Assembly: GCF_025642745.1 (NCBI RefSeq) | Contig: NZ_JANZKP010000003.1 | Span: 1-64,000, forward strand | Source: Cellulomonas sp. RIT-PI-Y | GTDB taxonomy: Bacteria; Actinomycetota; Actinomycetes; Actinomycetales; Cellulomonadaceae | Reading direction: 5' to 3' | Length of the DNA stretch: 64,000 nt | In this document: piece by piece, positions 1-64,000 of the stretch | How the letters are laid out: each line of letters starts with the position of its first letter | Numbering within the stretch: position 1 is the first letter of the stretch | The notes under the pieces: model-generated | Databases searched by the model: none | Told to the model about the DNA's origin: nothing | The model's input: the letters and a program-made list of their open reading frames with translations, nothing else | Program-made: the position numbers and the translations under genes

Positions 1-1967
1 GTCCGCGCCTCGATCGTGCCCTCGACCTGCACCGTGGTCGACAGCGGCAGGTCGTCCACATGTGAGCCGGCCAGCACGGTCCACGCACCGGACTCCACCT
101 GCCAGGCACCCGTGGCGGTGTCCCAGTGCCGGAACGAGGCGAGCGGGATCCTCACCGTGCGCGACTGCCCCGGATCCAGCTCCACCCGCGCGAACCCGGC
201 CAGCGTCCGGGCCGGACGATGCACCCCCGGACCCTCCCGGCGCACATACACCTGCACCACCTGCGCACCCGCCCGGTCCCCGGTGTTCGTCACCGTCACG
301 GTCGCGGCCTCCGACGTCGCGGTCAGATCGGCCACCGCGAACTCGGTGTAGGACAACCCGAACCCGAACGGGAACGCCACCGGCACCCCCGCCGTCGTGA
401 AGTACCGGTACCCGACGTACAAGCCCTCGCGGTACTGCGCCGTCCGGCCCGTGGACGGGAAGCGCCCGGCCATCGGGGTGTCCGACAACGCCACCGGCAC
501 CGTCTCGGCCAACCGCCCGGACGGATTCACCACACCGGTCAGCACATCCAGCAGCCCACCCGCGCCCGCCTGCCCGGACAGGTACCCGTGCAGCACCGCC
601 CGCGCCGAGCCCAGCCACGGCATCTCCACCACACCACCGGCGGCCAGCACCACGACCACCGGCGCTCCGGCACCGGCGAGTGCGGTCAGCAGCTCCACCT
701 GGACGTCCGGCAGCCGCAGGTCGGTGCGGTCCATCCCCTCGGACTCCGCGACCTCCGGCAGGCCGAGGAACAGCAGGGTCACCTCGGCGTCCGCGGCCGC
801 TCGCACCGCCGCGTCGCGCAGCGCGTCGTCCGGCTGCCCGTCCCGGCGGAAGCCCGGCAGCACCGCCACCGCGTCCAGACCGGAGTCGCCGACCAGCTCC
901 GCGACGCTGTCCACCCGGGTCGGGTTGACCGCCGAGGACCCGGCGCCCTGGAACCGCGGGGTGAGCGCGAAGTCGCCGATCACCGCGACCCTCGTGCCCG
1001 GGGCCAGCGGCAGCACCGCCTCGTTCTTCAGCAGCACCGCGGACCGCGAGGCGGCCTCCCGGGCCAGCGCATGGTGCGCGTCGGCGTCCAGGACGGGGGC
1101 GGTGCCCGGCTCCCCGGACTCGGCGATCAGCCGGAGCATCTCCGCGGCCCGGGCGTCGACGTCGGCCTCGTCCAGCCGGCCTGTGCGCACCGCCTGCACG
1201 ATCTGGCGCACCGAGTCCAGGCCCGCCGCCGGCATCTCCACCGTGCCCCCGGCCCGCACCGACTCCACGATGTCGTTCGACCCGCCCCAGTCCGAGATCA
1301 CCGCCCCCTCGAAACCCCACTCCTCACGCAGCACCCGCGTGAGCAGGAACCGGTCCTCATGGGCGTACACCCCGTTGACCCGGTTGTAGGACGACATGAT
1401 CGACCGCGGCCCGGCCTCGGCCACCACGATCCCGAACGCACTCAGATAGATCTCCCGCAACGTGCGCTCATCCACCACCGAGTCCGACACCATCCGGCGC
1501 AACTCCTGAGAGTTCGCCGCGAAATGCTTCGGACACGCCGCCACCCCCCGGGACTGGATGCCGCGCACGTACCCGGCAGCCAACTTCCCGGACAACAACG
1601 GATCCTCGGAGAAGTACTCGAAGTTCCGCCCGCCCACCGGGGACCGCTTGATGTTCAACCCCGGACCGAGCAGCACGTCCACACCCTGAGCCGCCGCCTC
1701 CGCACCCAGCGCCGCACCCACCCGCTCGGCCAGCTCGACATCCCAGCTGTTCGCCACCGCCGCCGCCGTCGGGAAACACGTCGCCGGCTGCGAGGCCGCG
1801 ATCCCCAGGTGGTCCGCCGCCCCCAGCTGCTTGCGCACACCGTGCGGCCCGTCCGCCAGCCACAGCGACCGGACACCGAGCCGCGGTACCCCGTGCGTCT
1901 CGAACACCGTCGCCCCGGTGAGCAGCGCGGCCTTCTCCAGCAGGGTCAGCTCGTCCACGCCCGTCAT
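1..1967 (-). CDS. Family 3 glycoside hydrolase, beta-glucosidase type (3' end outside window)
   Basis: Hydrolyses terminal beta-linked sugars from glycosides such as cello- or xylo-oligosaccharides; the true substrate cannot be read from sequence. About 655 residues are visible and the C-terminus is cut by the window edge. The N-terminal barrel has KHFAANSQ and the ISDWGG motif with the likely nucleophile Asp226. A second alpha/beta domain follows (LLKNEAVLPL, VAVIGDFA), then a fibronectin-III-like domain from about residue 545. There is no signal peptide, so it should act on imported sugars in the cytoplasm. The ATG start has AGGAG just upstream. It is transcribed away from the MarR gene and sits alone here. 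Confidence 0.93.
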   Translation of the reverse strand, partial: MTGVDELTLLEKAALLTGATVFETHGVPRLGVRSLWLADGPHGVRKQLGAADHLGIAASQPATCFPTAAAVANSWDVELAERVGAALGAEAAAQGVDVLLGPGLNIKRSPVGGRNFEYFSEDPLLSGKLAAGYVRGIQSRGVAACPKHFAANSQELRRMVSDSVVDERTLREIYLSAFGIVVAEAGPRSIMSSYNRVNGVYAHEDRFLLTRVLREEWGFEGAVISDWGGSNDIVESVRAGGTVEMPAAGLDSVRQIVQAVRTGRLDEADVDARAAEMLRLIAESGEPGTAPVLDADAHHALAREAASRSAVLLKNEAVLPLAPGTRVAVIGDFALTPRFQGAGSSAVNPTRVDSVAELVGDSGLDAVAVLPGFRRDGQPDDALRDAAVRAAADAEVTLLFLGLPEVAESEGMDRTDLRLPDVQVELLTALAGAGAPVVVVLAAGGVVEMPWLGSARAVLHGYLSGQAGAGGLLDVLTGVVNPSGRLAETVPVALSDTPMAGRFPSTGRTAQYREGLYVGYRYFTTAGVPVAFPFGFGLSYTEFAVADLTATSEAATVTVTNTGDRAGAQVVQVYVRREGPGVHRPARTLAGFARVELDPGQSRTVRIPLASFRHWDTATGAWQVESGAWTVLAGSHVDDLPLSTTVQVEGTIEAR

Positions 1968-2162
1968 GCGTCTCCTCGGCGAGTCGTCCACCGCGACCCG
2001 GACGGAGCGGCCATGCGTCGTCGACGGGTGCGGGTCGACCCGGGTGGTCGGGGCGACGGATCGAGTGAACCCGAGGGGCGGGCCGGTCGGAGGGCCGGAT
2101 GGATGGTCCGTCGGTTTGGGCGCACAACCTGTCGTCCGCAGCGGCGCGGACGACGCGGGACG

Positions 2163-2624
2163 CTACTGTCCCCGGTCGGTCCGTTCCTCGACCACGGCCC
2201 CGTACCGGTCCACGAACTCGCCCAGCGCCGACAGCAGCACGTCGGCGCGCTCGGGTCCGAGGTCGTCGAGCACCCGGGCGTACAGCGACAGCGCGACACC
2301 GGTCTCCCGGGTGAAGAGCTCCGACCCGGAGGGCGTGGGCTCGAACCGGTAGGCGCCCTCGACCCGGGTCCGGCGCAGATGCCCGGCTCGGAGCGCGGCG
2401 TTGACCTGCCGGTTGACGGTCGACTGCTCCAGGTGCAGCTCGTCCGCGATCTCCCGGAGCGTGCGGCCGCGTCCGTCGGACAGCAGCCAGAGCAGCCGCA
2501 GCTCCGCGGTGCCCAGGGACGCGGTGGACTCCAGCGCACGACGGTGCCGGTCCAGGTGGTGGAACAGTGCGGCCAGCCGGGTCCCGGGCGGGAGCGCGAC
2601 GCTGCGCTGCGTCGTGGACGGCAC
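2163..2624 (-). CDS. MarR-family transcriptional regulator
   Basis: A 153-residue winged-helix regulator of MarR size. The helix-turn-helix lies around residues 45-75 (TLREIADELHLEQSTVNRQV). I chose the GTG start because GAGGAG sits 7 nt upstream; the frame stays open further but would run through the promoter/operator region. It is divergent from an MFS exporter, the usual layout in which a MarR protein represses a neighbouring efflux gene and is released by a small ligand. Two inverted repeats between the genes are the likely binding sites. The ligand is unknown. Confidence 0.85.
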   Translation of the reverse strand: MPSTTQRSVALPPGTRLAALFHHLDRHRRALESTASLGTAELRLLWLLSDGRGRTLREIADELHLEQSTVNRQVNAALRAGHLRRTRVEGAYRFEPTPSGSELFTRETGVALSLYARVLDDLGPERADVLLSALGEFVDRYGAVVEERTDRGQ

Positions 2625-2640
2625 CTGGATCTCCTCGTGG

Positions 2641-2668
2641 TTGACAGGGGCAGATGTGTAAGTAGCAT
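2641..2668 (+). promoter_or_regulatory. Promoter for the MFS exporter gene
   Basis: A consensus -35 TTGACA (2641-2646) is followed after 16 nt by TAGCAT (2663-2668). The -10 region is overlapped by the first inverted repeat, so a bound repressor would occlude RNA polymerase. Confidence 0.6.
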
Positions 2669-2673
2669 ACACA
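2655..2673. promoter_or_regulatory. Probable MarR operator 1
   Basis: Inverted repeat TGTGTA-7 nt-TACACA overlapping the exporter -10 box. The arms are exact complements. It lies between the divergent MarR and MFS genes. Confidence 0.6.
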
Positions 2674-2684
2674 GTCGCGCTTGA

Positions 2685-2699
2685 TATGTAAGATACACA
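2685..2699. promoter_or_regulatory. Probable MarR operator 2
   Basis: Second inverted repeat, TATGTA-AGA-TACACA (core TGTA-AGA-TACA), about 29 nt from operator 1 and just upstream of the exporter ribosome-binding site. It has the same half-site as operator 1 with a shorter spacer. Confidence 0.55.
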
Positions 2700-2716
2700 C
2701 AGGGCGAGGAGTCCCC

Positions 2717-4210
2717 ATGAGTCACCATCCCAGCGCACCCGCCGTCGACCGGCCCCCTGTGCCGCGGGCCGGGCTGATCATCGCCGTGCTCGCCTTCGGC
2801 AGCCTGTGCGCGGCCCTGATGCAGTCCCTGGTCATCCCGATCCAGAGCGAGTTGCCGGAGTTGTTGCACACCTCCGCCGCCAACACGTCCTGGGTGGTCA
2901 CCGCGACCCTGCTCGGCGCCGCGGTGGCGATGCCGGTCACCGGACGGCTCGCCGACATCGTGGGCAAGCGCCCCGTCCTGCTCGGCTCCGCCCTGATCCT
3001 GGTGGTGGGATCGCTGGTCTGCGCCGTCTCGAGCAGCCTGCCCGTGGTGCTGACCGGCCGCGTGCTCCAGGGCGTCGCGATGGGCTTCATCCCGGTCGCG
3101 ATCTCCTTCGCCCGCGAGGTGGCCCCGCCGACCATGGTCAACACCGCGGTCGCCGGGATCAGCGCGACGCTCGGCGTCGGCGGCGCGCTCGGCCTGCCCC
3201 TCGCCGCCTGGATCGCCCAGAGCTACGACTGGCACCTGCTGTTCTGGATCTCCACCGCGCTGGCGGCGCTGATCGCCGTGGGCAGCGCCACCCTGCTCCC
3301 CCGGGTCGACGACCGGCATCCCGCCCGCCTCGACCTGGTCGGCGCGGTCGGCCTCGGCGTCGGACTGGTCCTGGTCCTGGTCGCCCTCACCAAGGGCAGC
3401 GCCTGGGGCTGGGGTTCGGCGACCACGCTGGGCATGATCGGCGGCGGCGGCGTGGTGCTGCTCGCCTGGGGCTGGTACGAGCTGCGTCACCACGACCCGC
3501 TGGTCGACCTGCGCACCACCGCGCGCCGCCCGGTGCTGCTGACCAACCTCGCCGCGCTGCTGATCGGCTTCGGGATGATGGCGCAGTCCATCGTGGTGCC
3601 CCAGCTGCTGCAGATGCCCGCCGCGACCGGGTTCGGGCTCGACCAGAGCATCCTGCAGGCCGGGCTCTGGATGGCACCCGCCGGCGTGATGATGATGCTG
3701 ATGACCCCGGTGTCCAGCCGGATCCTGAGCACCGTCGGCGGTCGCCCGGCCCTGGTGCTCGGCGCGGTCGTGCTCGGCGCGGGCTACGTGCTCGCGGTGT
3801 TCCTGACCGGCGCGCCGTGGCAGCTGATGATCGCCACCTGCGTGGCGTCGGCCGGCGTGGGCATCGGCTACGCCGCGATGCCCACCCTGATCATGCAGAA
3901 CGTCCCGGCCGCCGAGGCCGCCTCGGGTGTGGGCGTGAACGCGCTGATGCGGTCGATGGGCACCACCGTCGCCGGTGCGGTGATGGCACTGGTGCTGACC
4001 AGCACCACGGTCGAGCTCACGCCCGGTGTGACGGTCCCCGCCGAGGGAGCGTTCCGGCTGTGCTTCATCATCGGTGCCGCGGCCGCACTGGCCGGAGCAG
4101 CGGTCGCCTGGTGCGTCGGCGGAGCCCGCTCGACTCCCGGGGCACGGCCCGCCGCCGGTGCCGACCGGCCGTCCGGCGCCGACGTCGAGCAGCCCTCGGT
4201 GCCGGTCTAG
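2717..4210 (+). CDS. MFS multidrug exporter, DHA2 (14-helix) type
   Basis: Proton-driven efflux transporter of 497 residues in the inner membrane. The sequence shows many hydrophobic segments, the loop motif GRLADIVGKRP after helix 2, and a PVAISFAREVAP segment near helices 4-5 as in EmrB/QacA-type exporters. The ATG start is preceded by GCGAGGAG at good spacing; the frame is open a little further upstream but only through the operators. It is divergent from and probably repressed by the MarR protein. The C-terminal 35 residues are polar and cytoplasmic. The substrate is unknown. Confidence 0.9.
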   Translation: MSHHPSAPAVDRPPVPRAGLIIAVLAFGSLCAALMQSLVIPIQSELPELLHTSAANTSWVVTATLLGAAVAMPVTGRLADIVGKRPVLLGSALILVVGSLVCAVSSSLPVVLTGRVLQGVAMGFIPVAISFAREVAPPTMVNTAVAGISATLGVGGALGLPLAAWIAQSYDWHLLFWISTALAALIAVGSATLLPRVDDRHPARLDLVGAVGLGVGLVLVLVALTKGSAWGWGSATTLGMIGGGGVVLLAWGWYELRHHDPLVDLRTTARRPVLLTNLAALLIGFGMMAQSIVVPQLLQMPAATGFGLDQSILQAGLWMAPAGVMMMLMTPVSSRILSTVGGRPALVLGAVVLGAGYVLAVFLTGAPWQLMIATCVASAGVGIGYAAMPTLIMQNVPAAEAASGVGVNALMRSMGTTVAGAVMALVLTSTTVELTPGVTVPAEGAFRLCFIIGAAAALAGAAVAWCVGGARSTPGARPAAGADRPSGADVEQPSVPV

Positions 4211-4238
4211 CCCGGATCGCGGCCACGTGCCGGAGCCG

Positions 4239-4901
4239 TCACACCGCCGGGCGGCTCGGCTCCGGCACGTCGGCGGCGGGATCCGGCACGTCGGCGGCCG
4301 GATCCGGCACGTCGGCGGCCGGATCCGGCACCAGGAACGCGTCCAGCAGCAGCGCCAGGTGTGCCGGCATGTCGAGCTCCGGGTCGTACATCCGCTGGGT
4401 CTGCAGGCCGTCCGCCAGTGCCGACGCCGCCACGGCGAGCATCTCCGGGTCGACCGTCGGCACCAGCCGTCCCTCCGTCTGCAACCGGCGCAGGTTCCGG
4501 CTCCACATCGCCCGGATGGCCCGGTAGCGCTCGTGGAAGTAGTCGTGCGCGGGGTGATCGGGTTCGGCGGCCTCGTTGCCCAGACGCGCGTAGAGCTGGA
4601 CCAGGCCGGGGACATCGGCGTTCCGGGCCACCGCGGCGACCATGTCCGCGGTGTCGTGCGGCTCCTGGTCCGGGGCGGAACGGGCGAGCGCCTCGTCGTC
4701 CCGGCGGCGCAGGATCTCGATGAACAGCGCGTCCTTCGACCCGAAGTACCGGAGCAGCCCGTTCGGGCTCAGCCCGACCGCCTCCGCCAGCTGCTTGACC
4801 GTCGCGCCGCTGTACCCGTGGGTCGCGATGATCCGCAGGGCGGTGCTCAGGATCTCCTCCCGCTTCGCCACGCCCTTCGCGTAGGGCCCTCGTGCCGCCA
4901 T
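4239..4901 (-). CDS. TetR-family transcriptional regulator with a heptad-repeat tail
   Basis: 220-residue TetR regulator. The DNA-binding domain lies at residues 10-60 (EILSTALRIIATHGYSGATV, then LAEAVGLSPNGLLRYFGSKD). The ATG at 4901 is supported by a TAGGCT box 7 nt upstream, implying a leaderless mRNA; the longer open frame would run into the kstD-like promoter. The C-terminus carries the repeated unit DVPDPAA three times, from a 21-bp tandem DNA repeat, outside the usual TetR fold. It is divergent from the flavoprotein gene, which it probably represses. Confidence 0.87.
   Translation of the reverse strand: MAARGPYAKGVAKREEILSTALRIIATHGYSGATVKQLAEAVGLSPNGLLRYFGSKDALFIEILRRRDDEALARSAPDQEPHDTADMVAAVARNADVPGLVQLYARLGNEAAEPDHPAHDYFHERYRAIRAMWSRNLRRLQTEGRLVPTVDPEMLAVAASALADGLQTQRMYDPELDMPAHLALLLDAFLVPDPAADVPDPAADVPDPAADVPEPSRPAV
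4258..4331. repeat. 21-bp tandem repeat inside the TetR gene, about 3.5 copies
   Basis: Units begin at 4258, 4279, 4300 and (partial) 4321. The second and third are identical and the first differs at two positions. Because 21 is a multiple of three, copy changes add or remove seven residues without shifting frame. A BamHI-type GGATCC recurs in each unit. Confidence 0.85.
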
Positions 4902-4908
4902 GCGCCCG

Positions 4909-4914
4909 AGCCTA
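4909..4914 (-). promoter_or_regulatory. -10 box of the TetR gene (leaderless)
   Basis: TAGGCT on the minus strand ends 7 nt before the ATG, so transcription should begin at the start codon. Confidence 0.55.
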
Positions 4915-4940
4915 GGACGCCGCACGGGACCTGTGGGCCC

Positions 4941-4969
4941 TTGCGCCGACGGGTCGCGCGCGGCAGGCT
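4941..4969 (+). promoter_or_regulatory. Candidate promoter for the KstD-like flavoprotein gene
   Basis: TTGCGC and CAGGCT separated by 17 nt. The TetR-type inverted repeat begins just after the predicted transcription start, which would allow repression by road-block. Confidence 0.4.
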
Positions 4970-4978
4970 GGCGCGAAA

Positions 4979-4994
4979 TGAACAACGCCGTTCA
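4979..4994. promoter_or_regulatory. Probable TetR operator
   Basis: Inverted repeat TGAAC-6 nt-GTTCA with A-rich and T-rich flanks, between the divergent TetR and flavoprotein genes. Size and position fit a TetR dimer site. Confidence 0.6.
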
Positions 4995-5015
4995 CTTTTC
5001 GTGGGGAGTCGCAGC

Positions 5016-6647
5016 ATGGACCGGACCGAGCGCACCGTGGACGTCGTCGTGGTCGGGACCGGGGGTGCGGGCTTCGCCACCGCCCTCGGCGCCCTCGACG
5101 CCGGACTGTCCGTCCTGATGGTCGAGAGCACCGACAAGTGGGGCGGCAGCACCGCGATGTCCGGCGGCGGGATGTGGCTGCCGGACAACCCCCTGATGCG
5201 CCACGACCGGGTCGGCGACTCCCGGGACGAGGCGCTGACCTACCTGGAGGCCACCGTCGGCGAGGTCGGACGCGCGTCCTCCCGGGCGCGCAAGGAGGCC
5301 TTCGTCGACGGTGTCGACGACTTCGTCACCACCGCGCAGCGCCACGGCCTGGTGTTCACCCGCGCCACCGATTACCCGGACTACTACCCCGAGCTCCCGG
5401 GCGGCAAGATCGGGCGCGCACTGGAGGCGAAGCCCTTCGACAGCAAGCGGATCGGCGACTGGTGGGAGTCGTGCCGCGCCCTGCTGCCCCTGCCGCTGAA
5501 GACCGACGACATGTGGGAGCTGGAGCGCGCCTGGTCGACCCCCGGCGGGTTCGTCCGCGGGGCCCGGGTGGTGTTCCGCACTCTCGGCTCGGTGGTGCGG
5601 GGACAGCGCAGCGTCGGGATCGGGGCTGCGCTGGCCACCCGGTTCCTGGACGCGGTGGTGATCCGCGGCGGCGCCACGCTCTGGCTGGACAGCCCCCTGG
5701 AGTCGCTGACGACCGAGGACGGCCGGGTGGTCGGCGTCGAGGTGCGGCACGAGGGAAGCCCGGTCCTGGTCCGCGCGCGGCGGGGCGTCATGCTCGCCGC
5801 CGGCGGCTTCGACCACAACAGGCAGTGGCGACGCGCCCACCACGGCATCGACGGCTCACCCTCCGGCAACCCCGGCAACCTCGGCCGCCCGATCCAGATC
5901 GCGCAGGAGCTCGGTGCGGCGCTGGAGCTGATGGACGACGCCTGGTGGGGCGCGTCGATCGCACCGGCGCCCGGCGGCGACCCGACCTTCCTGGTCGGCG
6001 AGCGCTCCCTGCCGCACTCGATCATGGTCGACGCCCGCGGTGCACGGTTCGCCAACGAGTCCGAGTCCTACGTGGACCTCGGCCACCACATGCTCGACCA
6101 CGACCCGGACGGCGCCTACTGGCTGGTCGCGGACGCCCGGCACGCCCGTCGGTACCTGCGCAACTACGCCCTGGACCCGCGTGCGACCAAGGCGATGGCC
6201 GCCGAGGGCTCGTACGTCCGGGCGAGCACCCTCGCCGAGCTCGGCCGGCTGATGGGCGTCGACACCGAGGTCTTCCGGTCGACGGTCCAGCGGTTCAACG
6301 GCTTCGCCCGGTCCGGCGTGGACGGGGACTTCGCCCGCGGCAACTCGGCCTACGACCGGTACTACGGCGACCCGCTGGTGCACCCGAACCCCAACCTCGG
6401 CGCCCTGGAACGCGGCCCGTTCACCGCCTTCCGGGTGGTGATCGGCGACCTGGGGACCAAGGGCGGCGTACTCACCGACGTCGACGGACGCGTGCTCCGG
6501 GAGGACGGCGGCGTGATCGAGGGGCTCTACGCGGCCGGCAACACCTCGGCCTCCGTCATGGGCCGGACCTACCCCGGGCCGGGCTCGACCATCGGGCCGG
6601 CCGTCGTGTTCGGGATGAGGGCCGCGCGGCACATGGCGCGGGGCTGA
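5016..6647 (+). CDS. FAD-dependent oxidoreductase, 3-ketosteroid delta-1-dehydrogenase family
   Basis: 543-residue flavoprotein that would introduce a 1,2 double bond in a 3-ketosteroid or similar cyclic ketone. It opens with a Rossmann dinucleotide motif GTGGAG (14-19) and an acidic strand end (VLMVES). Family hallmarks are present: YYPELPGG, the RFANESESY stretch and the C-terminal TYPGPGST loop, whose Tyr519 matches the tyrosine that takes part in catalysis in KstD enzymes. GGGGAG precedes the ATG. It is divergent from a TetR regulator. No other steroid-degradation genes are nearby, so the true substrate may differ. Confidence 0.82.
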   Translation: MDRTERTVDVVVVGTGGAGFATALGALDAGLSVLMVESTDKWGGSTAMSGGGMWLPDNPLMRHDRVGDSRDEALTYLEATVGEVGRASSRARKEAFVDGVDDFVTTAQRHGLVFTRATDYPDYYPELPGGKIGRALEAKPFDSKRIGDWWESCRALLPLPLKTDDMWELERAWSTPGGFVRGARVVFRTLGSVVRGQRSVGIGAALATRFLDAVVIRGGATLWLDSPLESLTTEDGRVVGVEVRHEGSPVLVRARRGVMLAAGGFDHNRQWRRAHHGIDGSPSGNPGNLGRPIQIAQELGAALELMDDAWWGASIAPAPGGDPTFLVGERSLPHSIMVDARGARFANESESYVDLGHHMLDHDPDGAYWLVADARHARRYLRNYALDPRATKAMAAEGSYVRASTLAELGRLMGVDTEVFRSTVQRFNGFARSGVDGDFARGNSAYDRYYGDPLVHPNPNLGALERGPFTAFRVVIGDLGTKGGVLTDVDGRVLREDGGVIEGLYAAGNTSASVMGRTYPGPGSTIGPAVVFGMRAARHMARG

Positions 6648-6661
6648 CAGCGGAGCGGCGG

Positions 6662-6735
6662 AGCCCCCTGCCGGATTCGAACCGGCGACCTACTGTTTAC
6701 AAGACAGTTGCTCTGGCCAACTGAGCTAAGGGGGC
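6662..6735 (-). tRNA. tRNA-Thr(TGT)
   Basis: Cloverleaf on the minus strand. The acceptor arm GCCCCC pairs with GGGGGC, the anticodon loop is CTTGTAA (anticodon TGT, reads ACA), and the T-loop is TTCGAAT. CCA is not encoded. It lies between the converging flavoprotein and alarmone-synthetase genes. Confidence 0.95.
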
Positions 6736-6765
6736 GGGTACCCGTCAGGCGGGACCGGGGCCAGC

Positions 6766-7524
6766 CTACCGACCCGTCGCGTCCAGCCCGTTGATCTCCC
6801 CGCGCAGCCGTGCCATCCGGTCGTCCAGCTCGGCCGACAGCCGGGCGGTCTCGGTCAGCTCGGCGAGCAGGTGCGCGGGCACCTCACGGCCGAACTTGTA
6901 GTAGAGCTTGTGCTCGGTGCTGGCCCAGAAGTCCATCGCGATGGTGCGCAGCTGGATCTCCACGTCCACGTGCTCGGTGCGGTCGGAGAGGAAGACCGGC
7001 ACCCGGACGATCATGTGCAGCGAGCGGTAGCCGTTCGGCTTGGGGTGGGCGATGTAGTCCTTGGTGTTCACCACCTCCAGGTCCGGCTGCTGGGCGAGCA
7101 TGTCGCGCACCCAATAGGCGTCGGAGACGAAGGAGCAGGTGATCCGGATCCCGGCGATGTCGTGGATGGACTCGCGGATGGCCGGGATGGACAGGTCGAT
7201 GCCGGTGCGGATCACCTTCTGCATGAGGGATTCCATCGACTTCAGCCGGTGCCGGACGTGCTCGATCGGGCTGTAGTCGTGGGCCTGCTCGAACTCCTCG
7301 CGCAGGATGGTGATCTTGGTCAGCACCTCGTCGATGCCGAACTTGTAGTAGAGCCGGAACCGGACGAACTCCTGCTGCAGGGCCCGGAGCGCGCCCAGCA
7401 CGTCGTCGGAGTCCAGGACGGTGCCGTCGGGCAGCAGCTGCACGGCGCTCTCCCGCAGGAGCTCGACCAGGCCGCGCTCGTCGTCGCTGAGGTCGCCGGG
7501 CTGGGGCAGGTCGAGGCCGGTCAT
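6766..7524 (-). CDS. Small alarmone synthetase, RelA/SpoT synthetase domain only
   Basis: Transfers pyrophosphate from ATP to GDP or GTP to make (p)ppGpp, the stringent-response signal. At 252 residues it has only the synthetase domain, without hydrolase, TGS or ACT domains, as in RelP/RelQ-type proteins. Visible hallmarks are DIAGIRITC, the HPKPNGYRSLH segment (nucleotide binding) and VEIQLRTIAMDFWASTEHK. A GACAAT box lies 6 nt before the ATG, so it may have its own leaderless promoter, although it is only 25 nt downstream of the MFS gene and could be co-transcribed. Confidence 0.92.
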   Translation of the reverse strand: MTGLDLPQPGDLSDDERGLVELLRESAVQLLPDGTVLDSDDVLGALRALQQEFVRFRLYYKFGIDEVLTKITILREEFEQAHDYSPIEHVRHRLKSMESLMQKVIRTGIDLSIPAIRESIHDIAGIRITCSFVSDAYWVRDMLAQQPDLEVVNTKDYIAHPKPNGYRSLHMIVRVPVFLSDRTEHVDVEIQLRTIAMDFWASTEHKLYYKFGREVPAHLLAELTETARLSAELDDRMARLRGEINGLDATGR

Positions 7525-7549
7525 GACTCCATTGTCACCCGGCGTCCGG

Positions 7550-8839
7550 TCAGGGCTGTGGGTCCCGGGCGTCGTAGTGCCAGAACGAGCGTTGCAGCCA
7601 CAACGCCACGGCGAGCAGCACCACGCAGGCCAGTCCGCCGACCAGCGCCGCACCGCCCTCGCCGAGCCGGGTGGAGACCGCGCCGAGCAGGAGCTCGCCC
7701 AGCCGTGGCCCACCGGCGACGACGACGGTGAACACGCCCTGCAACCGGCCGCGCATGGCGTCGGGGGTGGCGGTCTGCAGGATGGTCTGGCGGAACACCG
7801 CGCTGACCGCGTCAGAGGCGCCGGCCACCGCGAGGGTGATCACGGCGACCACCAGGGCGATCCAGATCACGTGGTCCGGGCTGCCCCGGCCGACCAGCAC
7901 CAGGAGCAGGCCGAAGGCGGCGATCGACAGTCCCCAGGCGGCGATCGCGCCGATGATGATCCGCCCCTGCCAGCGCACCCGGGCCAGCCCGCCGGAGAAC
8001 AGCCCGGCCACGATCCCGCCGAGCGCGATCGCGGCGGTGAGCACGCCGGTGGTGGTCTCGCCGCCGCCCAGGTAGACCAGGGCGACGGCAGGGAACAGCA
8101 CCCGGGGCATGGAGGTGATCATCGCGATCAGGTCGACGACGAAGGTCATCCGGACGTTGGGCCGGGTGCCGAGGTAGCGCAGGCCGTCCAGCACGGAGCC
8201 CAGACCGGCGCGGGCCCGGCGCGGTGCGGAGTCGTCGTGCTCGGGCGGCATGGCGGGCAGCCGGAACAGGGCGACGATGGCGAAGGTGAAGAGCACCGCG
8301 TCGATCGTGTAGACCGGCCCGTAGTCGGCGACCGCGACCAGTGCCGCGCCGAGCAGCGGACCGCCGGTGAGCGCGACGTTCCAGCCGATGGTCTGCAACG
8401 CGTTGGCGGCGGGCATCAGCCGGGGCTCGATCAACCGCGGGATGATCGCCGAGCGGGCCGGGCTGTTCACCGCGTTGGCGCCGGACTGCACGGCGGTCAG
8501 CAGGTAGAGCAGCCCGACGTGCCCGTTCCCGGCCCAGCCCTGGACGGCCAGCACCAGCGTCGCGACCCAGCTGACGGCGGAGGCGACCAGGGCGACGGTG
8601 CGGCGGTCCGCGTGGTCGACGATCGCGCCGCCGTACAGCCCGAAGATCACCAGCGGGAACAGCGCGCACAGCCCGACCAGGCCGACGGAGAACGTGGAGC
8701 GGGTCAGCTCGTAGACCTGGAGCCCGACGGCCACCACGGTGAACTGGGTGCCCAGGTTGGCGATCGAGAGGCCGAGCCACAGCCGCCGGAACGCCGGACT
8801 CACTCGGAGCGGGGTGAGGTCCACGAGTACGGAGGGCAC
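7550..8839 (-). CDS. MFS transporter, EntS/MefA-like
   Basis: 429-residue inner-membrane transporter with about 12 hydrophobic segments. It resembles the MFS_3 group, which includes the enterobactin exporter EntS and macrolide efflux pumps; GAIVDHADRRTVAL is the loop 2-3 signature. The GTG start is exactly 6 nt after a TAGACT box and has no ribosome-binding site, so the mRNA is probably leaderless. The alarmone-synthetase gene follows 25 nt downstream on the same strand. Substrate unknown. Confidence 0.87.
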   Translation of the reverse strand: MPSVLVDLTPLRVSPAFRRLWLGLSIANLGTQFTVVAVGLQVYELTRSTFSVGLVGLCALFPLVIFGLYGGAIVDHADRRTVALVASAVSWVATLVLAVQGWAGNGHVGLLYLLTAVQSGANAVNSPARSAIIPRLIEPRLMPAANALQTIGWNVALTGGPLLGAALVAVADYGPVYTIDAVLFTFAIVALFRLPAMPPEHDDSAPRRARAGLGSVLDGLRYLGTRPNVRMTFVVDLIAMITSMPRVLFPAVALVYLGGGETTTGVLTAAIALGGIVAGLFSGGLARVRWQGRIIIGAIAAWGLSIAAFGLLLVLVGRGSPDHVIWIALVVAVITLAVAGASDAVSAVFRQTILQTATPDAMRGRLQGVFTVVVAGGPRLGELLLGAVSTRLGEGGAALVGGLACVVLLAVALWLQRSFWHYDARDPQP

Positions 8840-8845
8840 CGCGGG

Positions 8846-8851
8846 AGTCTA
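8846..8851 (-). promoter_or_regulatory. -10 box of the MFS gene (leaderless)
   Basis: TAGACT on the minus strand, 6 nt upstream of the GTG start. Confidence 0.55.
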
Positions 8852-8940
8852 GTCAGCGCGAGCAGACGAGGAAGTCCGCTGCGCAGGGCAGCGAACCCGA
8901 CGCCGCATGGCACACGATTCGCCACGCTCTCAGCGCCCTA

Positions 8941-8983
8941 CGCCATGGGCAGGACCGCAGGTCTCCCGGCCCCGCCCATGGCG
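8941..8983 (-). terminator. Hairpin downstream of the small secreted-protein gene
   Basis: Perfect 10-bp arms CGCCATGGGC and GCCCATGGCG with further partial pairing inside. It lies 16 nt after the stop codon of the small secreted protein. There is no clear T-run, as is common in high-GC genomes. Confidence 0.5.
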
Positions 8984-8998
8984 CCAGACGTTCAGCCC

Positions 8999-9262
8999 CT
9001 ATTTGATGCCATGATTTACTCCGCAGAAAAAGATCTGCTGATTCGCTCGGAGGGTGATCTTCTGATCGGGCGCCAACGGAATGATCCGGGTGAACGTCAC
9101 CGTCCGCCCGCACCTGTTGGTGATGCTCCACCCGCCCGGGTGAGACATTCCATTGAGACAGGTGGGAGCGGCCGCACTCGCTGCGGGCGCCGCGGCGAGC
9201 GCACCGAACCCGAGGAGCGACAGCGAGACCAACGTACCGACGAGGCGACTCTTGAGGCGCAT
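8999..9262 (-). CDS. Small secreted protein of unknown function
   Basis: I do not recognise a family. The 87-residue product begins with a clear signal peptide: a basic start (MRLKSR), a hydrophobic core (LVGTLVSLSLLGFGALAA) and an APAASA-A cleavage region near residue 31. The mature part of about 55 residues has three cysteines and a Gly/Asn/Arg-rich sequence ending in FFCGVNHGIK. I favour this ATG because AAGAGAG lies about 8 nt upstream; an ATG at 9280 would add six basic residues. Base composition is lower in GC than the neighbouring genes, which hints at foreign or narrowly distributed DNA. Confidence 0.6.
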   Translation of the reverse strand: MRLKSRLVGTLVSLSLLGFGALAAAPAASAAAPTCLNGMSHPGGWSITNRCGRTVTFTRIIPLAPDQKITLRANQQIFFCGVNHGIK

Positions 9263-9355
9263 CTTGAGAACTCTCTTCATTGACGGGCTTTTCGGCAGTG
9301 CGGCTGCCCGCCAACGTAGGAGCTCACCTTTCTCCGCCATGCGACCAAGGTCCCT

Positions 9356-9412
9356 TGACTGAGTCACAGTCGGACAAATCGTCGATTCAATTCACAAAGA
9401 GAGACTCAGTCA
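9356..9412. repeat. Spaced inverted repeat upstream of the secreted-protein gene
   Basis: Exact arms TGACTGAGTC (9356-9365) and GACTCAGTCA (9403-9412) are separated by 37 AT-rich nt. It could be a pair of regulator half-sites or a hairpin in the 5' leader of the secreted-protein gene. Confidence 0.5.
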
Positions 9413-9491
9413 TCGTCTTTCTCGATGCAATCGACGTTGCAGCGTGCCGGCGGGAGGCGAAGAGATCCCCACCTCCCACCGACGCACGGAT

Positions 9492-9521
9492 CCATGGCGG
9501 TGGAGAACCACCGCGGCATGG
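9492..9521 (-). terminator. Terminator hairpin of the DsbA-like gene
   Basis: GCGGTGG-AGAA-CCACCGC with flanking CCATG/CATGG pairing. It starts 14 nt beyond the stop codon of the DsbA-like gene on the minus strand. Confidence 0.6.
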
Positions 9522-9534
9522 AAATCCGCGTGAG

Positions 9535-10383
9535 TCAGTTCATGGCCGCTTCGATCGCTTCCGTCAACGGCCCGGCCTGGAACAGTTCGCCTTCGAATCG
9601 CTCACCATTGATCAGAATGGTCGGCGTGCTCACCTGTCCGAGCTCGTCACGCATCTCGTTCACGTTGGCTTGCAGCCACGGGGCGAAGGTGCGCCAGTCG
9701 TGGTCGCCGTCGGTGGTGGTGAACTGCGCGATCACGTCGTCCGGGACACCGACGCTGCGGGCCAGGTCGGCGATCTTGCTGTCGGACAGACCCTTGGTCC
9801 CCTCCTCCGGCTGATCTTCGAACAGAGCAGCCGAGAACGCTACGAACTGCTCGGGAGCCTGATCGGCGACGACGGCTGCGGCATTTCCCGACCGCGTGGA
9901 GTAATCAGCTCCGCGCGACTGGGAGTCGAGGAAGGACAACAGGTGGTACTCGATGGTGACCCCCCCGGCCTTGCGCAGAGTTTCCAATTCGCTTGCGTTA
10001 GCTTCCTCGAACTGACCACAGATGGGGCACATGTAGTCGCTGTAGACCGAGACCACGACGTTGCCGTCCTCGGCCTCCCCCGCGACGCCGTCCTGGCCGA
10101 CCGGGATGCCCCCGTTGTCGGCGGCGGTGGACGGGGCGGTGGTGTCGGCGAGGGCGATGGTGTCGACGTCGTCGCCGGCGTACGCGATGCTCGGCTGGTT
10201 CGACTGCACCCAGAGCCAGCCGCCGACGCCGCCGAGGGCCAGGACGGCCACGACGACGGCGCCGATGGCGACGAACTTGTTGCGCTGATCGCGCTTGCGC
10301 TGGGCCTCACGCATCGCGCGGGCCTGCTCACGCGCCTGGTCCCGGCGCTCGGCCTTGGACGGCTTGGGGGAATTGCTGGACAT
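9535..10383 (-). CDS. Membrane-anchored DsbA-like thiol-disulfide oxidoreductase
   Basis: Probably forms or rearranges disulfides in proteins outside the cytoplasmic membrane. The 282-residue protein has a charged cytoplasmic N-terminus (residues 1-36), one membrane helix (about 37-60) and an exported thioredoxin-fold domain of the Thioredoxin_4 class. The redox motif is CPIC with Cys119 and Cys122, and the cis-proline segment is STPTILING. A membrane-protein gene lies 45 nt upstream on the same strand, so the two are probably one transcript. Confidence 0.9.
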   Translation of the reverse strand: MSSNSPKPSKAERRDQAREQARAMREAQRKRDQRNKFVAIGAVVVAVLALGGVGGWLWVQSNQPSIAYAGDDVDTIALADTTAPSTAADNGGIPVGQDGVAGEAEDGNVVVSVYSDYMCPICGQFEEANASELETLRKAGGVTIEYHLLSFLDSQSRGADYSTRSGNAAAVVADQAPEQFVAFSAALFEDQPEEGTKGLSDSKIADLARSVGVPDDVIAQFTTTDGDHDWRTFAPWLQANVNEMRDELGQVSTPTILINGERFEGELFQAGPLTEAIEAAMN

Positions 10384-10428
10384 GGGTCTGCTTCCTGCTC
10401 TGCTGACGGATGGTCGGTGGAGTGGGCC

Positions 10429-10959
10429 TCAGGCCACGGCCACCGGCGGCCCCCGCAGCGGGTGCCGGTCCCCCGGCACACCGGAGGGCAGGGTCTCGTC
10501 GAGGTGCCCGACCAGGATGCCGATCCGGGAGCGCGCCTGCACCCGGAACCGGGCCAGCGCGGACAGGTCGGGCAGGACGGCGGCCACCACGTCCCGGGCG
10601 GCTCCGGTCGCCCGACGCAGCAGGGCGACCAGCCCGACGCCGAGCGCGCCGACCGCGGCGTGGGCCGCGATCACCGGCAGCGCCAGGGCGATCAGCAGCA
10701 CCGCGTTCTGGGACAGCCCCGGGACGACCGCGAGGGTCCCGGCAGGGCAGTCCGGCACGTCGCGCAGCAGGGTCAGCCACTGGCCCAGCTCGGCCAGCGG
10801 GCCGTCGATCGCCGCGCACTGGTGCACCAGCACCCGGGCGACGCCGAACCAGCCCCCGGCCAGCAGGGCCAGACCCGCCAGCATCCCGACCACCCCGGAC
10901 GCACCGAACCGCGGACGCAGGACGCGCAGCGGTCGTCGGGCGGCGTGGGCGGCGGACAT
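10429..10959 (-). CDS. Membrane protein, unknown function
   Basis: 176 residues with a first hydrophobic segment at about 24-46 and two or more in the second half (SQNAVLLIALALPVIAAHAA onward), plus basic ends. Two cysteines (HQCAAID and VPDCPAG) sit in the loop after the first helix, which would face outside, and the next gene encodes a disulfide oxidoreductase. A functional link is plausible but only inferred. The ATG is 7 nt from a TACCCT box and lacks a ribosome-binding site, supporting this start. Confidence 0.7.
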   Translation of the reverse strand: MSAAHAARRPLRVLRPRFGASGVVGMLAGLALLAGGWFGVARVLVHQCAAIDGPLAELGQWLTLLRDVPDCPAGTLAVVPGLSQNAVLLIALALPVIAAHAAVGALGVGLVALLRRATGAARDVVAAVLPDLSALARFRVQARSRIGILVGHLDETLPSGVPGDRHPLRGPPVAVA

Positions 10960-10966
10960 GGGGCTC

Positions 10967-10972
10967 AGGGTA
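10967..10972 (-). promoter_or_regulatory. -10 box of the membrane protein gene (leaderless)
   Basis: TACCCT on the minus strand, 7 nt upstream of the ATG at 10959. Confidence 0.5.
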
Positions 10973-11015
10973 CGGGTCGGACCCGGGAGAACGCTGGGAC
11001 TCAGGCGGCCGGGGC

Positions 11016-12743
11016 TCAGGACGCCGGGACCGGCGGGGCGCCGAACGGACTGAAATCGACCGCCCCGCCCGCGACCACGGACCACACCGCGAGCGCCGTC
11101 ACCGCCAGCGCCACCACCACCACGACCGCCGCACCCCAGCGCCCCGGGGCCACCGCGCCGAGCGTCCAGCGCGCACCCTCCCGGGTGGTGGCGGACACCG
11201 GCCCCCACCACAGCGCGATCAGTCCGATCACCGCGGTCACCGCCAGCAGCCCGGCCTCCAGCAGCGGGTCGGCGGTCGCTCCGTCGTGCAGGAGCCACCA
11301 GCCGATCCCGCCGACGATCGTGACCAGCGCCGCGGACACCAGCAGCGACGGCACCAGGGTGACCAGGGCGCGCAGCAGGTGCCAGGGCGACGCGATCACA
11401 CCGCGGAACCCGTCCGACCGGCGCGCGCCGGAGCGTTCCCGGCGGCGCAGGGTGGCCGCGACCACCGAGCCGACCGTGCGGGCGATCAGGATCAGCGGCA
11501 GCAGGATCAGCAGGGTGAGGCCGGGTCGGGTGGCGGCTCCGGCGACAGTGAGCAGGCCGAGGGCCAGCAGCGAGCCCGCGCGGCCGGGCGGGGTGGGTGG
11601 TGCGGGCGGCTGCTCGGCCGGTGCGGGCCAGCCGACCGGGTCCTGCACGGGTGCCTGCCAGTCGGCGGGCGGGACGGTCGGCGCGTGCACCGGATGCACC
11701 TCGGTGGCCGGCGCCGGTTCCGGGTACGGCGGGGCCGGGTACGCCCGGGTCGGGTCGACGGGTTCCGGCGCGGCAATCGACCCCAGCCGCTCGGTCACCG
11801 GGTACGACGCCGGCAGTGCCTCGGTCGCACCGGTGCCGGTCGCGATCTCCCGCGTCGACGGCGGCGCACTCGCTCCGGGCAGCACCGTGGTCGTGGCGAC
11901 CGGCGCGCTGACCACGGCCGGGTCGAACCGCTCACCGCGGCGCGCGGCCTCGGCCAGCGCGGCCACCACCTCCGCCGCGGTGGCCCGGTCGGCCGCTTCC
12001 GGCGCGAGCGCGTCCCACAGGGCGCCGGACGTGATCGGACCGAGCCCGCGCAGGTCGGCGTCACCCTCCTGGGAGCGGGCCAGCACCGCCTCCAACGGCC
12101 GGGTGCCGAACGGGGCACGGCCGGTCGCCGCGAACACCAACAGCGCCGCCCAGCCCCACCAGTCGGTCCCGGGTGTGGGTTCGGCGCCGCCGATCAGCTC
12201 GGGCGCCAGGTAGCCGGGCGTGCCGACCACGAATCCGGCCGAGGTCAGCCGGGTCTCGTCCACCGACTGTGCCACCCCGAAGTCGATCAGCACCGGCCCC
12301 TGCGGCCCCATCACCACGTTCGACGGCTTGAGGTCGCGGTGCACCACCCCGGCGTCGTGCACCGCGGACAGCCCGTCCGCGAGCCGCTCCGCCAGATCGT
12401 GCAGGGCACCGGCCTCCAACGGCCCGCGCAATCGGACCTGTTCGGCCAGATCCTTGCCCGGGATCAGCTCGGTGACCAGGAAGGCCTCGGTCGAGTCGGC
12501 CTCCGCGTCCAGCACCGCCGCCACCCCGGGGTTCCGCAGTCGTTGCAGCGCGGCGACCTCACGGCGCAGGCGCTCCCGTGCGGCCGGGTCGGCGCCGATG
12601 TGCGGGTGCAGCAGTTTGAGCGCGACCGTGGTCCCGCCGCCGTCGACCGCGCGGTAGACCGTGCCCATGCCACCCGAGCCGAGCGGCGCGAGAATGGTGT
12701 ACCCGCCGATCTCGACACCCGGTGCCAGTCCCACGCGCTCCAT
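11016..12743 (-). CDS. Ser/Thr protein kinase with C-terminal membrane domain
   Basis: PknB-type kinase of 575 residues. The kinase domain (about 12-265) has the glycine loop LGSGGMG (21-27), Lys43, the catalytic loop HRDLKPSN with Asp137, the Mg-binding DFG (Asp154) and GTPGYLAPE. A long Pro/Ala-rich linker (about 275-400) leads to four or so hydrophobic helices, so the kinase faces the cytoplasm from a multi-pass anchor, and no PASTA domain is present. Start chosen at the ATG 6 nt behind TACCGT. It is divergent from otsA; targets are unknown. Confidence 0.92.
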   Translation of the reverse strand: MERVGLAPGVEIGGYTILAPLGSGGMGTVYRAVDGGGTTVALKLLHPHIGADPAARERLRREVAALQRLRNPGVAAVLDAEADSTEAFLVTELIPGKDLAEQVRLRGPLEAGALHDLAERLADGLSAVHDAGVVHRDLKPSNVVMGPQGPVLIDFGVAQSVDETRLTSAGFVVGTPGYLAPELIGGAEPTPGTDWWGWAALLVFAATGRAPFGTRPLEAVLARSQEGDADLRGLGPITSGALWDALAPEAADRATAAEVVAALAEAARRGERFDPAVVSAPVATTTVLPGASAPPSTREIATGTGATEALPASYPVTERLGSIAAPEPVDPTRAYPAPPYPEPAPATEVHPVHAPTVPPADWQAPVQDPVGWPAPAEQPPAPPTPPGRAGSLLALGLLTVAGAATRPGLTLLILLPLILIARTVGSVVAATLRRRERSGARRSDGFRGVIASPWHLLRALVTLVPSLLVSAALVTIVGGIGWWLLHDGATADPLLEAGLLAVTAVIGLIALWWGPVSATTREGARWTLGAVAPGRWGAAVVVVVALAVTALAVWSVVAGGAVDFSPFGAPPVPAS

Positions 12744-12749
12744 GCCGGA

Positions 12750-12755
12750 ACGGTA
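12750..12755 (-). promoter_or_regulatory. -10 box of the kinase gene (leaderless)
   Basis: TACCGT on the minus strand, 6 nt upstream of the ATG at 12743. Confidence 0.5.
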
Positions 12756-12856
12756 GTCGTCCGGTGGCGGAGTGCCGGTCAGGCCACGCGGGGTTCCTCC
12801 GGCGGAACATCCCAGGTCACGTTAAGGTCAGGACGAGCCCAAGGAGCTGAGAAATC

Positions 12857-14290
12857 GTGGCATCTGCTGGTTATGACCTGGTGATCGTGGCGAACCGCCT
12901 TCCGGTGGACGTCAGCCTGGACGAGAACGGCGACCCGACCTGGACCCGTTCCCCCGGTGGCCTGGTCACCGCGCTCGAGCCGGTGGTGCAGCAGTCGGAC
13001 GGCGCCTGGGTCGGCTGGGGAGGCTCGGCCGACCTGGAGCTGGAGCCCTTCGACGCGGACGACATGCGGCTGGTCCCGGTGGCCCTGTCCGAGGACGACC
13101 TCACGCAGTACTACGAGGGCTTCTCCAACGACACCCTGTGGCCGCTCTACCACGACGTGATCCAGCCGCCGACCTTCCACCGGCAGTGGTGGGACGCCTA
13201 CCAGCGGGTCAACCGCCGGTTCGCCGACGCCGCGGCCGCGCAGGCCGCGCCCGGTGCGACCGTGTGGGTGCACGACTACCAGCTGCAGCTGGTGCCGAAG
13301 TACCTGCGCGAGCTGCGCCCGGACATCCGGATCGGCTACTTCCACCACATCCCGTTCCCCCCGCTGGAGATCTTCGTCCAGCTGCCCTGGCGCAAGCAGG
13401 TGGTCGAGGGCCTGATGGGCGCCGACCTGATCGGCTTCCAGCGTGCAGGCGACGCCTCGAACTTCGTCCGGGCGGCCCGGCGGCTGACCGAGCACACCAC
13501 CCGCGGCCAGGTCATCACGCTGACCGGCGCCGACGGCCGGGTCGAGCGGCACGTGCGGGCCGCGGCGTTCCCGATCTCGATCGACTCGCACGCCTTCGAC
13601 ACCCTGGCCCGCACCCCGGAGGTGCAGGAGCGCGCCAAGGAGATCCGGGCCGAGCTCGGTGACCCGAAGGTGATGCTGCTCGGCGTGGACCGGCTGGACT
13701 ACACCAAGGGCATCCGGCACCGGATCAAGGGCTACGGCGAGCTGCTCGCGGACGGCCGTCTCTCCGTGGACGACGCCACGCTGGTCCAGGTCGCCTCGCC
13801 CAGCCGGGAGAACGTCGGCGCGTACCAGCAGCTGCGGGACGACGTGGAGGTCCTGGTCGGCCGGATCAACGGCGACTACTCCGAGTTCGGCCACCCGGCG
13901 ATCCACTACATGCACCACTCCTACCCGATGGAGGAGATGGCCGCGCTCTACCTGGCGGCCGACGTCATGCTGGTCACCGCGCTGCGGGACGGGATGAACC
14001 TGGTCGCCAAGGAGTACATCGCCGCCCGCTCGGACGACCGCGGCGCCCTGGTGCTCAGCGAGTTCACCGGCGCCGCGGACGAGCTCGGGGGTGCGGCCAT
14101 CCTGGTGAACCCGCACGACATCACCGGGCTGAAGAACGCCATCATGCATGCCGTGAACATCGATCCGCGCGAGGCCCGCAAGCGGATGCGCCGCCTGCGG
14201 CGACGCGTGCTGGAGAACGATGTGGCCAATTGGTCGAACACCTTCCTGTCCGTGCTCACCGCGGTCCCGGTCCGGCAGCAGCATGTCTGA
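12857..14290 (+). CDS. otsA: Trehalose-6-phosphate synthase
   Basis: Joins the glucosyl group of a nucleotide sugar to glucose-6-phosphate, giving trehalose-6-phosphate for osmotic and desiccation protection. The 477-residue length fits the GT20 family. Motifs visible: VIVANRLPVD near the N-terminus, SPGGLVTAL, WVHDYQLQLVP, the FHHIPFPP loop, GVDRLDYTKGI and LRDGMNLVAKEYIAAR. The start is GTG with AAGGAG 10 nt upstream. otsB begins inside the last eight bases, so the pair is translationally coupled. Confidence 0.97.
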   Translation: MASAGYDLVIVANRLPVDVSLDENGDPTWTRSPGGLVTALEPVVQQSDGAWVGWGGSADLELEPFDADDMRLVPVALSEDDLTQYYEGFSNDTLWPLYHDVIQPPTFHRQWWDAYQRVNRRFADAAAAQAAPGATVWVHDYQLQLVPKYLRELRPDIRIGYFHHIPFPPLEIFVQLPWRKQVVEGLMGADLIGFQRAGDASNFVRAARRLTEHTTRGQVITLTGADGRVERHVRAAAFPISIDSHAFDTLARTPEVQERAKEIRAELGDPKVMLLGVDRLDYTKGIRHRIKGYGELLADGRLSVDDATLVQVASPSRENVGAYQQLRDDVEVLVGRINGDYSEFGHPAIHYMHHSYPMEEMAALYLAADVMLVTALRDGMNLVAKEYIAARSDDRGALVLSEFTGAADELGGAAILVNPHDITGLKNAIMHAVNIDPREARKRMRRLRRRVLENDVANWSNTFLSVLTAVPVRQQHV

Positions 14291-15062
14291 GCTGCTCGCC
14301 GCCGCCCTGGACCGGATCGCCGAACGGCCCCCGCTCCTCATCGCGCTGGACTTCGACGGGACGCTGGCCCCGTTGCAGGACGACCCCGAGCAGTCCCGGA
14401 TGTCCGACGACGCCGCGCAGGCGCTGGCCGCCCTGGCGGCGCGGCCGGAGCAGGTCCGGGTGGCCCTGGTCTCCGGCCGGGCGCTGGGCGACCTGCACCG
14501 GCTGGCGCACCCGCCGGTCGGGGCCGTGCTGATCGGCTCGCACGGCGCCGAGCGAGCCCAGGTCGCCCCCCACGGCCTGGACCGCCAGGACATCCGGCTC
14601 GACGAGGGGCAGGCCGACCGGCTGTCCGAGCTGGGCAGCCGGATGCAGGCCGTCGCCCGCGGCCGGGACGGCGTCTGGGTCGAGACCAAGCCCGCCGCCG
14701 TGGTGGTCCACACCCGGCTGGCCGAGGAACGGGTCCGGGCCGAGGCCGAGCCCGAGGCGCTGGCGATCGGCCACGAGCTGGGCTCCGCCGTGCTGCACGG
14801 CAAGAACGTGGTCGAGGTCTCCGTGCTCACCGCCGACAAGGGCTCCGCGGTCACCGCGCTGCGCGACGAGCTGGGCGCCAGGGCGGTGCTCTACGCGGGG
14901 GACGACGTCACCGACGAGCACGCCTTCGAGGTGCTCACCGCCGACGACCTGGGGGTGAAGGTCGGCGACGGGGACACCGTGGCCGCCTACCGGGTGGCCG
15001 ACACCGAGGCGATGAGCGACGTGCTGGTGGCACTGGCCGAGCGGGTCGCCGGGATCGGGTAG
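14283..15062 (+). CDS. otsB: Trehalose-6-phosphate phosphatase
   Basis: Removes phosphate from trehalose-6-phosphate to give trehalose, completing the OtsAB pathway. It is a HAD-superfamily enzyme of 259 residues. The nucleophile motif is LDFDGTLAPL near residue 20, motif II is VSGR, and the C-terminal acidic motif is AGDDVTDE. The ATG overlaps the otsA stop by 8 nt. A GTG-started membrane-protein gene follows 9 nt after its stop, so the operon may continue into the two propeller genes. Confidence 0.96.
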   Translation: MSELLAAALDRIAERPPLLIALDFDGTLAPLQDDPEQSRMSDDAAQALAALAARPEQVRVALVSGRALGDLHRLAHPPVGAVLIGSHGAERAQVAPHGLDRQDIRLDEGQADRLSELGSRMQAVARGRDGVWVETKPAAVVVHTRLAEERVRAEAEPEALAIGHELGSAVLHGKNVVEVSVLTADKGSAVTALRDELGARAVLYAGDDVTDEHAFEVLTADDLGVKVGDGDTVAAYRVADTEAMSDVLVALAERVAGIG

Positions 15063-15070
15063 CGGGCATC

Positions 15071-16438
15071 GTGCGGCGCGGGGGGACGACGGACGTCGAG
15101 CTGGTCGAGGACGACCTGGCCGGTCCGGCGCGTGCCCCGCGCACCCCGGTCGGGTGGGGCCGGGTCGCCCGCCGGTGGTGGCCGGTGCCGGTGGTCGCGG
15201 CCGCGGCGCTGGTGCTGGCGGACCTGGGCACCGGGTCGGCCGAGGAACGGACCTACGCCGCCGACGCCGAGCTGCCCGGCGTGGTGCAGCCGATCGGGCC
15301 GGAGATCACCTCGACCCCGGTCGGTCCGGCCGAGACGGTCGAGGGCGTCGGTCAGGACCTGGACGGGATCCGGGTGACCGCGGAGTGGGCCGGGTCCGGG
15401 CGCACGATGCGACTGCTCGGCCGGTCCACCCGGGACGGCGAGCTCCGGTGGCGGACCGACCTCCCGTTCGCCGACCTGGGGGACGGCCGGGACGCCGCCG
15501 TCACCTGCTGGACCGAGGAGCAGCTCACCTGCTGGGCCGGCGCCCAGGGCTGGGACGTCGCCAGCACGATCACCACGGGGTCGGGCCTGGTGGAGCTCGA
15601 CCCGGCCACCGGGGCGATCACGCTCCAACAGGAGCTGGCCGAGCACACCGTGGCCGCCGGCGACGCCGACCTCCGGGTCCAGGTCACCGGCGAGGACAGC
15701 CCGATGGTGGTGACCGCCACCGGGACCGACGGGGCCATCCGGTGGCAGGCCTCGGTGGAGACCGTCCGGGCCGGGCTGACTGGCTTCGACCGGGTGACCA
15801 TCCGGCTGTCCGACGGCGTCGTGCTGGTCACGTCACCCGGTGGGGCCTGGGCGCTGTCGCGGGTCGACGGCCGGCAGCGGGGCACCGGGGTCGATGCCTG
15901 GCTCACCCGGGACGGCCGTGTCGTCCTGCTGCGGGACGGCCGGCTCTGGCTCGTCGACCCCGAGCGGGGCTCGATCGAACTGGGCACCGGCGAACCGCTG
16001 ACCGTCACCGTCGACGACGGCACGGCCCCGCAGGTGATCCCGGTCGTCAGCGGGTCCGGCACGGTCACCGGCTATGACGCGACCACCGGTGAGGTCCGCT
16101 GGGCGACCGACCAGCCCGGCTGGCGGCCCGGTACGGCGCTCGTCGTCCACGGCTTCCTGATCGGTGCCACCGCCGACGCCGTCGTCGCGCTCGACCCCCG
16201 CTCCGGCCGGGAACGCTGGCGCGCAGCGGCGCGACCGAACGGCGACTCCGAGCTGCTCACCGACGGACGGCAGCTCCTGGTGCTATCCGGTGACAGCACC
16301 CAGCGACTGGTCGGCCTCGACGTGCGCACCGGGTCCGAGCTGTGGTCCCAGGGGCTGCCGGACGGCGGCGGCCTGCTGTTCGGTGACGACGGTGCGGTGT
16401 ACCGGCGGACCGCCTCCGGGATCGCCGCTCTGTCATGA
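15071..16438 (+). CDS. Membrane-anchored PQQ-like beta-propeller protein (copy 1)
   Basis: 455 residues. A short cytoplasmic N-terminus with an acidic DVELVEDD stretch precedes one membrane helix (WWPVPVVAAAALVLADLG, about 36-53). The rest is extracytoplasmic with repeated W- and G-rich blades such as GAIRWQASVE, GEVRWATDQP and GRERWRAAAR, typical of PQQ-like/BamB-type propellers. Such domains usually bind proteins or polymers, and no catalytic residues are evident. It is 9 nt after otsB and overlaps the next paralogue by 4 nt (ATGA). Confidence 0.85.
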   Translation: MRRGGTTDVELVEDDLAGPARAPRTPVGWGRVARRWWPVPVVAAAALVLADLGTGSAEERTYAADAELPGVVQPIGPEITSTPVGPAETVEGVGQDLDGIRVTAEWAGSGRTMRLLGRSTRDGELRWRTDLPFADLGDGRDAAVTCWTEEQLTCWAGAQGWDVASTITTGSGLVELDPATGAITLQQELAEHTVAAGDADLRVQVTGEDSPMVVTATGTDGAIRWQASVETVRAGLTGFDRVTIRLSDGVVLVTSPGGAWALSRVDGRQRGTGVDAWLTRDGRVVLLRDGRLWLVDPERGSIELGTGEPLTVTVDDGTAPQVIPVVSGSGTVTGYDATTGEVRWATDQPGWRPGTALVVHGFLIGATADAVVALDPRSGRERWRAAARPNGDSELLTDGRQLLVLSGDSTQRLVGLDVRTGSELWSQGLPDGGGLLFGDDGAVYRRTASGIAALS

Positions 16439-17844
16439 GCCGCGGCCGTCGGGAGGAGATGGACGAGGTCGAGCTGATCGAGGTCGACGGGCCGGACTCG
16501 GCCGCCGTGCCGGCGCCGACGGTGCCCTGGGTCCGGGTGCCGCTGCCGTGGAAGCCGGTCGCCCGCCGGTGGTGGCCGCTCCCGGTGGTGCTGGCCGCCG
16601 CGCTGGTGCTCGCGGACCTCGGCACCGGGTCCCGGCAGGAGCGCGACGTCCAGCACGCCCAGACCGTGCCCGGCGTCGCCCGCCCGATCGGCCCGGACGT
16701 CCACGTCTCCGAGCTGAGCGCGGCGGAGCAGTGGTCCTGGTACGGGGACCCGGTGGCCGGGCTGCTGGTGCAGTCGTCCTGGGACGAGTCCGGCGCGCCC
16801 GAGGTGAGCGCGGTCGACCCCGAGTCCGGCGATCAGCTCTGGCGGACCCGCCTGGACTCCGCGGACCCCGCTTCGGCCTACAGCGCGTCCAGCGCGTGCT
16901 GGGAGGAGTCCGGGCTGATCGCCTGCTGGTCGAGCGTGGGCGTGTTCGACGACGACGGCGCGGTGCAGGTCACCCGGTCCCGCCTGGTGCGCCTGGACCC
17001 GGCGGACGGCGAGCTGCTCTCGGACGATCCGCTGCCCGAGGACACCAGTCTGCTGGGCGACGGAGCGATCCGGGTGGCCGCCACCGATCGTGACGGCACG
17101 GTCGCCGTGTCCGCCACCGAGCCGGACGGCACCGCGCTGTGGGCGGTGGAGCTGCCGGACCAGGACGGGTCCGCCGGCTTCCTCAGCCTGTCCCTCCGCT
17201 TCGAGGACGACCTGGTGCTGCTGGGATCGCCGGGCGGCGCCTGGGCGCTGGACCGGCGGGACGGGCGGACGCTGGCGGCGGGTGCCGCGGTCTGGGAGTC
17301 GCGGCAGGGCCGGCTGCTGGTCTCCGGCGACGGGACCGTCCAGGTCGCGACCCGCGGCGGTGGGCAGGTGGACCTGGGCGAGGGCGACCCGGTGCTGCTC
17401 GGCACCGACGACGGCAGTGTGCCGCAGGCGGAGTTCGTCGCCGACCGCGGCGGCGACCGGTTGCACGCCGTGGACGCCCGCACCGGGGCGCGGATGTGGA
17501 CCTCCGAGGAGGTCTTCTCCGGGGGGATCGGGCTGGTGCTGGTCGCGGGCCTGCTGATCGGTCCGGCCCCCGACGGCCTGCTCGCCCTGGACGCCCGCAC
17601 CGGCGCGGTGCGATGGCGCGACGACGTCGCCGTCCAGGACACCTGGTCCGGCTTGCCGGTCACCGACGGCCGTCACGTCCTGCTGGTCGGCCAGGAGGAC
17701 GACGGCCCGGCGCTCGTCGCCCTCGACCTGCACAGCGGCGTCCGGACCTGGACCGCCCCGCTGCCGTCCGACGCCCTGGGGCTGGCCGTCGTCGATCACC
17801 GGCTGCTGCTCTACCGGGACTCCGGGACGTCCGAGCTGTCCTGA
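16435..17844 (+). CDS. Membrane-anchored PQQ-like beta-propeller protein (copy 2)
   Basis: 469-residue tandem paralogue of the preceding gene. It shares the acidic N-terminal patch (DEVELIEVDG), the anchor (ARRWWPLPVVLAAALVLADLG) and GVARPIGP after it. Blade-like repeats follow (GTALWAVELP, GARMWTSEEV, GAVRWRDDVA, GVRTWTAPLP). The start is the ATG overlapping the previous stop (ATGA). An internal ATG at codon 8 sits directly against GGGAGGAG, too close to be preferred. Role unknown; duplicate pairs suggest a heteromeric envelope complex. Confidence 0.84.
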   Translation: MSRGRREEMDEVELIEVDGPDSAAVPAPTVPWVRVPLPWKPVARRWWPLPVVLAAALVLADLGTGSRQERDVQHAQTVPGVARPIGPDVHVSELSAAEQWSWYGDPVAGLLVQSSWDESGAPEVSAVDPESGDQLWRTRLDSADPASAYSASSACWEESGLIACWSSVGVFDDDGAVQVTRSRLVRLDPADGELLSDDPLPEDTSLLGDGAIRVAATDRDGTVAVSATEPDGTALWAVELPDQDGSAGFLSLSLRFEDDLVLLGSPGGAWALDRRDGRTLAAGAAVWESRQGRLLVSGDGTVQVATRGGGQVDLGEGDPVLLGTDDGSVPQAEFVADRGGDRLHAVDARTGARMWTSEEVFSGGIGLVLVAGLLIGPAPDGLLALDARTGAVRWRDDVAVQDTWSGLPVTDGRHVLLVGQEDDGPALVALDLHSGVRTWTAPLPSDALGLAVVDHRLLLYRDSGTSELS

Positions 17845-17896
17845 CCGGATCCGTGGCCCACCTCACACCGTTCCTGTGGCAGGATGACCGGTGGAT

Positions 17897-17918
17897 CGAG
17901 GGGCCTGTCGGCCCCTCG
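17897..17918 (+). terminator. Hairpin after the propeller genes
   Basis: CGAGGGGCC-TGTC-GGCCCCTCG, a perfect 9-bp stem with tetraloop, 53 nt after the stop codon. A second small inverted repeat, GTGTC-6 nt-GACAC, follows at 17923-17938 in front of the ABC ATPase gene. Confidence 0.6.
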
Positions 17919-17995
17919 GCCCGTGTCAGCGAAGACACTCTGGCACCTTTCACTACGGATCGTCCGGCACGTACCTGCCGGTGGAGGGAACGACG

Positions 17996-19120
<1,125 letters not shown>

Positions 19121-19138
19121 CGCAGCACACCTCTCCAC

Positions 19139-19182
19139 CCGAAGGGGCGGGGCTCGGCACACGCCGGACCCCGCCCCTTCGG
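19139..19182 (+). terminator. Terminator after ugpC
   Basis: A perfect 14-bp stem (CCGAAGGGGCGGGG paired with its complement) closes a 16-nt loop, starting 18 nt after the stop codon. Confidence 0.8.
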
Positions 19183-19206
19183 CCATCGATGGGAGAATCC
19201 CTACCC

Positions 19207-20466
19207 ATGGACCGCCCTCGCCTGCAGATCACCGCCGCCGCGCCCGACCCGGCGCTGCTGGACCTGCCCTGGCACATCCCGCTCGCGGACTGGCCCGCGG
19301 ACCAGCTGGCCGCCCTCCCCCGCGGCATCTCCCGGCACACCGTGCGTTTCGCGCGGATGTCCGGCCGGGTGATCGCGATCAAGGAGATCGGCGAGACGGT
19401 CGCGTACCGCGAGTACGAGCTGCTGCGTCAGCTGAGCCGCCTGGACGTGCCCAGCGTGGAGCCGGTCGCGGTGATCTCCGGCCGCACCGATCCGGACGGC
19501 GAGCCCCTGGAGCCGGTGCTGATCACCCAGCACCTGCGGTTCTCCCTGCCCTACCGCTCGCTGTTCAGCCAGGCGCTGCGCCCGGACACCGCCACCCGGC
19601 TGATCGACGCCCTCGCGGTGCTGCTGGTCCGCCTGCACCTGATCGGCTTCTACTGGGGCGACGTCTCGCTGTCGAACACCCTGTTCCGCCGGGATGCCGA
19701 GACCTTCGCCGCGTACCTGGTGGACGCCGAGACCGGCGACCTGCACGACAGCCTCACCGACGGGCAGCGCGGCTACGACCTGGAGGTCGCCCGGGTCAAC
19801 ATCATCGGCGAGCTGATGGACCTGCAGGCCGGGGAGTTCCTGGAGGACGAGGTCGACGCGGTCGCGATCGGCGACGCCCTGGCCGAGCGCTACCAGGAGC
19901 TCTGGGGCGCGCTGACCGAGGCCGAGTCCTTCCGTGCCGGGGACCGGTGGCGGGTGCAGGCCCGGATCGACCGGCTGAACGACCTCGGCTTCGACGTGGG
20001 CGAGCTGGACATCACCACCGACCTGGACGGCACCACGGTCCGGATCCAGCCCAAGGTGGTGGACGCGGGGCACCACTCCCGTCGCCTGATGCGCCTGACC
20101 GGGCTGGACGTGCAGGAGAACCAGGCCCGCCGTCTGCTCAACGACCTGGACGGCTACGCCGCCGCCACCGACCGCCAGAACGACGACGAGAACTTCGTCG
20201 CGCACGACTGGCTGAACGGGGTGTTCGAGCCGGCCGTGCGCGCGGTCCCCCGGGAGCTGCGTCCCAAGCTGGAGCCCGCGCAGATCTACCACGAGCTGCT
20301 GGACCACCGCTGGTTCCTGTCCGAGCAGCAGGGCCGTGACGTCCCGATGCCCGAGGCCGCCAGGTCCTACGTGAAGAACATCCTGCCCAACCGCCCGGAC
20401 GAGGAGGCGATCCTCGGGGTGTCGGCGGCCGACCTCCGGGAGGACGCCGACCCGCTGATCGGCTAG
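19207..20466 (+). CDS. DUF4032-domain protein, protein-kinase-like fold
   Basis: 419 residues, cytoplasmic, with no membrane segment. It resembles the actinobacterial DUF4032 family, whose N-terminal half looks like a lipopolysaccharide-kinase fold: VIAIKEIGETVAYREYELL supplies a Lys/Glu pair, HLIGFYWGDVSLSNTLF resembles a catalytic loop with Asp and Asn, and YLVDAETGD may replace DFG. Substrate and activity are unknown. The start at this ATG has GGGAGA 10 nt upstream; an ATG six codons earlier is possible. Its stop shares CTAG with the converging SDR gene. Confidence 0.75.
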   Translation: MDRPRLQITAAAPDPALLDLPWHIPLADWPADQLAALPRGISRHTVRFARMSGRVIAIKEIGETVAYREYELLRQLSRLDVPSVEPVAVISGRTDPDGEPLEPVLITQHLRFSLPYRSLFSQALRPDTATRLIDALAVLLVRLHLIGFYWGDVSLSNTLFRRDAETFAAYLVDAETGDLHDSLTDGQRGYDLEVARVNIIGELMDLQAGEFLEDEVDAVAIGDALAERYQELWGALTEAESFRAGDRWRVQARIDRLNDLGFDVGELDITTDLDGTTVRIQPKVVDAGHHSRRLMRLTGLDVQENQARRLLNDLDGYAAATDRQNDDENFVAHDWLNGVFEPAVRAVPRELRPKLEPAQIYHELLDHRWFLSEQQGRDVPMPEAARSYVKNILPNRPDEEAILGVSAADLREDADPLIG

Positions 20467-21260
20467 CGGCCGAGCAGTCGCTCGCTGCCGGTCCAGAGCT
20501 GCTCGGCCAGCGCCGGGTCGGCGGCCTTGCGCGAGGTACGGCCCGGCTTGTGCGCGCTGCCGTAGTACTCCCCGGAGGTCCAGGCGTCGGACCGGATGAA
20601 GAACTCCAGCGTCGACCCGCCCGCCTCCGGGGTGATCAGCGAGCGGTTCAGCACCGTGGTGTAGACCCAGCGCAGCGGGCTGGTGGTGTCCGAGGCGAAG
20701 CTGGTCGCCACGTTGCCGGGGTGGAAGGCGACCGACCGGATGCCGCGGGCGTGCAGCCCCTTGGTGTGCAGGATGTTCGCGAGCTTGGCGTTGCCGTAGG
20801 CGCGCTCGGGGCGGTAGCGGCGGGAGGTGTCCAGGTCCTCGACCCGGAAGCTGCTGAACAGCCGAGCGGCGATGCTGGAGGTGTTCACCACCGCGGTGTC
20901 CGGGGTGAACCGCGGCCGGAGCAGCTCGGTCAGCAGGAAGGGCGCCAGGTGGTTCACCTGGAAGGTCAGCTCGACCCCGTCCCCGGTGATCGTCGGTCCG
21001 GAGAACAGGCCGCCCGCATTGTTGGCCAGCACGTCGATCCGGTCGTACCGCTCCGCGATCCGGGCGGCGAGCTCGCGCACCTGGTCGAGTACGGCGAAGT
21101 CGGCGACGAACACCGCGTCCGCGCCCACCCGCTCCGCGACCGCGTGGGTCTTGTCCGGATTGCGCCCGACCAGCACCAGCCGGTGGTCCGCGGCCAGGCG
21201 GGCGGCCGCGGCCGCACCGATGCCGTCGCTCGCCCCGGTCAGGACGACGGTCCGGGTCAT
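20463..21260 (-). CDS. Short-chain dehydrogenase/reductase
   Basis: 265-residue NAD(P)-dependent oxidoreductase of the retinol-dehydrogenase-like SDR group. The cofactor loop is TGASDGIG (9-16), NNAG follows strand 4, the catalytic serine lies in NTSSIA and the YGNAK (YxxxK) motif is present. HPGNVATSF is typical of this group. It ends four bases from rlmB's stop on the same strand, so it is last in the cysS-rlmB-SDR transcript. Substrate unknown. Confidence 0.88.
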   Translation of the reverse strand: MTRTVVLTGASDGIGAAAAARLAADHRLVLVGRNPDKTHAVAERVGADAVFVADFAVLDQVRELAARIAERYDRIDVLANNAGGLFSGPTITGDGVELTFQVNHLAPFLLTELLRPRFTPDTAVVNTSSIAARLFSSFRVEDLDTSRRYRPERAYGNAKLANILHTKGLHARGIRSVAFHPGNVATSFASDTTSPLRWVYTTVLNRSLITPEAGGSTLEFFIRSDAWTSGEYYGSAHKPGRTSRKAADPALAEQLWTGSERLLGR

Positions 21261-21264
21261 GGCC

Positions 21265-22233
21265 TCAGAGACTCCGCTGCCGAGCGACCTCGTACAGCGC
21301 GATGCCACCGGCGACGCCTGCGTTGAGGGACTCGACGTCGGAGGCGATCGGGATGCCCGCGATCACGTCGCAGTGCTCGCTGACCAGCCGGGACAGGCCC
21401 TTGCCCTCGGACCCGACCACCAGCACCAGCGGGTCGACGGAGTACGGCATGTCCGCGACGGTCGTGGTCCCGCCGCCGTCCAGGCCCACGATGAAGCAGC
21501 CCGCCTCGTGCAGGCGCTCCAGCGCGCGCACCAGGTTGGTGGCCCGGGCGACGGGCACCCGCGCGGCCGCACCGGCGGAGACCTTCCACGCCGAGGCGGT
21601 CACCCCGGCGGAGCGGCGCTCGGGCACCAGCACCCCGTGCGCACCGAACGCCCCGGCGGAGCGGAGCACGGCTCCCAGGTTGCGCGGGTCGGTGACGCCG
21701 TCCAGCGCCACGATCAACGGCGGGCGGTCGCTGGCGGCGGCGATGTCGAGCAGGTCCTCGACGTCGGAGTAGTCGTAGGGCGGGACCTGGATCGCCACGC
21801 CCTGGTGCACGGCGCCGTCGGTCATCCGGTCCAGTTCGGGCTTGGTCACCTCGAGCAGGGGGTACCCCGCGTCGGCGGCGGTGCGCAGGATCTCCCGGGT
21901 GCGGTCGTCCGCCTCCAGCCGGGAGGCGATGTACACCGCCGACACCGGGATGCCGGCCCGCAGCGCCTCGACCACCGAGTTGCGCCCGGCGACCACCTCG
22001 GTGACCGCGCCCCGGCCCTTGCCGCTCGGGGTGCGACGGGTGGTGCCCCGGCTGGTGGTGGCCCGTTTCTCCGACGCGACCTTCTTCTTGTGCGCGGAGT
22101 GGTAGGTGCGGTCCTCGGCCTTGGGGGTCGGGCCCTTGCCCTCGAGCCCCCGGCGGCGCTGACCGCCGGAGCCGACGGTGGCCTTCTTGCCGGTCTTGCG
22201 GGTGGCGCCTCGGCGCTGGGAGTTGCCGGCCAT
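21265..22233 (-). CDS. rlmB: 23S rRNA (guanosine-2'-O)-methyltransferase, SpoU/TrmH family
   Basis: Methylates a ribose 2'-OH of 23S rRNA (G2251 in E. coli) using S-adenosylmethionine. It has 322 residues: a basic, disordered leader of about 75 residues, a substrate-binding domain opening [15 protein letters not shown], and the SPOUT knot with DPRNLGAVLRSA, VGSEGKGLS and IPIASDVESLNAGVA. Its ATG overlaps the cysS stop by one base, so translation is coupled. The cysS-rlmB order matches that of Mycobacterium. Confidence 0.95.
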   Translation of the reverse strand: MAGNSQRRGATRKTGKKATVGSGGQRRRGLEGKGPTPKAEDRTYHSAHKKKVASEKRATTSRGTTRRTPSGKGRGAVTEVVAGRNSVVEALRAGIPVSAVYIASRLEADDRTREILRTAADAGYPLLEVTKPELDRMTDGAVHQGVAIQVPPYDYSDVEDLLDIAAASDRPPLIVALDGVTDPRNLGAVLRSAGAFGAHGVLVPERRSAGVTASAWKVSAGAAARVPVARATNLVRALERLHEAGCFIVGLDGGGTTTVADMPYSVDPLVLVVGSEGKGLSRLVSEHCDVIAGIPIASDVESLNAGVAGGIALYEVARQRSL

Positions 22234-23666
22234 CAGATGTCCTCGTCAGTGGTGTTACGGGCGGCGAGCGTCCAGCGCGCGCCGGTGGAAGAGTCCTCGA
22301 CCGCGATCCCCGCGGCGGTGAGCCGATCGCGGATCGCGTCGGCGGTGGCCCAGTCCTTGGCGGCACGGGCAGCGGTGCGGGCGTCCAGCTCGGCCCGGAC
22401 CACGGCGTCCAGGGCGGTGGCGGTGCGGTCGTCGGAGCCGGCGGAGCGGCCCCACTGCTCGCCCGCCGGGTCGAGGCCCAGCACGTCCAACATGGCGCGC
22501 ACGGCGGCCAGCTCGGTGCGGGTGCTCGGGTCGTCACCGGCGGACAGGGCGGTGTTCCCGGCCCGCAGGTGCTCGTGCACCACCGCGAGCGCGGCCGGCA
22601 CGTTCAGGTCGTCGTCCAGCGCGGCGGCGAAGTCGTCCGGGATGGTCGCGGCGGCAGGATCCACCGCACCCACCCGCTCGCCGGCCCGGGTGACGAATCC
22701 GGACAGCCGGTCCCAGGTGGCCTCGGATTCGGTCAGGGTGTCCTCGGTCCACTCCAGCATCGACCGGTACTGCACCGCGGTCAGGGCGTAGCGCAGCACC
22801 GCGGGCCGCACGGTCTCCAGCAGCGAGCTGACCAGCAGGCCGTTGCCGAGCGACTTGCTCATCTTGGCGCCGGACTGGGTCACCCAGCCGTTGTGCAGCC
22901 AGTACCGCGCGAAGCCGTAGCCCGCGGCCCGGGACTGGGCCTGCTCGTTCTCGTGGTGCGGGAACCGCAGGTCGAGCCCGCCGCCGTGGATGTCGAAGGT
23001 GTCGCCGAGGTAGCGGTGCGCCATCGCGGAGCACTCCAGGTGCCAGCCGGGGCGTCCCCGGCCGAACGGGGTCTCCCAGGAGGCGTTCTCCGGCTCACCG
23101 GGCTTGGCGGCCTTCCACAGCGCGAAGTCGTGCGGATCCCGCTTGTCGCTCTCCGCCGCGGCGGTGTCCGGTGCCATGTCGTCGATCCGCTGGCTGGTCA
23201 GCGAGCCGTACTCCGGCCAGGACCGCACGTCGAAGTACACGTCGCCAGGACCGGCGGGGTAGGCGTGGCCCCGCTCGACCAGCCGCTGCATCAGGTCGAC
23301 CATCGCCGGGACGTGGCCGGTGGCGCGCGGCTCGTAGGTGGGCGGCAGCACCCCCAGCGCGTCGTAGGCGGTGGTGAAGGCGCGCTCGTTCTCCATCGCC
23401 CACGCCCACCAGGGCCGGCCCGCCTCGGCGGAGCGGTTCAGGATCTTGTCGTCGACGTCCGTGACGTTGCGGACCATCGTCACCTGGTAACCGGTGCGGC
23501 GCAGCCAGCGGACCAGCACGTCGAAGGCCACCACCGAGCGGACGTGCCCGATGTGCGGCGGGGCCTGCACGGTCGCACCACACAGGTAGATGCCGACCTG
23601 ACCCGGGACGACGGGGACGAAGTCACGCACCTCGCGGGTGGCGGTGTCGAACAGGCGCAGGCTCAC
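22233..23666 (-). CDS. cysS: Cysteinyl-tRNA synthetase
   Basis: Charges tRNA-Cys with cysteine. It is a class I enzyme of 477 residues with [15 protein letters not shown] (zinc cysteine and HIGH-type motif), [10 protein letters not shown] and [15 protein letters not shown] (further zinc ligands) and KMSKSLGN. The GTG start is 6 nt from a TAGCCT box and has no ribosome-binding site, so the mRNA is probably leaderless. It is not MshC, since it is followed by rlmB and has the anticodon-binding C-terminus. Confidence 0.96.
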
Positions 23667-23672
23667 CGCACC

Positions 23673-23678
23673 AGGCTA
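23673..23678 (-). promoter_or_regulatory. -10 box of cysS (leaderless)
   Basis: TAGCCT on the minus strand, 6 nt upstream of the GTG start. Confidence 0.55.
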
Positions 23679-24596
23679 CCGGGCCGTCACTTGCCTGTTC
23701 ACTCCGGTGGCGTCATCCGCCTCGGCCCGCAGGTCGGCCAGCACCAGCCGTACGACGCGCCGCGCCGCCCGCTCGGGGGTCATCAGCGCATCGGTGCGAC
23801 GCGCGGCGGCCACACCGGCCAGCGGCACCAACCGCACCCCCGGCCGCGATCCCGCCGTGTACCGGGGCAGCAGGCTGATCCCGTGCCCGGCCGCGACCAG
23901 CGCCTCGACCACCCCGAAGTCGTTGAACCGCTGCACCACCTCCGGCGGGGTCCCGGCCACCGCGGCCACCCGGTCCAGCACCCGGGCGACCGGGAACCCC
24001 TCCTGCACGGCGATCCAGCGCTGCCCGGCCAGGTCCGCCGGAGCCAGCTCGGTCCGGTCGGCCAACGGGTGGTCCTCGCGCAGGGCGACGTCGAGCGGCT
24101 CGCGCAGCAGCGGCACCACCTGGAGGCCGGACGGCCAGTCGTCGCCGGTGTCCGGCCGGTGCGCGACCACCAGGTCGAAGTCCGCGGTCAGGGTCGGGAA
24201 GTCGTGCTGGGCCACGTCGCGGTCGCCGAGCTCCACCTCGACCCCGTGGCGGGCGGCGATCCGGTGCAGCAGCCCCGGGGCCAGCAGGGCGGCGGCCGAC
24301 TGGAAGAACGCCACCCGGACCCGCCCGGTCGGCGATCCGCGGAACTCCTCGACCGCCCCGGCGGCGCGTTCCATCGCGACCGCGACCTCCACCGCCGCAT
24401 CGGCGAGTGCCTGACCGGCCTCGGTGAGCCGGATCCCGCGACCGACCCGTTCGACCAGCGGGGTGCCGACCTGATCGGCGAGCAGCCGCAGGTGCTGGGA
24501 GACCGCGGAGGGCGTCAGGTGCAGCCGGGCCGCCGCCGCGGTCACCCCTCCGGCGTCCCGCACCGCACGCAGCGTGGCCAGGTGATGGGCGTCCAT
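23676..24596 (-). CDS. LysR-family transcriptional regulator
   Basis: 306 residues with an N-terminal helix-turn-helix (GGVTAAAARLHLTPSAVSQH, about 16-35) and a periplasmic-binding-like effector domain. It is divergent from the EamA transporter and probably controls it, the common LysR layout. The ATG lies 6 nt behind TAGCGT (leaderless). Its stop codon overlaps the cysS -10 box, so read-through into cysS is possible. Ligand unknown. Confidence 0.9.
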   Translation of the reverse strand: MDAHHLATLRAVRDAGGVTAAAARLHLTPSAVSQHLRLLADQVGTPLVERVGRGIRLTEAGQALADAAVEVAVAMERAAGAVEEFRGSPTGRVRVAFFQSAAALLAPGLLHRIAARHGVEVELGDRDVAQHDFPTLTADFDLVVAHRPDTGDDWPSGLQVVPLLREPLDVALREDHPLADRTELAPADLAGQRWIAVQEGFPVARVLDRVAAVAGTPPEVVQRFNDFGVVEALVAAGHGISLLPRYTAGSRPGVRLVPLAGVAAARRTDALMTPERAARRVVRLVLADLRAEADDATGVNRQVTAR

Positions 24597-24602
24597 GTAG
24601 TG

Positions 24603-24608
24603 ACGCTA
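24603..24608 (-). promoter_or_regulatory. -10 box of the LysR gene (leaderless)
   Basis: TAGCGT on the minus strand, 6 nt upstream of the ATG. Confidence 0.5.
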
Positions 24609-24668
24609 CAGGGTCTGCGCGTGATCTTTCGATGGTGCTGGACAGTGAGGACCCGGCACGATGCCGCC

Positions 24669-25670
24669 ATGCCCCTGCGCGACCGTCTGCTCGCCCTCGT
24701 CGTGGTGGTCTGCTGGGGTCTGAACTTCCCGGCGATCCATCTCTCTCTCGACCAGTTCCCGCCGTTCTTCCTGGTGGCGCTCCGGTTCGCCCTGCTCGCC
24801 GTACCCACCATGCTGTTCGTGCCCCGCCCGCAGGTCCCGCTGCGTTGGCTGCTCGGCTACGGGATCGGGTTCGGCGTGCTGCAGTTCGCCTTCCTGTACC
24901 TGGCGATGGACAGCGGGATGCCGACCGGGTTGGCCTCGCTGGTGCTCCAGTCCTCCGCGCCGTTCACGGTGCTGATCGGGTCGGCCTGGCTGCGCGAGCG
25001 GGTCAGCGCCCGGCAGGCGGCCGGGATCGGGATCGCGGTGGCCGGGCTGGCCGGGATCGCGGCGCTGCGCGCGTACGGAGGTGCGCAGGCCGGCCTGCTG
25101 CCGGTGGTCCTGACACTGTGCGGCGGACTGGGGTGGGCCTTCGGCAACGTGTGCAGCCGGCAGGCCCGCACCGACAGCCCGCTGCGGTTCATGCTCTGGA
25201 TGTCCGTGGTGCCGCCGCTGCCGATGCTGGCGCTGTCCCTGGTGGTCGACGGCCCCGCGGCCATCGCGACCTCGCTGACCACCCTCGGCACGCCGACCGC
25301 GGCCTGGGCGCTGGGCGGCTTGGCGTTCACCGTGCTGATCGCGACCGTGGTCGGCTCCGGACTGTGGACCTCCCTGCTGGCCCGGCACCCGTCCAGCGTG
25401 GTCGCACCGTTCTCCCTGCTGGTGCCCGTGGTCGGCTTCGCGGCGAGCTGGCTGGCCTTCGACGAGCGACCGGTGCCGGCCGAGCTCGCGCTGGGAGCTG
25501 TCATCATCGGCGGTGTGCTGATCGCCAGTGCCCGGCCCCGGGCTGCGCGGGTGCTGGCGGAGCGCGGTCAGGACGCCGGGGCCACCACCGCGGTGGCGAG
25601 CGCCGCGATCCCCTCGCCACGCCCGGTGAGCCCGAGGCCGTCCGTCGTGGTCGCGGACACCGACACCTGA
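24669..25670 (+). CDS. EamA/DMT-family transporter
   Basis: 333-residue inner-membrane transporter of the drug/metabolite family with two EamA repeats, about ten helices in total (opening [20 protein letters not shown]; second repeat from about residue 140). It probably exports an amino acid or metabolite. The last 35 residues are polar and are read antisense to the end of ispF, a 103-bp convergent overlap. No earlier in-frame stop exists. The start is the ATG after a possible CACGAT box; divergent from LysR. Confidence 0.88.
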
Positions 25671-26053
25671 GCGGCCGCCGCCTCGGACAGCACCGCCTCC
25701 GCCTCGGTCCGGCGCGGTCCGATCCGAGGACGGTTGCCGACCACCTGCACCACCACGTTGCCGATCTCGAACCCCGCCGCCCGGACCATCCGTGCGGCCT
25801 CGGCGAGCAGGGCGGTCCCCGCCGCTCCGGCCCACTCCGGCCGGTCGACCCCGAAGACCGCGCCCAGGTCGCCCAGGCCGGCGGCGGACAACAGTGCCTC
25901 GGCGGCGGCATGGGCGGCGACGTCGGCGTCCGAGTGCCCGGCGAGCGGCCGCTCCCCCGGCCAGGACAGCCCCGCGAGCCGGAGGACGGCGCCGGGGGCG
26001 GGGTGAGGGTCGTAGGCGTGGACGTCGACGCCGAGGCCGGTGCGAGGGATCAC
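25568..26053 (-). CDS. ispF: 2-C-methyl-D-erythritol 2,4-cyclodiphosphate synthase
   Basis: Cyclises CDP-methylerythritol phosphate in the MEP pathway to isoprenoid precursors, which here also feed the carotenoid operon. It has 161 residues; metal ligands are visible in GVDVHAY (Asp10, His12), the lid segment is GHSDADV, and [14 protein letters not shown] closes the active site. The GTG start is 7 nt from TAGGTT. It is the last gene of the carD-ispD-ispF series and converges with eamA. Confidence 0.95.
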
Positions 26054-26060
26054 GGGATCG

Positions 26061-26066
26061 AACCTA
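26061..26066 (-). promoter_or_regulatory. -10 box of ispF (leaderless)
   Basis: TAGGTT on the minus strand, 7 nt before the GTG, within the 46-bp ispD-ispF gap. Confidence 0.5.
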
Positions 26067-26099
26067 GCGAGGTCGCCGGGGCGGCGCGTGGCGTGATGC

Positions 26100-26825
26100 T
26101 CATCCCCCGGCGAGCAGCAGCTCCGCCAGCGCCAGGTCGCGGGCCGTGGTGATCTTGAGCGCGGACTCCTCGCCGGGGATCAGCCACACGGGGACGCCCA
26201 GCGCCTCGACCAGACCGGCGTCGTCCGTGGCGTCCGGTGCGGCGGCGGTGGGGGTCCCGCCGGGTCCGGCGGCATGGGTCGCCGCGTCCGGCGCGGCGGC
26301 GGCGTGGGCGGCGTCCAGCAGATCGCGGTGGAAGCCCTGCGGGGTCTGCACCGCCCGCAGTCCGGCCCGCGGCACCGTGCCCAGCGCGGCGGTGGCACTG
26401 CTCGCGGAGGGATCCACCGCGGTGATCGTGTCGGTGACCGGCAACCCGGGCACCACCGCGCGATGCCCGGCCCGCAGCGCCTCGACGACCCGCGCGATCA
26501 GCTCCGGGGACGCCAGCGGCCGCGCGGCGTCGTGCACCAGCACCAGATCGCAGTCCTCGTGCAGGACGGCGAGCGCGGCCGCGACGGACTCCTGACGCGT
26601 CGCGCCACCGGTCACCACCACGGCGTCGGGCAGCAGAGCGCGGAACGCCGTCTCGTGCCCGGCGGGAGCGGTCACGGCCAGCGCGTCCACGACCCCGGAC
26701 ATGACGAGACGCCGTGCTGCGTGCTGCAGCAACGGCGTCCCGTTCAGTCGGACCAGGGCCTTGGGCTCGGGGTGTCCGAGTCGCAGGCCGCTGCCGGCTG
26801 CGGTGATGATCGCGGTGGCGGTCAT
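26100..26825 (-). CDS. ispD: 2-C-methyl-D-erythritol 4-phosphate cytidylyltransferase
   Basis: Couples CTP to methylerythritol phosphate, the third MEP-pathway step. It has 241 residues: AAGSGLRLG is the nucleotide-binding loop, [11 protein letters not shown] and VHDAARPL follow, and [16 protein letters not shown] contains the substrate-binding region. An Ala/Pro/Thr-rich insertion (about 185-205) lengthens the region before [10 protein letters not shown]. It begins 10 nt after carD's stop, consistent with co-transcription. Confidence 0.94.
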
Positions 26826-26835
26826 ACCGGCCGGC

Positions 26836-27318
26836 TCAGGAGGCGAGGACCTCGTCCAGGATGGCTTCGGCCTTCTCCTCCTCGGTGTGCTCGGCGAGTG
26901 CGAGCTCCGAGACCAGGATCTGCCGGGCCTTGGCGAGCATCCGCTTCTCCCCGGCGGACAGGCCGCGGTCGGCGTCCCGGCGGGAGAGGTCGCGGACGAC
27001 CTCGGCGACCTTGATCACGTCGCCGGAGGCGAGCTTCTCGAGGTTGGCCTTGTAGCGGCGCGACCAGTTGGTCGGCTCCTCGGTGTACGGCGCGCGCAGC
27101 ACCTCGAAGACCTTGTCCAGGCCTTCCTGGCCGACCACGTCACGCACACCCACGAGGTCGACGTTCTCCGCCGGGACCTCGATGGTCAGATCGCCCTGCG
27201 CGACCTTCAGCTTGAGGTAGATCTTGTCCTCACCGCGGATGGTCCTGGTCTTGATCTCCTCGATCAACGCTGCCCCATGGTGCGGGTAGACAACGGTCTC
27301 CCCAACAGTGAAAGTCAT
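26836..27318 (-). CDS. carD: CarD-family RNA polymerase-binding regulator
   Basis: Stabilises the RNA polymerase open complex, mainly at rRNA and housekeeping promoters. It has 160 residues: an RNA-polymerase-interacting Tudor-like domain ([15 protein letters not shown]) and a helical DNA-binding domain ([19 protein letters not shown]). The tryptophan in TNWSRR matches the CarD residue that wedges into the bubble. The ATG was chosen by family length. It heads ispD-ispF as in Mycobacterium tuberculosis. Confidence 0.96.
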
Positions 27319-27346
27319 CTGGAGGTGTCCCCTTTCGCGGATGCCC

Positions 27347-27352
27347 ATCTTA
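27347..27352 (-). promoter_or_regulatory. Extended -10 box of carD
   Basis: TAAGAT preceded by TGG (TGn extension) on the minus strand, about 28 nt upstream of the carD ATG. No good -35 is visible. Confidence 0.5.
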
Positions 27353-27594
27353 CCACGTGAAAACGGGCAGACTTCGTGAAGATTGCCGACGGTCAGCGGC
27401 GTTTGCGCAGGTCAGAGCGTTGGCGCTCGAACGGGTCCCGCGACACGCGTGTGTCCGGGTCCCGCGGCGGGGCTGGCGTGACTAGAGTCCGAACGGGATC
27501 GTCGCGTCCCATCGGCAGCGCGAGGAAGAGTGCGCTGACCTGCGAGGACGCGCCGTGTTCTGACGGCGGGTCACCTCGATCCCGCCGCGCGCCG

Positions 27595-27600
27595 TAGGCT
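27595..27600 (+). promoter_or_regulatory. -10 box of the LpqE-like gene
   Basis: TAGGCT 36 nt upstream of the GTG start, leaving a short leader that contains CAGGGAG. Confidence 0.45.
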
Positions 27601-27636
27601 CTGAGGGCCGACGCCGATCCACTCCAGGGAGCCATC

Positions 27637-28131
27637 GTGGCCCGCAGCCGCCAGTCCACCCTCCGCCGCGCCTCCGCCGTCGCGGCCGTCGCCCTAGCCG
27701 CCGCACTGTCCGGCTGCTCGGTGACCAACCAGATCACCTCGCAGCTGGAGTACGACGCCTCGGACGGTGTCGGCGCCGCGCTGGGCGACGTGAGCGCGGA
27801 GAACCTGCTCCTGGTCGCGGCCGCCGCCGGTGAGCCGGGTGCCCTGCAGGGTGCGCTGAGCAACGCCGGTGACCACGCCGCCCTCGTCGAGCTGTCCACC
27901 GCGGACGACTCCACCACCGTCCGCGTCCCGGCGGGCGCGACCGTGCTGCTCGGCGGGTCCGAGGGCGAGGAGGTGCTCCTGGTCACCCCGGACGCCCCCG
28001 GCGCCACCACCGACCTGACCGTCGCCACCAGCGCCGCCGGCCAGGAGACCCTGCCGGTGCCGGTGCTCGACGGCACCCTGCCCGAGTACACCGACCTGGT
28101 GCCCGAGCCCGAGGCGTCCCCGGAGTCCTGA
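27637..28131 (+). CDS. LpqE-like lipoprotein
   Basis: 164-residue exported lipoprotein. A basic start and hydrophobic stretch end in the lipobox LSGC with Cys27 as lipid anchor. The mature part has the CSVTNQITSQ opening and immunoglobulin-like beta-rich sequence (VRVPAGATVLLGG). Its position, divergent from carD, is the same as lpqE beside carD in M. tuberculosis. The molecular function of that family is not established. The GTG start has GGGAG upstream and a hairpin terminator follows. Confidence 0.8.
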   Translation: MARSRQSTLRRASAVAAVALAAALSGCSVTNQITSQLEYDASDGVGAALGDVSAENLLLVAAAAGEPGALQGALSNAGDHAALVELSTADDSTTVRVPAGATVLLGGSEGEEVLLVTPDAPGATTDLTVATSAAGQETLPVPVLDGTLPEYTDLVPEPEASPES

Positions 28132-28161
28132 CCCGCGCCGCACTGCTCACCCGCACCGCGC

Positions 28162-28192
28162 ACGGCCCGGCACCCCGAGGGTGCCGGGCCGT
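28162..28192 (+). terminator. Terminator of the LpqE-like gene
   Basis: A 14-bp perfect stem (ACGGCCCGGCACCC) with a 3-nt loop, 30 nt past the stop codon. Confidence 0.8.
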
Positions 28193-28340
28193 TCCGCGCC
28201 TGTTGCGGGCCCACCAGGTGCGCCCGGTTCCCACGGTCCCCGGGTCCCCGGTTCGCCGGTTCGCCGGTTCGCCTTGATCCTCGGTTCGCCGGGTCGCCCT
28301 GGTCCCCGGGTCACTGGCTCTCCCAGGCCCCGTGCCCGCA

Positions 28341-28393
28341 GCCGAGGTCGGCAGTCCGCACCAGAATCGGCCCGGCGAACTGCCGACGTCGGC
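28341..28393. repeat. 53-bp nested-palindrome element, copy A
   Basis: The left arm GCCGAGGTCGGCAGTCCGC and right arm GGCGAACTGCCGACGTCGGC form a long imperfect hairpin (17 of 20 positions), and each arm is itself palindromic around TCGG/CCGA. Copy B at 60996-61048 has the same length and arm spacing. Confidence 0.75.
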
Positions 28394-28396
28394 GCC

Positions 28397-28431
28397 AACT
28401 GCCGACATCGGTGGCAGCTGCCGAGTTCGGT
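28397..28431. repeat. Extra 16-nt half-units following copy A
   Basis: AACTGCCGACATCGGT (28397) and AGCTGCCGAGTTCGGT (28416) repeat the right arm of the 53-bp element at an exact 19-nt period (arm centres 28387, 28406, 28425). Confidence 0.65.
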
Positions 28432-28616
28432 ACCTCCGCCGCGACGTCGGTCTCTCGGGTACCGATCTGGGCACCGATGTACCGAACTGGTGCTGGAGCG
28501 CCGGGCTGGGCTGGGCTGAGCCAGAGCTGGACGCACCAGAGCCGAGCCGCAGCAGAGCCGGGCGCACCAGAGCCGAGCGAACCCGGGCGCACGGGCGGCG
28601 GGGCCGCCGGTGCCGA

Positions 28617-29396
28617 TCAGCCGAAGCGGCCGGAGATGTAGTCCTCGGTGGCCCGCTCGCGCGGGGAGGAGAACATGGTCGCGGTGTCGTCGATCTCGAT
28701 CAGGCGCCCCGGCTCACCGGTCCCGGCGATGGTGAAGAACGCGGTCTTCTCCGACACTCGTGCAGCCTGCTGCATGTTGTGGGTGACGATCACGATCGTG
28801 TAGTCGTTCTTGAGCTCGGCGATCAGGTCCTCGATCGCCAGGGTGGAGATCGGGTCCAGCGCGGAGCAGGGCTCGTCCATCAGCAGCACCTGCGGCTTCA
28901 CCGCGATGGCGCGGGCGATGCAGAGCCGCTGCTGCTGGCCACCGGACAGGCCCGAGCCCGGCCGGTCCAGGCGGTCCTTGACCTCGTTCCACAGGTTGGC
29001 GCCGCGCAGCGACTGCTCCACCAGGTCGTTGGCCTCGGACTTGGAGATCCGGCGGTTGTTCAGCCGGATGCCCGCGAGCACGTTCTCCGCGATGGACATG
29101 GTGGGGAACGGGTTCGGCCGTTGGAACACCATGCCGACCTGGCGGCGGACGGCCACCGGGTCGATGTCCGAGCCGTACAGGTCCACGCCCTCGACGGCGA
29201 CGGTGCCCTCGACCCGGGCGCCGGGGATCACCTCGTGCATCCGGTTGAGGGTGCGCAGGTAGGTGGACTTGCCGCAGCCGGACGGGCCGATGAACGCGGT
29301 CACCGAGCGGGGCTCGATGGTCATGTTCACGTCGGCCACGGCGCGGAAGGCGCCGTAGAAGATGTTCAGGTCCTTGACGTCGATGCGCTGTGCCAT
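28617..29396 (-). CDS. pstB: Phosphate ABC transporter ATPase
   Basis: Energises high-affinity phosphate import. The 259-residue subunit has Walker [10 protein letters not shown], the PstB-type FQRPNPFP Q-loop, signature LSGGQQQRL, Walker [14 protein letters not shown] and switch His in VTHNMQQA. It is the last gene of pstSCAB, 37 nt after pstA, with AAGGA before the ATG. The palindrome-rich gap follows its stop codon. Confidence 0.97.
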
Positions 29397-29433
29397 CGGA
29401 GTTGTCCTTCGGGGAGAGGTCGGGGCTGGCGGG

Positions 29434-30381
29434 TCAGCGGATCTTCGGGGCGAAGAACCGGGTCACCAGCCGGCCGATCAGGTTGAGCAGCATGACGATC
29501 AGGAACAGGGTCAGTGCGGCCGCCCAGGCCCGCTGCACGGTGATGTCGGCGATGCAGGACGTGTCTCCCGGCGAGCAGGACACCAATCCTTGCGCGTACT
29601 GCCGGTAGACGTACACCGGCAGGGTCATCATCCGACCGTCGAACAGGTTGAAGTTGATCGAGTCGACGACGCCCACGGTCAGCAGCAGCGGTGCGGTCTC
29701 CCCGATCACGCGGGCGATCGCCAGCATGACACCGGTGGTCAGGCCGGCCACCGAGGTGCGCAGCACCACCTTGACGATGGTCAGCCAGCGCGGCACGCCC
29801 AGGGCGAGCGAGGCCTCGCGCAGCTCGTTGGGCACCAGACGGAGCATCTCCTCCGAGGAGCGCACCACCACCGGGATCATCAGCACCGACAGCGCGACCG
29901 AGCCGATCGCGCCCATCTTGGCGCCCGGGCCGAGCAGCAGCGCGAACAGCGCGTAGGCGAACAGACCGGCGACGATCGACGGGATGCCGGTCATCACGTC
30001 GACCAGGAAGGTGATCAGCTTGGACAGCGGACGGCCGCCGCCGTACTCGACCAGGTAGATCGCGGTGAGCAGACCGATCGGCACCGAGATCAACGCAGCG
30101 AACAGCGTGATCTCCACCGTGCCGACGATCGCGTGGTAGATGCCGCCTGCGTCCATCCCGCCGAACACGCCACGCATGGAGTGCAGCAGGAAGTAGCCGT
30201 CCAGGCGGCCGATGCCCTTGGACACCACGGTCCAGGTGAGCGAGATCAGCGGGATCATCGTGACGACGAACGCGCTGGTGATCAGCGTCCGCATCAGGAT
30301 GTCCGTGCGGCGCCGCCGCGGGTCGGTGGTGCGCAGCAGCTCGTCCAGGGACGGCTGCGGGGTCCGGGTCACAGTGGCCAT
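29434..30381 (-). CDS. pstA: Phosphate ABC transporter permease
   Basis: One of the two membrane subunits of the Pst importer. It has 315 residues and six main helices; the cytoplasmic EAA loop reads [20 protein letters not shown], the site that contacts PstB. It starts one base past the pstC stop, so the two permeases are translated together. A C-terminal loop contains two cysteines ([13 protein letters not shown]), which would be exported. Confidence 0.96.
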
Positions 30382-30382
30382 G

Positions 30383-31393
30383 TCAGTTCGCCCCCGAGAA
30401 GTCCTTGCGCCGCGCCACGATCGCGCGGGCGGCCATGTTCACGGCCAGGGTGATGACGAACAGGGCCAGGCCGGTGGCGATCAGCGTGGCGACGCCGGTC
30501 TGGTTCGCCTCCGGGAACTGGGCCGCGATGTTCGACGCGATGGTCTGCTGCTTGCCGGCGACCAGCAGCTGGAACGAGTAGGTGAACCCGGGCGACAGGA
30601 TCATCAGCACGGCCATCGTCTCGCCCAGCGCGCGGCCGAGGCCGAGCATCGCGCCGGAGATGATGCCCGAGCGGGAGAACGGCAGGACGGCCATCCGGAT
30701 CATCTCCCAGCGGGTCGCGCCGAGGGCCAGGGCGGCCTCCTCGTGCAGGCGCGGGGTCTGCAGGAAGACCTCCCGGCAGATCGCGGTGATGATCGGCAGG
30801 ATCATCACGCCGAGCACCACGCCGACGGTGGCCATCACCCGGCCGGTGGGCGACACCGCGCCGCCGAACAGCGGGATCCAGCCCAGCCAGCGGCCGAGGA
30901 GCTCCCAGAACGGCTGGATGAACGGGCTCAGCACCAGACCGCCCCAGAGGCCGTAGACCACCGAGGGGATCGCGGCGAGCAGGTCGACGACGTAGCCCAG
31001 CGCGTTCGCGAGCCGACGCGGCGCGTAGTGCGAGATGAACAGGCCGATGCCGATGGCCAGCGGGGTGGCGATCAGCAGGGCGAGGGCCGCCGCGAGCAGT
31101 GAGCCGAAGATCATCGGCCCGACGAAGGCGATCAGGCTGCTGTCGTCGGGGAACCAGCTGATCTTCTCGGCCAGCTCCGCGGGGTCCGCGGTGATCGCGG
31201 GCAGCGCGCGGACCACCAGGAAGATGGTCACCGCGGCGAGGATGCCCAGGATCAGGATGCCGGCGCCGGTGGAGAGCCACCGGAACACCCGGCTGGCACC
31301 GCGGTCGGAGCTCTTCTGCCGCAGCCGGCGGGCGGTACGGCCGGGTGCGGAGGCGTCACCGGGGGTGACGGTCCCGGGCTGGGTGCTGGTCAC
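30383..31393 (-). CDS. pstC: Phosphate ABC transporter permease
   Basis: Second membrane subunit of the Pst importer, 336 residues with a basic 35-residue cytoplasmic N-terminus and six helices. The EAA loop is HEEAALALGATRWEMIRMAV. It lies between pstS (90 nt upstream) and pstA. Confidence 0.96.
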   Translation of the reverse strand: MTSTQPGTVTPGDASAPGRTARRLRQKSSDRGASRVFRWLSTGAGILILGILAAVTIFLVVRALPAITADPAELAEKISWFPDDSSLIAFVGPMIFGSLLAAALALLIATPLAIGIGLFISHYAPRRLANALGYVVDLLAAIPSVVYGLWGGLVLSPFIQPFWELLGRWLGWIPLFGGAVSPTGRVMATVGVVLGVMILPIITAICREVFLQTPRLHEEAALALGATRWEMIRMAVLPFSRSGIISGAMLGLGRALGETMAVLMILSPGFTYSFQLLVAGKQQTIASNIAAQFPEANQTGVATLIATGLALFVITLAVNMAARAIVARRKDFSGAN

Positions 31394-31483
31394 TCGATCT
31401 CCATCACGGATGGCAGGGGGTTCGCGCCGACGGCCGGTCCGCCTGCACGGGGCAGACGGACCGGCCGGGCAGGGCGACTGACG

Positions 31484-32602
31484 TCAGGACGCCAGCTCGA
31501 TCGCGTCGATCGACGCCTGGACGTCGGTGCGCAGCGCGTCCGAGATCGGGGCGGAACCCGCGGCCGACTCGGAGGCGGACTGACCCTCGGCCGAGGCCAC
31601 GTAGGTCAGGAAGGCCTGGACCTTGTCCACGTCCTCCTGGCTGTCGTAGGACTGGCAGGCGACCAGGTAGGACACCAGGATCATCGGGTAGGCGCCCGAC
31701 TCGGTGGTCTCGCGGTCGATGTCGATCACGATGTCGCCCTCGGCGCGGGCGTCGTCACGCGGGGAGGCGTCCAGCGCGGCGGCGGCACCCTCCTCGGACG
31801 GGGCGGCCCACTCGTCGCCGACCTGGATGGAGACCAGGCCCAGGTCGCCGGCCTTGGAGAAGTCGGCGTAGCCGATGGTGCCGTTGCCGCCCTGGACGGC
31901 CTGGATCAGACCGGAGGTCTGCGCGCCGGACTCGCCACCGTCGATCGGCCAGTCACCCGAGGCCTCGTCGGCCCAGGCGCCACCGGACGCCTTGGCCAGG
32001 TAGTCGGTGAAGTTCTTGGTGGTGCCCGACTCGTCGGAACGGTGCACCGGGGTGATCGCGGTGTCCGGCAGGTCGGCGTCCGGGTTCTCCGCGACGATCG
32101 CCGGGTCGTTCCAGGTGGTGATGGTGCCGTTGAAGACGTTCGCGATGGTGGCGGCGGACATGTTCAGGCTGTCCACGCCCTCCAGGTTGAAGACGACCGC
32201 GATCGGGGAGACGTAGACCGGCAGGTCCACCGCACCGGCGCCGAAGCACCGGTCCTGGGCCTGGGTCAGCTCCTCATCGGTGAGCGCCGAGTCGGTGCCG
32301 GCGAACTGGACGGAGCCGTCCAGGAACGCGGTACGACCGCCACCGGAGCCGACCGGGTCGTAGGAGACGGTGACGTCCGGGTTCTGGCTCTGGAAGCCGG
32401 CACGCCAGGCCTCCATCGCGGACTCCTGGGACGAGGCGCCGGAGCCGTTGAGCTCGCCGCTGAGGCTGCTCGCGGGGGCGTCGCCGGAACCGGAGGTGCT
32501 GGTGGTGTCCTCACCCGTCGCGTTGTCGGAGCCGCATGCCGCCAGGGAGAGGGCCAGCACGCCGGCGAGGGCGAGCGCGCCCGTTCCGCGGTTGAGCTTC
32601 AC
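31484..32602 (-). CDS. pstS: Phosphate-binding lipoprotein
   Basis: Captures phosphate outside the membrane for PstCAB. It has 372 residues, a lipobox LAAC with lipidated Cys23, then a Ser/Thr/Gly linker. Ligand residues are recognisable in GSGASSQ, FAGTDSAL and HRSDESGTTKNF. The start is GTG with AGGACGGA upstream. Its promoter region carries two adjacent perfect 11-nt PHO-box units, and it lies downstream of regX3 on the same strand. Confidence 0.96.
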   Translation of the reverse strand: MKLNRGTGALALAGVLALSLAACGSDNATGEDTTSTSGSGDAPASSLSGELNGSGASSQESAMEAWRAGFQSQNPDVTVSYDPVGSGGGRTAFLDGSVQFAGTDSALTDEELTQAQDRCFGAGAVDLPVYVSPIAVVFNLEGVDSLNMSAATIANVFNGTITTWNDPAIVAENPDADLPDTAITPVHRSDESGTTKNFTDYLAKASGGAWADEASGDWPIDGGESGAQTSGLIQAVQGGNGTIGYADFSKAGDLGLVSIQVGDEWAAPSEEGAAAALDASPRDDARAEGDIVIDIDRETTESGAYPMILVSYLVACQSYDSQEDVDKVQAFLTYVASAEGQSASESAAGSAPISDALRTDVQASIDAIELAS

Positions 32603-32627
32603 GTTGTTCCGTCCTGTCGTGGTCTGC

Positions 32628-32646
32628 GCGCACCCTGATGGTGCGC
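32628..32646 (-). other. Small hairpin in the pstS leader
   Basis: GCGCACC-5 nt-GGTGCGC lies between the predicted pstS -10 (TAGCGT, 32658-32663) and the start codon. A regulatory role is possible but unsupported. Confidence 0.35.
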
Positions 32647-32690
32647 GGCCGAGCACGACGCTAGGAGCCGCAGGTGACCGGGCACTCCGC

Positions 32691-32712
32691 CCTGGGTGAA
32701 CCCGGGGTGAAC
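32691..32712 (-). promoter_or_regulatory. PHO box of pstS
   Basis: On the minus strand GTTCACCCCGG is followed directly by GTTCACCCAGG, two 11-nt direct-repeat units matching the actinobacterial PhoP/RegX3 site. It lies about 28 nt upstream of a TAGCGT -10 box, suited to activation under phosphate starvation. Confidence 0.8.
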
Positions 32713-32772
32713 GACGGTTCAACACTCGTCGGCGGGGGTGCGGCGTGGCTCACCCCGGCGGCGGCCCGCGCC

Positions 32773-32794
32773 GTTCACCCGGCGTTCAGGCCCC
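32773..32794 (+). promoter_or_regulatory. Second PHO-box-like repeat, opposite orientation
   Basis: GTTCACCCGGC followed by GTTCAGGCCCC at exact 11-nt spacing on the plus strand, just past the regX3 stop codon. It may be an upstream site for pstS or relate to antisense transcription into regX3. Confidence 0.5.
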
Positions 32795-32803
32795 GGCGAC
32801 GGT

Positions 32804-33520
32804 TCAGACGGCGGCCCGTGCGTCGTCGCTCAGCTTGTAGCCCAGCCCACGGACGGTCAGCAGCAGCACCGGGTTGCCCGGGTCGGACTCGATCTTGGCC
32901 CGGACCCGCTTGACGTGGACGTCCAGGGTCTTGGTGTCGCCGACGTAGTCGGTGCCCCACACCCGGTCGATCAGCTGGGAGCGGGTCAGCACCCGGCCCG
33001 CGTTGCGCAGCAGCAGCTCGAGCAGCTCGAACTCCTTCAGCGGGAACGCCACCGGCTCGTCGTTCACCGTCACGACGTGTCGCTCCACGTCCATCCGGAC
33101 CGGCCCGGAGACCAGGATGTTGTCGTCGTCCTCGTCGTCGACCTGCGGGCCGCCGGACACCCGGCGACGCAGCACGGCGCGCACCCGGGCCAGCAGCTCG
33201 CGGGAGGAGTAGGGCTTGGTGACGTAGTCGTCGGCGCCGAGCTCCAGGCCGACCACCTTGTCGATCTCCGAGTCCTTGGCGGTCAGCATGATCACCGGGA
33301 CGTCCGAGGTCTGCCGGATGTGGCGGCACACCTCGGTGCCGGACATCCCGGGCAGCATGAGGTCCAGCAGTACGAGGTCGACGCTCTCGCCGCCGTCGAA
33401 GATCTCCACCGCCTCCGTGCCGGTCGCGGCCGTGGCCACCTGGTAGCCCTCACGGGTCAGCAGGTAGGTCAGCGGGTCGCGGTACGACTCCTCGTCCTCC
33501 ACGAGCAGGATGCGGGTCAC
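32804..33520 (-). CDS. regX3: Phosphate-responsive response regulator
   Basis: OmpR/PhoB-type DNA-binding regulator of 238 residues. The receiver domain (1-120) has the acidic pair Glu8/Asp9, phospho-acceptor Asp53 in VLLDLMLPG, and Lys in DDYVTKPY. The winged helix (about 140-230) ends VRGLGYKLS. The start overlaps the senX3 stop by 4 nt. Neighbours pstS, phoU, gpmA and mshA identify it with the RegX3/PhoP branch. It should bind the GTTCACC repeats beside pstS and phoU. Confidence 0.94.
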   Translation of the reverse strand: MTRILLVEDEESYRDPLTYLLTREGYQVATAATGTEAVEIFDGGESVDLVLLDLMLPGMSGTEVCRHIRQTSDVPVIMLTAKDSEIDKVVGLELGADDYVTKPYSSRELLARVRAVLRRRVSGGPQVDDEDDDNILVSGPVRMDVERHVVTVNDEPVAFPLKEFELLELLLRNAGRVLTRSQLIDRVWGTDYVGDTKTLDVHVKRVRAKIESDPGNPVLLLTVRGLGYKLSDDARAAV

Positions 33521-34707
33521 AGGCTCAGGCCTTTCGGTTCGCCGTCGAGGGCACGCTCGTGCGCCTCGACCTCTTCGGGTGAAGCCGCCCGGGGCAGGCG
33601 GATGGTGAAGGTGGAGCCACGGCCGGGCTGCGACCAGACCTGGACGTCGCCGCCGTGGTCCGCGGCGACGTGCTTGACGATGGACAGCCCCAGACCGGTG
33701 CCGCCGGTCTCCCGGCTGCGGGCCGGGTCGACCCGGTAGAACCGCTCGAACACCCGGTCCTGCTCCTCGGTGGGGATGCCGATGCCCTGGTCCACCACCG
33801 CGATCTCGACCAGGCCGTCGTGGCTGCGCACCCCGACACCGACATGGGTGCCGGGCTGGGAGTAGGAGACCGCGTTGTCCAGCAGGTTCCGCACCGCCTG
33901 CACCAGCATGGTCGGGTCACCGAAGACCTGCGCGCCGCTGACCCCGCCGACGTCGAGGTCGATCTGCTTGGCGAGCGCGCCGGTCCGCGCCCGGTCGACC
34001 GCCTCGGTGACCACCGAGTCGACGTCGATCACCTGGATCTCCTGCAGCGCACCGGCGACCTGGAGCCGGGACAGCTCGAGGATCTCGTGCACCAGGGCGG
34101 ACAGCCGCTGGGACTCGCTGATCATCCGGCCGGCGAACCGGCGGACCGCCTCCGGGTCCTCGGCCGCATCCTGCACCGTCTCGGCCAGCAGCGAGATCGC
34201 GCCGACCGGGGTCTTCAGCTCGTGGGACACGTTCACCACGAAGTCGCGCCGGATCGCCTCCAGCCGGCGGGCCTGGGTGCGGTCCTCCGCCAGCACCAGC
34301 AGCTGGTCCGGGCCGACCTGCGCCACCCGGACCTGCAGCATCAGGGTGCCGGGGCCGAGCGGTCCGCGCGGCAGCTCCAGCTCCTCGTCCCGGATCACCC
34401 CGGTCCGGCGGACGTCGGCGATCAGGTCCTGGACCGCGGCGTGCACGATCTGGCCGTCCCGCACCACCCCGTAGGCGTAGGCGGGCGGGCTCGCCCGGAC
34501 CACCCGGTCCTCGTCGTCGAGCACCACGGCGGCGGAACGCAGCACGGCGAGCACCCGCACCACCCCGTCGTCCAGCTCCGGCGCGGGCTGCTCCGGCACG
34601 GTGCGCTGCACGCGCTCGCTCCACCGGAACGCGAACGTGGCCCCCACGCCGACCAGCAGTCCGAGACCGCCGGCAGCGAGCAGCATCAGCCCAGTCAGAC
34701 CCTCCAC
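33517..34707 (-). CDS. senX3: Phosphate-sensing histidine kinase
   Basis: 396-residue membrane kinase partner of RegX3. One or two N-terminal helices (about 5-27) are followed by a PAS-like region and a dimerisation domain with His162 in NVSHELKTP. The ATP-binding domain has N-box NLLDNAVSYS, VVDQGIGIP and GGTGLGLSIVKH. Start is a GTG 7 nt behind TACGCT (leaderless). It is divergent from phoU, whose product relays Pst transporter status to such kinases. Confidence 0.93.
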   Translation of the reverse strand: MEGLTGLMLLAAGGLGLLVGVGATFAFRWSERVQRTVPEQPAPELDDGVVRVLAVLRSAAVVLDDEDRVVRASPPAYAYGVVRDGQIVHAAVQDLIADVRRTGVIRDEELELPRGPLGPGTLMLQVRVAQVGPDQLLVLAEDRTQARRLEAIRRDFVVNVSHELKTPVGAISLLAETVQDAAEDPEAVRRFAGRMISESQRLSALVHEILELSRLQVAGALQEIQVIDVDSVVTEAVDRARTGALAKQIDLDVGGVSGAQVFGDPTMLVQAVRNLLDNAVSYSQPGTHVGVGVRSHDGLVEIAVVDQGIGIPTEEQDRVFERFYRVDPARSRETGGTGLGLSIVKHVAADHGGDVQVWSQPGRGSTFTIRLPRAASPEEVEAHERALDGEPKGLSL

Positions 34708-34714
34708 GTCCGTC

Positions 34715-34720
34715 AGCGTA
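34715..34720 (-). promoter_or_regulatory. -10 box of senX3 (leaderless)
   Basis: TACGCT on the minus strand, 7 nt upstream of the GTG. Confidence 0.5.
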
Positions 34721-34779
34721 CGGGTGTGGACACCCGGGGTCGTGCGGTCGCCCGATGATCACGGGGTGGCGATGATGAG

Positions 34780-34835
34780 AGTTCATCGGCGTTCACCGGG
34801 CGGCGGGCTGGCGTTCACCTCGCCGTTCATCTGCG
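34780..34835 (+). promoter_or_regulatory. PHO-box array in the senX3/phoU gap
   Basis: GTTCA motifs begin at 34781, 34791, 34813 and 34825 (GTTCATCGGC, GTTCACCGGGC, GTTCACCTCGC, GTTCATCTGCG), roughly every 11 nt with one degenerate unit between the second and third. The array would allow RegX3 to control phoU and its own operon. Confidence 0.75.
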
Positions 34836-34901
34836 CATGGAACCGTGTGGCGTCGATCCGCGCACAGGTCTGTGCGCGCGCACGCCTGAGAGGACGCACG
34901 A

Positions 34902-35564
34902 ATGCGGGAGATCTTCGACGCCGAGCTCAAGCAGCTCGGTGACGACCTGGTGGCCATGAGCCGCCGGGTGGAGCATGCCATCACCGCGGCCGGAGAGGCA
35001 CTGGCGCGCCAGGACCTGAACCTGGCGGAGTCGGTCATCGCCGACGATCTGGCGATCGACGCGCTGGAGCGGGACCTGGACGAGCGGTGCGTGCTGCTGC
35101 TCGCCCAGCAGCAGCCGGTGGCGACCGACCTGCGGGTGGTGGTGTCCGCGCTGCGGATGAGCGCCACCCTGGAGCGGATGGGCGACCTGGCCCGGCACGT
35201 GGCCCAGGTCGCGCGTCGCAGCTACCCGCACACCGCGGTGGACCCGGCGCTGGCCGCGGTCTTCGCCGAGATGAACGAGGCCGCCGTCCGGGTGGCCGCC
35301 AAGACCACCGAGGTGCTGCAGAGCCACGACCTGGAGGTCGCCGCGGCGATCCTGGCCGAGGACGACCGTCTGGACCACCTGCACGAGGAGACCTTCCGGG
35401 TGCTGCTCGGCTCGGGCTGGACCGGCACACCGCAGCAGACCGTGGACGTCACGCTGCTCGGCCGGTACTACGAGCGGTTCGGCGACCACGCGGTGTCGAT
35501 CGCCAAGCGGATCACCTTCCTGGTGACCGGCGAGTTCGCCGGGGGCCCGACGGCCGCTCGCTGA
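34902..35564 (+). CDS. phoU: Phosphate signalling protein
   Basis: Couples the Pst importer to the SenX3 kinase and keeps the regulon off when phosphate is plentiful. It has 220 residues and two three-helix PhoU repeats, each with the metal-cluster E/DxxxD-type signature (ERMGDLARHVAQVA; ERFGDHAVSIAKRI). The ATG has GAGAGG about 12 nt upstream, and the gene is preceded by the PHO-box array. A strong bidirectional terminator follows. Confidence 0.95.
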   Translation: MREIFDAELKQLGDDLVAMSRRVEHAITAAGEALARQDLNLAESVIADDLAIDALERDLDERCVLLLAQQQPVATDLRVVVSALRMSATLERMGDLARHVAQVARRSYPHTAVDPALAAVFAEMNEAAVRVAAKTTEVLQSHDLEVAAAILAEDDRLDHLHEETFRVLLGSGWTGTPQQTVDVTLLGRYYERFGDHAVSIAKRITFLVTGEFAGGPTAAR

Positions 35565-35606
35565 TCCGGGCTCGACCGCTCCGGGCGCACCTGCTCCGAG
35601 CACGAC

Positions 35607-35643
35607 GAAGGCCCCCGGTCCCGCTCAGGGACCGGGGGCCTTC
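35607..35643. terminator. Bidirectional terminator between phoU and gpmA
   Basis: Perfect 16-bp stem (GAAGGCCCCCGGTCCC) with a 5-nt loop between the converging genes. Confidence 0.9.
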
Positions 35644-35651
35644 GCGCGTGG

Positions 35652-36392
35652 TCAGCGGCCCTGGTTCGCCACGGCCTTGATGGCCTCCGCGGCGGCGTCC
35701 GGGTCGAGGTAGGTGCCGCCCGGGTTGGTGGGCTTCAGCGTCTCCTCGTCCAGGTGGTACACCAGCGGGATGCCGGTCGGGATGTTGATCCCGGCGATGG
35801 TGTCGTCGTCCACGTCGTCCAGGTACTTGACGATGGCGCGGATCGAGTTGCCGTGCGCGGCGACCAGGACGGTCTTGCCGTCCTCGAGGTCCGGCACGAT
35901 GTCCGAGTTCCAGTAGGGCAGCGCACGCTCGAGCACCTGCAGCAGGGCCTCGGCGCGCGGGATCGGCTCACCGGCGTAGCGCGGGTCCGAGTCCTGGGAG
36001 TACTCGGAGCCCAGCTCGATGTCCGGCGGCGGCACGTCGAAGGAGCGACGCCAGAGCATGAACTGCTCCTCGCCGAACTCGGCCAGGGTCTGCTTCTTGT
36101 CCTTGCCCTGCAGCGCGCCGTAGTGGCGCTCGTTCAGGCGCCAGGAGCGCTTGACGGGGATCCAGAGCCGGTCGGCGGCGTCCAGCGCGTAGTTCGCGGT
36201 GGTGATCGCGCGGCGCAGCAGGGAGGTGTGCACCACGTCCGGCAGCACACCGGCGTCGGTCAGGAGGGTGCCGCCGCGCTTGGCCTCGGCGACGCCCTTC
36301 TCCGACAGGGCCACGTCCACCCAACCGGTGAACAGGTTCTTGGCGTTCCATTCGCTCTCGCCGTGGCGGAGCAGCACCAGGGTGTAGGTCAT
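35652..36392 (-). CDS. gpmA: 2,3-bisphosphoglycerate-dependent phosphoglycerate mutase
   Basis: Interconverts 3- and 2-phosphoglycerate in glycolysis. 246 residues, family length. The catalytic histidine is in [10 protein letters not shown] (His10), with [11 protein letters not shown] and the second histidine in [12 protein letters not shown] chose the inner ATG because AGGATGGGA gives suitable spacing; an in-frame ATG three codons earlier is possible. The gpmA-senX3-regX3 neighbourhood is conserved with Mycobacterium. Confidence 0.96.
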
Positions 36393-36480
36393 GGGTCCCA
36401 TCCTGCCCCACGCCGGGAGGAACCGTCGGGGGACGTTCGGCCCTCGGAACAGGCCGGGCCGGATCGGTGTTCGCCCGGGT

Positions 36481-36921
36481 ATGGCAATCACAGGCGAGTA
36501 CCAGCCCAGCAGCGACGCCCGGACCCGGGACCAGGTGGAGGCGATCGAACGTTCCGGCGGGACCGAGGGCACCACCATGCGCGGCATGCCGGTGGTGGTG
36601 GTCACGATGCTCGGCGCCACCAGCGGGAAGGTCCGCAAGATCCCGGTGATGCGGGTCGAGCACGAGGGCGTCTACGCGATCGTCGCCTCGCTCGGCGGCG
36701 CCCCCAAGAACCCGGTCTGGTACTCCAACCTGATCGCGAACCCGGTGGTCGACGTCCAGGACGCGACGCACAAGGCCTCGTACCGGATGCGGGAGATCAC
36801 CGGCGACGAGTACGCGACCTGGTGGGAGCGGGCGGTCGAGGCGTACCCCGACTACGCCGACTACCAGACCAGGACCGACCGGGTCATCCCGATCCTGCTC
36901 GCCGAGCCGATCGCCGACTGA
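36481..36921 (+). CDS. Deazaflavin-dependent (Ddn/DUF385-type) nitroreductase-family protein
   Basis: 146-residue split-barrel protein of the F420H2-dependent reductase family. Features are [20 protein letters not shown] (the loop leading into the cofactor-phosphate region), a [16 protein letters not shown] segment and a conserved C-terminal TDRVIPILL. Natural substrates of the family are mostly unknown (quinone or aflatoxin reduction in some). The ATG lacks a strong ribosome-binding site. It converges with mshA across a hairpin. Confidence 0.85.
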
Positions 36922-36939
36922 CCCGCGACGCCGTCGAGC

Positions 36940-36999
36940 CCGAGAAGCCAGGACGTGTCGCTCGCCGGGCGATCCGGGCGACGCGAGGTGGCTTCTCGG
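36940..36999. terminator. Bidirectional terminator between the Ddn-like gene and mshA
   Basis: CCGAGAAGCCA and TGGCTTCTCGG pair exactly around an inner GC-rich stem, between converging stop codons. Confidence 0.65.
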
Positions 37000-37001
37000 C
37001 G

Positions 37002-38246
37002 TCAGCCGCGGCGCTGGGCGGCGAGGGCGTAGACCTTGAGGACCTGCTCCGCGGTGGCGTCCCAGCCGTAGCCCGCGGCGGTGCGGCGGGCCGCGGTGCG
37101 CCACTCGGTGCGGACCGCGGGGTCGGCCAGCAGGTCGGCGATGGCATGCGCCCAGCGGGCGGGATCGTGGCCGCGGACCAGCCGGCCCGAGACGCCGTCC
37201 GCGACCACCGAGCGCAGGCCGCCGACCGCGGTGGCGACCACCGGGGTACCCGCCGCCTGGGCCTCCACCGCGACCAGCCCGAAGGACTCGCTCCGGCTCG
37301 GCATCGCGACCAGGTCGGCGGCGCCCAGCCAGCGCGCGAGCTCCGGGCGCGGCACCGGCGGACGGAACCACACCTCGTCGGCGACACCGCAGCCGTCGGC
37401 CAGGGCCCGCAGGTCGCGCAGCGCACCCGGCCGACCGGACGGCCCGCCCAGCACCACCAGCAACGGCACCGGCCGGCCCTGCGCCTTGAGCACGCCGAGC
37501 GCGCGGACCAGCACGTCGGGCGCCTTGAGCGGCTGCACCCGCCCGGCGAACAGCAGCACGTCCCGGTCCTCCGGCAGGCCGCGCTCCCGGCGCCAGGCCG
37601 CGCGTTCGGCGTGGTCGCGCGCGGGGGTGAAGGTGCGCAGGTCGACGCCGGGGGCGACCACGTGCACCGCGGCCGGGTCGGCGTCGTAGAGCTGCACCAG
37701 CTCGTGCGCCTCCTCCGCGGTGTTCGCGATCATCGCGTCCGCGGCGGCCACCACCTGCTCCTCGCCGATCACCCGGCCGGCGGGCTCGGGGGTGTCGTCC
37801 GGGGCCAGGGCGGCGTTCTTCACCCGGGCCAGGGTGTGCATGGTCGCGACCATCGGCACGTCCCAGCGTTCGGCGGCCAGCCAGCCGACGTGGCCGGACA
37901 GCCAGTAGTGCGCGTGCACCACGTCGAACCAGCCCGCCGGACGGTGCGCACCGGAGCGCAGCACTCCGGCGGTCATGGCGCAGAGCTGTCCGGGCAGGTC
38001 GTTCTTGTCCAGGCCCTCGTAGGGACCCGCCAGCACGTGGTGCACCAGCACCCGCTCGTCGTCGCCGTCCAGCGGGACCGTCTCCGGCTGCGCGGAGCTG
38101 GTCGCCCGGGTGTAGATCTCCACCGTCGCCCCGCGCCGCGCCAGTGCCCGGGACAGTTCGGCGATGTAGACGTTCATCCCGCCCGCGTCGCCGGTACCCG
38201 GCTGGTCCAACGGGGAGGTGTGCACGCTGAGCATGGCGATGTGCAC
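37002..38246 (-). CDS. mshA: D-inositol-3-phosphate glycosyltransferase, mycothiol synthesis
   Basis: Transfers N-acetylglucosamine from UDP-GlcNAc to inositol-3-phosphate, the first step to mycothiol, the actinobacterial low-molecular-weight thiol. It is a GT4 enzyme of 414 residues. The N-terminal [10 protein letters not shown] is characteristic of MshA, HAHYWLSG follows, and the E-x7-E motif lies in [10 protein letters not shown]. The start is GTG with GAAGGGAG upstream. Its position near gpmA/senX3/regX3 mirrors Mycobacterium. Confidence 0.95.
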
Positions 38247-38283
38247 GGTGGGACTCCCTTCAGGACCGACGGACCGAGATCAT

Positions 38284-39654
38284 TCAACCCGCGACGCGGA
38301 AACTCTGTTCCAACTGCTCGAGCGAGCGGTTGCGGGTCTCCGGCAGGACGAACCGCACGAAGCACCAGGCCAGCACGTTGATCCCGGCGAACCCGGCGAA
38401 GGTGGCGGTGATCCCGGCGGCCTCGACGATGGACGGGAAGAACCCGCTGATCAGTGCGTTCGAGGTCCAATTGAAGAACACGCACAGCCCGATGGCGAAC
38501 CCGCGCAGGCGCAGGGGGAACAGCTCGGCCAGCACCACCCAGCACAGCAGGCCGACCGACGCCTGGTTGAAGAACACGAACAGCACCAGGAACACGGTCA
38601 CCGCGACCGAGCGGCCGGTGCCGTCCGGGATCAGCGCCGAGCACAGCGCGATCGCCACGTGGCTGAGGACCACGCCGCCGAGACCGAGCATCATGATCGT
38701 GCGGCGGTCCAGGCGGTCGATGATCGCCAACGCCACCAGCATGCCGAGCACGGAGAACACCCCGTTCAGCACGTTGGCGGCCAGGGCGACGTCGCCGCTG
38801 AAGCCGGTGCGCCGCAGCAGCTGGGTGCCGTAGTACATGACGGCGTTGATGCCGCCGGTCTGGTTGATCACCGCGACGCCGATCCCGATCAGCACCAGGC
38901 GACGCACCCAGCCCAGCCTCAGGTCGGCCCAGCTCGCCCGGGCGGCGTGCGCCTCGGCGTCGACCAGCGAGCGGATCTCGGCCAGCTCGGTGCGGGCCCG
39001 CCCGGCGGTCCGGACCTGACCCAGCACCGCGAGCGCTTCCTCGTCCCGTCCCCGGGTGACCAGCCAGCGCGGGGACTCGGGCATCCGCAGCATCCCGGCG
39101 AACAGCACGACCGCGGGCAGCGCCTGGATCGCGAGCATGGCCCGCCAGACCCCGGCGTGCTCGCCCCAGACCGTGCCGATCACCGCATTGATCGTGAACG
39201 CGGCCAGCTGGCCGATCACGATGGCGATCTCGTTCCGGCCGGTGAGCGCCCCGCGGCGTTCGGTGGGCGCCAGCTCGGCCAGGTAGACCGGCACCGTGAC
39301 CGACGCGCCGCCGACCGCGAGGCCGAGCAGGAACCGCATCGCCAGCATGACCACCAGGTTCGGTGCCACCACCGACCCGATCGCCGCGGCGAAGAACAGC
39401 ACGCCGAGCACCAGCAGGGTCCGGCGCCGACCGAGCGCGTCGGCCAGCCGGCCGGCCCCGACCGCGCCGAGTGCGGCGCCGACCAGCAGGCTGGCGGTGA
39501 CCACGCCCTCCGCGGAGACGCTCAGGCCCAGGTCGGCGGACATCGGGTCCAGCGCCCCGTTGATCACGCCGGTGTCGTAGCCGAACAGCAGACCGCCGGC
39601 GGTGGCGATCAGCGCGATCTGCCCCAGCCGCCGCCGGGGATCGTGGCCGGTCAT
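38284..39654 (-). CDS. MFS sugar porter
   Basis: 456-residue sugar:proton symporter of the SP family with 12 helices. Family signatures are GGLLFGYDTGVINGAL in helix 1, GRLADALGRRR in loop 2-3, PESPRWL before the central loop, QTGGINAVMYYG in helix 7 and LPETRNRSLEQLE at the C-terminus. Its start overlaps the stop of the lactonase gene (ATGA), so uptake and downstream sugar processing are probably coupled. The sugar is not determined; xylose or another pentose/hexose is possible given nearby xylAB. Confidence 0.92.
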   Translation of the reverse strand: MTGHDPRRRLGQIALIATAGGLLFGYDTGVINGALDPMSADLGLSVSAEGVVTASLLVGAALGAVGAGRLADALGRRRTLLVLGVLFFAAAIGSVVAPNLVVMLAMRFLLGLAVGGASVTVPVYLAELAPTERRGALTGRNEIAIVIGQLAAFTINAVIGTVWGEHAGVWRAMLAIQALPAVVLFAGMLRMPESPRWLVTRGRDEEALAVLGQVRTAGRARTELAEIRSLVDAEAHAARASWADLRLGWVRRLVLIGIGVAVINQTGGINAVMYYGTQLLRRTGFSGDVALAANVLNGVFSVLGMLVALAIIDRLDRRTIMMLGLGGVVLSHVAIALCSALIPDGTGRSVAVTVFLVLFVFFNQASVGLLCWVVLAELFPLRLRGFAIGLCVFFNWTSNALISGFFPSIVEAAGITATFAGFAGINVLAWCFVRFVLPETRNRSLEQLEQSFRVAG

Positions 39655-40691
39655 GCCGGGAGCACGCAGGCCGGTGCGGGCAGGGCGACCCGGGCCGTCT
39701 CCACCCCGTCGCGCAGGACCGTGAGGGTGTCCGAGGTCTGGTCGGCGAGGACGACCAGACCCTCGAGCGGGGCGAAGTGCCGTGGCCAGCTCCCGGGCAG
39801 GTCGACCTGCCCGGCCGGGGCGAGCGTGCCATCGGGTCCGGCGGCGAAGGTGGCGAGCCGGTCCGGTCCACGGGTGGCGATCAGCACCCGGTCACCGACC
39901 CGGTCGATGTGCGAGGGCAGCGAGGCGACCTCGGTGGAGCCGGACTCCTGCGCGGGGACGTGCTGCACGATGGTGCCGCTGGCCGAGTCACGGTCCCAGG
40001 CGAGCACGGTGACGGTGTCGTCCAGCTCGCAGGCGACGTAGGCGATCTGGCCGTCGGAGGAGAACACCAGGTGCCGCGGGCCGGAGCCGGGGGCGAGGGT
40101 GGCGGCGATCCCGTCGTCGGCGAGCAGCCCGGTGTCGGCGTCCCGGCGGTAGCGCCGGAGCTGGTCGGTGCCCAGGTCGCTGACCAGGACGTGCCGGCCG
40201 CCGGGCGCCAGTGCGACGAAGTGCGCGTGCGGCCCCTCCTGCCGGTCGGCGACCGGGCCGGTGCCGCTGTGCCCGAACACCTGGTCCGGCGCGGTGCCGT
40301 TCAGACCGTCCGGGCCGATCCGGAACACGGCCAGGGTGCCGGAGCTGTAGTTGGCGACGTAGAGCACGCGACCCTCCGGGTCGACCAGCAGGTGGCACGG
40401 GTCGGCGCCACCGGTCTCCGCGGTGGCCAGCGGCTCCAGGCCGTCCTCGGTCACCCGGAACGCGGTCACCGTGCCCCGGCTGTCCTCACCGACGGCGTAG
40501 AGCACGCCGGCGGCCCGGTCCAGCGCCAGGAAGGAGGGTGCGGGGGTGGCCCGGACCAGCTCGGGGGCGGTCAGGATGCCGGTGGAAGTGTCCAGCCCGA
40601 TCCGCCAGATGCCCTCGCCCAGACCCACGGGGGTCCCGGCGCCGGCGGCGGGGTAGGTGCCGATCCACAGGTCACGTCGCTGCTCTGTCAC
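39651..40691 (-). CDS. Beta-propeller lactonase, 6-phosphogluconolactonase (Pgl/YbhE) family
   Basis: 346-residue seven-bladed propeller that probably opens a sugar lactone. Family features are YVANYSSGTLAVF, GPHAHFVALAPGGRHVLVSD and SGPRHLVFSSDGQIAYV, with the conserved His/Arg pocket. GTG start 7 nt behind TAGTCT. It leads a two-gene transcript with the sugar porter. The lactone could come from an oxidised sugar rather than 6-phosphogluconate. Confidence 0.88.
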   Translation of the reverse strand: MTEQRRDLWIGTYPAAGAGTPVGLGEGIWRIGLDTSTGILTAPELVRATPAPSFLALDRAAGVLYAVGEDSRGTVTAFRVTEDGLEPLATAETGGADPCHLLVDPEGRVLYVANYSSGTLAVFRIGPDGLNGTAPDQVFGHSGTGPVADRQEGPHAHFVALAPGGRHVLVSDLGTDQLRRYRRDADTGLLADDGIAATLAPGSGPRHLVFSSDGQIAYVACELDDTVTVLAWDRDSASGTIVQHVPAQESGSTEVASLPSHIDRVGDRVLIATRGPDRLATFAAGPDGTLAPAGQVDLPGSWPRHFAPLEGLVVLADQTSDTLTVLRDGVETARVALPAPACVLPA

Positions 40692-40698
40692 GGGGAGG

Positions 40699-40704
40699 AG
40701 ACTA
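40699..40704 (-). promoter_or_regulatory. -10 box of the lactonase gene (leaderless)
   Basis: TAGTCT on the minus strand, 7 nt upstream of the GTG. Confidence 0.5.
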
Positions 40705-41919
40705 CGGGGCGGTCGACTCCGGCACCCACGCCGCGGGGTCCTCGACCACGGTGCGCAGCACGGCCAGCGCGGCGCCGGTCAGCGCGGCGTGCGGGCCGCC
40801 GGCGGCGACCTGGACCCGGGCGTCCTCCCACGCGGCGGCGAGCACCCGGGTGCGCAGCTGGGCGATCACCGGATCGGTCAACCAGGGAGCGAGCGGCGCG
40901 TAGATCCCGCCGAGCACCACCCGCTCCACGTCGACCAGGTTCACGAAGTTCGCCAGGGCGGTGCCCAGCGCGTCGCCACCCCGGCGCAGCGCGCGGGCGG
41001 CGCCGGGGTCCCCGGCGGCCGCGACGGCGACCAGGTCCTCGGCGCTCTCGGACAGCGGTCGCCCGGCCGCGCGCAGCAGTGCGTCCTTCCCGGCGTACTG
41101 CTCCAGGCAGCCCCGGGCGCCGCAGGGGCACGGCGGTCCCTCCGGCTCGACCGCGGTGTGGCCGATCTCCCCCGCCCACCCGTGCCGTCCGGCGAAGACC
41201 TCGCCGCCGAGCACGACGGCCGCACCGATGCCGACCTCACCGGAGACGTAGAGGAAGGAGTCGCCCGCCTGCCCGGCCCAGGACTCGGCGCGCGCCGCCA
41301 GGTTCGCCTCGTTGGCCAGCCGGATCGGCAGGGCGTCGAGCGCCGGACGGCCGGTGAGCAGCGCGGCGACGTCCACGTCCCGCCAGCCCAGGTTCGGGGC
41401 CAGGCGCAGCGGCCCGGTGATCCGGTCCACCAGACCGGGCAGCGCGACGCAGATCCCGGCCGGTCGCAGGTCGGCCGGCAGATCGGCGCGCAGGTCGCCG
41501 ATCAGTCCGGCCAGCCGGGCCAGCACCCGCGCCGGGTCGGAGTCGCGGAAGTCGCCGCCCTCCACCCGGTGCCCGAGCACCCGGCCGGACAGGTCCATCG
41601 CGCGCACGCCCAGGTAGTCGACGTTCACCTCGGCGCCGATCCCGGCGACCGTGCCGGCGGCGGGCACCAGGGGCACCGCGGGACGACCGGCCCGGGCGGT
41701 GGACACCGGCGGCAGCTCGGCGATCAGCCGGGCGGAGATCAGCAGATCCACCAGGGCGGACACCGATCCCCTGGTCAGCCCGGTCGCGGTGGCCACGTCG
41801 GCCCGGGACGGCGGGACCGGGTCCGCGCCCGCGGCCGCGTCCAGCACGTGACCGAGCACGAGGCGCAGGTTGTGCTCGCGCAGCGTCCCCTGACGCGCGG
41901 GGGTGCCGGGGGCTCTCAT
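40702..41919 (-). CDS. xylR: ROK-family xylose-operon regulator
   Basis: 405-residue repressor with an N-terminal winged helix (about 35-65, SRADVATATGLTRGSVSALV) and a sugar-kinase-like ROK domain. The zinc motif reads CPCGARGCLEQY. It is divergent from xylA and probably represses xylAB until xylose binds. The ATG lies 7 nt behind TAGGGT, a -10 box that overlaps the xylA -35 box, so the two promoters exclude each other. Confidence 0.9.
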   Translation of the reverse strand: MRAPGTPARQGTLREHNLRLVLGHVLDAAAGADPVPPSRADVATATGLTRGSVSALVDLLISARLIAELPPVSTARAGRPAVPLVPAAGTVAGIGAEVNVDYLGVRAMDLSGRVLGHRVEGGDFRDSDPARVLARLAGLIGDLRADLPADLRPAGICVALPGLVDRITGPLRLAPNLGWRDVDVAALLTGRPALDALPIRLANEANLAARAESWAGQAGDSFLYVSGEVGIGAAVVLGGEVFAGRHGWAGEIGHTAVEPEGPPCPCGARGCLEQYAGKDALLRAAGRPLSESAEDLVAVAAAGDPGAARALRRGGDALGTALANFVNLVDVERVVLGGIYAPLAPWLTDPVIAQLRTRVLAAAWEDARVQVAAGGPHAALTGAALAVLRTVVEDPAAWVPESTAP

Positions 41920-41923
41920 GCGC

Positions 41924-41952
41924 TTGACCCTACAGGCTCGGGGCCATTAAGT
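41924..41952 (+). promoter_or_regulatory. xylA promoter overlapping the xylR -10 box
   Basis: TTGACC (41924-41929), 17 nt, TTAAGT (41947-41952) on the plus strand. The minus-strand xylR -10 TAGGGT occupies 41927-41932. The following TTCGGCGGCAC-8 nt-GTGAATTC segment is the likely XylR-binding stretch. Confidence 0.55.
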
Positions 41953-41994
41953 TCGGCGGCACAACAAATCGTGAATTCTCGATGAGGAGGAACC

Positions 41995-43182
41995 ATGGCG
42001 GCCACGCCGACCCCCGCAGACAAGTTCTCGTTCGGTCTCTGGACCGTGGGCTGGAACGCCCAGGACCAGTTCGGCAGCGCGAGCCGCCCGTGGCTCGACC
42101 CGGTCGAGTCGGTGCACAAGCTGGCCGAGCTCGGCGCCGCCCACGTGACCTTCCACGACGACGACGTGGTGCCCTTCGGCTCCGACGACGCCGAGCGCGA
42201 CCGCATCCTGGCCCGGTTCAAGCAGGCGCTGACCGACACCGGCATCACCGTCGAGATGGTCACCACCAACACCTTCAGCCACCCGATCTTCAAGGACGGC
42301 GCGTTCACCTCGAACGACCGCCGGGTGCGCCGCTACGGCCTGCGCAAGGTCATCCGCAACGTGGACCTGGCCGCCGAGCTCGGCGCCGACACCTTCGTGA
42401 TGTGGGGTGGGCGCGAGGGCGCCGAGTACGACTCGGCCAAGGACCTCAACGCCGCGCACGACCGTTACGCCGAGGGCATCGACACCGTCGCCGCGTACAT
42501 CAAGGAGAAGGGCTACGGCCTGCGGATCGCGATCGAGCCGAAGCCGAACGAGCCCCGCGGCGACATCCTGCTGCCGACCATCGGGCACGCGCTCGGCCTG
42601 ATCGCGAAGCTGGAGCACGGCGACATCGTCGGCCTGAACCCGGAGACCGGCCACGAGCAGATGGCGGGCCTGAACTACACCTCCGGCATCGCCGAGGCGC
42701 TCTGGGCCGGCAAGCTGTTCCACATCGACCTGAACGGCCAGCGCTCGATCAAGTACGACCAGGACCTGGTGTTCGGCCACGGCGACCTGTTCAGCGCCTT
42801 CGCCACCGTCGACCTGATCGAGAACGGCTTCCCCGGCGGCGGCCCGCGGTACGACGGCCCGCGGCACTTCGACTACAAGCCGTCCCGCACCGAGGACTTC
42901 ACCGGCGTGTGGGACTCGGCGCAGGCGAACATGTCGACCTACCTGCTGCTCAAGGAGCGGGCGCTCGCGTTCCGCGCCGACCCCGAGGTCCAGGAGGCCC
43001 TGGAGGCCGCCGGCGTCCTGGAGCTGGCCCAGCCCACCCTGGGCGAGGGCGAGACCCTGGCCGACCTGCTGGCCGACCGCAGCGCCTACGAGGACTTCGA
43101 CGTGGACGCGGTCGCGGAGCGGGGCTTCGGCTTCGTCCGGCTGAACCAGCTGGCGCTGGAGCACGCGCTCGGCGCTCGCTGA
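41995..43182 (+). CDS. xylA: Xylose isomerase
   Basis: Converts D-xylose to D-xylulose (also glucose to fructose in vitro). At 395 residues it is the short, class I type found in actinobacteria. The catalytic His is in VTFHDDD, substrate contacts in [13 protein letters not shown], metal ligands in [20 protein letters not shown] and [17 protein letters not shown] sits 5 nt before the ATG, a strong ribosome-binding site. xylB follows after a hairpin. Confidence 0.98.
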
Positions 43183-43194
43183 CCCCCTCCCCCG

Positions 43195-43231
43195 ACGCAG
43201 GCCCGGCACCGCATCGGCGCCGGGCCTGCGT
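43195..43231 (+). terminator. Hairpin between xylA and xylB
   Basis: Perfect 13-bp stem (ACGCAGGCCCGGC) with an 11-nt loop in the 73-bp gap. It may attenuate read-through or stabilise the xylA message, lowering xylB relative to xylA. Confidence 0.65.
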
Positions 43232-43255
43232 TCCTCGTCCCGCGAAGGAACCGTG

Positions 43256-44653
43256 ATGGCCCTGGTCGCCGGGGTGGACTCCTCCACCCAGTCCTGCAAG
43301 ATCGTCATCCGTGACGCCGACACCGGCGCCCTGGTGCGCACCGGTCGCGCGTCCCACCCGGACGGCACCGAGATCGACCCCGCCCGCTGGTGGGAGGCGC
43401 TGCAGACCGCGATCGCCGATGCCGGCGGCCTGGACGACGTCGAGGCGATCGCCGTCGGCGGTCAGCAGCACGGCATGGTGGTGCTGGACGCCGACGGCAA
43501 GGTGATCCGGGACGCCCTGCTCTGGAACGACACCCGCTCCGCGTCCAGCGCCCTCGACCTGATCGAGGAGCTGGGCGGCCCGCAGGCCTGGGCCGAGGCG
43601 ATCGGTTCGGTGCCGGTGGCCTCGCTGACCGTGACCAAGCTGCGCTGGCTGCGCGACCACGAGCCGGAGAACGCCGCCCGAGTCGCCGCGGTCGCCCTCC
43701 CGCACGACTGGCTGACCTGGAAGCTGTCCGGGTCCACCGACCTGTCGACGCTCGCCACCGACCGCTCGGACGCCTCCGGCACCGGCTACTGGTCCCCGTT
43801 CACCGAGGACTACCGCCGGGACCTGCTGGAGCTGGCCCTCGGGCACGACGCGATCCTGCCCACCGTGGCCGGACCGCACGCCGTCGCCGCCCGCACTCCC
43901 TCCGGCGCACTGCTCGGACCGGGCGCCGGCGACAACGCGGGTGCCGCTCTGGGTCTGGGCCTGACCACCGGGGACGTGGCGATCTCGATCGGCACCTCGG
44001 GGGTGGTGAGCGCCGTCTCCGCCCGGCCCACCGCGGACGGCAGCGGGATGGTCACCGGCTTCGCGGACGCCTCGGGCGCCTACCTGCCGCTGGCCTGCAC
44101 CCTGAACGCCTCCCGGGTGCTGGACGCCGCGGCCCGGATCCTGGGCATCGACCACGCCGGGCTGTCCGCGCTCGCCCTGTCCGCGCCGGCCGGGGCGGAC
44201 GGTCTGGTGCACGTGCCCTACCTCGAGGGCGAGCGCACCCCGAACCGTCCGGACGCCACCGGTGCGCTGCACGGGATGCGCCTGGCCAACACCACCCCCG
44301 CCCACCTGGCTCGGGCCGCGGTCGAGGGGATGCTCTGCGCCCTGGCCGACGGCCTGGACGCCCTGCGCGACCTGGGGGTGCCGGTGGAGCGGGTGTTCCT
44401 GATCGGCGGTGGCGCGCAGTCCGAGGCGGTCCGGCGGATCGCCCCGGCGGTGCTCGGCCTGGACGTCACGGTGCCCACCCCGGGCGAGTACGTGGCGGAC
44501 GGCGCGGCCCGGCAGGCCGCCTGGGTGCTCAGCGGTCAGGACACTCCCCCGGCCTGGTCCGCCGCCGGGGAGTCGCAGGTCCACACCGCCACCGCGACGC
44601 CGCGGGTCCGCGAGCAGTACGCGGCGGTCCGGGAGCTCACGGCCTCCCGCTGA
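43256..44653 (+). CDS. xylB: Xylulokinase
   Basis: Phosphorylates D-xylulose to xylulose-5-phosphate for the pentose phosphate pathway. FGGY kinase of 465 residues; [10 protein letters not shown] binds phosphate near the N-terminus, GGQQHGMV and LLWNDTRS are substrate loops, the catalytic Asp is in GPGAGDNAG, and [11 protein letters not shown] binds ATP. I chose the ATG 6 nt after GAAGGA; a GTG one codon earlier is possible. Confidence 0.96.
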
Positions 44654-44663
44654 CCCCCGCACG

Positions 44664-44703
44664 GAGAACGGCCCGGCCCCCACCAGGGGACCGGGCCGTT
44701 CTC
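44664..44703. terminator. Terminator between xylB and lsr2
   Basis: 13-bp perfect stem GAGAACGGCCCGG with an inner CCCC/GGGG extension, between converging genes. Confidence 0.85.
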
Positions 44704-44714
44704 GTGTGAGGCGT

Positions 44715-45050
44715 TCAGTGCGCGGCGGCGTACGCCTCGCGGATCTCGGCGGAGATCCGGCCGCGCTCGGAGACGTCGTAGCCGTTCTCCTTCGCCCAGG
44801 CGCGCACGTCACCGGCGTCGCTGGAACGGCGCGGGCGGGCGGAGCCGCCGGTGGACGCCGCACGGGTGCCACGGCTGCTGACCTTGCGGGCATGGCCGAC
44901 CCAGGAGCCGAACGCGTCGCGCAGCTCCTTGGCGTGCGCCTCGGACAGGTCGATCTCGTAGCTGACGCCGTCCAGACCGAACGTGACCGTCTCCTCAGCG
45001 GTGCCGCCGTCGATGTCGTCGACCAGCAGAACCTGAACCTTCTGTGCCAT
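44715..45050 (-). CDS. lsr2: Lsr2-type nucleoid-associated protein
   Basis: Bridges DNA and silences AT-rich, often foreign, genes in actinobacteria. 111 residues: an N-terminal dimerisation domain (VQVLLVDDIDGGTAEETVTF), a basic linker (about 55-78) and a C-terminal DNA-binding domain with RAWAKENGYDVSERGRIS, where RGR is the minor-groove hook. A promoter with 17-nt spacing lies 75-103 nt upstream in an AT-richer stretch, which may itself be an Lsr2 target. Confidence 0.96.
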   Translation of the reverse strand: MAQKVQVLLVDDIDGGTAEETVTFGLDGVSYEIDLSEAHAKELRDAFGSWVGHARKVSSRGTRAASTGGSARPRRSSDAGDVRAWAKENGYDVSERGRISAEIREAYAAAH

Positions 45051-45124
45051 GTCGCCCTCCAGGGGTCATTCGTCGCGGACCGCCAGGCCTCTGCGAATAG
45101 CGGCATGACGAACTCTTCCGCAAA

Positions 45125-45153
45125 ATCATGCCCGCCGAACCGGGGATCGTCAA
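45125..45153 (-). promoter_or_regulatory. lsr2 promoter
   Basis: On the minus strand TTGACG (45153-45148), 17 nt, CATGAT (45130-45125). The leader to the ATG is about 70 nt. Confidence 0.5.
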
Positions 45154-45158
45154 AGCGA

Positions 45159-45173
45159 ACCGCCTTTAGCGGT
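45159..45173 (-). terminator. Small hairpin after the lysS-linked gene
   Basis: ACCGC-5 nt-GCGGT, 20 nt past the stop codon of the small membrane protein and just before the lsr2 -35 box. Confidence 0.35.
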
Positions 45174-45192
45174 CCGATTCAGGCGTTTAAGG

Positions 45193-45375
45193 TCATTCGT
45201 CGGTCGATGACGGGGGGTCATCGGCCGACGTGACGGAACGCTCCTCGGCGTCCATCCGTGCCAATGCGGCACGCTCGGTGCGGTCCGCGTTCATCAACGC
45301 ACGGATCGCCACCCAGAAGATGATCCCGACGCCGAGCGACGGGATGATCGCGGCAAGTGCGGGCAACATGTTCAT
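45193..45375 (-). CDS. Small single-pass membrane protein
   Basis: 60 residues with one hydrophobic helix (MLPALAAIIPSLGVGIIFWV, about 3-22), then a charged cytoplasmic tail (NADRTERAALARMDAEE) rich in acidic and basic residues. GGGAG lies about 8 nt before the ATG. It follows lysS by 22 nt on the same strand, so it should be co-transcribed. I recognise no function. Confidence 0.7.
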   Translation of the reverse strand: MNMLPALAAIIPSLGVGIIFWVAIRALMNADRTERAALARMDAEERSVTSADDPPSSTDE

Positions 45376-45397
45376 GAGGACGACTCCCGTGCGGACA

Positions 45398-46924
45398 TCA
45401 GATCTGCGGCTTGACCAGCGGGAACAGGATCGTGTCCCGGATGCCGGCGCCGGTGAGTGCCATCAGCAGCCGGTCGACGCCCATCCCCATGCCACCCGTG
45501 GGCGGCAGGGCGTACTCCATGGCGGTCAGGAAGTCCTCGTCCAGCTCCATGGCCTCCTCGTCGCCGGCCGCGGCGAGCAGGGCCTGCGCCTCGAACCGCT
45601 GACGCTGGATGACCGGGTCGACCAGCTCGGAGTACGCGGTGGCCAGCTCGAACCCTCGCACGTACAGGTCCCACTTCTCCACCACGCCCGGGACGGTGCG
45701 GTGGTCGCGGGTCAGCGGGCTGGTCTCCACCGGGAAGTCCCGCACGAAGGTCGGGGCGTGCAGGTGGTCGCCGATCAGGTGCTCGAACAGGCTCTCGACC
45801 AGCTTGCCGTGCGTGGTCTTCTTCGGGTCCAGCCCGATCTCGAACCGATCCGCGAAGGACTGCAGGTGCGCGACCGTGGTGTCGGGGGTGATCTCCTCGC
45901 CGAGCGCCTCGGACACCGCCGGGTACATGCTCACCTGCGCCCATTCACCGCCGAGGTCGTATTCCTCGCCGCCGGGCAGCGTGACGACCGTGGTGCCCAG
46001 CGCGTCCTGGGCCGCGGTCTGCACCAGGTTGCGGGTCAGCGCGGCCATCGTGTCGTAGGTGCCGTAGGCCTCGTACGCCTCCAGCATCGCGAACTCGGGC
46101 GAATGCGAGGAATCGGCGCCCTCGTTGCGGAAGTTGCGGTTGATCTCGAACACCCGCTCCAGGCCGCCCACCGCCGCCTCCTTGAGGAACAGCTCGGGGG
46201 CGATCCGCAGATACAGGTCGATGTCGAACGCGTTCATGTGCGTGACGAACGGACGCGCGGCCGCCCCACCGGCCTGGGTCTGCAGCATCGGGGTCTCGAC
46301 CTCGACGAAGTCCCGGCGGTGGAAGTTCTCCCGCAACGACCGGACGACATTCGCGCGCAGCCGGACCATGTCCCGCGCGGCGGGGCGGACGATCAGGTCG
46401 ACGTAACGCTGCCGGACCCGGACCTCCTCGGAGAGCTCGGGGCCGCCCTCCTCGCCCTTGGTGTAGAGGTTCGGCAGCGGGCGCAGCGACTTGGCCGCCA
46501 GCTGCCAGGCGTCGGCCATCACGGACAGCTCGCCGCGCCGGGAGGAGATCACCGTGCCGTGCACGAACAGGTGGTCGCCCAGATCGATGTCGGTCTTGAA
46601 GGCCGACAGCCGCTCCTCGCCGACTCCAGCGAGGCTCAGCATGGCCTGCAACCGGTTGCCCTCCCCGTCCTGGAGGGTGGCGAAGCACAGCTTGCCGGTG
46701 TTCCGCAGGAAGACCACGCGACCGGCGACCCCGACCACGTCCTCGGTCTCCTGACCCGCCTCCAGGTCGGGGTGCTCGGCCCGGACCTGCGCGATGGTGT
46801 GCGTCCGCGGGACGCCGACCGGGTACGCCTCCTGCCCCTCGGCGAGCAGACGGTCGCGCTTGGACCGCCGGACCAGCATCTGCTCGGGAACGTCGTGGGC
46901 AGCGGGGGCGGGAGTCTCGGTCAC
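45398..46924 (-). CDS. lysS: Lysyl-tRNA synthetase, class II
   Basis: Charges tRNA-Lys. 508 residues: an OB-fold anticodon-binding domain ([20 protein letters not shown]) and the class II core with motif 2 ([20 protein letters not shown]) and motif 3 ([16 protein letters not shown]). The GTG start is 7 nt from TAGGAT (leaderless). It lacks the extra membrane domain of LysX proteins. Confidence 0.96.
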
Positions 46925-46931
46925 GCGGGCG

Positions 46932-46937
46932 ATCCTA
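46932..46937 (-). promoter_or_regulatory. -10 box of lysS (leaderless)
   Basis: TAGGAT on the minus strand, 7 nt upstream of the GTG. Confidence 0.55.
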
Positions 46938-46962
46938 TCGAGCGTTCCGGTGCCGGACAGAC

Positions 46963-47001
46963 GCCCGGCCCGGCATCCGGAGAGCGGATACCGGGCCGGG
47001 C
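46963..47001 (-). terminator. Terminator of the HesB-like gene
   Basis: Long stem GCCCGGCCCGG(c)ATCC paired with GGAT(a)CCGGGCCGGGC, loop 7 nt, 16 nt beyond the stop codon and upstream of the lysS promoter. Confidence 0.75.
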
Positions 47002-47016
47002 CGGAGCGGCGGTGGG

Positions 47017-47304
47017 TCAGACCTGCTGCGGGGTGAGCGTGAAGCCCGGACCGCCGGCGACGGTCGGGTCCGCGTCGAGCTGGAGGTCGGACAGCGCCGG
47101 TGAGGTCGCGGAGGACACGAACACGGTGGCCCCGTCGGCGTCGATCACGTCGTCGCCGGGAGCGGCCTCCGGGACCAGGGCGAGCTCGAAGCTGCCCGCC
47201 TGCTGCTCGGACTCCGCGATCCGCAGACCACCCGAGCCGGGGAGGCCCGCGCGCTCGCTCAGGTCACGGACGGCGGTGCTGGCGTTCTCGGTCACAGTGA
47301 GCAC
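47017..47304 (-). CDS. HesB/IscA-like protein lacking all cysteines
   Basis: 95 residues with the beta-rich pattern of the Fe-S biosynthesis (HesB/IscA) domain: [44 protein letters not shown] and [17 protein letters not shown]. The three cysteines that hold the cluster in true A-type carriers are absent, with no cysteine anywhere, so it cannot carry Fe-S in the usual way. The GTG start has GGAAGGAG 7 nt upstream. Role unknown. Confidence 0.75.
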
Positions 47305-47473
47305 GAGTGCTCCTTCCGTTGCCGGTGCGGGTCGTCCCTGGGGAGGGTCGACCTGTTGACCCCTCCACCGTCCGGCGGGCGCCGCCGTCTGTGCAAGCCG
47401 GCGTCCGCTGGGCAAGACCCGGGCCGTCCACGCAGCGTCGCCCGGTCGACAGCCCCGCCGGGATGCGGCACGC

Positions 47474-49111
47474 TCAGCGCCCGGGGCGCTCCGGATCGAC
47501 CGGGTTCGACCGGATCGACCGGCGGCGCGGCGGTTCCGGCGAAGGGTTTTCTCCCTGGTCAGCAGGCAGGGGACCGGTCACGTCGGTGATGGCCGGGAGG
47601 ACGGCGGTGCCGTCGTCGGACGGATCCGGCCGGGCGTCGGACGGCGATGATTCATCCCAGGGCTTCTTCGGCACCGAGATCGTGGCGGTCGCCCCGGTCG
47701 GGACGGAGCCGTCGGCAGGCGGCTCTGTCCGTTCCGCCCCGGGCCCCGGCAGCACCAGTCGGTCGGTGTCGGTGAACGACGGCGTCCCGCCCGAGCTCAC
47801 CGTGCGGCGCGGCTCGGCCGGCGCCGGAGCGGTCGGGGCCGGCTCCTCGTCCTCCGGGACCGCCGGCTGCTCCGCGGACCGCTCCGCCACCTCCGCCGCA
47901 TGCTCCTCGCGCTGGTCGATCACGTCCTGGCCCGGCCCGGCGAACGACCGCGAGCGCTCCTCCGCCTCGACACTGCCGGTGAACAGCCGTGCGTCCTGCG
48001 CCATCCCCGCGGTGACCGGGTGCGGCTCGGGGGCGACCGACGGGGTCGCCGACCGCACCATCGTCTCCAGCCGGGTGCGCGGCAGCCCCTCGGGGGCGTT
48101 CGACTGCAGCCACGCGACCAGCCCCTCCCGCAGGTAGCAGCGCAGGTCGAACAGGGTGGGGGCGTCCACCGCGGAGGCCAGGGCACGCAACCGCACCACG
48201 CCGCCCACCGCGTCGGTGACCTGCAGGATGCCGACCCGGTGGTCCCACAGGTCCGTCTCGGCCAGCAACCGGTTCAGCTCGCCGCGCATGCCGTCCACCG
48301 GGACCTGCCAGTCGACGTCCAGCTCCACGGTGCCGAGCAGCTCCGCGGCCCGGCGGGTCCAGTTCTCGAACGGGGTCTGGGTGAAGTACGTCGACGGCAG
48401 GATCAGCCGCCGGTCGTCCCACACGTGCACCACCACGTAGGTGAGCGTGATCTCCTCGATCCGGCCCCACTCGGACTCGACGATCACCACATCGTCCACC
48501 CGGATCGCATCGGTGAAGGCCAGCTGCAGCCCGGCGAACACGTTCGCCAGCGAGCTCTGCGCCGCGAGGCCGGCGACGATCGACAGCACACCGGCCGAGG
48601 CCAGCAGGCTGGCGCCGAAGGCGCTCACCCCGGGGAAGGTCAGCAGCACCGCGGCGACCGCGACCACCACCAGCAGGGCGACGGTGATCCGGCGCAGCAG
48701 CTGGATCTGGGTCCGCACCCGGCGAGCGTGCCGGTTGTCCCGGACGTCCACCCGGTACCGGCTCAGCGCGGCGTCCTCGATCACGAAGGCGAGCGATCCG
48801 ATCAGCCAGGTCCCGGTGCCGATCAGGGCGATCAGCAGCACGTGCTGGACCGCACTCAGCCACTCGGAGTCGCGCCAGGTCGCGGCCGGGACCGCCACCC
48901 GCAGCGCGATCCAGACCGCGATCACCACCAGCACCGCACGCAGGGGGTGCCGGGCACGACGGGCCAGGTCACCGGCGATCACGGACTTCTTGGCCAGGGT
49001 CCGCACCAGCAGCTTGACCAGCCAGGCGGCGAGCAGGGCGAGGACGATGGCACCGGCCACCGCGAGCAGCGGGACCAGCACCTGTCCGGCGTCGTTAGCG
49101 TCTTCAGTCAC
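47474..49111 (-). CDS. MscS-family mechanosensitive ion channel
   Basis: Probably opens on membrane tension to release solutes during osmotic downshock. 545 residues: about four helices (first at 10-35), the glycine/alanine-rich pore helix region GASLLASAGVLSIVAGLAAQ, the beta domain (FTDAIRVDDVVIVESEWGRI) and a C-terminal cytoplasmic cage. A disordered Pro/Ser/Asp-rich tail of about 160 residues is an addition to the core family. The GTG start is a best guess based on position of the first helix. Divergent from the PfkB gene. Confidence 0.9.
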   Translation of the reverse strand: MTEDANDAGQVLVPLLAVAGAIVLALLAAWLVKLLVRTLAKKSVIAGDLARRARHPLRAVLVVIAVWIALRVAVPAATWRDSEWLSAVQHVLLIALIGTGTWLIGSLAFVIEDAALSRYRVDVRDNRHARRVRTQIQLLRRITVALLVVVAVAAVLLTFPGVSAFGASLLASAGVLSIVAGLAAQSSLANVFAGLQLAFTDAIRVDDVVIVESEWGRIEEITLTYVVVHVWDDRRLILPSTYFTQTPFENWTRRAAELLGTVELDVDWQVPVDGMRGELNRLLAETDLWDHRVGILQVTDAVGGVVRLRALASAVDAPTLFDLRCYLREGLVAWLQSNAPEGLPRTRLETMVRSATPSVAPEPHPVTAGMAQDARLFTGSVEAEERSRSFAGPGQDVIDQREEHAAEVAERSAEQPAVPEDEEPAPTAPAPAEPRRTVSSGGTPSFTDTDRLVLPGPGAERTEPPADGSVPTGATATISVPKKPWDESSPSDARPDPSDDGTAVLPAITDVTGPLPADQGENPSPEPPRRRSIRSNPVDPERPGR

Positions 49112-49238
49112 CGCCCCATCCGAGCACGGGCGACCGGCCGGCTCCACCGCTGACGAGGACCTTCGCGGCATCCCCACATGCGGCTCACCGCACCGCACGC
49201 CACGATGGGCCTCCCGCGACCACCGAGGTAGGTGCCAG

Positions 49239-50228
49239 ATGGCCGTCAGTCGTTCCCCGCGGGTCTGCGTGGTCGCCCCCACGCCGATCCTCACCCTCAC
49301 CATCGAGTCCGGTTCCCAGGACCACGACACCGAACTGCACGTGCATCCCGGCGGGCAGGGGCTGTGGGTGGCCCGGATGGCCTACTCCCTCGGCGCCGAC
49401 GTGGTGCTCTGCGGCCCGTTCGGCGGGGAGACCGGCACTGTCCTGGCCCACCTGGCGGAGAAGGAGAACCTGCGGGTCCGGTCGATCGGCACCGCGGGCT
49501 CCAACGGCGCCTACCTGCACGACCGCCGCGGGGGTGAGCGCCACGAGCTGGCCTTCATGCCCCCGTCCCGGCTGGACCGGCACGAGATCGACGATCTCTA
49601 CGGCACCGCCCTGGTGGAGGCCCTGGACGCCGACGTCTGCGTGATCACCGGGGCGTTCCCGGCCACGGTGCTGCCGGGGTCGTTCTTCGGGCGGCTGGTG
49701 GGCGACCTGCGCGCGGCCGGGATCAAGACGGTGGCGGACCTGTCCGGCGACGCCGCCCGGGAGGCGGTCAACGCCGGGGTCGACGTGCTCAAGATGTCGC
49801 ACACCGAGCTGGTCGAGGCCAAGCTGGCGGAGGACGACTCGGTGCCGGCGCTCACCGACGGCGCCCGGCGGCTGATCCAGCCACGGGGCGACGGCCGGGG
49901 GGTCGGCGCGGTGATGGTCTCCCGGGCGGCGGACCCCGGCCTGCTGGTCACCGCCGCGCACGTCCGGGAGGTGGTGGCCCCCTCGGTCACCACCGTGGAC
50001 CACCGCGGGGCCGGCGACTCGATGACCGCCGGGATGGCGGTGGCGGTGGGCCGCGGGCTCGGGATCGCGGAGGCCGCCCGGCTCGGCGCGGCGGCGGGGG
50101 CGCTGAACGTCACCCGTCGTGGCCTGGGCACCGGCCACCGGGAGCAGATCGAACGCTTCGCCGAGCAGATCAGCGTGCACGAGGTCGACGACGGAAGGGA
50201 CTCCGGTGCGAGTACTGGTGACGAATGA
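49239..50228 (+). CDS. PfkB-family carbohydrate kinase
   Basis: ATP-dependent sugar or sugar-phosphate kinase of 329 residues, closest in layout to the 1-phosphofructokinase/tagatose-6-phosphate kinase group. HPGGQGLWVARMAYSLGADV is the substrate-binding region and VDHRGAGDSMTAGMAVA contains the catalytic Asp and anion hole. The C-terminal 23 bases overlap surE in another frame. Substrate uncertain. Confidence 0.85.
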   Translation: MAVSRSPRVCVVAPTPILTLTIESGSQDHDTELHVHPGGQGLWVARMAYSLGADVVLCGPFGGETGTVLAHLAEKENLRVRSIGTAGSNGAYLHDRRGGERHELAFMPPSRLDRHEIDDLYGTALVEALDADVCVITGAFPATVLPGSFFGRLVGDLRAAGIKTVADLSGDAAREAVNAGVDVLKMSHTELVEAKLAEDDSVPALTDGARRLIQPRGDGRGVGAVMVSRAADPGLLVTAAHVREVVAPSVTTVDHRGAGDSMTAGMAVAVGRGLGIAEAARLGAAAGALNVTRRGLGTGHREQIERFAEQISVHEVDDGRDSGASTGDE

Positions 50229-50973
50229 CGACGGGATCGAGGCCGAGGGGCTGGCGGTGCTGGCCCGGGTCGGGCTGGCGGTCGGCGCCGAGGTGATGGT
50301 GGCGGCCCCCGCCCGGGACTCCTCGGGCGCGGCGGCCTCCCTGCTGGGCGCCGAGCAGGACGGCCGGCTGGTGGTCGACCGGCACGACGCCCCCGGCCTG
50401 CCGGAGGGGGTGCCGTCCTTCGCGGTCCGCGCCGCCCCCGCCATGATCGCGTTCGTGGCCGCGCACGGCGGCTTCGGCCCCAAGCCGGACTTCGTGCTCT
50501 CCGGGGTGAACCGCGGCGCGAACACCGGGCACGCGGTGCTGCACTCCGGCACCGTCGGTGCGGCGCTGTCCGCCAACACGCACGGCATCCGCGGTCTGGC
50601 GGTCTCCCTCGCCGACGCCCGGCCGCAGCACTGGGCCACCGCCGAGCTCTACACCGAGCACGTGCTGCGCTGGCTGCTGGAACGCGAGCGCCTGCCCGAC
50701 CACGTGGTGAACCTCAACGTGCCCGACCTCCCGCCGGAGCGGGTGCGCGGTCTGCGCAAGGCGCCACTGGCCTCCTTCGGTGCGGTGCAGGCCCGGATCC
50801 GGGAGGTCGAGCACGGCAACCTCATGCTGACCTACCAGGAGAACTCGGCGACCCAGGAGCCGGACACCGACGCCGGCCTGCTGGCCCGCGGCTGGGCGAC
50901 CGTGACCCTGCTGCACGCCCCGGCCTTCGACGCGGACGCGCACCTGCCGGAGCTGTCCGGGCCGCTCGGCTGA
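50206..50973 (+). CDS. surE: 5'/3'-nucleotidase SurE
   Basis: Metal-dependent phosphatase acting on nucleoside monophosphates and short polyphosphates. 255 residues. The metal-binding N-terminus is VRVLVTNDDGIEAEG, followed by APARDSSG and the SGVNRGANTGHAVLHSGTVG segment. The GTG start inside the end of the PfkB gene has GGAAGGGA upstream, so the two are translationally coupled. It converges with the carotenoid operon. Confidence 0.94.
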   Translation: MRVLVTNDDGIEAEGLAVLARVGLAVGAEVMVAAPARDSSGAAASLLGAEQDGRLVVDRHDAPGLPEGVPSFAVRAAPAMIAFVAAHGGFGPKPDFVLSGVNRGANTGHAVLHSGTVGAALSANTHGIRGLAVSLADARPQHWATAELYTEHVLRWLLERERLPDHVVNLNVPDLPPERVRGLRKAPLASFGAVQARIREVEHGNLMLTYQENSATQEPDTDAGLLARGWATVTLLHAPAFDADAHLPELSGPLG

Positions 50974-51013
50974 GCCCGGGGTGGGAAGCGGAGCGTGAGG
51001 GGCAGCGCAGGGT

Positions 51014-51871
51014 TCAGCGCAGGGCGATCGCGATCAGCAGCATGGTGACCGCGAAGCCGACCACCAGGTTGAGCCACAGGAAGGTGCGCCAGCCCGCGTT
51101 GGCGCGCTCGCAGTCGTCGTCGGTGACCCGCCAGAACCGGGCGGTGCTGACCGCGTAGGCCAGCGGCAGCGTCGCGGCCAGCAGCCCGGGCCACGGCAGC
51201 GCCACGAGCACCCCGGCGGCCAGCAGGTAGCCGACGGTGGACGCGACGACCGTGCGGTGCGCGCCGAGCACGGTGGCCACCGATCCGATGCCCCCGGCCC
51301 GGTCGGCGCGGACGTCCTGCACCGCGCCGAAGGCGTGCGAGCTCATCCCCCACAGCACGAAGGCCACCAGCACCGGCCAGGTGGTCCGGGCGGTCAGCGC
51401 GGTACCGGCGAGGACCAGCGCGTAGAGCAGCGGCCCGACGAAGTGCATCGCGGAGGTGGCCGAGTCCAGCACCGGCCGCTCCTTGAACCGGAGCACCGGG
51501 GCGGAGTACGCGATGACCAGGAAGACCACCAGGGCGAGCACCAGCCCGGCCGCGACCGACCCCAGCGCCAGCAGGGCGATCACGAACGGCAGGGTGCTCA
51601 GTCCGGCCGACCACAGGATCCGCGGGTGCGACCGGCGGTCGGCCAGCGCGCCCTCGATGCCGCCCTTGCGCGGGTTGGCCAGATCGGAGGCGTAGTCGAA
51701 GACGTCGTTCACGCCGTACATCAACAGGTTGTACGGGATGAGGAAGAACAGGGTGCCGATGATCAGCGCGGCGTCGATCCGCCCGCCGGTGGCCATCAGA
51801 TAGCCCGCGGCGAACGGGTACGCGGTGTTGATCCAGCTGAACGGGCGGGAAGCTGCCAGCACGTCCTTCAT
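51014..51871 (-). CDS. crtEb: Lycopene elongase, UbiA prenyltransferase
   Basis: Adds C5 units to lycopene to form a C50 skeleton such as flavuxanthin. It is an integral membrane UbiA-type protein of 285 residues with about eight helices. The first aspartate motif is NDVFDYASD (55-63) and the second lies in VQDVRADRAGG. It is last in the crt operon and overlaps crtYf by ATGA coupling. Position after crtYe/crtYf is the basis for naming it CrtEb. Confidence 0.9.
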   Translation of the reverse strand: MKDVLAASRPFSWINTAYPFAAGYLMATGGRIDAALIIGTLFFLIPYNLLMYGVNDVFDYASDLANPRKGGIEGALADRRSHPRILWSAGLSTLPFVIALLALGSVAAGLVLALVVFLVIAYSAPVLRFKERPVLDSATSAMHFVGPLLYALVLAGTALTARTTWPVLVAFVLWGMSSHAFGAVQDVRADRAGGIGSVATVLGAHRTVVASTVGYLLAAGVLVALPWPGLLAATLPLAYAVSTARFWRVTDDDCERANAGWRTFLWLNLVVGFAVTMLLIAIALR

Positions 51872-52158
51872 CGGTCGCGGGCCTCCAGCAGGGTCCAGAG
51901 CGTGGGCATCGCCAGGCAGGCGGCGACGGCGTAGGCGAAGTCCTCCAGCGGAGCCCCCCAGAGGTAGACGCCCAGGATCTTGTCCGGGTCGAAGACGTAC
52001 AGGTCCGCGGCGATCATCAGGGTGTCGAAGACCATCGTGAGCAGGCACAGGATCGCGGTGGCTCCGACCAGCGGTCCGGGATGCAGGCGGCGCAGCACCC
52101 GCCAGCACACCGCGGCCAGCACCACCAGGACCAGGACGTTCATCAGGATGTTGGTCAT
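51868..52158 (-). CDS. crtYf: C50 carotenoid epsilon-cyclase subunit
   Basis: 96-residue membrane protein with three helices, one half of the heterodimeric lycopene-cyclase-domain enzyme that closes the end rings of C50 carotenoids. The family motif PLEDFAY sits at the start of the last helix. Its start overlaps the crtYe stop by 4 nt and its stop overlaps the crtEb start, so stoichiometric translation is likely. Confidence 0.88.
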   Translation of the reverse strand: MTNILMNVLVLVVLAAVCWRVLRRLHPGPLVGATAILCLLTMVFDTLMIAADLYVFDPDKILGVYLWGAPLEDFAYAVAACLAMPTLWTLLEARDR

Positions 52159-52484
52159 CGCGCGGCCCGCCAGGTCTCGAGTCCGCGCCAGGCGAGCAGG
52201 GCGACGTAGCAGAGCAGGGTGAGGAAGACCGCCTCCTCCACCGGGAGGTCCGGCGCCAGCAGCAGACCGGTCATGTGCGGGCTCTCGCCCCGGGTGAAGA
52301 TCCCGAGCAGCAGCCCGGCGACGTCCCAGAGCAGGAAGCCCACCACCCCGATCACCAGGCAGAGCGCGGCCCGGCGCGGGGCGTGCCAGAACGCGAGCCT
52401 CCACCGGCGGTCGATGATCGCGAGCCCGGCCAGCGACAGGGCCAGCGCACCCAGGTAGGCCAGACCGGTCAGGTCCACGACCAC
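52155..52484 (-). CDS. crtYe: C50 carotenoid epsilon-cyclase subunit
   Basis: 109-residue membrane partner of CrtYf with three helices and the motif PVEEAVF before the last. I chose a GTG two codons before an alternative GTG; either gives a proper first helix (LTGLAYLGALALSLAGLAII). The start lies within the last codons of crtI, a 16-nt overlap. Together with CrtYf it should act on the lycopene-elongase product. Confidence 0.86.
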   Translation of the reverse strand: MVVDLTGLAYLGALALSLAGLAIIDRRWRLAFWHAPRRAALCLVIGVVGFLLWDVAGLLLGIFTRGESPHMTGLLLAPDLPVEEAVFLTLLCYVALLAWRGLETWRAAR

Positions 52485-54058
52485 GCACCCCGCGGGCGGG
52501 CGGCGTCCAGGTATCCGGGTCGCAGCGGCGTCGGCAGCGGGGTCGCCGAGGTCTCGCCGAGCATCCGCTTGGCGATGAGTTCGGCGCTGATCAGGCACAT
52601 CGGCAGTCCGACGCCGGGAATGGTGCCGGCCCCGGTGTAGAGCAGGTTGGGGACCGTGGCCGACAGGTTGCCGGGCCGGAACATCGCGCTCTGCGCCAGG
52701 GTGTGTTCCATCCCGAGTGCCGTCCCGCGCCAGGCGGAGAAGTCCCGGGCGAAGTCGGCGGGTCCGACCACGCTGCGGGTCACCACCCGGGACCGCAGGC
52801 CCTCGATCCCGGCCCAGTCGCCGATCTGGTCCAGGAACCGGTCGGCGTGGCCGTCCAGGTCGGTCAGCGTCGGGTCCGCCGGGAACGGCACCAGCACGAA
52901 CAAGTTCTCGTGTCCGGGCGGCGCGGCGGTCGGGTCGGTGGCGGTGACCCGGGAGACGTACAGCGAGGCCGGTTCCGGCACCCGCGGCCGGTCGCCGAGG
53001 ATGGCGTCGAAGTTGCCCGGCCAGTCCTCGGTGAAGAACAACGAGTGGTGCGCCAGCTCGGGCAGCGGCCCGCGCACCCCGGCCATGATCAGCAGCGCGG
53101 AGATGCCAGGGCCGCGGCCGTCCCACCACGGCTCCGGGCGGCTGCGGTGCTCGGCGGGCAGCAGCTCGGTCTCGGTGTGGAAGACGTCCGCACCGGAGAC
53201 CACCAGGTCGGCGGTCAGCACCTCGCCCGAGGCCAGCCGCACCCCACGGGCGACACCGGTGCGCCGGGGGTGCCGCAGCGAGCGGGCCGCCGGGTCGACG
53301 TCGATGCCCACCACGTCGGCGCCGGTGCGGATCTCGACCCCCTGGGCGCGGGCGATCCGCTCGATCGCCTCGACCAGCCGGTACATCCCGCCACGCGGGT
53401 AGAGCACCCCGTCGGTCAGGTCCAGGTGGCTCATCAGCGAGTACAGCGCGGGCACCCGGTACGGCGAACTGCCCAGGAACACCGCGTGGTAGCCGAGCAT
53501 CTGCCGGATCACCGGGTGGTCGGTGGTGTGCGCGATCTTCTGCGCCAAGGTCTGGGTGAGCAGGGTGGCCAGGGTGCCCGATCGGCGCAGCACCTCGCCG
53601 GAGACCGCGCGGTCGGGCCGGGCGAAGGTGGTGTACAGGAAGTGGTCCAGCGCCGTCCGGTAGGCCTCCGAGGACTCGGCCGCGTACGCGCGCACCTTCG
53701 CCCCGGCGCCCGGCTCGAGCGACTCGAAGAGCGCCCAGACCTCCTCCGGGTCGGCGGGCAGCTCCACCGGCGGCCGCCCCTCGGGGAACAGCCGGTACGC
53801 GGGGTCCAGACGCACCAGGTCGAGGTGATCGGCCGTCCGCTCGCCGAACAGCGAGAAGAAGTGGTCGAAGACCTCGGGCATGAAGTACCAGGACGGTCCG
53901 GTGTCGAACCGGAACCCGTCCAGCTCCAGGGTCCCGGCCCGGCCACCCACCCGGTCGTGCCGCTCCAGCAGCGTCACCTCGGCACCACCGCGGGCCAGCA
54001 GAGCGGCCGTGGCCAACCCGCCGATCCCGCCGCCGACCACGATCACCCGCCCGCTCAC
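52469..54058 (-). CDS. crtI: Phytoene desaturase
   Basis: FAD enzyme that desaturates phytoene stepwise to lycopene. 529 residues. The N-terminal dinucleotide motif is VVGGGIGGLATAALLARGG, with FDTGPSWYFMPEVF and the C-terminal signature TGAGTIPGVGLPMCLISAEL of CrtI-type desaturases. Its ATG overlaps crtB's stop (ATGA). Confidence 0.95.
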   Translation of the reverse strand: MSGRVIVVGGGIGGLATAALLARGGAEVTLLERHDRVGGRAGTLELDGFRFDTGPSWYFMPEVFDHFFSLFGERTADHLDLVRLDPAYRLFPEGRPPVELPADPEEVWALFESLEPGAGAKVRAYAAESSEAYRTALDHFLYTTFARPDRAVSGEVLRRSGTLATLLTQTLAQKIAHTTDHPVIRQMLGYHAVFLGSSPYRVPALYSLMSHLDLTDGVLYPRGGMYRLVEAIERIARAQGVEIRTGADVVGIDVDPAARSLRHPRRTGVARGVRLASGEVLTADLVVSGADVFHTETELLPAEHRSRPEPWWDGRGPGISALLIMAGVRGPLPELAHHSLFFTEDWPGNFDAILGDRPRVPEPASLYVSRVTATDPTAAPPGHENLFVLVPFPADPTLTDLDGHADRFLDQIGDWAGIEGLRSRVVTRSVVGPADFARDFSAWRGTALGMEHTLAQSAMFRPGNLSATVPNLLYTGAGTIPGVGLPMCLISAELIAKRMLGETSATPLPTPLRPGYLDAARPRGAWSWT

Positions 54059-54942
54059 CGGACACCTCCCCGCAGTTCGCCGGCCAGGGTGCGGCCGAGC
54101 ACGATCAGTTTGCGCGGGGTGCTGACCCGCACCCGGCGTTCCAGCACCCGTTCCGGCGGCAACGCCGCCAGCTGGGTCAGCAGTCGGTCATACAGCCCCA
54201 GGGTCACCGCGACCGCGGCGCGGGGTCGCGGTGGGAGGGCGGGCAGCGCCTGGCGCGCCCGGTCCACATCCGCCCCGATCTCGGCCAGGATCGCCACGTA
54301 CTGCCGGTCGTCGGGTCCGTTGTCGCCGACCCCGGGGAAGTAGCGCCGGCCGAGCTCGCCGGTGTCGGCCGCCAGGTCCCGCAGGAAGTTCACCTTCTGG
54401 AACGCCGCGCCCAGCGCCCGTGCCCCCGCCACCGTCGCCGGATCGGCCCGGCGCACCGGGTCACCCGGCCGCCGGTCGGCGTTGAGGAACACGGCCAGGC
54501 ACATCAGACCGACCACCTCGGCCGAGCCGTAGATGTAGCGCCGGTACGACTCCTCGTCGTGCACCGTCACGGTGAGGTCGGCGCGCATCGAGGCGAAGAA
54601 CGGGTCGACCAGCTCGGCGTCGATCCCGACCCGGCGGGCGGTCCGGGCGAAGGCGTGCACCACCAGGTTCGTCGACCAGCCGGTCACCGACGCGCGTGCC
54701 ACCTGCCGTTCCAGCTCGTCCAGGGCCTCGGCGGCATCGGCACCACCACGGGTGTCGACCACCTCGTCGGCGACCCGGACCAGGGCGTAGACCGCCTCGA
54801 TGTCCCGGCGCTGCCGCGGCGGCAGCACCCGGGTGCCGAGCCCGAAGGAGGTGGAGTACCCGGCGAGCACGTCGTGACAGGTCCGGGCGGCCGTGCGGTG
54901 GTACAGCGCCAGGGCGTGCGCGCGGGCGGACTCCTCGCTCAC
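54055..54942 (-). CDS. crtB: Phytoene synthase
   Basis: Condenses two geranylgeranyl diphosphates to phytoene. 295 residues, with DEVVD in the first aspartate motif (ALVRVADEVVD) and RDLAAD in the second (VNFLRDLAAD). STSFGLGTRVLPPRQR near the N-terminus is typical. The start is a GTG overlapping the crtE stop as GTGA. Confidence 0.95.
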   Translation of the reverse strand: MSEESARAHALALYHRTAARTCHDVLAGYSTSFGLGTRVLPPRQRRDIEAVYALVRVADEVVDTRGGADAAEALDELERQVARASVTGWSTNLVVHAFARTARRVGIDAELVDPFFASMRADLTVTVHDEESYRRYIYGSAEVVGLMCLAVFLNADRRPGDPVRRADPATVAGARALGAAFQKVNFLRDLAADTGELGRRYFPGVGDNGPDDRQYVAILAEIGADVDRARQALPALPPRPRAAVAVTLGLYDRLLTQLAALPPERVLERRVRVSTPRKLIVLGRTLAGELRGGVR

Positions 54943-56039
54943 GCGGTCAGCATCCGGGTCAGACCGGTCAGGTAGCCGGCCAGCTCCTCCGGCACCCCGG
55001 ACCCCACGGCGGCCCGGGCCCGGTCGACGGCCGCGGCGCGGACCGCGCGTGCCTGGTCCAGCGCACCGCAGTCCCGGATCACCGTGCGCAGCTCCGCGGC
55101 GCCGGCCTCGTCCAGGTCCGCTCGGCCCAGATGCCGGTCCAGCACCCGTCGCCCCGTGGCGTCGGCCCGCAGGCAGGCCAGCCGGAGCAGCTCGGTGCGC
55201 TTGCCCTCCCGCAGGTCGCTGAGAGCCGACTTGCCGGTCACCGCCGGATCGCCGAAGACGCCCAGCTCGTCGTCGAGCAGCTGGAATGCCACCCCGAAGG
55301 CGGTGCCGTACCGGTCCAGGACCCCCAGGACGACGTCGTCCGCACCGGCCAGCAGCGCCCCCACGGTCAGCGGGGTGCAGCAGGAGTAGACCGCGGTCTT
55401 GAGCTCGGCGACCCGGAGTGCGTCGACCTCGGCGGGGCCGGAGAGCGCACCGGTCACGTCCAGCAGCTCGCCCGCGACGGTGGTGTCCACCGAGTCGGTC
55501 ATGGTCCGCAGCACCCGCAGCGCGATCTCCGGCGGCACCGGCGCGGAGGCGACCAGCCCGAAGGCGGCGGCCAGCGCCACATCGCCGCCGAGCACCCCGA
55601 CCGCCAGCACCTGGTCGTCCGCGGCCCGCCCGGTGATCCCCGCACCGGTCAGTCGGTGCCGGGCCGTGCCGGTCACGTTCGGCCGTCCGCGCCGGGTCTC
55701 GTCGTGGTCGAGCAGGTCGTCGTGCACCAGCATCGCCGTGTGCAGCAGCTCCTGGGCGGCGGCGACCGGAGCGGCCGCGTGCGGGTCCGTCCCGCCGAGT
55801 CCGAGGTAGGCGGCGAGGGTCAGCCGGGGCCGCATCAGCCGACCGCCGATCTGGTCGCCGAGCGAGCGCCAGAGGGCGGCGTGCACCGGTGCGAGGTCCC
55901 GGGCCCGGGCGCGACGACGGGCGACCTGGTCGGTGAGCTCGGTCCGCACCAGGTCCAGCGCGCCGTCGACGCGGAGGTCGAGCTCCGCGGCGTCCGTCGT
56001 CATCCGCAGACCGACCGGGGGCGTGTCGATGCGGTACAT
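54939..56039 (-). CDS. crtE: Geranylgeranyl diphosphate synthase
   Basis: Makes the C20 precursor for carotenoids from C5 units supplied by the MEP pathway (ispD/ispF in this window). 366 residues; the first Asp-rich motif is VHDDLLDHDE and the second LLDDELGVFGD. The ATG is 7 nt after AGGAGG. It heads the six-gene crt operon and a palindromic operator overlaps its -10 box. Confidence 0.95.
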   Translation of the reverse strand: MYRIDTPPVGLRMTTDAAELDLRVDGALDLVRTELTDQVARRRARARDLAPVHAALWRSLGDQIGGRLMRPRLTLAAYLGLGGTDPHAAAPVAAAQELLHTAMLVHDDLLDHDETRRGRPNVTGTARHRLTGAGITGRAADDQVLAVGVLGGDVALAAAFGLVASAPVPPEIALRVLRTMTDSVDTTVAGELLDVTGALSGPAEVDALRVAELKTAVYSCCTPLTVGALLAGADDVVLGVLDRYGTAFGVAFQLLDDELGVFGDPAVTGKSALSDLREGKRTELLRLACLRADATGRRVLDRHLGRADLDEAGAAELRTVIRDCGALDQARAVRAAAVDRARAAVGSGVPEELAGYLTGLTRMLTA

Positions 56040-56063
56040 GGGCGGCCTCCTGCAAATCCGGCT

Positions 56064-56085
56064 GATCCTCAGCCTACTGAGCATC
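56064..56085. promoter_or_regulatory. Probable crt-operon operator overlapping the -10 box
   Basis: Inverted repeat GATCCTCAG-CCTA-CTGAGCATC (8 of 9 positions). The minus-strand TAGGCT -10 box (56076-56071) lies in its centre, about 32 nt upstream of crtE, so a bound repressor would block transcription. In Corynebacterium a MarR-type protein (CrtR) regulates this operon; none is adjacent here. Confidence 0.6.
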
Positions 56086-56205
56086 GGGGGTCCCGCCAGT
56101 TCGGCCGGGCTCCCCGCACTCTCTCTCAGGATCGCCCGCCGCACGAGCGGAATCGTTAACCGGACATAAACCACCGGGTTCGAACACAAAACACCATCAC
56201 TGCGC

Positions 56206-56211
56206 TAGGCT
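56206..56211 (+). promoter_or_regulatory. -10 box of galE (leaderless)
   Basis: TAGGCT 6 nt before the ATG. No ribosome-binding site is present. Confidence 0.55.
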
Positions 56212-56217
56212 GACGTC

Positions 56218-57177
56218 ATGACGTGGATGGTGACGGGTGGAGCCGGGTACATCGGATCGCACGTGGTGCGGGCGTTCCAGGAGGTGGGGATCCCGACCGT
56301 GGTGCTGGACGATCTCTCCTCCGGCCACGAGGAGTTCGTTCCGGCGGGCGTCCCCCTGGTCCGCGGCTCCGTCCTGGACACCGCCCTGGTCGCCGACACC
56401 CTCCGCGGCCACCGGGTCACCGGCGTGGTGCACCTGGCGGGGTTCAAGTACGCCGGGGTGAGCGTCCAGCGCCCACTGCACACCTACGAGCAGAACGTCA
56501 CCGGCACCGCCCACCTGCTGGCGGCCATGGCCGAGGCCGACGTGACCCGGATCGTGTTCTCCTCCTCCGCGGCGGTGTACGGCACCCCCGACGTCGACCT
56601 GGTCACCGAGGACACCCCCACCGCTCCCGAGTCGCCCTACGGCGAGTCCAAGCTGATCGGCGAGTGGCTGCTGCGGGACCAGGCCGCGGCGACCGAGCTG
56701 CACCACACCTCGCTGCGCTACTTCAACGTGGTCGGCTCCGGCACCCCCGAGCTGGCCGACACCAGCCCGCACAACCTGTTCCCGTTGGTGCTGGACGCCC
56801 TCGCCGAGGGACGCACCCCCCGGATCAACGGCGACGACTACTCCACCCCGGACGGCACCTGCGTGCGCGACTACGTGCACGTCGCCGACCTGGCGACGTC
56901 CCACGTGGCCGCCGCCCGGGCACTGACCGAGGGCCGCGAGCTGCGCCGGGTCTACAACCTGGGCTCCGGCGACGGCGTCTCGGTGCGGGAGATCATGACC
57001 GCGATGGCGGCGGGCACCGGGATCGACTTCGAGCCGGAGGTCGCCCCGCGTCGAGCCGGTGACCCGGCACGGATCGTCGCCTCCGGCGAGGCGGCCGCCC
57101 GCGACCTGGACTGGCGGATGCGGCACAGCCTGACCGAGATGGTGTCCAGCGCCTGGCAGGCCCGTCAGGCGCGCTGA
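56218..57177 (+). CDS. galE: UDP-glucose 4-epimerase
   Basis: Interconverts UDP-glucose and UDP-galactose for galactose use and cell-wall sugars. It is an extended SDR of 319 residues: NAD loop TGGAGYIGSH (6-15), FSSSAAVYG with the catalytic serine, and SPYGESKL as YxxxK. RYFNVVGSG and YNLGSGDGVSVRE complete the family signature. Its last 13 bases overlap the converging LLM gene. Confidence 0.93.
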   Translation: MTWMVTGGAGYIGSHVVRAFQEVGIPTVVLDDLSSGHEEFVPAGVPLVRGSVLDTALVADTLRGHRVTGVVHLAGFKYAGVSVQRPLHTYEQNVTGTAHLLAAMAEADVTRIVFSSSAAVYGTPDVDLVTEDTPTAPESPYGESKLIGEWLLRDQAAATELHHTSLRYFNVVGSGTPELADTSPHNLFPLVLDALAEGRTPRINGDDYSTPDGTCVRDYVHVADLATSHVAAARALTEGRELRRVYNLGSGDGVSVREIMTAMAAGTGIDFEPEVAPRRAGDPARIVASGEAAARDLDWRMRHSLTEMVSSAWQARQAR

Positions 57178-58049
57178 AGCCGGGACAGCCCCTCCGCCAT
57201 CACGTCCTCGGAGCCGGCGTAGATCCCGGATTCGCGCGGCCAGTGCACCACCACGTCGCCGAACCCGAGCGCGGCGGCGCGCTCGACGCCCTCGACCAGC
57301 AGGTCGGCGGACTCCAGGGAGTAGCGCGGTGCGCCGTCCAGGTTCAGGTACATCGGCGGGACCGGGCCGATCGGCTCGGCGATCTCACGCATCCGCTCGA
57401 CCATCGCCGCCAGGCCCGTCCACCAGGACTCCTGGTCACCGTCCTCACCGGGCGCGAACGTCGGACCGTAGGTGGCCCAGCCCTGCCCGTACCGCGCGGC
57501 CAGGGTCATCGCCCGCGGGCCGTTGGCGGCCACGATGAACGGGGTCCGGGGCGTGGCCAGGGTCCCCGGGATCATCCGGGCCTGGTGCGCGGTGTAGAAC
57601 TCGCCCTCGTGGTCGGTCACCGGCTGGGTGAGCAGCCGGTCCAGCAGCGGCACGAACTCCTCGAACCGCCGGGTGCGCTCACCCCGGCTCGGCGCGGGTC
57701 CGGTCACCGAGGCGTCGAAGCCCTCCCCGCCCGCACCCAGCCCGAGCAGGAACCGGCCGCCCGCGATGTCGTCCAGGCCCATCACGTCCTTCGCGAACGG
57801 CACCGGGTGCCGGAAGTTCGGCGACGCGACCCAGGTGCCGAGCTGGATCCGCTCGGTGACCGCGGCCGCGGCGGCCAGCAGCGGCACGGTGGCGAACCAC
57901 GGCTCGTCGGCCAGCGACCGCCAGGCCAGATGGTCGTAGGTCCACGCGTGGTCGAAGCCGTACTCCTCCGCCCGCAGCCACTGCGACCGGGACTCGGTCC
58001 AGCGACGCTGAGGGAGGATGACGACGCCGAGGCGGGTGCGGGTGCTCAT
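57165..58049 (-). CDS. LLM-class (luciferase-like) flavin/F420 oxidoreductase
   Basis: 294-residue TIM-barrel oxidoreductase. The N-terminal LGVVILPQRRW strand, FDHAWTYDHLAW (His of the cofactor site), GTWVASPNFRHPVPFAKDVM and GRFLLGLGAGGEG are typical. The cofactor could be F420 or FMN; the actinobacterial context favours F420. The ATG is 7 nt from TAGCCT. The 3' end overlaps galE by 13 bp on the other strand. Substrate unknown. Confidence 0.86.
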   Translation of the reverse strand: MSTRTRLGVVILPQRRWTESRSQWLRAEEYGFDHAWTYDHLAWRSLADEPWFATVPLLAAAAAVTERIQLGTWVASPNFRHPVPFAKDVMGLDDIAGGRFLLGLGAGGEGFDASVTGPAPSRGERTRRFEEFVPLLDRLLTQPVTDHEGEFYTAHQARMIPGTLATPRTPFIVAANGPRAMTLAARYGQGWATYGPTFAPGEDGDQESWWTGLAAMVERMREIAEPIGPVPPMYLNLDGAPRYSLESADLLVEGVERAAALGFGDVVVHWPRESGIYAGSEDVMAEGLSRLQRA

Positions 58050-58056
58050 GGCCCCG

Positions 58057-58062
58057 AGGCTA
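58057..58062 (-). promoter_or_regulatory. -10 box of the LLM gene (leaderless)
   Basis: TAGCCT on the minus strand, 7 nt upstream of the ATG at 58049. Confidence 0.5.
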
Positions 58063-58413
58063 CGACCAGCCCAGCTCGTGCAGGCGCTCGTCGTCGATGC
58101 CGAAATGGTGGGCGATCTCGTGCACGACGGTGATCGCGACCTCCTCCACCACGTCCTCGCGGGTGTCGCAGATCGCCAGCGTGGGCCGGCGGAAGATCGT
58201 GATCCGGTCCGGCAGGGACCCGGCCGCCCAGAACCCGTCGCGCTCGGTCAACGGGGTGCCCTCGTACAGGCCCAGCAGCTCCGGCTCGTCGGCGGGAGCA
58301 TCGTCCTCGACCAGCACCACCACGTTGTCCATCTGGGCCGCGAGCTCCGGCGGCACCCGGTCCAGACCGTCCCCGACGGCCTGCTCGAATTCCTCGCGCG
58401 ACATCTCCACCAC
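58060..58413 (-). CDS. Small zincin-like metallopeptidase-family protein
   Basis: 117 residues. The zinc-binding motif is HEIAHHFGID, followed by the DDERLHELGW end, typical of the minimal metallopeptidase (DUF1025-type) family. It is cytoplasmic, with no signal. Several in-frame starts (GTG, GTG, ATG) lie within ten bases; the first GTG is given, and none has a clear ribosome-binding site. Its stop overlaps the LLM -10 box. Natural substrate unknown. Confidence 0.85.
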   Translation of the reverse strand: MVEMSREEFEQAVGDGLDRVPPELAAQMDNVVVLVEDDAPADEPELLGLYEGTPLTERDGFWAAGSLPDRITIFRRPTLAICDTREDVVEEVAITVVHEIAHHFGIDDERLHELGWS

Positions 58414-58503
58414 GGGCCCATCATGGCCGATTTGGGAGTTCGGCTCCGGACCCCGTATGGTTCATCTCGGTCTGAAGACGCCTCGACGTCAGGGGCGCAT
58501 CTG

Positions 58504-58576
58504 GCCCCCATCGTCTAGCGGCCTAGGACCCCGCCCTTTCACGGCGGTAGCACGGGTTCGAATCCCGTTGGGGGTA
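58504..58576 (+). tRNA. tRNA-Glu(TTC)
   Basis: Acceptor GCCCCCA pairs with TGGGGGT, anticodon loop CTTTCAC (TTC), T-loop TTCGAAT. First of three tRNAs in a row; CCA not encoded. Confidence 0.96.
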
Positions 58577-58626
58577 CGGCGTGTGCATGTGGAATACTGT
58601 TGGTCAGCATCACGGTCTCACCACGA

Positions 58627-58700
58627 GGCCCCGTAGCGCAGTTGGTTAGCGCGCCGCCCTGTCACGGCGGAGGTCGCGGGTTCAAGTCCCGTCGGGGTCG
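58627..58700 (+). tRNA. tRNA-Asp(GTC)
   Basis: Acceptor GGCCCCG pairs with CGGGGTC, anticodon loop CTGTCAC (GTC), T-loop TTCAAGT. Discriminator G, as expected for tRNA-Asp. Confidence 0.96.
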
Positions 58701-58710
58701 CTCGGCACTC

Positions 58711-58735
58711 GCCGGTCGTTCTAGTGACGACCGGC
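58711..58735 (+). other. Hairpin between tRNA-Asp and tRNA-Phe
   Basis: GCCGGTCGT-7 nt-ACGACCGGC, an exact 9-bp stem in the spacer; could aid processing or partial termination. Confidence 0.5.
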
Positions 58736-58747
58736 GTCGTCGTTCAA

Positions 58748-58820
58748 GGCTCTGTAGCTCAGTTGGTAGAGCGTTCGACTGAAAATCGAAAGGTCACCGG
58801 ATCGACGCCGGTCGGAGCCA
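58748..58820 (+). tRNA. tRNA-Phe(GAA), T-loop with A54
   Basis: Acceptor GGCTCTG pairs with CGGAGCC, anticodon loop CTGAAAA (GAA), T-stem ACCGG/CCGGT. The T-loop reads ATCGACG, so position 54 is A instead of the near-universal T. Otherwise a complete cloverleaf; CCA not encoded. Confidence 0.95.
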
Positions 58821-58825
58821 CCTCG

Positions 58826-58861
58826 AGAAGCCCCGCATCACCTCGGTGATGCGGGGCTTCT
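58826..58861 (+). terminator. Terminator of the tRNA cluster
   Basis: AGAAGCCCCGCATCAC paired with GTGATGCGGGGCTTCT around a CTCG tetraloop, 5 nt past tRNA-Phe. Confidence 0.9.
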
Positions 58862-58993
58862 GCCGTTCCGCCACTCACCCGGCCCGATCGCGACACTCAT
58901 TCGACCTGGGATGACACCCGGACGTCGGACCTGGGGCATAACCTCCCCTCACACCGCGCGGGCCCGGGCCGCGCGATCTTCCCAGGGGCCGAG

Positions 58994-59341
58994 ATGTCGC
59001 AGCAGTCCACGCCTGGCGTGCCGAACCCATCCGCGCGCCGTGCGATCGGCGGGCTGCGGTCCGACGACTCCCCCACGGGCCCGATCCCGGTGGTCTTCCC
59101 GGTCACGGCCAAGCAGGCGGCCGCCGTGCGCGACTCGCTGACCGAGCGCCACCGCGCCGCCCGCGCCGCCGCGAGCGCCGGGCACTCCGACGCCGCCGTG
59201 CTGGCCGGTCAGACCGAGCAGGCGCTGCGCGAGGTCGAGCGCTACGTCGACCACGGCGGCGGCCTGTCGGACGGCCTGGTGGAACTCCTGGCCGACCTGG
59301 ACATCGTGCTGGTGCCGTTGCGGCAGGTCCGGACCGCCTGA
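58994..59341 (+). CDS. Hypothetical protein, 115 residues
   Basis: I do not recognise a family. The product is cytoplasmic, with a Ser/Pro-rich first 35 residues and then a predicted helical region (AAVRDSLTERHRAARAAASA, VERYVDHGGGLSDGLVELLA). Codon use matches the neighbours. The ATG has a weak GGCCGAG before it. It lies between the tRNA terminator and a converging MarR gene, probably transcribed alone. Confidence 0.6.
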   Translation: MSQQSTPGVPNPSARRAIGGLRSDDSPTGPIPVVFPVTAKQAAAVRDSLTERHRAARAAASAGHSDAAVLAGQTEQALREVERYVDHGGGLSDGLVELLADLDIVLVPLRQVRTA

Positions 59342-59353
59342 GCACGCCGGGGC

Positions 59354-59848
59354 TCAGCTCAGCCCGGCGACCGCCTCCTCGACCACCTGGCACGCGTCGC
59401 GGTCGGTGCCCAGCTCCCGGGCGCCCTGGGCCGCACGCCGCAGCAGTCCGCACAGCTGCGCACGCTCGTCGCCGTCGAGTCCGGCCAGCGCGTGGTCCTC
59501 GGCGTCGCCCACCACCGCCTCGCACTCGGCCAGTCGGCGCGTCCCCCGGTCGGTGAGCACCACCAGGCGCTGACGACGGTCCTGGGGGTTCGGGCGGCGT
59601 TCCACCAGGCCGTCGGCCACCAGATCGTCGATCAGGTAGGTCATCACCGTGCGGTCGATGCCGAGGTCCGCGGCCAGGGCCAGCTGGCTGGGGTGCTGTC
59701 CGGTGGAGACCGCGTGCAACACCTGGAAGCCTCGGAAGCCGTGCGGGAGGCTGTCCAGCGCGGACCCCAGCGCCACCTGGTAACCGCGCAGCAGTACCCC
59801 GAGCGACCAACCGAGGTCGGTGCGGCGGTCGGAGGTCTGCGGGTCCAT
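59354..59848 (-). CDS. MarR-family transcriptional regulator
   Basis: 164 residues with a winged helix at about 48-110 (LALAADLGIDRTVMTYLIDD and the wing RRPNPQDRRQRLVVLT). The ATG is 6 nt behind TACGAT, giving a leaderless start. It is divergent from the LLM gene, which it probably controls together with the downstream fusion gene. Confidence 0.88.
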   Translation of the reverse strand: MDPQTSDRRTDLGWSLGVLLRGYQVALGSALDSLPHGFRGFQVLHAVSTGQHPSQLALAADLGIDRTVMTYLIDDLVADGLVERRPNPQDRRQRLVVLTDRGTRRLAECEAVVGDAEDHALAGLDGDERAQLCGLLRRAAQGARELGTDRDACQVVEEAVAGLS

Positions 59849-59854
59849 CCGGGA

Positions 59855-59860
59855 ATCGTA
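59855..59860 (-). promoter_or_regulatory. -10 box of the MarR gene (leaderless)
   Basis: TACGAT on the minus strand, 6 nt upstream of the ATG. Confidence 0.5.
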
Positions 59861-59875
59861 GGCAGTGATCGCCGG

Positions 59876-59904
59876 TTGAGCCACTCGTCTGTGCTGCATA
59901 TGAT
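59876..59904 (+). promoter_or_regulatory. Promoter of the LLM/fusion-gene operon
   Basis: TTGAGC, 17 nt, TATGAT; the ATG follows 28 nt later after GGAGAG. It faces away from the MarR promoter. Confidence 0.65.
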
Positions 59905-59931
59905 CTGCGAACCCGCTTGTTTGGAGAGACG

Positions 59932-60825
59932 ATGACCGACTACGGACACGACCTGCTGTTCGGCACCTTCCTGACCCCGACCGCCGCCGCCCCCGAGCGG
60001 GTGGTGGCTCTGGCGCAGCAGACCGAGCAGGCCGGACTCGACCTCGTCACCTTCCAGGACCACCCCTACCAGCCCGGTTTCCTGGACACCTGGACCCTGC
60101 TGAGCTGGGTCGGTGCGGTCACCTCCACCGTGCGGATCGCCCCCAATGTCGCGAACCTGCCGCTGCGGCCCCCGGCGGTGCTGGCCCGGTCGGCGGCGAC
60201 CCTCGACCGGCTCACCGGCGGACGGGTGGAGCTCGGGCTCGGCTCGGGTGCGTTCTGGGACGCGATCGTCGCGATGGGCGGACCGCGGCGCACCGCCGGT
60301 CAGGGCGTGGACGCGCTGACCGAGGCCGTCGCCGTGATCCGGGCCCTGTGGGACACCGAGCAGACCGCGCGGCTGGACCTGCCCGGTGCGTACTACCCGG
60401 TGGCGGGCGCCAAGCGCGGACCCGCACCGGCGCACCCGATCGGCATCTGGCTCGGCGCGTACAAACCCCGGATGCTGCGGCTGACCGGCACCTCCGGCGA
60501 CGGCTGGCTGCCGTCGATGGGCTACCTGAAGAGCCTGGACGACCTGACCGAGGGCAACCGCCGGATCGACGACGCCGCGCAGGCCGCCGGACGACCGGTC
60601 ACCGCCGTGCGTCGGCTGCTCAACATCAACGGGCAGCTCACCAGCCGGGCAGGCGACGCCCTGCTGGTCGGGCCCCCGGAGCAGTGGGTGGAACAGCTCG
60701 CGGTGCTGGCCCTGCAGTACGGGATCAGCGGGTTCGTGCTGGCCGCGGACGATCCGACCCTGATCGCCGCGTACGGGCAGGAGATCGCCCCCGCCGTGCG
60801 CGCGCTGGTCGAGGCGGAGCGGTGA
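59932..60825 (+). CDS. LLM-class (luciferase-like) flavin/F420 oxidoreductase
   Basis: 297-residue barrel oxidoreductase. LLFGTFLTPTA begins strand 1, GLDLVTFQDHPYQPGFLDTW holds the cofactor-side His/Tyr loop, NVANLPLRPPAVLARSAATL and GGRVELGLGSGAF follow, and the C-terminal GPPEQWVEQLAVLA is typical. It overlaps the fusion gene by GTGA, so the two are translated together. It is the intact relative of the LLM half of that fusion. Substrate unknown. Confidence 0.88.
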   Translation: MTDYGHDLLFGTFLTPTAAAPERVVALAQQTEQAGLDLVTFQDHPYQPGFLDTWTLLSWVGAVTSTVRIAPNVANLPLRPPAVLARSAATLDRLTGGRVELGLGSGAFWDAIVAMGGPRRTAGQGVDALTEAVAVIRALWDTEQTARLDLPGAYYPVAGAKRGPAPAHPIGIWLGAYKPRMLRLTGTSGDGWLPSMGYLKSLDDLTEGNRRIDDAAQAAGRPVTAVRRLLNINGQLTSRAGDALLVGPPEQWVEQLAVLALQYGISGFVLAADDPTLIAAYGQEIAPAVRALVEAER

Positions 60826-63074
60826 GCGATCTCGGACTGCCGCTGCAGCTGGGAGTCTGGCTCCCGACCGATGTCGACACCGACCCCGCCGCCCGCGCGC
60901 TGGCCGCCGAGCACGCGGGCCTCGACCTGGTGGCGGTCGGCGGTCGGGTGGACCTGGTGCAGACCGGCACCGACGCCCGAGATCGGCAGTCGGCGCCCGA
61001 GGTCGGCAGTCCGCCGGGCGCTTCCCGGGGCGAACTGCCGAGTTCGGCGGAGCAGGGCGCTGAGGTTGCGGACGGTGCGGACGGTGCGGACGACGACTGG
61101 ACTGTCGCCGCGTGGGTGGCGGCGCGGACGGCCACCATCCGGCTGCTGGTGGCCGTCGACGCGCAGCACCGCCCCGCGACCGTGACGGCACGGGCGGCGG
61201 CGGGTCTGGACCACCTGGCCGGTGGCCGGGTGGACCTGGTGCTGACCGGCACGGACCCGGCGGTGCTGCGTGAGGCGATCGCGGCGGTACGCGGGACGTG
61301 GGCGGCCGCCGACCCGACCCCGCTGCACCTGGACGGCGTGCATCACCGGGCCGACGGTGCACGGCGCGGACCGGCACCGGCGCACACCCCCGTGCTCGGC
61401 CTGTCCGCAACCGGTTCGGCGCCCGCCGAAGTGCGGACGCTCGGCGCGCAGTGGGCCGACCTGTGGTGGTCGGGGACCGTCGACGACGCGACCCCGCTCG
61501 CCGAGGCCGCGCGCACCGCCGGCCGGGAGCCCGCCGAGGTGCGGATCGTGCGCACCGTCGGATCGGACGCGACCCCCGAGGAGGTGGCCGCGCTGGTGCT
61601 GTCCGGCCGGGCGTCGACGATCCTGCTGGACGGCGACGACCCGGAGTGGGCGCGCACCGTCGCGCCCCGGGTCCGCGCCCTGGTCGACGCGGGCCGCGAG
61701 CTCGCCGGCACCCGGGTGCGTCAGCCGCGCAGCGCGGCCGTGCGGACGGCCCGGCGGCCCGGGATCGACTACGACGGCATCCCGGCCGAGCTGGTCGTGG
61801 ACGCGGTGGAACCCGGGGACGCGGCCTATGCCACCGTCCGGTCCGGCTACATGCGCGGCGGCAGCCCGGGTCTGGTGCTGCGCCCCGCGGACACCGCCGG
61901 GGTGGTCACCGCGCTGGCGTGGGCCCGGACCCAGGACGTGCCGCTGGCGGTCCGGTCCGGCGGGCACGGGATCAGCGGTCGGTCCACGAACGACGGCGGG
62001 ATCGTGCTGGACGTGGGACGGCTGAACCGGATCGAGGTGCTGGACCGGGCCTCCCGTCGGGTGCGGATCGGCCCCGGCGCCCGCTGGGGCGAGGTCGCCC
62101 AGGCACTGGAGCCGTACGGCTGGGCGATCACCTCGGGCGACTCCGGCGGCGTCGGAGTCGGCGGGCTGGCCACCGCGGGCGGGATCGGCTTCCTGGTCCG
62201 GGAGCACGGACTGACCCTGGACCACCTGCGGTCGGTCGAGATCGTGCTGGCCGACGGCAGCGTGGTACACGCCTCGGAGACCGAGAACACCGAGCTGTTC
62301 TGGGGCGTGCGAGGCGCGGGCGCGAACCTGGGGATCGTGACCGGCTTCGAGTTCGTCGCGGACCCGGTGACCGAGGTCGGCTTCGCCCAGCTGGTGTTCG
62401 ACGCCACCGACCTGGAGTCGTTCCTGGTCGACTACGGCGCGCTGGTCGAGGCGGCGCCGCGGGACGTCACGCCGTTCGTGCTGATGGGCCGGCCCCAGGG
62501 CGGGCGGATCTACGCCCAGGTGATGGCGATGGTCGACAGCACCGACCCGGAGGTCGTGATCGACCGGTTGCAGCCCTTCGCTCAGCTCGCACCGCTGGTG
62601 CAGCAGCAGGTGCAGCTCCTGCCGTACAGCGCCGTGGTGGTCGCACCGGACGAGCAGCACCAGGGCGAGGGCGAGCCGGTCAGCCGCTCCGGGATGATCG
62701 AGCATCTGACCCCCGGCTTCGCCCGGGACGCGGCGGCTCTGGTCCGCAGCGGTCACACCTACTTCTTCCAGATCCGGGCCGCCGGAGGCGCGGTGGCGGA
62801 CGTCCCGGCGGAGGCGACCGCGTACGCACACCGGTCGGCCAACTTCTCCGTGGTCGCCTTCGGGGCGAGCCGGCACCGGCTGGACGCGGTGTGGGACGCG
62901 ATGGCCGGGCACTTCTCCGGCATCTACTCCAGCTTCGAGACCGACCGCCGCCCGGAGCGGCTGGCCGAGGTGTTCCCCGGCCGGACACTGGAACGGCTGC
63001 GCGCGCTCAAGCGGCGCCTCGACCCGGAGGACGTGTTCCGACACAACTTCTCCGTGGCTGCGGGCGACGACTGA
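60822..63074 (+). CDS. LLM-domain and FAD-linked (berberine-bridge type) oxidoreductase fusion
   Basis: 750 residues in one open frame. Residues about 1-295 are a luciferase-like domain; about 305-750 are an FAD-binding oxidoreductase with RSGGHGISGRSTNDGG (histidine for covalent FAD), GDSGGVGVGGLATAGGIGF and a BBE end DPEDVFRHNFSV. The cysteine used for bicovalent FAD is not seen. Between GLDLVAVG and DDWTVAAWVAAR, where the upstream LLM protein has DHPYQPGFL, about 50 unrelated residues are inserted, partly encoded by a 53-bp palindromic element. The start is GTG overlapping the previous stop. The LLM half may be inactive or altered. Confidence 0.85.
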   Translation: MSDLGLPLQLGVWLPTDVDTDPAARALAAEHAGLDLVAVGGRVDLVQTGTDARDRQSAPEVGSPPGASRGELPSSAEQGAEVADGADGADDDWTVAAWVAARTATIRLLVAVDAQHRPATVTARAAAGLDHLAGGRVDLVLTGTDPAVLREAIAAVRGTWAAADPTPLHLDGVHHRADGARRGPAPAHTPVLGLSATGSAPAEVRTLGAQWADLWWSGTVDDATPLAEAARTAGREPAEVRIVRTVGSDATPEEVAALVLSGRASTILLDGDDPEWARTVAPRVRALVDAGRELAGTRVRQPRSAAVRTARRPGIDYDGIPAELVVDAVEPGDAAYATVRSGYMRGGSPGLVLRPADTAGVVTALAWARTQDVPLAVRSGGHGISGRSTNDGGIVLDVGRLNRIEVLDRASRRVRIGPGARWGEVAQALEPYGWAITSGDSGGVGVGGLATAGGIGFLVREHGLTLDHLRSVEIVLADGSVVHASETENTELFWGVRGAGANLGIVTGFEFVADPVTEVGFAQLVFDATDLESFLVDYGALVEAAPRDVTPFVLMGRPQGGRIYAQVMAMVDSTDPEVVIDRLQPFAQLAPLVQQQVQLLPYSAVVVAPDEQHQGEGEPVSRSGMIEHLTPGFARDAAALVRSGHTYFFQIRAAGGAVADVPAEATAYAHRSANFSVVAFGASRHRLDAVWDAMAGHFSGIYSSFETDRRPERLAEVFPGRTLERLRALKRRLDPEDVFRHNFSVAAGDD
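60996..61048. repeat. 53-bp nested-palindrome element, copy B, inside the fusion gene
   Basis: The left arm contains CCGAGGTCGGCAGTCCGC, identical to copy A at 28341. The right arm begins GGCGAACTGCCGA as in copy A, and arm centres are 41 nt apart in both. An additional related palindrome, CCCGAGATCGGCAGTC, precedes it at 60976-60991. It is translated in frame. Confidence 0.75.
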
Positions 63075-63113
63075 CCCGGCTAGCCTGTCCGCTCGATCGT
63101 GGACGGAGGTCCG

Positions 63114-63515
63114 ATGGAGCAGGCGGCCACCGAGCGCTGGACGGTACCGTCGCGGCTGTCCGCCGTGCCCACCGCCCGGCGGTGGGCCGCACGGTTCCTG
63201 TCCGGCCGCGGCCTTCCCGAGGACCTGGTCGACACCGTCGAGCTCCTGGTGAGCGAGCTGGTGACCAACGCGGTCCGGCACGCGGACACCGGGGCGGTGA
63301 GCGTCGCGCTCCGGATCGAACCGACCCGCCTGCTGGTCGAGGTGCAGGACGACGACCCGCTGCCGCCCAGCCTGGTAACCGCGCGGCCGGGGGACGTCGG
63401 CGGGCGCGGGATCGGCATGCTCGCGCTGGCCGGCGCGGAGTGGGGCGTCACGGACCGGGGGACCACCGGCAAGGCGGTGTGGTTCGCACTGCCGTTGACG
63501 TCCACGGAATCGTGA
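63114..63515 (+). CDS. ATP-binding protein, anti-sigma-factor-kinase (HATPase_c_2) type
   Basis: 133-residue single-domain GHKL ATPase resembling RsbW/SpoIIAB. The N-box is SELVTNAVRHADTG, then VQDDDPLPP and GGRGIGMLALAG for the lid. These proteins bind sigma factors or phosphorylate anti-anti-sigma partners, but no partner gene is adjacent. The ATG has GGAGG 4 nt upstream; a GTG five codons earlier is in frame. Confidence 0.85.
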   Translation: MEQAATERWTVPSRLSAVPTARRWAARFLSGRGLPEDLVDTVELLVSELVTNAVRHADTGAVSVALRIEPTRLLVEVQDDDPLPPSLVTARPGDVGGRGIGMLALAGAEWGVTDRGTTGKAVWFALPLTSTES

Positions 63516-63549
63516 CCTGATCCGTCGCGCTGGCCGAGAGGTCGTCGCC

Positions 63550-63555
63550 TACGGT
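63550..63555 (+). promoter_or_regulatory. -10 box of the PBP gene (leaderless)
   Basis: TACGGT, 6 nt upstream of the ATG, with no ribosome-binding site. Confidence 0.5.
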
Positions 63556-63561
63556 GGGGCC

Positions 63562-64000
63562 ATGGTCAGGCCGCCGCGACAGTCCCGCCGACGGATGTCC
63601 GTGTTCACCGCGTTCGCGCTGGTGCTGGCCCTGGTGGTCACCTCGGCGGTCGGTGGTGTGCTCGCCGCCGGACTGGTCGCCCCGGCGGTCGCGATGGCCG
63701 ACGGGACCACGGACATGGCGGTCCAGGCGTTCGAGGACCTGCCGACCGAGCTGGAACGCCAGCCGCTGTCCGAGAAGTCGGTGATGCTGGCCTCGGACGG
63801 CACCACCAAGCTCGCGGAGTTCTGGTCGGAGAACCGGATCGTGGTGCCGCTCGCCGCGGTGAGCGAGCAGATGCAGAACGCGGTGATCGCCACCGAGGAC
63901 AAGCGGTTCTACCAGCACGGCGGCATCGACCCGACCGGCATGATGCGCGCCGCGGTCCGCAACCTGACCAACCCGGGCCGGACCGAGGGCGCGTCCACGC
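63562..64000 (+). CDS. Class A penicillin-binding protein (N-terminal part; continues beyond window)
   Basis: Bifunctional peptidoglycan glycosyltransferase/transpeptidase; only 146 residues are visible. A basic start and one membrane anchor (about 13-45) lead to the GT51 glycosyltransferase domain with the catalytic Glu in ATEDKRFYQHGGIDP. The transpeptidase domain should lie outside. The start is supported by the leaderless -10 box. Confidence 0.92.
   Translation, partial: MVRPPRQSRRRMSVFTAFALVLALVVTSAVGGVLAAGLVAPAVAMADGTTDMAVQAFEDLPTELERQPLSEKSVMLASDGTTKLAEFWSENRIVVPLAAVSEQMQNAVIATEDKRFYQHGGIDPTGMMRAAVRNLTNPGRTEGAST

Follow-up and report, generated by a model that had tools for sequence, protein, structure and literature searches.

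The 64,000-nucleotide window (the entire stretch of DNA from Cellulomonas sp. RIT-PI-Y that was analysed) carries two copies of a palindromic repeat, one in the gap between convergent genes (element 1) and one within a coding region (element 2). The initial annotation had placed both copies and listed strings that they share, and the letters of the window bear this out, with the CCGANNTCGG cores lying 41 bp apart in each copy (28342/28383 and 60997/61038). Its description of a 53-bp palindrome with inverted arms holds for the core, which is composed of a 19-bp arm, a 15-bp loop, and an inverted 19-bp arm, but not for the whole element, because more units adjoin both cores (Table 1). Element 1 (28341-28431) comprises four units, in which one inverted 19-bp unit is followed by the 15-bp loop and then by three direct units that repeat every 19 bp. 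Element 2 (60976-61048) runs in the opposite direction according to the unit alignment, and comprises three units: two direct units 20 bp apart, the loop, and one inverted unit. Genes were called with a codon-bias caller made for the analysis, and the ABC transporter ATPase that converges on element 1 is probably PstB. Stretches resembling the second palindromic family that adjoins element 1, with the core GAGNTCGGTAC, were also seen by eye at loci L031, L035, L214, and L218.

Table 1. Features at and around the two elements (window coordinates).
Feature	Position	Strand	Details
Separate hairpin after the 27637-28131 gene	28162..28193	+	Folding; counterpart hairpins in G062 and G097
Element 1, inverted arm unit A'	28341..28359	+	Unit alignment
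Element 1, R1 match (53-bp covariance model)	28341-28393		E 4.6e-14
Element 1, 15-bp loop	28360..28374	.	
Element 1, arm unit A1	28375..28393	+	Unit alignment; starts 34 bp past the start of A'
Element 1, direct unit A2	28394..28412	+	19-bp step
Element 1, direct unit A3	28413..28431	+	19-bp step; overlaps start of second-family stretch
Second palindromic family stretch	28423..28490	+	GAGNTCGGTAC / GTACCGANNTC; similar-looking, 2+2 palindrome by eye; adjoins/overlaps element 1
ABC transporter ATPase gene	28617..29396	-	Convergent right-hand neighbour of element 1
Element 2 host gene	60822..63074	+	Bac_luciferase-like + FAD_binding_4/BBE, 750 aa
In-frame stretch, 138 bp	60949..61086	+	No counterpart in the matching G062 gene
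Element 2, direct unit	60976..60994	-	20 bp from next unit
Element 2, arm unit A1	60996..61014	-	
Element 2, R1 match	60996-61048	-	E 3.7e-14
Element 2, inverted arm unit A'	61030..61048	-	Offset 34

The word CTGCCGANNTCGG, with up to one mismatch allowed, occurs 13 times in the window compared to a mean of 5.08 in shuffled sequence (1 of 100 shuffles reaches 13). Its exact form occurs 46 times in the 3.52-Mb genome (G000) and once for a reversed control; 39 of the exact words are located in arrays, one is at a contig end, and six are isolated. A covariance model built from 15 cores (R1) matches 18 places in this genome at E below 1e-7, three of them outside the training cores. The initial annotation had named two lone copies at chance frequency as the outcome that would speak against a repeat family, and with 46 words against 1 in the control and 18 strong copies this is not what the genome holds. 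One contig breaks at a unit (L046, the end of G000:C56), so the draft may understate copy numbers.

When the stretches read are scanned by position weights, with a background of 2 units per 36 kb of letter-shuffled sequence, 23 clusters emerge in this genome and at least 46 in a sister species (G097), although some weak ones (L213, L214, L216, and L217) could be part of the second family. The stretches from the sister genome were taken from the matches listed, and thus counts there, including its total of at least 45 cores, are lower bounds. In both genomes the element consists of one inverted unit, the 15-bp loop, and one to eleven direct units. The 34-bp offset at the inverted junction is the same in the two species (21 of 22 junctions in this genome and 43 of 44 in the sister), whereas the direct step is 19 bp in this genome (36 of 44 steps) and 20 bp in the sister (113 of 142). 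In addition, five junctions in the sister genome are of the other kind (><) and represent a few composite clusters. At L035 (2612-2816), an element and approximately 80 bp of its flank form a tandem duplication with a 133-bp step.

Comparisons between species reveal that elements are present at some sites and absent from matching ones. The array at L041 sits in a convergent gap, and the matching gap is short and element-free in both G097 and a third species (G062). Two elements are present at L035 where the sister has none, and none is present at L036 where the sister carries an array. The coding copy, element 2, forms an in-frame insert in its luciferase-like/FAD oxidoreductase gene and has the same layout in the sister, where the step is likewise 20 bp, but it is absent from G062, whose gene is 138 bp shorter at this point. 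When the element-free versions of the L041 and coding sites are aligned, extra unalignable flank is present and neither of these two sites shows a clean target-site duplication of the kind expected of a MITE. For these reasons, and because the searches made identified no mobilising enzyme, we infer insertion rather than observe it. In the convergent gap of G062 that matches the location of element 1, there is an extra called gene (L251, 18988-19965).

Ten sites common to this genome and its sister permit the cores to be compared directly, although such counts lean towards sharing because the sister stretches were taken from the matches listed. Orientation agrees at nine of the ten. Arms at common sites are 0.821 alike, compared to 0.790 for random partners (45 of 2000 draws reach this value), whereas loops are not more alike than by chance (0.507 versus 0.511). 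At every one of the eight common intergenic sites where both genomes have tandem units, the step adjoining the core measures 19 bp in this genome and 20 bp in the sister. Farther from the core, steps in the sister vary, and L192 includes one of 19 bp. The L032 site is also common to the two species.

The elements favor particular positions relative to genes. Among 69 clusters from this genome and its sister, 42 are in convergent gaps, 24 in co-directional gaps, and one in a divergent gap, while two are inside genes; by comparison, 105 element-free gaps of at least 60 bp include only 11 convergent and 38 divergent examples. The second copy within a gene is found in a GH43 gene of the sister genome. 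Rickettsia palindromic elements (RPE) likewise have copies inside genes. Within the window, one of nine convergent gene pairs has an element. At this site a separate hairpin precedes the position of the element in the matching gaps of all three species, including the G062 gap that lacks an element, with folding energies of -39.7, -42.0, and -45.9 kcal/mol. A consensus scan of 28100-28650 found no T-run terminator, such that a canonical intrinsic terminator is not evident in that interval. Additional hairpins beside elements were seen by eye at L033, L035, L049, and L211.

Other Cellulomonas genomes commonly carry a 68-bp palindrome in which two units 19 bp apart are followed by two inverted copies (2+2), and which can form a stem of approximately 32 bp. 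Plus and minus unit pairs are 36 bp apart at 14 of the 15 loci that hold both, and in C. terrae (G098) this spacing holds for 21 of 22 forward matches. The form found in this genome keeps this 36-bp register between its cores. We located 59 elements of the 68-bp form, of which 21 are convergent, 24 co-directional, 5 divergent, and 4 inside called genes, with 5 at stretch ends left unclassified. In 13 of the 21 convergent cases, the element lies no more than 41 bp from the ends of the genes on both sides.

The distribution of the family centers on Cellulomonas. Fifty-two stretches with a tandem pair come from named genomes, including 43 from Cellulomonas, 5 from Promicromonospora, Cellulosimicrobium, and one Micrococcales MAG, and 4 single other records. 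R1 matches 48 of 81 genomes of the genus at E 0.01, many of them weakly. In an order-wide draw, 10 of 396 genomes match at E 1e-4, and seven of these belong to the same family. Among the other three, L269 contains a 2+2 palindrome built on a different core, whereas no such palindrome is apparent by eye in L270 or L271. The L269 palindrome (approximately 1500-1570, in a genome of another family in the order) has the same 0/19/36/55 spacing by eye but the core CGAGNTCGACAT. A phylum-wide draw, which held only 10 other genomes from the same order, produced the 68-bp layout with two mismatches in 4 of 396 genomes. One of these is the present genome, and the other three contain no arm sequence by eye and equal the number matched by the reversed control (three genomes). 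Neither of two patterns has an exact match among the viral contigs, and the L041 array has no blastn match among plasmids and phages; the L269 element has three partial matches of about 35 bases among plasmids. A repeat finder applied to G062 did not include the element among the largest families listed.

The folding data differ between the two forms. For element 1, the folding energy of the 53-bp core is -33.4 kcal/mol (z -4.85). However, no significant covariation is present among the cores of this genome (21) or its sister (45), where none of the 26 pairs in either set exceeds z 2.1, and it is the arm sequence that is kept. The initial annotation had also described each arm as palindromic in itself. 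This symmetry is kept in this genome and its sister, where position 8 is a T in 19 of 21 and 45 of 45 cores, respectively, whereas the wider family varies at that position (columns 6 and 25 of the A2 alignment described next) and does not keep it.

For the 68-bp form, we aligned the 50 of 59 elements that score at least 34 of 40 (A2). Because this set was picked by its conserved columns, the free columns alone provide a fair test. Overall, 84.2% of cells pair compared to 77.7% after shuffling, and nested pairs include 156 cells changed on both sides compared to 88.6 (0 of 500 shuffles). In the columns unused in selection, 382 of 600 combinations are Watson-Crick compared to 264.8 expected (0 of 2000). 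These free-shuffle figures are inflated by shared ancestry, and the non-nested NN pairings, too, lie above free shuffles (z 5.0 and 4.7). When shuffling is confined within species, the four NN pairs give z values of 3.8, 2.4, 3.9, and 1.8, whereas whole arms give 2.8 (outer) and 1.9 (inner), which are near the values of 1.8 and 1.5 for non-nested pairings. Thus, the nested hairpin of the 68-bp form appears to be supported mainly at its NN positions, with a modest excess within species. Positions 12 and 57 fail to pair in 28 of 50 elements. At L268 (1470-1560), from another genus of the family, a very long near-perfect hairpin (-78 kcal/mol, z -15.1) has both outer units changed alike.

We hypothesize, with moderate confidence and from sequence comparisons, that these are REP-like non-coding palindromic elements of Cellulomonas and its near relatives that have been spread by some factor and that probably act at transcript ends. 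New copies would arise when the hairpin form is inserted through some factor, and arrays would then lengthen by local duplication. The latter step is suggested by the greater similarity of units within arrays than between them (0.789 versus 0.726, and 0.841 versus 0.787; 0 of 1000 permutations in each case). Between gene ends, the hairpin would be tolerated, and it would probably serve to terminate or protect transcripts arriving from either side. This putative role is best supported for the 68-bp form because of the frequent proximity of both gene ends noted above, and is weaker at the window site because the separate hairpin could already end transcription there. Several results weigh against the overall reading: the searches that identified no mobilising enzyme and the two sites without a clean target-site duplication, the absent covariation in the 53-bp cores, the modest within-species excess and the frequent mismatch at 12-57 in the 68-bp form, the hairpins standing beside elements, the 5 divergent and 24 co-directional elements of the 68-bp form, and the single element among the nine convergent pairs of the window.

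A distinctly less probable explanation is that the elements would be sequence-conserved, bidirectional transcription terminators that do not move, for which the TRIT class of M. tuberculosis offers a comparison. This possibility overlaps our preferred reading except on mobility. It accommodates the bias towards convergent gaps, the closeness of both gene ends to the 68-bp form, and the very stable hairpins at L117 (-77.7 kcal/mol) and L268. It is at odds with the copies inside genes and with the absence of elements from matching sites. Also unfavorable are the separate hairpin beside element 1, the lack of a T-run at that site, and the presence of an element at only one of the nine convergent pairs in the window.

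We consider it fairly unlikely that the arrays are instead sites for a sequence-specific dsDNA-binding protein, such as a chromosome organiser or insulator, with the hairpin as a by-product of inverted site order. Such a protein would explain why the letters of the arms are conserved in both genomes while pairing at variable positions is not (in the sister, pairs 16/38 and 14/40 have z -1.4 and -0.2), and would fit the fixed offsets and array layout. However, with approximately 10.5 bp per turn of the DNA helix, neither the 19 and 20-bp steps nor the 34 and 36-bp offsets keep to a single helical face. The nested pairing in the 68-bp form and the copies inside genes also count against this explanation, and regulator sites are unusual in the gaps between convergent genes.

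Quite unlikely as well is a pure by-product, in which slippage during replication, template switching, and gene conversion would have generated the palindromes and tandem units in rapidly evolving intergenic sequence, with neither function nor mobility. The similarity of units within arrays is as expected from such processes, as are the other simple repeats visible by eye in the same gaps and the loops that are no more alike at common sites than at random. Yet many unlinked sites, in different species, carry this arm with these offsets, and slippage alone cannot carry a sequence to new sites. Moreover, for any two copies drawn from this genome and its sister, the average identity is 0.769 across arm letters and 0.475 across loop letters, which likewise speaks against a pure by-product.

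The initial annotation had compared the element to REP/REPIN repeats and had looked to a RAYT-like transposase. The likeness in anatomy and location stands: the elements are hairpin-capable inverted doublets in many copies, mostly extragenic, rare in divergent gaps, and gained or lost between species. The link to RAYT and the GTAG tag fails. PF01797 has no match in this genome and one among 81 genomes of the genus (G004, which itself lacks an R1 match at E 0.01), whereas 5 of 14 known genomes used as a positive control were matched. GTAG is absent from core ends in this genome (0 of 21), its sister (0 of 45), and the 68-bp form (0 of 59), where its reverse complement CTAC occurs 0, 1, and 2 times, and both are absent from array ends (0 of 23 and 0 of 46). 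By raw counts, CGTC is found at 4 of 21, 3 of 45, and 15 of 59 core ends and at 7 of 23 and 11 of 46 array ends, and its reverse complement GACG at 0, 2, and 15 core ends and 6 and 1 array ends; CGTC at a minority of ends is not a constant tag. A canonical REPIN moved by RAYT (TnpA-REP) is therefore highly improbable despite the inverted doublet, variable loop, mostly extragenic placement, and tens of copies, given that PF01797 is absent from both this genome and its sister and that GTAG is missing from core and array ends. The family is best read as REP in the broad sense, outside the RAYT-linked family.

Passages on known classes permit several comparisons. GTAG-tagged, RAYT-linked REP/REPIN sequences (PMC3116915, PMC3733652) are likewise short inverted hairpin doublets in tens of mostly extragenic copies, but the Cellulomonas family lacks both RAYT and GTAG, has one-sided direct units at a 19 or 20-bp step, and adopts the nested 2+2 form elsewhere in the genus. 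CGTC-tagged REPs and RPE (PMC3733652) are similar in being without a known dedicated transposase, but differ in that CGTC marks only a minority of Cellulomonas ends. The passages of that source tie REP-type repeats to RAYT enzymes or leave them without a known enzyme, and Actinobacteria are absent from them; its main text makes no mention of Cellulomonas, actinobacteria, Streptomyces, or Mycobacterium. BIMEs of enterobacteria (PMC2817692) are also composite intergenic arrays of short palindromic units, but these units alternate in orientation, whereas Cellulomonas arrays usually have one inversion followed by direct repeats, with the exception of the few composite clusters. Strong hairpins past stop codons are shared with terminators that lack poly-U (PMC8355165), a study in which a heading states that poly A/U trails are unnecessary. 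Unlike those terminators, the Cellulomonas elements share primary sequence at unlinked sites, have fixed offsets, and include copies inside genes. The titles and abstract openings of the literature matches listed contain no description of a Cellulomonas palindrome family.

Two further searches concern other classes. A DNA uptake sequence is not supported, as isolated exact words account for 6 of 46, and relatives have 2 to 25 exact words in all. Rfam models at gathering scores have no match at the elements in the window; for six loci examined at E up to 1, four matches were obtained, two of which overlap elements (L071, L079) at scores far below gathering.

A more specific and decidedly doubtful idea is that the direct arrays are written by a dedicated template-copying or hairpin-processing activity with a species-dependent step length. 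Its basis is the difference in step (19 bp here, 20 bp in the sister) at eight of eight sites, together with a constant 34-bp offset and matching orientation at nine of ten. The coding copy, which is kept in frame, has a 20-bp step in both genomes. A change in unit length at many unlinked sites calls for interlocus conversion, array regrowth, or replacement, and simple replacement is disfavoured because orientation is unchanged. If true, an enzyme would be resetting the unit length of a dispersed repeat throughout the genome.

A high-GC actinobacterial repeat with fixed geometry, no RAYT, in-frame copies in genes, and a species-specific step presents a testable case. The Cellulomonas repeats may exemplify both the spread and the concerted change of a repeat by a non-RAYT route. 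They are also candidates for two-way transcript-end elements, in a group with few known T-run terminators.

Two minor observations concern sequences beyond the family. Other short simple repeats crowd the same intergenic gaps by eye at L044, L210, and L214. In the window itself, an msiK RNA (RF01747) is matched with 63.1 bits at 17938-17996, directly before the gene called at 17996.
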